28,837 bases of DNA from a virus: IMG/VR virus record IMGVR_UViG_3300020183_000355, positions 1 to 28,837 of that record; one strand, 5' to 3'. Positions 1 to 28,837 of this stretch are shown here, one piece after another (the first letter of the stretch is position 1; every line of letters starts with the position of its first letter). Made by a program: the position numbers and the translations under genes. Below the pieces are notes generated by a model. It ran no database searches and was not told where the DNA came from. It was given only the letters and a program-made list of their open reading frames with translations.

Positions 1-2940
1 CAGATTCTTGGTGGTTATAAAGTTGTCTGTTGGTGGAGCACTCACCGAGACAATTCTGCGTCCAGTAACAGGCGAACTGTTGGTGGCAATGTCGCCGTTC
101 AGGAACGACTCAATCTTGTTGTTGGTGTCACGACGAGCCTCACCCACACAGATGCCCATACACACACCTGCCACATGGGGGTCGTATGCAATAAAGTTTT
201 GCAGTACACCTGTGGCATCACCATACGGACGGAAACCAACCAAACCCGCAGGCGGCAGGGAGGCTCCTGGATACAACACCGTTCCGTTGGGCAGAATGGT
301 GTAATACGACGAGTTTTGGAGAGACAGGTTTCGGTCTTCAGCATTATACGAACGGCTAAACATCACCGAATCAAGACGAGTGTTGTTGCCGTATGCCACA
401 TTGGTGTTGCGAGACGCTAACAGCCCGTATCCGTAACTTAATCCCTCAAGCGTGGTTCGGTACACCACAAAAATGTCTGCGTCGTCCGTGACCTTTAGTG
501 GACGCTTCAGGTACATGTGGGTTCCTGTCAAGAGTTTTTCTGCACTGCTGCCTGCGGCAGTGAATCCCATACTGATGCCTGCTGCAAGACTGACTCCACG
601 ATATGTGGTCTGTGGCGAGAACACCAAACCACCGTTGAATGATACACCTGTAGCACCGTTGGCTGACGCGGTTTGGAATGTGGGACGCAGTTTGTCTACG
701 GTGACTCCTGCATATTTAACGGCAGACATTCCAGAAGACGCTGTGAATCCGGGATTCACGGGATTGCCATTATAAGACAGTTCTGTGATAGTTACCGATG
801 TGCCAGTTCTACTCGCATCTGCTGCCTCAAAGTAAAAAGAAGAATCTGCATAAAATGTCTGTCCGTAACCCACATACAGTGTGCGTTTGACTACACCATT
901 TTTTCTCCAAATAAGATTGGGTTCAACATACTCCATTTCAAACACATCATTGTCAAATCCGTCTAGTTTCGGAGTAGTTTCGCTAAAACCAGTCCATGTA
1001 CCTGCGGAACCATATTGAATATAGTAAACTCGTCTTTGTTCATTTGGATAAGAGGAATGTGGCCCGTATGAATACACCCAATTTCCAGGATAATAAGCAG
1101 CAGTTGTTACATCCGAAGCAGTATTCAAACCAACCATACACAGTCTTCCCTGAGTGAATCCTCCACATAAACCATTAAACACAAACGCTATTTTTGTAAC
1201 AGGATTTGTGTTGTCATACACCTGTCTCGCCCAACCACTAGAAGTGGTTGCATTGTGCGTGATGTGTGCCACACCATTCCACTTGTCCCATGTGGGGGGC
1301 ATAGCATCGTTGCCTGATGGTGATGCGTCTCGCCACACATCCACACTTGCACCGTTTACAGCAGACCCACACACACCAATATTTTCAGGCTTCAACCACA
1401 ACACAAGCCCACGCATACCTTGAGGAGACAGATTGGTTTCTTTGCCACTCAACCACGAGGTAGTGCTGCCAAGAGGAGCACCAAGCGGGTCGTGGGCTGT
1501 TCTGCCGCCTTCAGGCACGATGCAATAGGTGTACCCCAAAGAAGTTCCGTAGAACAGAGTTCCAAGTGGAGCAGTCTTGCCACTAGGTCCAACTTCGCTT
1601 GTGCTGCCGATATACGGATTATAACCCAATGGATACAGGTCGCCCTCTGCTCCACACCATCCACCGCCACCAGTCCGTCCATTGTTTCGTAAATCTAGAG
1701 TGGTTCCGCTAGTGTACGGAGTATAGTTTCCAATAATTGGGTCGCGGAAAACCACACCCTGCGTGGAGGTGTTTGCGGTGTTATCCAAAGCGTCTTTCAC
1801 AAGAATAGAACCAAACATTCGGGTTCCAGCAGGGTGAACCAGTTCTTTCAACACACCAAAATATGTGTCTAGACTCACAGCGGTCTTTAGCACATACGAA
1901 AAGTCTTGATAGTAATTTCCGTCTTGAATTCTTTTTGTGGACGACAGTTTACCGCTGTTGTTTATGTAAAATCCTGGATACCGTGTAACAGCAGTTGGAC
2001 TGGCAAGAACAACAGCCGAACTCAAATCACCTGTTTCGCTGATAAACGATACTGTAACAGTATTGAAATAATTGATGCCTGAGTTCTTGACACCAATCTT
2101 TTTGATGGTTCCGCCCAGACCCGTCTGCTCAATAAACGCAGAAAATCCTGTGCCTTTGGTGTCTGTGATAAGAACTTCATCTCCCACTCGGAAATTTTTT
2201 CCTGGAGTTTGGATAAAGAATTCAGACAATACACTATACAGGTTTTCAGTATACGATTGGCTGTTTATAACAAAAGTAACAGGGGTTGAGTTGGTAAAGG
2301 TTCCAACCAAGTTTTTCAAGAAGAACTCGGTAATCTCGTAACCGTTTTGATTGTATTGCACCACATTATCAACATCAGCAGATGCCACAAGAGCAGTTCC
2401 AACATACTGATATACGGTAGTGCCCTTTGCACTAAACAACACAGAACCACTTGTTGATGTGGTTTTTATGGAAATATTTTCCACCCAACGACCGTCTGAT
2501 GTTTTAAGAATGTCTTCTTTGGGATAGTAAAATTCTATATCACTATCATAGAGCACTCGGAACAAAAATTTGTAGGCGTTCTCTGTTCCTTTGTTACCGT
2601 AAAAATCTCGGATGTGCTTGAGTAGTGTGTTTTTGTTTGGGCGATTTCCGCTTGTATTGGTAGCAAACGATTCAGGAAATCCGTCTAGGTAAGTTGCTTT
2701 GAAGTGGCTGTAAAACTCATCCAAACTACGGTCAATATCGTAAATAGTGTCCAAGCGAGACAACACAAACCCTGGATTTCCACGCTGCTCTGTCCACTCG
2801 TAATACGCTTTAATGAACAACACCAATTTTCTGTAGTCTCTACGCATAAAAGACGGAAACTGCTCCTCAATAAAAGGAGACAATAACCGCTCTAGCGTTT
2901 CAACAGGGGTTTTCAGAACGATGTTTTTCAGGTCAACCAT
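1..2940 (-). CDS. Large baseplate-associated structural protein with LamG-like lectin domains (3' partial)
   Basis: The frame is open from an ATG at 2940 to the window edge, giving at least 980 residues with no stop, so the C-terminus lies outside. Residues ~1-140 (LKNIVLKTPVETLERLLSPF, AYYEWTEQRGNPGF, HIRDFYGNKGTENAYKFLFR) match the N-terminal module I know from very large virion structural proteins of marine T4-like phages, encoded next to gp6. From ~505 onward there are LamG/concanavalin-like signatures: GLVLWLKPENIG, VDVWRDASPSGNDA, VVYRTTLEGL. These suggest one or two carbohydrate-binding beta sandwiches. The gene is the last visible one of the baseplate operon, 5 nt after gp6. I infer a peripheral baseplate or fibre-attachment protein that contacts surface glycans; the exact T4 counterpart (gp7, gp8 or gp10) is not clear. 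Confidence 0.8.
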   Translation of the reverse strand, partial: MVDLKNIVLKTPVETLERLLSPFIEEQFPSFMRRDYRKLVLFIKAYYEWTEQRGNPGFVLSRLDTIYDIDRSLDEFYSHFKATYLDGFPESFATNTSGNRPNKNTLLKHIRDFYGNKGTENAYKFLFRVLYDSDIEFYYPKEDILKTSDGRWVENISIKTTSTSGSVLFSAKGTTVYQYVGTALVASADVDNVVQYNQNGYEITEFFLKNLVGTFTNSTPVTFVINSQSYTENLYSVLSEFFIQTPGKNFRVGDEVLITDTKGTGFSAFIEQTGLGGTIKKIGVKNSGINYFNTVTVSFISETGDLSSAVVLASPTAVTRYPGFYINNSGKLSSTKRIQDGNYYQDFSYVLKTAVSLDTYFGVLKELVHPAGTRMFGSILVKDALDNTANTSTQGVVFRDPIIGNYTPYTSGTTLDLRNNGRTGGGGWCGAEGDLYPLGYNPYIGSTSEVGPSGKTAPLGTLFYGTSLGYTYCIVPEGGRTAHDPLGAPLGSTTSWLSGKETNLSPQGMRGLVLWLKPENIGVCGSAVNGASVDVWRDASPSGNDAMPPTWDKWNGVAHITHNATTSSGWARQVYDNTNPVTKIAFVFNGLCGGFTQGRLCMVGLNTASDVTTAAYYPGNWVYSYGPHSSYPNEQRRVYYIQYGSAGTWTGFSETTPKLDGFDNDVFEMEYVEPNLIWRKNGVVKRTLYVGYGQTFYADSSFYFEAADASRTGTSVTITELSYNGNPVNPGFTASSGMSAVKYAGVTVDKLRPTFQTASANGATGVSFNGGLVFSPQTTYRGVSLAAGISMGFTAAGSSAEKLLTGTHMYLKRPLKVTDDADIFVVYRTTLEGLSYGYGLLASRNTNVAYGNNTRLDSVMFSRSYNAEDRNLSLQNSSYYTILPNGTVLYPGASLPPAGLVGFRPYGDATGVLQNFIAYDPHVAGVCMGICVGEARRDTNNKIESFLNGDIATNSSPVTGRRIVSVSAPPTDNFITTKNL

Positions 2941-2945
2941 AAGAA

Positions 2946-4784
2946 TTACGAATTAGAACTTGCGCGAGACGCTGCTTCAGTTGAAAGTGCCACAGACACA
3001 GAATCAGAGTATCCACGGTTTATGCGAATAATTTTGTTTTCACGAACAAACAGGTCTTGGTTTTCAGGTATCACAGTTATAGTTATTCCGTATACAAGTG
3101 TGTTTGAAATCTGTGGAACAAACTTTGAATTCATACCCACAATTCCCTTGGCGTAGTCAACTGTGCCAACCGATTCCAATATTACTTCTTTGCTACCGTC
3201 CGTGGAGTACTTCACAACATTTATCATTCCGTGTCCGTCGTCTTCCAACATGCAGTTATACACAGTAATACCGTCTCTGTTTTTGTGTGGGAACATGTTG
3301 GATGTAACCACAATACCGCTGTGTCCTTCATGTGGATGGTAGATAGAATTTGCAAAATCAATAAACACACCCTTGGACGCTATGATTCGTCCTACTTCAA
3401 CAGTCTTTCTCAATTTAATCTTGGTTTGGTTGCTGAGAATTGCAGGGTGCAGGTTGCTGATTCCACGAATGAATTGAGAGTAATAAAAATTAGAACCAAA
3501 AGAGTTCAGGGTAACATTTGAGAACGAATACGCATACGACACCACCAGTGCCTTCAGGGTTCCAGGTGATATGTTGAGAGCAGACGGGTTGTATGTAATC
3601 TTGGAATCAACCACCAAATCAAGATAGTCGGTGTCAACCACTTCAGGAATAATAGTCATTACTGATGCGTTATCGCGGAGTGTCTTTACTAGACTCTGCT
3701 TTTCACTGTCTGAAAGAGCAGACCCCGATTGGGGCTTGATGGCAATAAACACCTTTCCGTACTGGGGTGGTGTTGTGGTTTCTCCACCGTACACATAAAC
3801 TGAAGCAGCGTTGGTGTAGTATTTGTTGACTGCTGTGATGTAATCACTCTCTGTGACCGCTCGGTTCTGCGATTTGTAATACTTGGGAGCCATGAACTTG
3901 ATTCGGGTAGACGCTTCAGAGTCAGCACCACCCGAAGACGGCTCTGCGGCTTCAGGAGTACCCAAGTTTGCCACATTGCTAGAGAATGTTTGTATGCTGT
4001 TGGCAACTGCACCATTGGTTTCCAAGTATTCAATTGAAACCAAATTTCCAGTAGCAGGCTGTTTGCCAAGGAAATCATCACCAAAATACAGTTCGTATAA
4101 TCCCTTTTCCTTTTCCTGTAAGAAGAACGCCTTGGAAGTGGGAGTCAGATTGATGTACGAAGTGGCTTCGCTCCACACATCCGACGAGCCTGTGGTGTCT
4201 GTGACAGAATTTTGAACACGCACACGAATGGTTGTGGTGTCAATCTTGTCGTTTGGAATCAGCAGAACAGAAAAGTCTTTCTTGTTTCGGTCGTAGATGT
4301 AACTCACTCTACGAATGCTGCCTTCGTATACATCAATGTCTTCAAACGCATCAGTTTCGGTGTTTGCGTAAACATTATCCAACAAAACAAACTTGTACTG
4401 GCTTCCTTCGTCATCTGTTCCAGTAAATTCAGTTCCACGAGACAAATAGGTGTTGGTTGTGGCAGCAACTCCACTCAAAGGCACAGTCAAGGTGGCAGTG
4501 GCAGCACGGGCAGACTGTGGTGTGTATCCCAACTGTTTGGCATGAGACACAATTGACGGACGGGTAACAGCACTGTCCAAAAACATTTCATTTGCAACCA
4601 TGTTGGCATAAAAACTCTGGTAGTGGGTGTTGTATGCCATTACATCCAAAATAGTGCTCAACACCGACCCATTGAAATTGTAGTCTTTCAGGGTGCTCTG
4701 TGATTCAAGAAATGCCTGTAGAGACGCTTTTGCTTCGGTGAAATCAAGACCAACCACATTCAGGTTGTTTGAGTTTTGTGCCAT
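2946..4784 (-). CDS. 6: Baseplate wedge subunit gp6 (baseplate J-like)
   Basis: The 612-aa product is close to T4 gp6 (660 aa). gp6 dimers form the inner ring that joins the six baseplate wedges around the hub. Visible features are an N-terminal DFTEAKASLQAFLESQ segment, a conserved MAYNTHYQSFYANMVANEM helix with LGYTPQSARAA, and a central baseplate-J type region with ESDYITAVNKYY and KVFIAIKPQSG. The C-terminal ~130 residues are beta-rich. The ATG at 4784 overlaps the gp25 stop by one base (TGATG), so translation is probably coupled. The gp25-gp6 adjacency is typical of contractile tails. Confidence 0.93.
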   Translation of the reverse strand: MAQNSNNLNVVGLDFTEAKASLQAFLESQSTLKDYNFNGSVLSTILDVMAYNTHYQSFYANMVANEMFLDSAVTRPSIVSHAKQLGYTPQSARAATATLTVPLSGVAATTNTYLSRGTEFTGTDDEGSQYKFVLLDNVYANTETDAFEDIDVYEGSIRRVSYIYDRNKKDFSVLLIPNDKIDTTTIRVRVQNSVTDTTGSSDVWSEATSYINLTPTSKAFFLQEKEKGLYELYFGDDFLGKQPATGNLVSIEYLETNGAVANSIQTFSSNVANLGTPEAAEPSSGGADSEASTRIKFMAPKYYKSQNRAVTESDYITAVNKYYTNAASVYVYGGETTTPPQYGKVFIAIKPQSGSALSDSEKQSLVKTLRDNASVMTIIPEVVDTDYLDLVVDSKITYNPSALNISPGTLKALVVSYAYSFSNVTLNSFGSNFYYSQFIRGISNLHPAILSNQTKIKLRKTVEVGRIIASKGVFIDFANSIYHPHEGHSGIVVTSNMFPHKNRDGITVYNCMLEDDGHGMINVVKYSTDGSKEVILESVGTVDYAKGIVGMNSKFVPQISNTLVYGITITVIPENQDLFVRENKIIRINRGYSDSVSVALSTEAASRASSNS

Positions 4785-5194
4785 CAGCGTATCCTTTCAA
4801 GCAGCGTGGTTAGCCGTTCAACCGCTCCAACAGATTGAATGGTGTACTCCACGGTTATCTGATACTCGTTGGAATCAGGAGGAGACACAACATCCACTAC
4901 TATATTGCTTACTCGCGGCTCGTTCTTTCGAATGGTTTCGGTAATTCTGTCTCGTATTTCATACGCTGTAATAGCGTCCACTGGCTCAAACAATAGTGGA
5001 CGGAGTGACGCACCCACCTGTGGCTGAAACAGCCGCTCACCAAACGCGGTGGACAGCAAATTTTGAATAGCGGTTTTAATGGATTTGGTGTCTTTTAAGA
5101 TATTCACATCTCCCGATTTTAGATTTCGGGTCATGGTAGGGTCAATATCGGTGTAAACAGGGTCTTGCTGAGATGTTGAAATCTTTATTGGCAT
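4784..5194 (-). CDS. 25: Baseplate wedge subunit gp25 (lysozyme-like fold family)
   Basis: The 136-aa product matches T4 gp25 (132 aa) in size. gp25 is the wedge protein that links baseplate and sheath initiation and is related to type VI secretion TssE. Conserved family features are the DVNILKDTKSIKTAIQNLL helix, FGERLFQPQVGASLRPLLFE, the EPR-type motif in RKNEPRVSNI, and a closing beta hairpin. No lysozyme activity is expected despite the family name. The start overlaps the preceding gene's stop and the end overlaps the gp6 start, so the three genes look translationally coupled. Confidence 0.94.
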   Translation of the reverse strand: MPIKISTSQQDPVYTDIDPTMTRNLKSGDVNILKDTKSIKTAIQNLLSTAFGERLFQPQVGASLRPLLFEPVDAITAYEIRDRITETIRKNEPRVSNIVVDVVSPPDSNEYQITVEYTIQSVGAVERLTTLLERIR

Positions 5195-5856
5195 TACGGC
5201 TTACCTAGAGTCAGGTGGGTGTTTATGGTCTTGGTGGAGTTGCAAATCACTTCTCCAAGAGAATTTTCAGATATTCCTTCTGCGTGAACTGCATCTAATT
5301 CTGAAAAATCACACCAATGGCAGCATACGAAACCCATAGGAGTCAGCCCGTCTTCGCATCGGAGTGGGCTAACCGCAAAGCACAGTACATTATTTATTTC
5401 AAGTCCGTAACGAAACGAGCACTGGGGCAGGTCGCTTGTTCTAATTATTTTATTGCTACGGGTATCTAAAATATCAACTAGTTCTTTGTATCGGGTCAGG
5501 AGAACATCCTGTGATTCCAAAAGCATTCCCTGAACCCCTGTTCCGCACGACTCGTGGGTAACAGAGAACCGCTTTATGGAACTGCCGTCTGCAAACTTGC
5601 CACCGTTATGGAACTGAAACACCACGGCTCGGGACGCACGCACAAGTAGACGCAATTCAGTCAAGGTTTCGTGAACGCGGCTGTGTGTCCGTGCAATTCG
5701 TTCTTCTTTTTTCACATCGGCTCGTGCAGCAATCTTTCGCTTTTTTATCATGGTCCACAATCCCACAACAATTCCAACACCAAACACTCCCATCATTTCA
5801 CCGAGGGAGTAAAATATCTCTTTAAAAGACGAGACGGTGGATACTTCTTCAGTCAT
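5194..5856 (-). CDS. Membrane-anchored GAF-like domain protein in the baseplate operon
   Basis: 220 aa. Residues ~20-38 (MGVFGVGIVVGLWTMI) are a clear transmembrane segment, followed by a basic stretch KKRKIAARADVKKEERIA. Residues ~60-210 form a mixed alpha/beta domain with AVVFQFHNGGKFADG, RFSVTHES and GFVCCHWCDF, which reads like a GAF-type sensor fold. It is rich in Cys and His. It overlaps the preceding gene by 4 nt (ATGA) and abuts gp25. No T4 baseplate protein has this architecture. It could be a minor virion protein that inserts in a membrane or a non-virion factor carried in the operon. The GAF assignment is inference from the pattern. Confidence 0.75.
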   Translation of the reverse strand: MTEEVSTVSSFKEIFYSLGEMMGVFGVGIVVGLWTMIKKRKIAARADVKKEERIARTHSRVHETLTELRLLVRASRAVVFQFHNGGKFADGSSIKRFSVTHESCGTGVQGMLLESQDVLLTRYKELVDILDTRSNKIIRTSDLPQCSFRYGLEINNVLCFAVSPLRCEDGLTPMGFVCCHWCDFSELDAVHAEGISENSLGEVICNSTKTINTHLTLGKP

Positions 5857-6686
5857 CGGGTTGTCGTGCTCCCTGAACTTGAGAATGGCGAAGCAAGAGA
5901 AGCGTTTGCTGCTCCTGCCAACTGTTGAAATTCTGGTGTTAACAATCCACCACCATTAACAGCAACTCCCATTTTATTGCACGGGTCGTTTGCTTCACCA
6001 ACAAGATTACTAAAGAAATTTACTTGAGTATAATTTTGAATAGCAGCAGCGGCTTGGCTAATCATAGAAACACTTTTGCTAGTCACATCATTCAGTAGCC
6101 CTGTTGCTTGATTTATTTTGCTGCTAATTCCCTCTAATCCAGCATTAAAGTCTCTGGCAGTAGCCTCAAGACCTGAACCTGATGGATTTCTAGAAAAATT
6201 GTCAAGGAGTCTTTCCAAGTCTAAATTAACATTTCCTGCCACACCTATTGCGTTTTGACCGTTTCCAGTCAGTACTCCTATGGAAAGAGTCACATCAAGC
6301 CCCTCTATTCCAAGGGCACATCCCAAGTTAGCGTAAAAATTCATGCTGCCTATTGTGCTCATCAGGGTTTGGGGGTTGCTTAATCGGTCTGCTTGTGATT
6401 TAAAAGCGTTCACAGCCAATTGCATCGTGGTGACATTTCCTATAACGCTATTTAATGTACCCACATTAACGCCTGTTTGTCCCAAAGCGTTTCCTATTGT
6501 TCCTGCTCCTCCAGGATTTGTTACTGCTGTTGCTATGGCAGTTAATCGTGAAAGAGATTGAGACAGACCGCTACTAACAGCACCAGCCGCACCACCTGTT
6601 GTGTTTTGCACAAAGGTTTTGCCGTTTTGGGAATTTACAAGAGTCTTTTGTTCGTCAGTCAGTTTTTGCTTGCATGGACACGCCAT
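5853..6686 (-). CDS. Predicted virion structural protein, function unknown
   Basis: 277 aa, not recognised. It begins with a Cys pair (MACPCKQKLTDEQK), is otherwise rich in Gly, Asn, Ser and Ala, and has long amphipathic helical stretches such as QSLSRLTAIATAV and LEGISSKINQATGLLNDV. The C-terminus is Ser/Thr-rich low complexity (SPFSSSGSTTTR). Composition and position between the PAAR gene (3 nt away) and the GAF-like gene (4-nt overlap) support a baseplate-associated role, perhaps a spike or hub accessory. No enzymatic motif is visible. Confidence 0.75.
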   Translation of the reverse strand: MACPCKQKLTDEQKTLVNSQNGKTFVQNTTGGAAGAVSSGLSQSLSRLTAIATAVTNPGGAGTIGNALGQTGVNVGTLNSVIGNVTTMQLAVNAFKSQADRLSNPQTLMSTIGSMNFYANLGCALGIEGLDVTLSIGVLTGNGQNAIGVAGNVNLDLERLLDNFSRNPSGSGLEATARDFNAGLEGISSKINQATGLLNDVTSKSVSMISQAAAAIQNYTQVNFFSNLVGEANDPCNKMGVAVNGGGLLTPEFQQLAGAANASLASPFSSSGSTTTR

Positions 6687-6689
6687 AAA

Positions 6690-6950
6690 TTACCCCACTA
6701 TTACTCGTGCTGAACCTGTTGGAATATCACCGCAAGTTGCTTGACTTGCTTCTGTACAAACAGGAATTCCATTTACTACAACTCGTGGATTGCCGTTAAT
6801 CATGGTTGCTGCGTCGTGTTCGTTGTTTCCGTGGTCTTCAACAGGATTTCCTTCTACAACCACAGGCTGTCCTTCTATAAGAACAGAAGAATCACCTATT
6901 AAAATAGTTCCTCCAGCAGTATCTATGTACGCTCGGCACACTCCTGGCAT
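6690..6950 (-). CDS. 5.4: PAAR-motif spike tip protein (T4 gp5.4-like)
   Basis: 86 aa, the size of T4 gp5.4 and of stand-alone PAAR proteins. The chain is a series of short beta strands with repeated G-x-P turns (VLIEGQPVVVEGNPVEDHG, MINGNPRVVVNGIPVC). It carries His and Cys residues (VEDHGNNEHD, GIPVCTEAS, ATCGD) suitable for the metal site that stabilises PAAR cones. PAAR proteins cap the gp5/VgrG beta-helical needle and sharpen it for membrane piercing. The gene lies just downstream of gp5 in the same operon, which supports the call. Confidence 0.88.
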   Translation of the reverse strand: MPGVCRAYIDTAGGTILIGDSSVLIEGQPVVVEGNPVEDHGNNEHDAATMINGNPRVVVNGIPVCTEASQATCGDIPTGSARVIVG

Positions 6951-7171
6951 CAGACTGTTCCTCCGTCAATATACGATGGATTGGGTGATGGGTCGATAGT
7001 CAAAGACATAAGAGTGAATCCTGAATCGCTTTCGCTTGGAAGATATCCATACGATTGTGTTACGCCACAAATCCAAAACTTTCCGTCCCGCGTAACCACA
7101 TCTCCGTATCCGTAAATCCGATACTGAGAACTTCCTGGCTCATATTTGCGGTGGTTGCCTCTGTAGTTCAC
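6950..7171 (-). CDS. Small protein with carbohydrate-binding-module-like pattern, between gp5 and PAAR
   Basis: 73 aa. The start is a GTG at 7171 that overlaps the gp5 stop as GTGA; the end overlaps the PAAR start by one base, so the reading frame is well fixed by its neighbours. The core YRIYGYGDVVTRDGKFWICG followed by GYLPSESDSGF resembles the Y-x-x-G-D-x-V-x-x-x-G-x-x-Y/W pattern of CBM5/12 chitin-binding-like modules. This is a weak, pattern-level resemblance. I infer a spike or hub accessory. It could instead be a small chaperone for PAAR or spike assembly. Confidence 0.7.
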   Translation of the reverse strand: MNYRGNHRKYEPGSSQYRIYGYGDVVTRDGKFWICGVTQSYGYLPSESDSGFTLMSLTIDPSPNPSYIDGGTV

Positions 7172-8265
7172 TGTAGTTGCACCTTGGACGGTCGCACAGA
7201 CGGCTGACCTGAATTAAGTTCAATGCGACTACCAACCACAGCCACAGAACCGTCAGAGATAAACTCCACAGTCTTGCCAGAAAACGCAATGCTGTCAGCA
7301 GCGAAAAATTCCATCTGTTTGCCTGATGCACGGAACTTGCCTTCGCATTGCAGATTCACTTCTGCTTTTGCAAAAATGTTGATGTTGCCGTCTATTTGAA
7401 TATTGCTGCCGTTGCCGTTGATGGTAAGATTAACAGGCCCGTCAACCACCACATTCAGCCCCTCCTTGCCACCAATATACACCTTCTTGTTACCCAAGCA
7501 GATTTCGTAATCGTCGCCCACTATTTTCTGCATTCGGGTTCCGTCAGGGCTGGTTTCCCAACCGTTTCCCACCTCTGTGAATGTTCCCGACTTGTGGTAC
7601 TCGTGTATGCGTTCAGCACCTGGGGTATCATCGTATTCTTTAATGTGTCCACTCTCGGTATACAGCACATGATTTTTTGGATACACAGCATTATACGGTG
7701 TGGTAGGCTCACTCCATTGTGATTTGCCGTCTTTGATTCCAGGAGTGCTCTGTATGTTTTGTTTTGCTTCTACAATCTTCTTTTGAACTATCGTGCCTTC
7801 TCCCACAGCATCCGCGTCATTTCTAGCCAAACGATTAGTGTCTGTTTCTTTTATAACAGAAACGCCGATTGGAAACAACCCGCTTTCCACATCTTCTGCT
7901 TTGGCAGGATACCGCCCAGACGGGTCAGCAAAACCAACGCTAGTGTTTGCTTCTCGTTGTGGATACCCACCAAACGACCCTATCATTACAGGGTCTTGCC
8001 CTTCTTCGGCATCACGAAAAAACCCAAACACATGTGAACCAGCAAGCAATCCAGTAGGAGATGTTCCAATTCCTGAAAGTGCAGCACTGGTTAAAGGCTG
8101 CATAGGATACGCCCAAGGCAGGGCTGTGGTGGGCAGTTCCGCTGTATTCTCACTATGAAAACCAAAAATACGAACACGACACCTACCCAAGAACAATGGG
8201 TCGGCTGTGTCTTCCACTACACCGTGCCACCACACAAATCCTTCTTTTCCTGTGAATGTTTTCAT
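7168..8265 (-). CDS. 5: Baseplate central spike gp5-like protein without lysozyme domain
   Basis: 365 aa against 575 in T4 gp5. Residues ~1-115 form the gp5/VgrG OB-fold (GFVWWHGVVEDTADPLFLGR, CRVRIFGFHS, GSHVFGFFRDAEEGQDPVMI). A linker of ~100 residues follows. Residues ~230-350 carry the beta-helical needle with short repeated strands (NKKVYIGGKEGLNVVVDGP, NLTINGNGSNIQIDG, FSGKTVEFISDGSV). No T4-lysozyme-like catalytic segment is present between the two. The protein should trimerise beneath gp27 and carry the PAAR tip. TAATG overlap with gp27 upstream and GTGA overlap with the next gene show tight coupling. Confidence 0.88.
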   Translation of the reverse strand: MKTFTGKEGFVWWHGVVEDTADPLFLGRCRVRIFGFHSENTAELPTTALPWAYPMQPLTSAALSGIGTSPTGLLAGSHVFGFFRDAEEGQDPVMIGSFGGYPQREANTSVGFADPSGRYPAKAEDVESGLFPIGVSVIKETDTNRLARNDADAVGEGTIVQKKIVEAKQNIQSTPGIKDGKSQWSEPTTPYNAVYPKNHVLYTESGHIKEYDDTPGAERIHEYHKSGTFTEVGNGWETSPDGTRMQKIVGDDYEICLGNKKVYIGGKEGLNVVVDGPVNLTINGNGSNIQIDGNINIFAKAEVNLQCEGKFRASGKQMEFFAADSIAFSGKTVEFISDGSVAVVGSRIELNSGQPSVRPSKVQLQ

Positions 8266-9590
8266 TACACCCTCATTGCATTTCTAGACAATTCAAGTTT
8301 GCAACTGTATGCGGTAGAGAACGAGTGACGAATAGAAGTAATCAGATATTGTCCACTCAAGTTTTTGTCTGCTTTGTCTGGCTGAACTGCGTGGTCTGCT
8401 GATTGTTTTGGTGTGTATAGATTTATTACCTGTCCCACACGCTTGGTACTGTCTCCATAAATGTCTATTGCTATCTTTTGAGTCATCAAAGAATTCAGAG
8501 CATATTTTCGTTTTAGGAAATAGTCTTCGTGTTTCATATTATCTGTGATGCTGTTTGCCTCTGTGTATGCTGTAAATGTGGTTACTGGCAGATAAAAATA
8601 AGTAGAAGCAACATCATAAAAGAAACGATTTTCTTCTTCTGATGGTTTATAGTGTGGCTTGTCTCCCAATCTAGTAGTGTCTTTGAACACATCCTCTTCT
8701 CTGAAATTTTGTTCCCGTTTTTCTTTCTTTAGTAGGTCGTGAACAACCAAACAAGACGACACCATTCCACTCATAATGTTTTCTGCCATGTTGAAGCGGT
8801 TCAATTCTTCAAGTGCTTGAACTCTATGAAACACAGCAGATAAAGGACCATCAACAGGTAGGCTTGAGGGCGAGCCATCAGGAGCGGAGAGTTTGTCCTT
8901 GATGTAATAATAGTCTTGAACAGAAGCAGAGCCGTCTTTTATAATCTTGCTTGCACTCTTGAACACATAGCCATCAAAAGTTTCAAAGAAAAAGAAAGGG
9001 CTGTAGTCTGATGCTACAGAATTTAAAGCCTTGTCTGACAACCACGAAATGGCTTTGAATGGGCTGTATGTTTTAGGGAGAACGAAAGAATAGTTGTCTT
9101 TGGTTGGTTCTACTTCAAAACGGTCTTTCCACAAACGCTCGGGAAAATGTTTTTTTACTACTTGTGCAACCATATCCGACACAGTTCCGCTCACGAAATA
9201 TCCACAGTATTGAGAATGGTTTATAAGTCCAGATTCACTAATTAGATGAAGCGTATACATTTGACCCTTTCCGTTAGGGTCTGGTTTGTGGTTGCTTATC
9301 TTGTAGACACGAAACAGTTTTTTTACAGGCTTTACTTGTTCCACATCTGTCTTGAATTCTAACTCAATTATCTCTTGCCCTGTTATGGGAAAAACTTCAG
9401 GCAAATTGAAAGACTCGTTCATAGAAATAGTTCCAGACATATACGGGGAAAACATGTCTTCAAATATTTCTATATTGGTGTATAGATTCACTATGTCTAT
9501 AGTTTTTGGAATCACAAGAGAACGCATTACCAACTTTGAAAGTTTGTAGTCTCCAGCCTTTACAAGATTGCTGCCGTGCATAGTTGGCAT
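8265..9590 (-). CDS. 27: Baseplate hub subunit gp27-like
   Basis: 441 aa, slightly longer than T4 gp27 (391 aa). gp27 trimers form the hub ring that joins the tail tube to the gp5 spike. The N-terminal tube-like domain shows DIVNLYTNIEIFEDMFSPYM, EVFPITGQEIIELEF and KLFRVYKISNH. The central region has the GTVSDMVAQVVKKHFPERLW and FVLPKTYSPFKAISWLSDKA helices of the GpD/gp27 hub fold. The C-terminus ends in beta strands with GQYLITSIRHSFSTAYSCKL. It is encoded 3 nt after gp53 and overlaps gp5, its structural partner. Confidence 0.9.
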   Translation of the reverse strand: MPTMHGSNLVKAGDYKLSKLVMRSLVIPKTIDIVNLYTNIEIFEDMFSPYMSGTISMNESFNLPEVFPITGQEIIELEFKTDVEQVKPVKKLFRVYKISNHKPDPNGKGQMYTLHLISESGLINHSQYCGYFVSGTVSDMVAQVVKKHFPERLWKDRFEVEPTKDNYSFVLPKTYSPFKAISWLSDKALNSVASDYSPFFFFETFDGYVFKSASKIIKDGSASVQDYYYIKDKLSAPDGSPSSLPVDGPLSAVFHRVQALEELNRFNMAENIMSGMVSSCLVVHDLLKKEKREQNFREEDVFKDTTRLGDKPHYKPSEEENRFFYDVASTYFYLPVTTFTAYTEANSITDNMKHEDYFLKRKYALNSLMTQKIAIDIYGDSTKRVGQVINLYTPKQSADHAVQPDKADKNLSGQYLITSIRHSFSTAYSCKLELSRNAMRV

Positions 9591-9593
9591 AGA

Positions 9594-10514
9594 TTAGATT
9601 CTCAACAGAGCCTCAAATTCTCGTTTTGCACTATCGGCATATCTCGGATGTAGCACCTTTATTTTTCTTTTTCTCTCATTTGTGTTCGTTTCGTGCACAA
9701 CATTTGAAACTGCGTAGATGTCCACAGCACTCCCAGATATACCCATATACTTTCCAATATAGGTTTCCCACAACGCAACTGACCCTGATACTCCTGTGCT
9801 TGTGCGTATTCCAGTTACAGGATTACCAAGACCAAGCCCTCCCAATTTACTGTAGTCTGTGTATTGATTGGTCTGTAAAGCGAATGGGTCTGCTTGTGGT
9901 ATTTCTTCTGCTCCATTTTCTCCAGTTGGTCCGACTGTGGCAGTAAACCCAACCATTTGAAAATGATGTGCTGCAATATACGAAGGCAACACTCTGTGAA
10001 TCTTCACCGTGAGTTGTGTGCCGTTAGTCAGTCCAATCGTAGCGGTTCCTGTGTTGAAAAAAGAACCAACAACAATTTTGCAAAGGTTTGGCTGGTATTC
10101 AACCACAGAAGACGAAACATCTCCTTGTGACAAAGTAGAACCTTCATAAATGCTGCTATTGTACAAAAACTCATCGCTAGAATTGGTGAAAAAGACAGAG
10201 TAGCCGCTGTGTTTTTTATTCACATACTCTTCCATTGCTGTGGAGGATTTGTACCAATCGTGATATGGGTCTAGAATATCGTTTGCAAGCAGAATCAACC
10301 AGTGGTCATCAGGGTTGCCGTAAACTCGACTAGCAATTTGCTCTGGACGCTCGCCGTCTTTAACATTGTATTCCACAAACGCTCCGCGAGCAGATTTAGT
10401 TTCTTCACTCATGGCAACACGACGCAAAATGTTACGAGCAGCAACCAACCGCTTGCTGTCATCAGCCGAAGAAAATGAAGGATACGATAGTAGGGGGAAC
10501 TTTGAGAAATACAT
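9594..10514 (-). CDS. 53: Baseplate wedge subunit gp53
   Basis: 306 aa compared with 196 in T4 gp53. The first ~110 residues are highly typical: MYFSKFPLLSYPSF, then a LysM-like block with VEYNVKDGERPEQIASRVYG and DDHWLILLANDILDPYHDW. gp53 staples adjacent wedges together at the inner baseplate. Residues ~130-260 form a beta-rich insertion absent from T4, ending with KIKVLHPRYADSAKREFEAL. TAATG overlap with gp48 upstream. Confidence 0.92.
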   Translation of the reverse strand: MYFSKFPLLSYPSFSSADDSKRLVAARNILRRVAMSEETKSARGAFVEYNVKDGERPEQIASRVYGNPDDHWLILLANDILDPYHDWYKSSTAMEEYVNKKHSGYSVFFTNSSDEFLYNSSIYEGSTLSQGDVSSSVVEYQPNLCKIVVGSFFNTGTATIGLTNGTQLTVKIHRVLPSYIAAHHFQMVGFTATVGPTGENGAEEIPQADPFALQTNQYTDYSKLGGLGLGNPVTGIRTSTGVSGSVALWETYIGKYMGISGSAVDIYAVSNVVHETNTNERKRKIKVLHPRYADSAKREFEALLRI

Positions 10515-12064
10515 TAGTATCCAGCCTCGACATGTTCGCGGGTGAGTTGAGTGACTTCTTGAACTGTTATGGTTAGAACAACAGCAGTTGGTGCGTTATT
10601 CTTGAATGTTGAAAACACACCGTTTGGCGTGTAATCCGCTTGAATGTTTGTAATAACACACCTGCCTATTTTTGGAATATAAGGATTTTCTTGATATCCC
10701 ACAGAGTTGGGAGAGTCACTGGATGACATGAATCGTATTTCGTATTCAGCAGGCACTCTCAACATTATTTTGGTGTGTGCTTGTTTCTGTTCTGGAGTTG
10801 CGTCTTTGTGTGCATCTGCATCCATAGAAATAGCAGGGTGGGAGTGATAGCGAAGAGTGTCTATAATGTTTCTAATTTCTTCTACCTCTCTTGGAGAGCG
10901 TGGATAAAACTCCCATGTGAAATTGAATTCACGAATACCCTTTTCTCGGAATATCTTTTCTAGTCTTGGATTTATCACAGTTCCAGTCACAGAAGAAACT
11001 GCATCACCAAGTCCTTTGGTGTCTCCAACCTTTACAGCCAGTCCTTGTATTGCTTGTGTTGCAGATTCTTTTATTGGTCCGCCAAGAATGTCCATAAGTC
11101 CACTAGCAACAGACATGCTTGCGTCTTTGTATGTAAACACATCAGTCTGATTTATTTTTGTACACATTGGAAGATAAACAGAAACCATTTGGTCATAAAC
11201 TGGTGCTGCCTGTGTGTATTTTGCTAAAGCAACAGCAATACCTGTTACTGCTCCAGCAGCAGCACCGTAACCTGCACCTCTCAACAACTGCCCACCCAAG
11301 GCACGGAATCCTGCACCAGCCCCACCGCTTCGTGCAGCAGATATTATTGTGTCTCGGTTAGCAATCAAAGTTCCAGCAACAACTGCCCCAGCGGTTCGTA
11401 AACCAGCAGTAGTTGGGTCTGTGTTTGCCAATACCTCATTAAATCCTGAACGCAAAGCCAAACGCTCGTCTGCGTCTTGACCCTGCTTACCTAACAGTTC
11501 TTGAGAGTTTGCGTCTATGGTCTTGACTCGACTCTGTTCGCTCGCGTATGCCTGCTCAAGCACAGACTTGACTTCCCACCCCTCCATGTTGCGGATTCCA
11601 TTACCAAGATTGTCTGCACCCGCTATTTTACCCAAACGAGCGTCGTTCAATATCTCTGATATGTGACTCGCATCTTCTGGTGTTCCTCCAGAAAGTGCAA
11701 GACTGGTTATATCATAATTCTCAAAGTCTCCGTTTTCGATTAGGTTTTTTAGAGTTTCGCTTTTTCTTTCACTCTCTTGTTTTGCTTCGTCTAGTTTATT
11801 TTTTAGGTCTGGACGCTCCCACCTCCAAAATATCTTGAATTGCATGACATGTGGAACCTGTCCAGTTCCTATGTCTTCAGGATATTTCATTATAGATGGC
11901 TGTTCCCGTTTTCCTCGTTTCAGGTTCGGGGTGTTCTCTAGAGCAGCAATTATGGGGTCGCCGCTGTTTGGGCCAACTAGTTGGCTGCGTATCTCTCCGT
12001 AATTGGACGGACGACCCGCAACAATAGGCAGAGACGACTCGTTTTGTGGTGTTGCTTCAGCCAT
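10514..12064 (-). CDS. 48: Baseplate tail-tube cap gp48-like
   Basis: 516 aa, against 364 in T4. T4 gp48 sits on the gp27 hub and primes tail tube polymerisation with gp54. The tube-like parts are split: an N-terminal piece (YPEDIGTGQVPHVMQFKIFW) and a C-terminal tube-fold region (IREFNFTWEFYPRSPREVEE, YEIRFMSSSD, RCVITNIQADYTPNGVFSTF). Between them lie a charged helix and an Ala/Gly-rich hydrophobic segment (residues ~225-300) absent from T4. It is the first gene of the minus-strand baseplate operon. An AAGGA lies 11 nt before the ATG; the divergent gap to gp4 is only 36 nt. Confidence 0.87.
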   Translation of the reverse strand: MAEATPQNESSLPIVAGRPSNYGEIRSQLVGPNSGDPIIAALENTPNLKRGKREQPSIMKYPEDIGTGQVPHVMQFKIFWRWERPDLKNKLDEAKQESERKSETLKNLIENGDFENYDITSLALSGGTPEDASHISEILNDARLGKIAGADNLGNGIRNMEGWEVKSVLEQAYASEQSRVKTIDANSQELLGKQGQDADERLALRSGFNEVLANTDPTTAGLRTAGAVVAGTLIANRDTIISAARSGGAGAGFRALGGQLLRGAGYGAAAGAVTGIAVALAKYTQAAPVYDQMVSVYLPMCTKINQTDVFTYKDASMSVASGLMDILGGPIKESATQAIQGLAVKVGDTKGLGDAVSSVTGTVINPRLEKIFREKGIREFNFTWEFYPRSPREVEEIRNIIDTLRYHSHPAISMDADAHKDATPEQKQAHTKIMLRVPAEYEIRFMSSSDSPNSVGYQENPYIPKIGRCVITNIQADYTPNGVFSTFKNNAPTAVVLTITVQEVTQLTREHVEAGY

Positions 12065-12100
12065 TGACTATTTTTTCCTTTAGGTCTTCTACATATCTAT

Positions 12101-12544
12101 ATGCCCTATAAAGGATTTTTCAAGCCTACAAACCCAACCAAGTATATGGGAAACCCAACCCAAATAGTGTATCGTTCTATGTGGGAACGCCGATTTATGA
12201 AATTTTGTGACTTGAGCGAAACAGTTATTCGTTGGGGGTCTGAAGAGGTGGTTATACCGTACATCAGTCCTTTAGACCGTAAACCCCACCGCTATTTCGT
12301 AGACTTTATTGTGGAAATGCGAACACTCGACGGTGGGGTGAAAACGATGCTGATAGAGGTGAAGCCAAAAAAGCAGACACAAGAACCCAAAAAACCCAAG
12401 CGTCAATCACGAAACTACATTAACGAAGCCCGCACATGGATTACCAACAAGGCTAAATGGGCAGCAGCCAAAACTGCGGCAGAGGGTAGAGGATGGGAGT
12501 TTCGTGTGTTGACAGAGGACGACCTGTTTCGTCATAAAGTATGA
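12101..12544 (+). CDS. 4: Head completion protein gp4 (PD-(D/E)xK-like nuclease)
   Basis: 147 aa, matching T4 gp4 (150 aa; historically gp50/gp65), the head completion protein needed before neck joining. The start motif MPYKGFFKPTNPTKYMGNP and YRSMWERRFMKFCD are typical. A nuclease-like core is visible: Glu48/49 region, Asp68 in YFVDFIVE and Glu86-Val-Lys88 in LIEVKPKK, which reads as a D...ExK site. The N-terminus agrees with relatives, so this ATG is kept although no good Shine-Dalgarno precedes it. It overlaps the next gene by 4 nt (ATGA). Confidence 0.92.
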   Translation: MPYKGFFKPTNPTKYMGNPTQIVYRSMWERRFMKFCDLSETVIRWGSEEVVIPYISPLDRKPHRYFVDFIVEMRTLDGGVKTMLIEVKPKKQTQEPKKPKRQSRNYINEARTWITNKAKWAAAKTAAEGRGWEFRVLTEDDLFRHKV

Positions 12545-13143
12545 ACCCGTCTCCAACACCAAAACAAACACGAGAACTAAAGTCTCTGTTGGAAGAAACT
12601 ATCGCAGGATTGGGTGGAACCGACCAATCGTATATTCAACTATTAAAATATTTGAACAGCATAGGTGAACTACGCACACCATCACGACTCATGGTGGGTC
12701 AAATGGTGTTTTTTAAATATAAACCACAAGACGACAGATTTTTAAGGTCTGCCAAAGCATATGATGTGTTTCCGTTGGTAGTAATCACTAAAGTTCACAA
12801 CGACGGGTTTGAAGGGTTGAACCTGCACTACATTTCTCAAAAATGGAGACGGCTGCTGTTTGACGCTATGGAAACCAAACTCCCAATGAAAAGGGCAGGA
12901 GATGATTCCGCGACTCGTCTAGGAGTGTCGTATTCTGTTCTAGACGGCCCAAGAAAATTTGCATTCTTTAAGCCTTGCTACCGACGATATGTAATAGGGG
13001 GATTGAGAAAAAGACCCATAGTTATACCTTCTGAATTTTGGGATGTTTTAGTAGATGTTGACCTTGCTCTGTTTGTGAAAGGCAGAAAAATGGGTATTCA
13101 CCGTATGTCTTACACATCAACTATACAGTCAGGAAACCGTTAA
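12541..13143 (+). CDS. Conserved T4-like phage protein of unknown function
   Basis: 200 aa. The segment VGQMVFFKYKPQDDRF, followed by YDVFPLVVITKVHNDGFEGL and NLHYISQKWRRLLFDAM, is a pattern I associate with a conserved, mostly uncharacterised family in marine T4-like phages. I cannot assign a proven role. It is flanked by an ATGA overlap with gp4 and a TAATG overlap with the tail-tube-like gene, so a head-tail joining or structural role is plausible. There are no membrane segments, and the fold looks mixed alpha/beta. Confidence 0.8.
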   Translation: MNPSPTPKQTRELKSLLEETIAGLGGTDQSYIQLLKYLNSIGELRTPSRLMVGQMVFFKYKPQDDRFLRSAKAYDVFPLVVITKVHNDGFEGLNLHYISQKWRRLLFDAMETKLPMKRAGDDSATRLGVSYSVLDGPRKFAFFKPCYRRYVIGGLRKRPIVIPSEFWDVLVDVDLALFVKGRKMGIHRMSYTSTIQSGNR

Positions 13144-13910
13144 TGTCTAGCATTCCATCCAACATCAACGAAATGATGCAGAGCATCGTGCGTGACAGTA
13201 TTGCGTATGTAAACCGATTTGAGGTTGAAATTCTTCCACCACCTGGCGTAAATATTGGTCTGTCTCCACTACTGTCCAAATCTCTGACATTAAGATGCAA
13301 CTCTGTGTCTGTTCCAGGACGGTCACTCACAACACAAAATTACAGATTCTATGGCCCGCAACGACAGATGCCATATGAGCCGCTGTATTCAGGCGACTTA
13401 GCAATATCATATCTTCTATCAAGCGACCTTCGTGAGCGAGTATTTTTTGAAATTTGGCTAAACGGCATATGTGACCCCCAAAACTACAAGTTCTCCTTTT
13501 ATTACGAGTACGCCACAACCATGCAAATACGAATGCTAGACAAAACAGACACAGTGATTTACACCGCTGTGGTTGAAGAAGTGTATCCCAAGCAAATCGG
13601 AGAAATTATGATGGGGTACGAAAAAGATAACGAGATGGCAACACAAGACATAACTCTTGCATATAGAAAATACACTCCTATATTCTCAAGCAATTCTGTT
13701 CCACTTCCTGTTCCTTCATTGTCGCCACAACCAACTCAACCAAATCCAAATCAAGTCAGCCCAATATTCAACCAATTCCTACCACCCGTATACGGCAATC
13801 CAAGGGACCAAGGGCCGAGACAGTGGTTCGAACGCGACCCATCATCTGGCAGAATTGTGAGACGAGGTATCGACGGCTCTGTAAACGGAGTAATCAACGG
13901 TCGTCCGTAA
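13143..13910 (+). CDS. Tail-tube-fold protein (gp19/gp54 family)
   Basis: 255 aa. Residues ~18-185 have the tail tube signature: YVNRFEVEILPPPG, LTLRCNSVSVPGRSL, YGPQRQMPYEP, LLSSDLRERVFFEIWLNGIC, and EEVYPKQIGEIMMGYEKDNE followed by ITLAYRKYTP. The last ~65 residues are a Pro/Asn/Gln-rich tail not found in T4 gp19 (163 aa). It could be the major tube protein gp19 or the tube initiator gp54; these share the fold, and no other tube gene is visible in the window. Its position just before the gp26-like chaperone and the tape measure mirrors the tube-chaperone-tape order of other long-tailed phages. Confidence 0.85.
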   Translation: MSSIPSNINEMMQSIVRDSIAYVNRFEVEILPPPGVNIGLSPLLSKSLTLRCNSVSVPGRSLTTQNYRFYGPQRQMPYEPLYSGDLAISYLLSSDLRERVFFEIWLNGICDPQNYKFSFYYEYATTMQIRMLDKTDTVIYTAVVEEVYPKQIGEIMMGYEKDNEMATQDITLAYRKYTPIFSSNSVPLPVPSLSPQPTQPNPNQVSPIFNQFLPPVYGNPRDQGPRQWFERDPSSGRIVRRGIDGSVNGVINGRP

Positions 13911-13915
13911 ACCTG

Positions 13916-13922
13916 CTAAATA
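13916..13922 (+). promoter_or_regulatory. Candidate T4-type late promoter (CTAAATA)
   Basis: CTAAATA lies in the 42-nt gap before the gp26-like ATG (13953), at a distance that would put a transcript start near 13931 and leave a leader containing the CGGAGATACC ribosome site. The TAAATA core matches the T4 late consensus TATAAATA. The same 7-mer precedes the gp33-like gene and the capsid-targeted gene. The functional role is inferred. Confidence 0.5.
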
Positions 13923-13952
13923 CTATAACATCTACATTTGAACGGAGATACC

Positions 13953-14663
13953 ATGAACAAACTGAAACTAGCGTCTGCACAATTGCCAACCTATACCATG
14001 ACTCTGCCTGTGTCTGGATTAGTGGCAAAATATAGACCATTCGTTGTGAAAGAAGAAAAGGTATTACTGGTTGCTGCACAGTCTGGTGATATGAATCAGA
14101 TTGTGGACGCAATGCGTAACATCATATCTGCCTGTACAGACGGAATGGTGGACACCAAAAAACTGTGTACTGCTGATGCGGAATACGCTTTCTTGCAGAT
14201 TCGTATGAAGTCTGTTGGTGAAGAAGTAAAGCCACAAATCACATGCTCCAAGTGCCAACACAAAGCAAACATCAAAATAAACTTGGCTGATGTTAAGGTG
14301 AAACGGGTAGAAAAAGAAAATATTGACTCCACAGTTCCAATCAGCGATTCACTATCACTCATATTAAAGTATCCGTCTATGCACGATATTGACTACAGCA
14401 AGTCAGAGGTTGACGCTATTTTTGGTGTGGCAAAAGACTGTATTGATGCTGTTGTACTAAACGACGAAGTTCACAAAAAAGAAGACATAGACTCTAAAGA
14501 ACTAGCAGACTTTGTGGACAACTTGCTACCAGACCAGTTTGAAAAGATTATGCAGTATGTGAAAACCACACCAGAACTCCACTACGCTTTTAAATACACC
14601 TGCCCTAGTTGTAAAGAGAAAGTGGAAATGGAGGTGAAGTCTGTGGCTGATTTTTTTCAATAG
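13953..14663 (+). CDS. 26: gp26-like baseplate hub / tail assembly chaperone (T4_baseplate family)
   Basis: 236 aa from the ATG at 13953, chosen because GGAG lies 7 nt upstream; a TTG 15 nt earlier has no such site. T4 gp26 is a baseplate hub assembly protein of 208 aa. Visible features are the N-terminal LPTYTMTLPVSGLVAKYRPF and EEKVLLVAAQSGD, and a probable zinc ribbon of CxxC pairs: CSKCQHK near residue 97 and CPSCKEK near residue 219. The frame stops at TAG 14661-14663, immediately after a T7 run where a second frame opens (see the frameshift entry). Located between the tail-tube-fold gene and the tape measure, as lambda G is. Confidence 0.87.
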   Translation: MNKLKLASAQLPTYTMTLPVSGLVAKYRPFVVKEEKVLLVAAQSGDMNQIVDAMRNIISACTDGMVDTKKLCTADAEYAFLQIRMKSVGEEVKPQITCSKCQHKANIKINLADVKVKRVEKENIDSTVPISDSLSLILKYPSMHDIDYSKSEVDAIFGVAKDCIDAVVLNDEVHKKEDIDSKELADFVDNLLPDQFEKIMQYVKTTPELHYAFKYTCPSCKEKVEMEVKSVADFFQ

Positions 14664-14687
14664 CACTCTGCCACAACACACTGGCAG
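14630..14687 (+). promoter_or_regulatory. Candidate programmed -1 ribosomal frameshift site
   Basis: Three elements line up. (1) GGAGGTGA at 14630-14637 is fully complementary to the typical 16S rRNA 3' end and lies 13 nt upstream of the slip site. (2) T TTT TTT at 14651-14657 is a -1 slippery heptamer in the correct phase (GAT TTT TTT CAA TAG). (3) A perfect 6-bp hairpin, CTGCCA at 14668-14673 and TGGCAG at 14682-14687 with an 8-nt loop, starts 10 nt downstream. The zero frame stops at 14661; the -1 frame opens at 14651 just after a TGA and runs to 14845. This arrangement resembles the stimulated -1 site of E. coli dnaX. Confidence 0.8.
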
Positions 14688-14845
14688 CGTACTACCAGAC
14701 TAATTTTTCACTAATTCATCACCATAAGTACTCTCTTTCAGAAATTGAAGAGTTGGTTCCTTGGGAGCGTGAAGTATACATAAATTTGTTAATTCAATTC
14801 TTGAAAGAAGAGAAGGAACGGGTAAAACGGCAAGGAAACCAGTAA
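14651..14845 (+). CDS. 51: gp51-like extension, expressed as a gp26-gp51 fusion by -1 frameshift
   Basis: A 65-codon open frame with no ATG or GTG start. It becomes readable at the T7 run and encodes 62 residues after the slip, giving a 297-aa fusion with gp26. The peptide reads as a real conserved domain: IALCHNTLAAYYQTNFSL, HHHKYSLSEIEELVPWERE and VYINLLIQFLKEEKERV, the pattern of phage tail chaperone C-terminal domains and of what I recall as the short gp51-type hub assembly proteins of marine T4-like phages. The stop TAA touches the tape measure ATG. A missing T in an assembly would give the same picture. The gene symbol is tentative. Confidence 0.75.
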   Translation, partial: FFSIALCHNTLAAYYQTNFSLIHHHKYSLSEIEELVPWEREVYINLLIQFLKEEKERVKRQGNQ

Positions 14846-16972
14846 ATGGCAAAAAAAGGTCCAGGTAGAGGTAGGCGAGGTACTGTTCCACGGGTTGGTG
14901 GACGATTTGCTTCAACAAAAACCGCTACTTCTGCTCCTGCTGTTGTGCCCTCTGTGCCACAGACACCGCCACAAGTAAAAAATGCTGAAGCCGAAGTCGA
15001 AAAGAAAATCGGCATTTTGGAAGCCTTGCTAGAAAAACAAAAACAACTATCGGGTGGAGACACCGAACTGTCTGCTACCGTTTTGGGCAAAGGCGGAACA
15101 AAAGGTGTTCGTGCACAAATTGAAGAATTGGTCAGAGAAAATCGTGAGCGTCTAAAAGACCTTGACGACCCAAACAACGCCGCAAACTTTGCAGTAATTG
15201 AATCTGCTCTTGCCTTGTCAGAACGAGCAGTTCGTTCCAAAGACAGAAAAGAACAAGTAGACATATACAACAAACTAAAATTCATCCGAGAGGTTGCTGA
15301 AAAAACAACGGGTGACAAATCTGATGTAACCAAAAAAATAGCAGATATCATAAAACCAGTTGAAGATGCTTTGCGAAAAAGAACTGGTTTTGCTGCATTT
15401 GGAAAAGAACGATTGACTACTTCATTAAAGGCTGCACCCGAAGCAATTGTTCGTCAGATTCCTCTAGTTGGTGGCTTGCTTGGAGATTATCTACAAGAAA
15501 AGCGAGCAGGACGAGAAGAACTAGAATCATATGCTGGAAGACGAATTGAAAGCATTTCTCAAGCAGGCAGCAGACAGAATGAATTGGAACGAATTCTTCA
15601 GGGCAAAGGTGGCGGAAGAATGCCTCCCTTTGCAGGGGCTACCAGTTTAGGCAGTATGGTGGGCGGTGCTGCTGGAGCAGGACTAGCAGGATTGGCTACA
15701 GGCGAGTCAACCACACTAGGGCAAATTGCTGCCGATGTTCGTGCCATCAAAGAAGGTGTTGTTGGCAAGAAGTCTGGTACAGAAGCATTAAGAGAAAAAG
15801 AAAAAGCCATGAAAGACATGGCTGGTGTTGCCAAAGCAGACGAAAAACAAAAAGGACTGTTTGGTGGACTTGGAAAAACTCTATCAGGCATGTTGGGTGG
15901 TGGCGGTCTGCTAGCAGGATTGGCTGGCATGTTTGGAATGGGCGGTGGAGCCGACACCGCAGCAGGACAACCTGGAATACTGTCTCAAGCAACCGACTGG
16001 GCAGCAAACAAAGCAACTGATTTTGGACTCAAAAAAGGATGGCAAGGTGTTAAAGGACTAGCATCTAAAGGTTTGCAAGGAGCCAAATCTATGCTTGGGT
16101 TTGGTGGAAGGGCAGCAGAAGGTGCTGCTAGCGGAATGGCTAGTGCTGCATCTAGTGTTGCAAAAACAGGAGGGTCGTGGTTGGGTTCAGCGTGGGAAGG
16201 TATAAAATCTGCGGGCAGTTCTGCTCTACAAGCAGGAAAAGCCGTTGCTGGAGAAGCAGCAGCGGTGGCAAAAGCAGTAGCAAGCCCTGTTGAATTCTTG
16301 AAAGGAAATGCTGGGAAAATATTGGGAGGGCTAAAAACACTCGGCCCAATCACTGCTGCAATAGAAGGAATTATTGGTGCTTTCAACATCTATGGAATAA
16401 AAAACGACCCAACAATTCCACCCGAACAAAAGAAAGAAATGATTGGTGCTGAAATAGCCAAACGATTTGGTGCGGCTGTTGGTGGTGTTATTGGTGGTGG
16501 GCTTGGAACTGCCATTGGCCCTGTTGGGACAGTTTTAGGTGGAGTGGCTGGTGCTATGGGTGGAGAATGGGTAGGTAATCAACTTGCAGAACTAATTGGG
16601 CCTAAAGGAATATACGATTTTGCAGCATCTATCCCAGGTGTTGGAAGCCTAATAGAAGTAGGCGAAACACCAAAAGAGGGAGCAGAGGCGACAAAACCAA
16701 CGACAGGCACAATTTCTCCCACTCCAACAGCAGCAACACCCGCAGGGCAACAAGCAAGTGCTATGGAAATGAATCGTCGTGGTGTGGAAGAAGTTCGTGA
16801 TTACGCAACAAAACAAGCACAAGCACAAGCGTCATTTGTAGCACAAACACGAGCAGCATCTCAAACCATGTACAATCAAAGCAACACCGTGGTCAACAAC
16901 TACAACGACGACTTGCGTGTTCGCAACAGTGAAGCAACTCTCAAGACTATGGAGAGAAGCACACTCCGATAA
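14846..16972 (+). CDS. 29: Tape measure protein (T4 gp29-like role)
   Basis: 708 aa. Residues 1-30 are basic and Gly-rich (MAKKGPGRGRRGTVPR). Residues ~45-170 are charged helical coiled coil (EAEVEKKIGILEALLEKQKQ and similar). Residues ~260-590 alternate Gly/Ala-rich hydrophobic segments (GSMVGGAAGAGLAGLATG, MLGGGGLLAGLAGMFGMGGG, AVGGVIGGGLGTAIGPVGTV) as in phage tape measures. The C-terminus ends with NNYNDDLRVRNSEATLKTME. Tape measures set tail length, fill the tube lumen and are escorted by the chaperones encoded just upstream. Length compares with 590 aa for T4 gp29. AAGGA sits 9 nt before the ATG. Confidence 0.83.
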   Translation: MAKKGPGRGRRGTVPRVGGRFASTKTATSAPAVVPSVPQTPPQVKNAEAEVEKKIGILEALLEKQKQLSGGDTELSATVLGKGGTKGVRAQIEELVRENRERLKDLDDPNNAANFAVIESALALSERAVRSKDRKEQVDIYNKLKFIREVAEKTTGDKSDVTKKIADIIKPVEDALRKRTGFAAFGKERLTTSLKAAPEAIVRQIPLVGGLLGDYLQEKRAGREELESYAGRRIESISQAGSRQNELERILQGKGGGRMPPFAGATSLGSMVGGAAGAGLAGLATGESTTLGQIAADVRAIKEGVVGKKSGTEALREKEKAMKDMAGVAKADEKQKGLFGGLGKTLSGMLGGGGLLAGLAGMFGMGGGADTAAGQPGILSQATDWAANKATDFGLKKGWQGVKGLASKGLQGAKSMLGFGGRAAEGAASGMASAASSVAKTGGSWLGSAWEGIKSAGSSALQAGKAVAGEAAAVAKAVASPVEFLKGNAGKILGGLKTLGPITAAIEGIIGAFNIYGIKNDPTIPPEQKKEMIGAEIAKRFGAAVGGVIGGGLGTAIGPVGTVLGGVAGAMGGEWVGNQLAELIGPKGIYDFAASIPGVGSLIEVGETPKEGAEATKPTTGTISPTPTAATPAGQQASAMEMNRRGVEEVRDYATKQAQAQASFVAQTRAASQTMYNQSNTVVNNYNDDLRVRNSEATLKTMERSTLR

Positions 16973-16975
16973 AAG

Positions 16976-17003
16976 AAAAAGGCACACCGAAGTGTGCCCT
17001 TTT
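16976..17003. terminator. Bidirectional Rho-independent terminator
   Basis: GGCACAC-CGAA-GTGTGCC is a perfect 7-bp stem with a 4-nt loop, preceded by AAAAA and followed by CTTTTC. It lies between the convergent tape measure (stop at 16972) and gp32 (stop at 17024) genes and can serve both strands. Confidence 0.85.
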
Positions 17004-17023
17004 CATGCTGCTAGGCAGGTGGC

Positions 17024-17971
17024 TTACTCGTCGCCAGCCAACTTCTCAAAGTATGAGAGCGAATCCTCCACCTCGTCATCGGATTCCACCACACGCTTCA
17101 CCTCTCGCTTGGGAGCAGGAGGAGCAGCGGGCTTCCGCGTTTGGGGACGCGGGGTTTCATCCTCATCATCAAAAGAGGCAGATTCCGCACCGCCCTTTGC
17201 AGCGGACTCGTTGACAGACGCACGGATATCACCACCGAGAACTTCGTGGAGCCGTGTCTTCAACTCGTCGTAGGACTTGAAATTCTTGGGGTCGGTGAAC
17301 TCCTTGAGAGGATGCTGCTTCTTCCACAACTCCTCTAGAGCCTTGTCACCACCACCAAGCAGGGGAGCAGCCTCCGCGAACTCACTACGCTCGTAGTTCA
17401 CATAGCCGTCCACCTGACGAATCTTCAACTTAAAGTCTGCACCGCCCCAGAAGTCGAAGGGGTTCAGGGGCTTCTCGTCCTGATACTCAGGATTCATAGC
17501 ACTCTGAATCTTCTCAAAAATCTTCTTGCCGTAGCGGAACAGGAACACCTTGCCCTCGTTTTCAGGATTCTTGGGGTCATTCACCACCAAGATGTTGCTG
17601 ACATACGAAAGGCGACGCTTGCGGTCACGAGCCAACTTCTTGTCCTCGTCGCTACCGCTGTTCCACAACTGTGAATTCAGTTCCGAAACAGGGTCTTTCA
17701 GACCGATGGTGGTGAGCGAATTCTCAATATACCATCCACCTGGACCACGGAAACCGTGATTCCACACTCGTGCCCACGGCAGGTCTTCGCCTTCCACGGC
17801 AGGCAGGAAACGGATTACTGCGTATCCGTTGGAAGCCTTATCCAAGGCAGGCTTCCAAAAACGGTCGTCCTTGTACGATTCTGAACGCTTGTTCAGTTTC
17901 TCCATTTCAGCCGCGAGCGACTGATAGGAGGTGGGGGACTTGGAACGGGTCTTCATATCCTTGAAACTCAT
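17024..17971 (-). CDS. 32: Single-stranded DNA-binding protein gp32
   Basis: 315 aa, against 301 in T4 gp32. gp32 coats ssDNA in replication, recombination and repair and recruits replisome partners through its acidic tail. The N-terminus is basic with a LAST-like patch (KTRSKSPTSYQSL). The OB core shows DRFWKPALDKASNGYAVIRF, RVWNHGFRGPGGWYIENSL, DPVSELNSQLWNSG and NPFDFWGGADFKLKI. The C-terminal ~65 residues are disordered and acidic, ending SYFEKLAGDE. No cysteine is present, so the T4 zinc site is missing. It has its own perfect sigma70-like promoter and an AAGGAGATACGC ribosome site. Codon choice (AAG, CTTC, ACC) suggests high expression. Confidence 0.95.
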   Translation of the reverse strand: MSFKDMKTRSKSPTSYQSLAAEMEKLNKRSESYKDDRFWKPALDKASNGYAVIRFLPAVEGEDLPWARVWNHGFRGPGGWYIENSLTTIGLKDPVSELNSQLWNSGSDEDKKLARDRKRRLSYVSNILVVNDPKNPENEGKVFLFRYGKKIFEKIQSAMNPEYQDEKPLNPFDFWGGADFKLKIRQVDGYVNYERSEFAEAAPLLGGGDKALEELWKKQHPLKEFTDPKNFKSYDELKTRLHEVLGGDIRASVNESAAKGGAESASFDDEDETPRPQTRKPAAPPAPKREVKRVVESDDEVEDSLSYFEKLAGDE

Positions 17972-18042
17972 GCGTATCTCCTTGTACTTGTTGTACTGTG
18001 TGTTTGTGTGTAGACGAACAATTCAGACACAGGTATATAGGT

Positions 18043-18071
18043 ACTATACCCTACACCCCGTGATGTGTCAA
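18043..18071 (-). promoter_or_regulatory. Sigma70-like early promoter for gp32
   Basis: On the minus strand TTGACA (18066-18071) and TATAGT (18043-18048) are separated by exactly 17 nt. The -35 is perfect and the -10 matches 5 of 6. The leader to the gp32 ATG is ~65 nt. The spacer begins CATCACGG, a word also found in the 25974-26001 promoter. Confidence 0.85.
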
Positions 18072-18074
18072 GTG

Positions 18075-18290
18075 TCAAATAGGAAGTTTTGCTTTTTTTG
18101 GAAGCAGGTTTAGCCCCTGCCCCTCTGCACGAAGCCGCTCAATTATTGGTTTATTTAAAAACTTGGCAGCAACCTGTGGTTCTATGCCGTAGCGTTCACA
18201 CACCGCAATCACCGCATCAATATACGAAACTCCGTATTTTTCAACATAAGTTTCCACTTCTTTGGGGAATCGTGCGTTATTGACTTCCAT
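18075..18290 (-). CDS. 33: Late transcription coactivator gp33-like
   Basis: 71 aa from the ATG at 18290; an upstream in-frame ATG at 18317 would give 80 aa. The shorter start has GTAGG 6 nt upstream, and the CTAAATA motif would leave almost no leader for the longer one. The body YVEKYGVSYIDAVIAVCERY, FLNKPIIERLRAEGQ and NLLPK aligns with the conserved half of T4 gp33 (its MVEEFGMSYLEA, FIPSGIIEKIQSEA, ENLL). gp33 bridges RNA polymerase and the sliding clamp to activate late promoters. The gene sits directly upstream of gp32 on the same strand. Confidence 0.82.
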   Translation of the reverse strand: MEVNNARFPKEVETYVEKYGVSYIDAVIAVCERYGIEPQVAAKFLNKPIIERLRAEGQGLNLLPKKAKLPI

Positions 18291-18327
18291 TTCAGACCTA
18301 CTTTCAATTTTATACATAAGTTAGCAG

Positions 18328-18334
18328 TATTTAG
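18328..18334 (-). promoter_or_regulatory. Candidate T4-type late promoter (CTAAATA)
   Basis: Minus-strand CTAAATACT, identical over 9 bases to the motif before gp26. It lies 37 nt upstream of the preferred gp33-like start. Confidence 0.4.
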
Positions 18335-18369
18335 GATTCTAACACCCCCAAGACGGAGAAAAATATCCA

Positions 18370-20105
18370 ATGGGAGCAACCAGCGACAACTACGACATTG
18401 TTACTAGCGGTACTACTTATACCATAGCCAGCGATTATGTCAAGCCCGTAGGTGCAGGAGAAACTGCACATCACCAGATTGTCAAGGTTGCTTACGGTGC
18501 AAACGATACTGTAAATTATGTTTCAAATAGTGCACCACTTCCTGTTGGGTTGTGTGGAGCGTGGCCCACTTACAATTACACTAATGGAATTTACAGCACC
18601 CTAACAACCACAGTTGTAGGAAATCTGAATACTCTAACTGTTGCTGGTGTTAGTGGTGCTACTGCTATTGGTGTTACTGTTGGAACCGTGGTTGTGTCTC
18701 CTGCTAGTGGAGCCACATTTAGTATAAGAACTCTTGCGGGTGGAGACACACTCGGAACAACTGCTGGTGACTACCTTGCAGTTCAAGGCTTGAGTGGTGG
18801 ATTCCCTATAGGCATCACAGTATCGTCTGCTCTGCCAGTAAGCGGGTCTTTCGGCATCACAGGAAGCGTTGCAATATTTGGTGTTAGCGGAGCCACCGCA
18901 GTAGGTGTAACCTTCAGCACCGTAAGCATTCGCGGGCTAACTGCTGCTAGCGATACAGTCACAGTATACGGCGGTGGCACAGCGTCTACCGTTTCTGTGG
19001 GACTGTTTGGATTTACAGGTGCAACTGCCGAACCAATATACACCGAAAGTAATGCACTCAATGTGAATGTGAAATCGTTCAGCGGCGGAATTGACGGAGT
19101 AACCGTAACCGCAACAAACCTGAGCATTCGTGCACTGGACTACACCACAGACGATGTGGTTGTGGTTGGTCAAGGTGCTGCCGATGATGCGTCTCTTGCA
19201 ACAGTTCCCACTTATATTACTGCCCTACTGTCTAACGGCAACCTGACCCGAGTAGGCGGTATTACTGGAGCAGGATGGAGCGGTGCTGCTCTTAACGCAT
19301 ATCTCGTAAACAGTGGAATCTCGTTCACAGCCAATGTTACTCTTGGTGCTGCTGTTGGTATTTCTCAAGAGTACAACAATCCCATTCAGGTAGCGGGTTC
19401 AACCTATGCTGCTACAGGGGTATGGGTTGCAGGCGATACTGCAAATGGCCCTGTTCTTGTGAAGGGGTACTCGGGTGGACTTCTGCCTGTTGAACTACAG
19501 TCATCTACTCTTGTGACCCAAAGCAACTTTGACACCAAGATTGCTCAACTCAAGACCAACAGCGATTTCTTGGTTGCCACCAAGAAGGCACTATACGACC
19601 CATCAGTAAGCGTGGGCGCACTAGACTTCAACGATTCGCTGTCTCTGTACAGTCTAATCAAGGGTGCAGTCAATACACAACTTCAAACACTAGCCAATAC
19701 TGTAAACACAAGCAGCGGAACAATTGGAGTAGCGGTTGAGGCATATACTCTACAACCGTCCTTCATGGCTCGCACAAACTATATAAGCAACACCGCAAAG
19801 AACCTGACCGAATACAACGGAAACGCAGGCTTTACTTGTGCTGTCGGTATTCGCATCAAGGTTTCAAGAATAGCAACAGGAGCCAACGCTTCACAAAATG
19901 AACTCATGTGCGTAATTTCTGAAGCAGATGCAGCCATCTACGGTGCTACCGCAGGAACAGAATCGTACACCATGTATCACGGTGACGAAATGTTCTTTGA
20001 AGTGGACAACATCAACAAGATCAAGGTGTTCTACCCTGCGTATTCCGCGTCCTTTGCACCGCACAACACCGGTGCAGGCATGACCTTCTCGTTCTACGCT
20101 TCCTG

Positions 20106-20106
<1 letters not shown>
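18370..20106 (+). CDS. Repetitive beta-rich virion structural protein
   Basis: 578 aa. Residues ~80-390 consist of loosely repeated strands with the recurring phrase VSGATAxGVT (VSGATAIGVTVGTV, VSGATAVGVTFSTV, FTGATAEPIY), alternating with LPV/FPI turns, as in beta-helical or decorated fibres. Residues ~410-460 are helical (SNFDTKIAQLKTNSDFLVAT). The last ~110 residues form a compact domain (CAVGIRIKVSRIATG, YTMYHGDEMFFEVDNINKIK) common in phage fibre and decoration proteins. GGAG lies ~11 nt before the ATG. No T4 equivalent is recognised. It overlaps the next gene by one base (TGATG). Confidence 0.8.
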
Positions 20107-21023
<917 letters not shown>

Positions 21024-21034
21024 TTCGTAACTTT

Positions 21035-21042
21035 TATAAACG
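21035..21042 (+). promoter_or_regulatory. Weak late-promoter-like TATAAACG
   Basis: TATAAACG matches six of eight positions of the T4 late consensus TATAAATA. It lies in the 28-nt gap before the ATG at 21052, so any leader would be very short. Low confidence. Confidence 0.2.
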
Positions 21043-21051
21043 GATAACAGC

Positions 21052-22248
21052 ATGAGTCATTTTCAATATAAATCAGGAATTGATAACAATATACTATACT
21101 CAAACCAACCAACAATTAAAATTGGTTTGAGAAAAATAGAAAACACAGTTTCTACTTTTGAAACACTTCATGGGGTGGTGATTATTGACATTAAATCTGA
21201 TGTTAATACATCACTTGCTTCAAACTCTGCGTATATTTCAAATAGTGAGTATTCTGTTCTGCACTCTTCTCTTACTTTAAGTTCGGCAGACGGAGCAACA
21301 GGTGGATTAATTTACGCTGTAATGCTCCCATTAGATTCTGATGTTACTAGTTCGGTGTATTGGGATAAACCATCTAGAAAACCAAACGCAAACACAGGTT
21401 CATGGACTTCTGGGGGTTCAATAGAGCCTCTTGCAAAAAATATTACGCAAACAGGAATATGGTCTGGTGAAAATGTTTCTTTCGATATTACTCCATTTGT
21501 AAACATTTGGAAAGGAACCACCAAACCAAACTTTTCTTTATTGATTAAATCTAACGAACCATCACCTAAAGTGATGGAATTCCACTCACAGCAAGCCGCA
21601 TCACCGCTTTTGGGAGCCAAAAAACAAACGAATGTGGTGTTTTTGGGTGCAGGAGACACCAATTCCATCAATACCGAAGGCGTATTGATTAAAATTGAGC
21701 CGTTCTTATCGTATTTGACGATTGAAAGTGCTGATCCCGACACAACATCAGCCCGCCGATGGTCAGCATTCAACGCTTCAGTGTCTATTGGCAACACATT
21801 TTCCATGTTCTTGCCTGACCTGAACACAACTGCGGTCACATACACGCTCGTAGACAAGCGAACAAGTGAAAATGGTGTTCAGATGGTGATTTCGGGCAGC
21901 AGTGCAGGCATTTCTGCTTGTACACACACAACAGCAGAATTCACTTGCACAGGAACTGTGTCTGCTGGCTCGGGAATAGTTGAATTTTCTGCTCCTGATA
22001 CATCACTTGTCACGGATTTGAGTACACTCAATCCAAACGACACCGTAATTTTTGGATATACACCCACGGTTACACCAAACAACGCAACATCGTATACTGT
22101 AGATTTCTATTCGGATGAGCGTACAAAGAACAACAGGCTTCGTCTGTACACCAAACAAGCCACCGCGTCAGAAAATCGAAGCGGCATGAACACAGAAGTG
22201 AAGCGAGTAAGCGTAAGACCGCGACTAAACCTTACTCTATCGTTCTGA
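21052..22248 (+). CDS. Structural protein with DNRLRE-like and beta-sandwich domains
   Basis: 398 aa. Residues ~1-205 resemble the DNRLRE-type domain of secreted bacterial surface proteins: GLIYAVMLPLDSDVTSSVYW, NTGSWTSGGSIEPL, and VSFDITPFVNIWKGTTKPNF followed by SLLIKS. Residues ~220-398 look like one or two fibre-type beta sandwiches, ending in TKNNRLRLYTKQATAS and RVSVRPRLNLTLSF. There is no signal peptide, so it should be virion-borne. Its stop directly abuts the stop of the convergent gene (22249) with no intergenic base. I infer a fibre or decoration protein in the set with the two preceding genes. Confidence 0.78.
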   Translation: MSHFQYKSGIDNNILYSNQPTIKIGLRKIENTVSTFETLHGVVIIDIKSDVNTSLASNSAYISNSEYSVLHSSLTLSSADGATGGLIYAVMLPLDSDVTSSVYWDKPSRKPNANTGSWTSGGSIEPLAKNITQTGIWSGENVSFDITPFVNIWKGTTKPNFSLLIKSNEPSPKVMEFHSQQAASPLLGAKKQTNVVFLGAGDTNSINTEGVLIKIEPFLSYLTIESADPDTTSARRWSAFNASVSIGNTFSMFLPDLNTTAVTYTLVDKRTSENGVQMVISGSSAGISACTHTTAEFTCTGTVSAGSGIVEFSAPDTSLVTDLSTLNPNDTVIFGYTPTVTPNNATSYTVDFYSDERTKNNRLRLYTKQATASENRSGMNTEVKRVSVRPRLNLTLSF

Positions 22249-22443
22249 TTACACCGATTGCAGCCACTGATGCTGTTGCTTGCGAGCCTCCCGCTTGGCA
22301 GCAGCGTACAGTCCCTCGGTGAAGCCGCAGTGCTTGCCGTCATCGTAACCCCGTGCGTAGCCGATGTGATACAGTTTCAGCAGTCCTGCAACAAGTGCAG
22401 CCCCTGCTCCGATGGCGTAAGATATGAGTTCTAGTGTTTCCAT
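22249..22443 (-). CDS. Small predicted membrane protein
   Basis: 64 aa. One transmembrane helix at residues ~7-25 (ISYAIGAGAALVAGLLKLYH), then a hydrophilic tail with GYARGYDDGKHCGFTEGL and a basic segment KREARKQQ. No convincing ribosome site precedes the ATG. It lies downstream of the tRNA array and could be co-transcribed with it. It is not recognised; a holin-like or host-envelope role cannot be excluded. Confidence 0.6.
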   Translation of the reverse strand: METLELISYAIGAGAALVAGLLKLYHIGYARGYDDGKHCGFTEGLYAAAKREARKQQHQWLQSV

Positions 22444-22495
22444 ACTGGTATGTTGGCTTGATGACGATGTTGAACTGTTTCTTTACAATCAAAAA

Positions 22496-22578
22496 TGGGA
22501 GCGGAGGGATTCGAACCCCCGTAGCCGAATGGCAACAGATTTACAGTCTGCCCTCGTTGTCCGCTTGAGTACACTCCC
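22496..22578 (-). tRNA. tRNA-Tyr (GTA)
   Basis: 83 nt. Acceptor GGGAG/CTCCC, anticodon loop CTGTAAA with GTA (plus-strand 22542-22544), a long class II variable arm with a GCC/GGC stem, and T loop TTCGAAT. Discriminator A; CCA is not encoded. Last tRNA of the cluster in transcription order, 1 nt after tRNA-Gln. Confidence 0.95.
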
Positions 22579-22579
22579 G

Positions 22580-22650
22580 TTCCTTCGCTTGGATTCGAAC
22601 CAAGACAAGGAGGACCAAAATCTCCTGTGCTACCGTTACACCACAAAGGA
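22580..22650 (-). tRNA. tRNA-Gln (TTG)
   Basis: 71 nt. Acceptor TCCTTTG pairs with CGAAGGA (one T-G pair), D arm GTGTAACGGTAGCAC, anticodon loop TTTTGGT with TTG, T arm CTTGG/CCAAG. Discriminator A; no CCA encoded. Confidence 0.93.
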
Positions 22651-22651
22651 A

Positions 22652-22724
22652 TGGCGAAGGTTGGAATCGAACCAACGACTTATCCCGTATGAAAGGATTG
22701 TTCTGCCGACTGAACTACTTCGCC
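22652..22724 (-). tRNA. tRNA with CAT anticodon (elongator Met, or Ile2 if lysidine-modified)
   Basis: 73 nt. Acceptor GGCGAAG/CTTCGCC, anticodon stem ATCCT/GGGAT around loop TTCATAC. It lacks the three G-C pairs of initiator tRNA, so it is not tRNA-fMet. Whether the C34 is modified to lysidine cannot be read from the sequence. Discriminator A; no CCA encoded. Confidence 0.92.
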
Positions 22725-22726
22725 AA

Positions 22727-22798
22727 CTGGCTCGGCTGGATTCGAACCAGCAACCTATTCGTTAACAGCGAATCGCACTGCCGTTGTGCTACGAGCCA
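22727..22798 (-). tRNA. tRNA-Asn (GTT)
   Basis: 72 nt. Acceptor TGGCTCG/CGAGCCA, anticodon stem ATTCG/CGAAT around CTGTTAA with GTT, T arm GCTGG/CCAGC. Discriminator G, as in bacterial tRNA-Asn. No CCA encoded. Confidence 0.94.
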
Positions 22799-22804
22799 AA
22801 GCAG

Positions 22805-22891
22805 CGGGCAAGGTGGGATTCGAACCCACGATGCGATTACTCGCATACAGCATTTCCAATGCTGCTCCTTCAACCGCTCGGACACCTGCCC
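22805..22891 (-). tRNA. tRNA-Ser (GGA)
   Basis: 87 nt. Acceptor GGGCAGG/CTTGCCC, anticodon loop TTGGAAA with GGA, long class II variable arm with stem TGCGA/TCGCA, T arm GTGGG/CCCAC. Discriminator G. No CCA encoded. Confidence 0.94.
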
Positions 22892-22896
22892 CAAAT

Positions 22897-23061
22897 TCAG
22901 ATGCCCTTTTCACTCTTTACCCAAGCAGGAAGACGGTCAACCGCTTCCAACTTGCGGAGAGTGTCCTTCTTGGCATTCAGCAAACCCGCTTGACGGGTCT
23001 TCTTACGAGCCTCGTACTTACGCTTGCGACGACGATTCAGTTCACGAAACTTGTTTATCAT
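22897..23061 (-). CDS. Small basic protein embedded in the tRNA cluster
   Basis: 54 aa from the ATG at 23061, which has AGGAG 8 nt upstream. A longer reading from 23112 would run into tRNA-Glu and is rejected. The protein is strongly basic and helical: FRELNRRRKRKYEARKKTRQ, then LLNAKKDTLRKLEAVDRL. It lies between tRNA-Glu and tRNA-Ser, ending 5 nt before the latter, so it is almost certainly on the same transcript. Not recognised; an RNA- or DNA-binding role is plausible from charge alone. Confidence 0.72.
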   Translation of the reverse strand: MINKFRELNRRRKRKYEARKKTRQAGLLNAKKDTLRKLEAVDRLPAWVKSEKGI

Positions 23062-23082
23062 TACGATTCTCCTAGAGACAAG

Positions 23083-23155
23083 TGAGCCTACGGGGATTCG
23101 AACCCCGGTCAAGGGCTTGAAAGGCCCCTATCCTTGACCACTAGACGATAGGCCC
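23083..23155 (-). tRNA. tRNA-Glu (TTC)
   Basis: 73 nt. Acceptor GGGCCTA pairs with TAGGCTC (one G-T pair), D arm with GTCTAGTGGTCAAGGAT, anticodon loop CTTTCAA with TTC, T arm CGGGG/CCCCG. Discriminator A; no CCA encoded. First tRNA of the cluster in transcription order. Confidence 0.95.
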
Positions 23156-23169
23156 CAGTGTCGGTTAGT

Positions 23170-23577
23170 TCAACGCACCCACGCCTGACCACAGCCGCCA
23201 CCGTACACAACGGGAGCAACCACGACAGCAGGAGCGTAGTACGGATTACCGTAGCAGCCCGTGAACGGCGAGTACGGCACATACGCGGGTGCACAGCCAC
23301 CGTAGTACGGCAACACAGCGGGAGCAGGAACACCACCGTAGTAGCCACCACCGTAACCGCCACCGTAGTAGCCGCTATTGTAGCCCACGCCGATGCCACC
23401 ACCAAGAGAGGTGTTGGTAATGGTAGTGTTGCCACCATAAGGGCCGCTGATGCTGGTTCGGCTATACGAGCCTCCGAAACCAACACCCACCGAAGTACCG
23501 CCCCATTGGGCAGACGCGGAAGAGGCGAGCGAGGCGAGAGAGACGACGGTAGAAACGAAGAGAGTCTTGAGATTCAT
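23170..23577 (-). CDS. Secreted Gly/Tyr-rich protein with Sec signal peptide
   Basis: 135 aa. Residues 1-23 are a textbook Sec signal: basic MNLK, hydrophobic LFVSTVVSLASLAS, and ASA before QWGG. The mature part is Gly, Tyr, Ser and Pro-rich low complexity (YNSGYYGGGYGGGYYGG, then VPAPAVLPYYGG) with three Cys spaced near the C-terminus. It has its own strong host-type promoter and an AAGGA ribosome site 8 nt before the ATG. Its stop lies 14 nt before tRNA-Glu, so it probably leads the tRNA transcript. Function unknown; it acts outside the cytoplasm, so envelope modification or superinfection exclusion are possibilities only. Confidence 0.8.
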   Translation of the reverse strand: MNLKTLFVSTVVSLASLASSASAQWGGTSVGVGFGGSYSRTSISGPYGGNTTITNTSLGGGIGVGYNSGYYGGGYGGGYYGGVPAPAVLPYYGGCAPAYVPYSPFTGCYGNPYYAPAVVVAPVVYGGGCGQAWVR

Positions 23578-23598
23578 GTTTGAATTCCTTTCACCTAT

Positions 23599-23626
23599 AT
23601 GTTAGCACAATTCCGAAGAGTGTCAA
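23599..23626 (-). promoter_or_regulatory. Sigma70-like extended -10 promoter for the secreted protein and tRNA array
   Basis: Minus-strand TTGACA (23621-23626) and TAACAT (23599-23604) with a 16-nt spacer. TGC precedes the -10 box, an extended -10 element. The -35 overlaps the stop codon of the small upstream ORF. Confidence 0.8.
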
Positions 23627-23760
23627 GCCCCCTTTGGCGATTTCTTTATATTTGATTTGTCTTTCAGACACCCACAGCGACCGCCGTTCCGTATTTTTTG
23701 AACAGCATTTTTTAGTAGTGCACTTTTTAATTTGTCCCGTGAACTATGGGATTTAGACAT
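23623..23760 (-). CDS. Small Lys/Arg-rich protein
   Basis: 45 aa, starting at ATG 23760 with AGGAG 4 nt upstream. Sequence features: MSKSHSSRDKLKSALLKNAV, then QKIRNGGRCGCLKDKSN and KKSPKGA; net positive, with a CGC pair. It fills what would otherwise be a 150-nt gap after the capsid-targeted gene, and its TGA overlaps the downstream -35 box. Support is the ribosome site and open frame only; no family is recognised. Confidence 0.5.
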   Translation of the reverse strand: MSKSHSSRDKLKSALLKNAVQKIRNGGRCGCLKDKSNIKKSPKGA

Positions 23761-23764
23761 TTTG

Positions 23765-23787
23765 CTCCTAAACTATTTAGGAGTTTT
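23765..23787. terminator. Hairpin overlapping the stop codon of the upstream gene
   Basis: CTCCTAAA-CTA-TTTAGGAG is a perfect 8-bp stem followed by TTTT on the plus strand. On the minus strand, where the genes run, there is no U tract, the stem contains the TAA stop of the 286-aa gene, and it also holds CTAAATAG plus the AGGAG of the 45-aa ORF. It may be a weak terminator, an RNA 3'-end stabiliser or a regulator of the small ORF. Confidence 0.5.
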
Positions 23788-24637
23788 CTGCGTCTAATTC
23801 CTCAAAAATTGTAATCCACTTGGGGTCTTCACCACGACGCAGATACGCAGCCTTTGCAAAACTCCACTCTTCACGCTCTTGAATGCGGTATCCGCTCTTG
23901 TGCTTCTTGGCGTATCTGCGAGCACCCTCTTGGTCTTCAAAATACTCGTAGTTGCCTTCGTCGTCCATTGCTCCCCAAAGACCACTAGAGGTCTTCCACA
24001 CATCACCTGCCTTGTGCTTGTGTGCAGCAGACGCACTTTCACCACTCTTTTCTTGCTCACCGCCCTGCTGTGGTTCGTCCTTGACATTGAAAACAAACTT
24101 CTTGCCGCTGTGTGGGCCTTTGCGTAGTTGCGAGAAGAACTGTACCACCTTGTGCTTGGCTAGTTCAAGGTTGTTTTGTCCTTCGCCCTTCTTGAATCGC
24201 ATAAGCACCTTGCCAATACCAGCACTTTCGTTAGTGCCGATATAGTAAAAGTCTTGGTCGTTCTTGTACATGACCGAGTGTTGCTTGTAGTGGCGACCCA
24301 ACTTGACTATTTCTTCCTTCTTGATGTTGGGAATGAGCAGACTCAACTCCTCAACCACACCACCCTCTTCTTGGTAGCCGCCCTTCATCTCAATGTAACC
24401 GTATCCCATGTCGCGGACACGCTTCTTGAGGTCATCGTGGAGTTTCTTGTTCTCTTCACGAGAGTTTTCACCACGGAAAGCACTCACAATACCAAAATCT
24501 TTGCCGTCGTCTTCCACATACTGGAACACGCGAGACAGTTTGGCTTCAACCAGAGGGGTTTCAGCGGCTTCGCGGCGTGAAATCCACTCGTTTAGTCCGT
24601 TTTGGTCAAGGTACTGTGAGAATTTCTTCATTTTCAT
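23777..24637 (-). CDS. Probable capsid-targeted internal protein with DUF3293-like domain
   Basis: 286 aa. The N-terminus MKMKKFSQYLDQNGLNEW resembles the capsid-targeting sequence of T4 internal proteins (MKTYQEFIAE type). LNE at residues ~15-17 fits the L/I-x-E rule for the gp21 prohead protease. Residues ~35-170 (DFGIVSAFRGENSREENKKL, GYIEMKGGYQEEGG, IKKEEIVKLGRHYKQHSVMY) resemble DUF3293. Residues ~195-215 are a Gln/Glu/Ser/Lys linker and the C-terminus is a basic and aromatic domain. A CTAAATA late motif lies 25 nt upstream and AGGAG directly before the ATG. I infer a protein packaged in the head and injected with DNA; targeting is not proven. Confidence 0.75.
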   Translation of the reverse strand: MKMKKFSQYLDQNGLNEWISRREAAETPLVEAKLSRVFQYVEDDGKDFGIVSAFRGENSREENKKLHDDLKKRVRDMGYGYIEMKGGYQEEGGVVEELSLLIPNIKKEEIVKLGRHYKQHSVMYKNDQDFYYIGTNESAGIGKVLMRFKKGEGQNNLELAKHKVVQFFSQLRKGPHSGKKFVFNVKDEPQQGGEQEKSGESASAAHKHKAGDVWKTSSGLWGAMDDEGNYEYFEDQEGARRYAKKHKSGYRIQEREEWSFAKAAYLRRGEDPKWITIFEELDAENS

Positions 24638-25049
24638 CGTTCTCCTGTCGGGGTTTCACTATATTTAGCGGAAACAGGGTGTTGCCGTGCAGCATTACCC
24701 CCTCATTTGTGGTGTACCAAATCTCCGAAAACGCTCCGTAGCACCACGGCATGCACCGTTCGCACGGTCTTGCCATCCGCATCTGCCCCAAACTGTTGAA
24801 TCGCACATTAAACAGCACCAAATCGCGTTCAGGAGCGTCCAATTTCAAAAATGCGTCCAATTCAGAGTGCATTTCTTCAAACATGTACCCCTTTTCCTTT
24901 GCAATGGGGTGAGTTTTGAAGCGATTGCACCCGATAGACACAATTCGACCCTTACGAAGAATGATAGAAATGTGCTTTTTCTGCCGCTTGATGCTCAAGC
25001 AGAGCGGATACGCATATTCCAAGAGTCTTTGAAGTCGCTTCGCGTTCAT
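24606..25049 (-). CDS. Zinc-dependent nucleotide deaminase (CMP/dCMP deaminase-like)
   Basis: 147 aa. The catalytic signature is complete: H61-S-E63 in MHSELDAFLKL and P95-C96-E-R-C99 in ARPCERCMPWC, providing His/Cys/Cys zinc ligands and the Glu proton shuttle. The upstream SIGCNRFKTHP matches the substrate-binding Asn region. dCMP deaminases feed dUMP to thymidylate synthesis. The substrate here (dCMP, CMP or another base) cannot be fixed from motifs alone. The ATG directly follows the U tract of a terminator and has no Shine-Dalgarno site. The 3' end overlaps the next gene by 32 nt. Confidence 0.85.
   Translation of the reverse strand: MNAKRLQRLLEYAYPLCLSIKRQKKHISIILRKGRIVSIGCNRFKTHPIAKEKGYMFEEMHSELDAFLKLDAPERDLVLFNVRFNSLGQMRMARPCERCMPWCYGAFSEIWYTTNEGVMLHGNTLFPLNIVKPRQENDENEEILTVP
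24662..24668 (-). promoter_or_regulatory. Candidate T4-type late promoter (CTAAATA)
   Basis: Minus-strand CGCTAAATATAG, with the motif 25 nt before the ATG at 24637. The implied transcript start near 24652 leaves a short leader that contains the CAGGAGAACG ribosome site. It lies inside the 3' end of the deaminase gene, so it would give the internal-protein gene separate late expression. Confidence 0.5.
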
Positions 25050-25050
25050 A

Positions 25051-25078
25051 AAAAGACGAAAGGGGGCGTTAGCCCCCC
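25051..25078 (-). terminator. Rho-independent terminator ahead of the deaminase gene
   Basis: Minus-strand GGGGGC-TAAC-GCCCCC, a 6-bp GC stem, followed by TTTCGTCTTTTT. It ends the transcript of the membrane coiled-coil gene (stop at 25101) and lies immediately before the deaminase ATG. Confidence 0.82.
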
Positions 25079-25100
25079 GTCGTCCAAGGTCACAGGGGTT

Positions 25101-25532
25101 TCAGAGAGCCTTGCAGCACTCTTCGGTCTTGCCGATGGTGATTCGGTCAAGTTCCCGATTGAAAGAATCCACTTCCGAGTCAATCATGCGATTGGTTGCG
25201 TCAATCGTGCGATTGATGGTGTCAACCTCGCTGTCAATCCGACGAGCAACCTTCTCGTTCTCGCCGTCAATATAGCGATACACCGTCTCAATGTCACGGT
25301 TACGAGAGTTGTTCTCGTCATTTAGCATTTCGATTGCGTTTTCCATGCTCTGCTTCTGACTAGCAATAGCATAGAACACCACAGTGGTGCACAGGAAACT
25401 GTAGAACGCAAGAAACGCCTCTGTGGCATTTAGCCCTTCCGCACCCTTTCCCCCACCGAGCCACCAGAAACCACCAAAACCAACCACGCTCAGTAGAGCG
25501 TATGTGCTGAAAACAGAAAACTTGTTTCTCAT
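25101..25532 (-). CDS. Two-TM membrane protein with coiled-coil tail
   Basis: 143 aa from the ATG at 25532, which has AAGGAG 7 nt upstream; a longer frame to 25571 crosses a hairpin region and lacks a site. Two transmembrane helices lie at residues ~7-26 (FSTYALLSVVGFGGFWWL) and ~38-58 (FLAFYSFLCTTVVFYAIA). Residues ~60-135 form a charged coiled coil with repeats around IDSEVDTINRTIDATNRMID. The topology suggests the tail lies on one face of the membrane and oligomerises. Not recognised; the long coiled coil is unlike a simple holin. Confidence 0.75.
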   Translation of the reverse strand: MRNKFSVFSTYALLSVVGFGGFWWLGGGKGAEGLNATEAFLAFYSFLCTTVVFYAIASQKQSMENAIEMLNDENNSRNRDIETVYRYIDGENEKVARRIDSEVDTINRTIDATNRMIDSEVDSFNRELDRITIGKTEECCKAL

Positions 25533-25572
25533 GTGTATCTCCTTGAAAATGTGTAGTACCAAAACACCCACA

Positions 25573-25612
25573 GGGTGGGCGTGTGAAGAATTTAGCAGTC
25601 ACACGCCCACCC
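25573..25612. other. Perfect 14-bp inverted repeat (stable hairpin)
   Basis: GGGTGGGCGTGTGA (25573-25586) and TCACACGCCCACCC (25599-25612) are perfect complements around a 12-nt loop. It lies between the 83-aa gene (stop 25638) and the membrane protein gene (start 25532). No U tract follows on either strand. It is likely a terminator, RNA processing or stabilising element. Confidence 0.75.
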
Positions 25613-25637
25613 CTAGATGCAACCAGAAACGACTGGA

Positions 25638-25889
25638 TTAGGCGGTGAACACCTTGACGGTGGCATCGCTCATGCCCGAACCGAGACGCTTCGTCCAACG
25701 GTTCAGCAGAATCGCCACGCCCTGCTCGCTGCACTTGAAGGTATACGCACGACCCTCATCGGTCACGCGGGTACGAACAAGGTCAATGTTCGTGCCAGTG
25801 ATGCGGTCAGCAAACGCATCAAACTTGCCATCGTTGCTACCAGCGTAGAGGTCAACATTCACAGAAACGGTGTAGTTGCGAGTCTTCAT
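25638..25889 (-). CDS. Unknown small protein under a strong early promoter
   Basis: 83 aa from the ATG at 25889, with TTGGAG 9 nt upstream; the upstream TTG at 25904 is part of that site and is not used. The chain alternates strands and short helices (MKTRNYTVSVNVDLYAGSND, VRTRVTDEGRAYTFKCSEQG, NRWTKRLGSGMSDATVKVFT), with one Cys and no membrane segment. Codons lean to C- and G-ending forms as in gp32, a sign of high expression. Preceded by a near-perfect host promoter and followed by a strong hairpin, so it is probably a monocistronic, abundant early protein. Function not recognised. Confidence 0.75.
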   Translation of the reverse strand: MKTRNYTVSVNVDLYAGSNDGKFDAFADRITGTNIDLVRTRVTDEGRAYTFKCSEQGVAILLNRWTKRLGSGMSDATVKVFTA

Positions 25890-25973
25890 TACGAGTATCT
25901 CCAAAAGCGGGCTTGTGATTAGAAGAGCCGTGGATGCTGCCCGTTAGCATCGTTGGCTGACTTGTACTCCCAT

Positions 25974-26001
25974 AGTATAGCATCATTTGCCGTGATGTCA
26001 A
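25974..26001 (-). promoter_or_regulatory. Sigma70-like extended -10 promoter for the 83-aa gene
   Basis: Minus-strand TTGACA (25996-26001) and TATACT (25974-25979), spacer 16 nt, with TGC before the -10 (extended -10). The spacer starts TCACGG, as in the gp32 promoter. The leader to the ATG is ~78 nt. Confidence 0.82.
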
Positions 26002-26043
26002 TACCCTTGGACAAGTTTTCCATATTTGTTTTGATTACTTGAA

Positions 26044-27036
26044 TCAAATAGTCTCGGGACTATTTGAGAAACGAATATCGTGAAGGTCAGCAATTTGTCC
26101 GTAAGACATTTCACGAACCATATACATTTTGAACTCGCCCAAATCTTTAAATTGAACCAGTTCTCCCTTGTGAAATACTTTATACACACCAACCCGTTGC
26201 AACACATCACACTTGTTGATAATTATTTCAGTACACCCCGACAACTGCACCGCTGAAATCAACTTGTCTAGATTCAGCCAATTTGCAAGCCGCTTGCGAC
26301 CTGTGGTTGTGCCGTACTCTCCACCTTCGCGGATTAGTGCGTCAATCTGCGGGTCTTCCCAAAGTGTTTCAGGGAACAAAGGGTCAACTCCACTCTTGGT
26401 GTCGTAGGCTTTGGCAACACCGATTAGTCGCCCGATTCGCTTCGGACTAAAACCAATAGAGCAAGCCCCATAAGGAAGAGTAGTGCTAGAAGTAACATAC
26501 GGGTAGTCTCCGTGGTCAATGTCTAACCATACGCTCTGTGCTCCTTCGCACAAAATCTTGCCTGACATTTCTCCGTTCCAAATCCAATCAGATGCAAAGC
26601 AGTCTATTGCTCGTATGCCTCTACGAAGCATTTTGTCTGAATAGCACGGAGCAATGCCTTGCCCAGTGGTTCCCAAATGCCCCAAGTGCTGTTTGTCGTG
26701 TGTGATATGGGCTTCAGTAATTATATGAACATTAGGATGAATTTTGACAAGCGAGGTATCAAATCCTGCTTGTTTTAATTCACGAATCTCGACAAAGAAC
26801 TTGTCGGGATTGATTACACATCCTGACCCAATCAAGCATGGCTTACCTGCGAAAATACCTGAAGGCACAATATGGGTCTTGTGTTTCTTGCCGTCTACCC
26901 ACACGGTATGCCCTGCGTTTGGGCCGCCGTTCCATCGGCACACCCAATCGTATTGGTGAGCCATTGCTGCGGACACCTTGCCCTTGCCTTCGTCACCCCA
27001 CGCAAGCCCGTAAACCACATCTGCAATATCAATCAT
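26044..27036 (-). CDS. purA: Adenylosuccinate synthetase, short form (PurA family)
   Basis: 330 aa, about 100 shorter than E. coli PurA and similar to archaeal and phage forms. PurA converts IMP, aspartate and GTP to adenylosuccinate. Visible motifs are the P-loop and catalytic AWGDEGKGK (the E. coli Asp13 equivalent, Asp15, is present), GGPNAGHTVWVDG with the catalytic His, the IMP-binding GTTGQGIAPCYSDK, the ARRG-like LRRGIRAIDCF, and the aspartate-loop motif GTTTGRKRLANW. The C-terminal guanine-binding region has INKCDVL, the NKxD signature. The ATG overlaps the previous gene's end by 8 nt. Same strand as guaC 1.1 kb upstream. Confidence 0.93.
   Translation of the reverse strand: MIDIADVVYGLAWGDEGKGKVSAAMAHQYDWVCRWNGGPNAGHTVWVDGKKHKTHIVPSGIFAGKPCLIGSGCVINPDKFFVEIRELKQAGFDTSLVKIHPNVHIITEAHITHDKQHLGHLGTTGQGIAPCYSDKMLRRGIRAIDCFASDWIWNGEMSGKILCEGAQSVWLDIDHGDYPYVTSSTTLPYGACSIGFSPKRIGRLIGVAKAYDTKSGVDPLFPETLWEDPQIDALIREGGEYGTTTGRKRLANWLNLDKLISAVQLSGCTEIIINKCDVLQRVGVYKVFHKGELVQFKDLGEFKMYMVREMSYGQIADLHDIRFSNSPETI
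26045..26066. other. Hairpin overlapping the purA stop codon
   Basis: CAAATAGTC (26045-26053) and GACTATTTG (26058-26066) form a perfect 9-bp stem with a 4-nt loop. The purA TGA (26044-26046) lies at the base of the stem. The minus strand lacks a U tract after it. Probable transcript-end or RNA-stability element. Confidence 0.55.
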
Positions 27037-27541
27037 TTAGTCCCAACTCCTCGTCTAGTTGTGCGAGTTTATCCATTGAATACTGTGACAGTTTCTTGAG
27101 TGCTTCATCACGCTCTTTGGTCAAGCGATTGATTTCGTCCTGCATGAAGTTAGCGATTGTGGAGCATTCGGGCTGCTGTTGTAATCGCCTAATGATATGT
27201 TCGTTCATTTCTTGACCACCATGTTTGTACTTTTCGGCAGCGGCTTTGAGTGCAGCATTAGGTTCTGTGTCTTGGTTCAAAGACTCAACCACAGTTTCAG
27301 AATCCGTGAGAATGAGTTTTCGTGCGTTCTTCTCAATCGTCAACTCATTCGCAATCTTTGCTAGATGCTTGTAGCGTTCCCACAGTTCAATAAATCTCGT
27401 GTCCAAAGACTCTAAAGAATCTGCAACACCATGTAGACGAACACCTTCAGCCAAATAATGACCATCAATCATATAGTCATTCTTTGCAAGGTAACGCAGA
27501 AACTCTCCGTGACCAAGTTGGCTGTAAGGGTTGTCTTTCAT
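27029..27541 (-). CDS. Unknown helical protein upstream of purA
   Basis: 170 aa, start at 27541 with CGGAG 6 nt upstream. N-terminal YSQLGHGEFLRYLAKNDYMI, then long helices (LWERYKHLAKIANELTIEKN) and a C-terminal coiled coil (FMQDEINRLTKERDEALKKL). Mostly acidic and soluble, with no catalytic signature. It overlaps purA by 8 nt, so the two are translationally linked, though a functional link is not shown. Not recognised. Confidence 0.75.
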   Translation of the reverse strand: MKDNPYSQLGHGEFLRYLAKNDYMIDGHYLAEGVRLHGVADSLESLDTRFIELWERYKHLAKIANELTIEKNARKLILTDSETVVESLNQDTEPNAALKAAAEKYKHGGQEMNEHIIRRLQQQPECSTIANFMQDEINRLTKERDEALKKLSQYSMDKLAQLDEELGLND

Positions 27542-27557
27542 AGTAATCTCCGTTTAG

Positions 27558-27630
27558 TGCCCCCGACAGGACTTGAACCTGTAACCTACCGATTAAAAGT
27601 CGGCTACTCTACCAATTGAGTTACGGAGGC
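27558..27630 (-). tRNA. tRNA-Lys (TTT)
   Basis: 73 nt. Acceptor GCCTCCG pairs with CGGGGGC (one T-G), anticodon stem CCGA/TCGG around CTTTTAA with TTT, T arm ACAGG/CCTGT. Discriminator A; no CCA encoded. It stands apart from the main cluster, between two protein genes. Confidence 0.95.
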
Positions 27631-27639
27631 TGAATATCT

Positions 27640-27855
27640 TTAGAAGAGTGACGGCTGACCCGAATCTGCTTCCACGCGAACACGCACACGCAGGTCGTCT
27701 AGTGCATCCGTCAATTTCATAATAATGGTTTCCATCTCTAGTGGGGTGTAACTGTCCACCATCTCAAGGGTGTCCACACCAAAAACTGCAACGCACGGGG
27801 TGTTGCCCTTGTGCGGATTCCTAACAATCTGTGTTCTGAAAATACTGTTGTCCAT
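27640..27855 (-). CDS. Small unknown protein
   Basis: 71 aa, AGGAG 6 nt before the ATG at 27855. Central strands TPCVAVFGVDTLEMVDSY and a C-terminal helix IIMKLTDALDDLRVRVRVE. No membrane segment or known motif. Located between tRNA-Lys and an 84-aa gene on the same strand; probably part of the guaC-to-purA transcript. Confidence 0.65.
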   Translation of the reverse strand: MDNSIFRTQIVRNPHKGNTPCVAVFGVDTLEMVDSYTPLEMETIIMKLTDALDDLRVRVRVEADSGQPSLF

Positions 27856-27864
27856 TTTAATCTC

Positions 27865-28119
27865 CTATCGCTTGAACAGATACTTTAGTCTGCTCCAAAA
27901 GTTTTCATACGAGGGAAAAGCCGTAACTCCACGCTTCAAACTGTCCTGCCATCCACAGCCGTCCGTTTCACGCATATACTTCAGAATGCTTGCAGGGGGA
28001 TACCGACCACTCACATCTCGCCACAAGTGGCATTCATCCGACAGGATACGAATCTGCCGAAGCAGTTCTTCCTGCCGTTGCAGCAACCGCTCTTGAAACT
28101 CGCGGCCACACAAACACAT
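27865..28119 (-). CDS. Small unknown protein overlapping guaC
   Basis: 84 aa. The ATG at 28119 overlaps the guaC stop as TGATG, indicating coupled translation. N-terminal coiled helix FQERLLQRQEELLRQIRIL, Cys-containing segments ([19 protein letters not shown]) and a basic aromatic C-terminus NFWSRLKYLFKR. Not recognised. Confidence 0.65.
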   Translation of the reverse strand: MCLCGREFQERLLQRQEELLRQIRILSDECHLWRDVSGRYPPASILKYMRETDGCGWQDSLKRGVTAFPSYENFWSRLKYLFKR

Positions 28120-28837
28120 CAGTCATTGCCCCACACAGTATTCAGTTGACGATTCACCCGAATAAAAGTTGTGCACTTGGGCAAATCCTTGAGACGAGCC
28201 GCACCCACATAGGTGCAAGCCGACCGCACACCGCCAAGTATCTGCTGCATCACACCGTCCACGCTGCCCACACAGGGAACCACTACGCTCTTGCCTTCAG
28301 CGGCACGATAGGTAGCCACGCCCCCTGAGTGCTTGTTCATGGCTTCAGCAGAACTCATGCCGTAGAACACCTTGCCGTCTTCGGTGGTTTCACCTGCGGC
28401 TTCGTCTGTTCCTGCAAACAGTCCACCAACCATAACAAAGTCCGCACCCGCTCCAAAGGCTTTGGCTACATCGCCGGGACAGGTACACCCACCGTCCGAA
28501 AGCACATAGCCACCTAGTCCGTGTGCAGCATCAGCACACTCCATGATGCACGACAGTTGCGGGTAGCCAACACCTGCAACCTTGCGTGTCGTGCAGACTG
28601 AACCTGGGCCGATACCAATCTTGACAATGTTTGCACCGGCTAGGATTAGTGCTTCGGTCATTTCTCGTGTCACCACATTTCCTGCAATCAGGATATGGTT
28701 GGGAAAAGTTTTGCGAATAAACTCCACATACTGCACAAACTTTTCGGTGTATCCGTTGGCTACATCAAGACAAATGAATTGGATATAGCGGTGGGCATCA
28801 AGAATCTGTCGTGCCTTCTGCAATTCATTCATGTTGG
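28119..28837 (-). CDS. guaC: GMP reductase (GuaC), N-terminus outside the window
   Basis: At least 239 residues, matching the last two thirds of E. coli GuaC (347 aa); the frame stays open through the right edge, so the ATG at 28832 is internal. GuaC reductively deaminates GMP to IMP with NADPH. Diagnostic motifs are [25 protein letters not shown], the active-site loop [11 protein letters not shown] with the catalytic Cys, the GMP-specific GVGYPQLS and [31 protein letters not shown], and FYGMSS with [14 protein letters not shown]. Closer to GMP reductase than to IMP dehydrogenase because of ECADAAHG-type and YGMSS segments. No truncation is seen within the window. Confidence 0.93.

Follow-up and report, generated by a model that had tools for sequence, protein, structure and literature searches.

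A very probable programmed -1 ribosomal frameshift in the tail chaperone genes of an uncultured T4-like phage

Known frameshift cassettes and tail assembly chaperones

The -1 frameshift of E. coli dnaX combines an upstream SD-like word, the slip heptamer A AAA AAG and a downstream hairpin, and phage lambda shifts at the slip sequence GGGAAAG. For T4-like phages, the tail assembly chaperones TAC-N and TAC-NC were reportedly identified by Vladimirov and colleagues as gp26 and gp51, respectively. Both T4 proteins are listed as hub assembly chaperones (PMC3004832). The title of the study by Vladimirov, Gautam & Davidson (2022, Virology 566:9-15; cited in PMC10885494) attributes TAC genes to T4-like phages and suggests a non-frameshifting mechanism, and a statement in PMC12846349 credits to the same study the poly-T slippery sequences of T4-like TAC-N genes. 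In Vandenendeviridae and Andersonviridae, the TAC gene undergoes a -1 frameshift at a GTTTTT motif that is conserved through a family (PMC12846349). In cyanophages, gp51 was described as having only about 20% of the usual length, with similarity in its C-terminal part (Sullivan et al. 2010, PMC3037559), a shortness that we attribute to frameshifting.

In this work, we analysed an IMG/VR virus record of 28,837 bases carrying the structural genes of a T4-like phage from an uncultured lineage; this whole stretch is hereafter called the window. Its TAC genes belong to the same families as those of other T4-like phages (PF12322/phrog_150 and phrog_634), with the same junction. The three-part layout of dnaX is found in the window as well; dnaX differs in being an unrelated gene, with an A AAA AAG slip and a short product made by the shift, and in the window's family the SD-like word is not always present. 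The order tail tube gene, short chaperone, shifted C domain and tape measure is that of lambda G/GT, unlike the slip itself, which is T TTT TTT in the window and GGGAAAG in lambda. The synthesis of a short and a long chaperone by a -1 slip near the end of the short form would likewise be shared with lambda gpG/gpGT (Levin 1993; Xu 2004). The poly-T -1 slip at the end of TAC-N is common to the window and to Vandenendeviridae and Andersonviridae, which are other phage families with another slip motif.

T4 itself departs from this arrangement, its genes 26 and 51 being separate and on opposite strands, whereas the window has overlapping frames with a slip run. T4 gp26 matches phrog_150, i.e. the same PHROG as the TAC-N of the window, and T4 gp51 (249 aa) aligns along its length with phrog_150 and, at the end, with phrog_634, which makes it a natural in-frame TAC-NC. 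The end of T4 gene 26 keeps Phe-Phe, encoded as gag TTC TTT, and the slip run is gone; we conclude that T4 lost the slip where the in-frame gp51 fusion made the shift unnecessary. These T4 features agree with the title of the Vladimirov study. Another uninterrupted arrangement was seen in Campylobacter phage CJLB-14 (L101, 1428-2168), where TAC-N and TAC-C form one protein of 246 aa (phrog_23772, also phrog_150 and phrog_634).

Searches against solved G-type chaperones gave no significant match, whether of sequence (PDB sequences) or of fold. The search of the PDB with the TAC-N fold returned no significant hit, HK97 gp13 (2OB9) appearing as a weak match at rank 6 (E about 1, probability 0.15).

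The locus is a well-supported further example of a known mechanism, poly-T -1 slips having already been reported in T4-like TAC-N genes. An earlier sequence-only reading had proposed that this T4-like lineage shifts frame as other long-tailed phages do; this is supported as a frameshift reading, given the conserved heptamer and the -1-frame position of the gp51 domain described below, and is less new than implied, having already been published for T4-like phages. The hairpin and the shifted SD-like word of the window may be undescribed in T4-like TAC genes, and the clade-by-clade difference of stimulators around an invariant slip site is possibly unreported.

Organisation of the locus in the window

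The features of the locus are the following:

13143..13910, + strand: tail-tube-fold gene, upstream neighbour (phrog_45 tail tube, 8.9e-35)
13953..14663, + strand: gp26-like TAC-N gene, 236 aa, frame 0, ending ...SVADFFQ* (PF12322 T4_baseplate, 6.2e-60; phrog_150, 5.8e-60)
14630..14637, + strand: internal SD-like word GGAGGTGA, proposed stimulator (anti-SD duplex -13.6 kcal/mol)
14651..14657, + strand: slippery heptamer T TTT TTT, proposed -1 shift site (T TTT TTN in phase at all 306 scorable loci and at 18 isolate loci)
14661..14663, + strand: frame-0 stop TAG, 3 nt past the heptamer
14668..14687, + strand: hairpin CTGCCA/TGGCAG with an 8-nt loop, proposed 3' stimulator (z -3.4 vs shuffles)
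14651..14845, + strand: -1 frame TAC-C (gp51 C-terminal domain), 64 codons and TAA (phrog_634, 2.6e-28)
14846..16972, + strand: putative tape measure gene, 708 aa, its ATG adjoining the TAC-C stop (weak tape-measure PHROG matches, 4e-5 and 1.9e-4)

The sequence-only reading had described a perfect anti-SD complement, an in-phase T TTT TTT, a -1 frame closed by TGA before the run and a zero frame closed by TAG after it with about 10 nt in common, a 62-codon downstream frame with neither ATG nor GTG encoding a conserved domain, and a perfect 6-bp hairpin. Every one of these elements is present and the observation was confirmed base for base. The position that it gave, between a tail-tube-fold gene and the tape measure, was borne out by phrog_45 upstream and by the weak tape-measure matches downstream. 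Gene order is similar in phiM12, but one small gene intervenes; its large downstream gene is annotated as resembling tape measure proteins. The gp26-like gene starts at the ATG at 13953 and is homologous to PF12322/phrog_150 over its full length, and its AlphaFold2 model (mean pLDDT 89) matches predicted gp26-like proteins of many myoviruses.

We consider with high confidence, from the sequence and its comparison, that this tail assembly chaperone locus uses a programmed -1 ribosomal frameshift. Most ribosomes would translate the gp26-like TAC-N and terminate at the TAG at 14661. A minority would shift back one base on T TTT TTT by tandem tRNA-Phe slippage, which the preceding SD-like word and the following hairpin would promote, and would read on into the gp51-like helical domain, giving a TAC-NC fusion of about 297 aa. 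By analogy with lambda gpG/gpGT, both forms would cover the tape measure, whose gene follows immediately, and recruit tail tube or hub subunits to it. What the analysis establishes is the sequence architecture, the selection on the slip site, the -1 frame and the hairpin, and the homology to gp26/gp51; the occurrence of slippage, its frequency (i.e. the ratio of the two products) and the chaperone role are inferred.

Other parts of the window were annotated in passing. Seven tRNA genes (Tyr, Gln, Met, Asn, Ser, Glu and Lys) lie on the - strand at 22496-23155 and 27557-27630; the + strand ORFs at 22424-23075 are antisense to most of this array and are probably not genes. On the - strand, an adenylosuccinate synthetase of 330 aa (26044-27036; PF00709, 7.8e-84), shorter than typical bacterial PurA, retains the WGDEGKGK motif and is thus probably PurA-like rather than of the PurZ type seen in Z-DNA phages. 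Close by, another purine gene, with an IMP dehydrogenase domain (28119-28832, - strand; PF00478, 2.2e-62), runs to the contig end. The N-terminal half of the product of 23777-24637 (- strand) matches the S-adenosylmethionine lyase family PF23780 (2.3e-11), making this a possible counter-defence gene. A 305-aa protein encoded at 20106-21023 (+ strand) has a long Pro/Ala-Glu repeat tail and a GGGGYGY end, and gave no Pfam match.

The slip site, the -1 frame and alternative explanations

The last frame-0 codons of the gp26-like gene, GAT TTT TTT CAA TAG, place the T7 run at 14651-14657 in the phase T TTT TTT, as a -1 slip requires. The -1 frame is closed by the TGA at 14648-14650 and frame 0 by the TAG at 14661-14663, leaving an overlap of 10 nt. 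Runs of seven Ts are in themselves no rarity (the window has 6, for 14.9 expected); the signal is the in-phase placement at the junction and the conservation in relatives, not the run itself.

Relatives were gathered from IMG/VR with the gp26 protein alone, i.e. the downstream domain played no part in the selection. The scorable relatives amounted to 306 loci, corresponding to 166 distinct junctions and 96 clusters at 80% identity; they are not independent, and cluster counts lessen but do not abolish the effect of kinship. An in-phase T TTT TTN was found within the last codons in 306/306 loci (all 166 distinct ones), and also in 18 isolate loci from cyanobacterial, Vibrio, rhizobial, Aeromonas, Pseudomonas and Methylophilales phages. 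The latter include cyanophages P-SSM2, P-SSM7, S-TIM4, S-SKS1, S-CRM01 and S-CREM2, Methylophilales phage Melnitz, Vibrio phages ValKK3 and K566, rhizobial phages phiM12, RHph_I34 and LG08, Aeromonas phages 65 and G2, and Pseudomonas phage Milchi. The slip site is under selection: the base before Phe-Phe is a T in 166/166 distinct junctions, though the residue that it belongs to varies (Asp, Ser, Asn, Ala, Gly or Phe), and T is the third base in roughly a third to a half of cases elsewhere. As a control, other Phe-Phe pairs of the same genes take the T TTT TT form in 4/62 cases. The frame-0 stop lies exactly 3 nt past the run in 124 of the 166 distinct relatives and directly after it in 29. 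Three details of the window do not generalise to its relatives: the TGA abutting the run, the overlap of exactly 10 nt and the perfect GGAGGTGA.

In the window, the -1 frame is open from 14651 to the TAA at 14843-14845, i.e. 64 codons from the slip run and 62 after FF. It encodes FFSIALCHNTLAAYYQTNFSLIHHHKYSLSEIEELVPWEREVYINLLIQFLKEEKERVKRQGNQ, which is homologous to gp51 (phrog_634, 'baseplate hub assembly catalyst', 2.6e-28). Past the slip, this frame remains open for 41-69 codons in the 306 loci, the three shortest reaching contig ends. Over the first 165 nt, it has no stop in 69/69 sequences, and frames 0 and +1 have stops in all of them; dN/dS in the -1 frame is 0.12-0.13, compared with values of about 1 or higher for frames 0 and +1 (69 sequences). 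Purifying selection on the C domain is confined to the -1 frame. In the protein alignment, FF and a P-W-E-R motif are invariant among the aligned loci, and the conserved domain begins at the slip's own FF. Its AlphaFold2 model comprises three helices (pLDDT 85), and a fold search with it gave no significant match.

Could the C domain instead be a separate protein that has GGAGGTGA for its ribosome-binding site and starts at a non-standard codon or through coupled re-initiation? Public annotation does give gp51 as a gene of its own in cyanophages, and in 92/166 distinct relatives an ATG, GTG or TTG of the -1 frame lies no more than 13 codons from the slip, where separate initiation would be possible. 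The isolates ValKK3, RHph_I34 and S-CRM01 (L085, L086 and L087) further show a stop-start overlap (TAATG or TGATG) past the slip; it is a possible start of their C domain, and both routes might coexist there. However, such start codons are variable, being absent in the other 74/166, whereas the slip is invariant. The C frame of the window has neither ATG nor GTG, only three internal TTGs (read by eye), and the start of the conserved domain at FF, inside the slip, also argues against a separate protein. The sequence-only reading had named relatives with separate genes and no slippery run as counter-evidence; separate genes were seen only in lineages such as T4 and Tulanevirus, and T4 gene 26 has lost the slip run. 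We regard separate initiation as very unlikely to account for the locus.

A homopolymer error of sequencing or assembly, with a true run of eight Ts and gp26-gp51 as one uninterrupted gene, would draw on the error-prone nature of homopolymers and on the in-frame fusions known in some lineages (T4 gp51, Campylobacter phages). Against it, runs of seven bases, or T6 followed by C, A or G, occur in 306/306 contigs and in the 18 isolates, the frame-0 stop is conserved directly or 3 nt past the run in most relatives, and a separate contig (L004) is 100% identical. Neither an in-frame fusion nor an eight-T run that closes the frame was found in any scored relative; with the heptamer in all 306 and the gp51 domain in the -1 frame, such an error is therefore excluded in practice. 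Readthrough of the frame-0 TAG, for which one may cite the stop 3 nt past the run, would stay in frame 0, which has several stops, and not reach a domain lying in the -1 frame, and a decaying C-domain remnant is excluded by the dN/dS of 0.12, so that neither deserves serious credit.

Proposed stimulators and their variation among relatives

Under the frameshift reading, the SD-like word and the hairpin are proposed as stimulators, both being under synonymous constraint in parts of the family. Lying 13 nt before the T7 run, the word GGAGGTGA complements the 16S anti-SD perfectly. The window contains no second copy, shuffling predicting 0.8 over its whole length, and no other stretch of gp26 forms an equally strong anti-SD duplex. 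Over the 96 clusters, mean anti-SD complementarity in the last 200 nt of gp26 peaks at -15 to -17 from the slip (-5.7 vs a mean of -0.6 kcal/mol), a peak partly due to a conserved Glu-Gly. GAG is preferred over GAA in the SD-like word (31/50 vs 526/2008 elsewhere, p 3e-7), which therefore indicates a constraint beyond the protein. The clade of the window has the word 13 nt upstream, and most of the sister clade has at best a weak one; cyanophage-type relatives carry GGAGGG about 8-9 nt from the slip run. A loss of SD use by the hosts of the sister clade was not supported as the cause of the missing word, start codons there using SD at least as strongly.

The 6-bp hairpin pairs CTGCCA (14668-14673) with TGGCAG (14682-14687). 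The 43-nt fold has -12.2 kcal/mol (z -3.4), and 0/200 shuffles were equally stable. Selection on the hairpin is seen in near relatives: in 40/40 distinct ones, the region past the slip folds more stably than alternative synonymous codings of its peptide (mean z -2.8), and z is near zero in control stretches 45 and 78 nt further downstream. Pairing differs between clades, with CTGCCA/TGGCAG in that of the window and GCCCTC/GGGGGC in the sister clade, where two hairpin pairs show compensatory synonymous C-G to G-C double changes. Across the whole near clade, the stem register of the window gave no covariation signal, since this pairing is restricted to the window's subclade. For the sister register, paired cells and covariation score lie above all shuffles, with few pairs changing on both sides, and covariation support for this hairpin is moderate.

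Among distant relatives, a hairpin beyond coding constraint was detected in 3/14 contigs and 5/16 isolates. As only part of them have a significant hairpin or SD-like word, neither element is essential across the family. A trade-off between SD strength and hairpin strength is not claimed, the correlation having fallen from rho -0.45 (70 sequences) to rho -0.17 (96 clusters, p 0.09).

The dnaX-like three-part cassette proposed from the sequence is thus real in the window, without the SD-like word being part of a conserved core; of its elements, the slip heptamer is retained by all 306 relatives, and the word and the hairpin are conserved only in part. The slip site is common to the family, and the cassette has been put together around it at the level of the clade. 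Tentatively, the slip site and the fusion might be invariant in the superfamily while stimulators turn over, the shift rate being held by interchangeable parts and T4 having replaced the whole device by separate genes. The pattern behind this suggestion is a closely spaced word in cyanophage-type relatives, a strong hairpin in the sister clade, and the 13-nt word with a differently paired hairpin in the clade of the window.

The mechanism itself is established. What the locus adds concerns annotation: in many cyanophage and other T4-like genomes, the 'gene' listed on its own as gp51 very probably encodes the latter half of a frameshift product, so that records closing gp26 at its stop codon or assigning a separate start to gp51 are likely to be in error there. 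Loci having the slip with an SD-like word, with a hairpin, with both, or having lost it with separate genes, form a natural series in which the setting of a frameshift ratio, and its replacement during evolution, could be measured.
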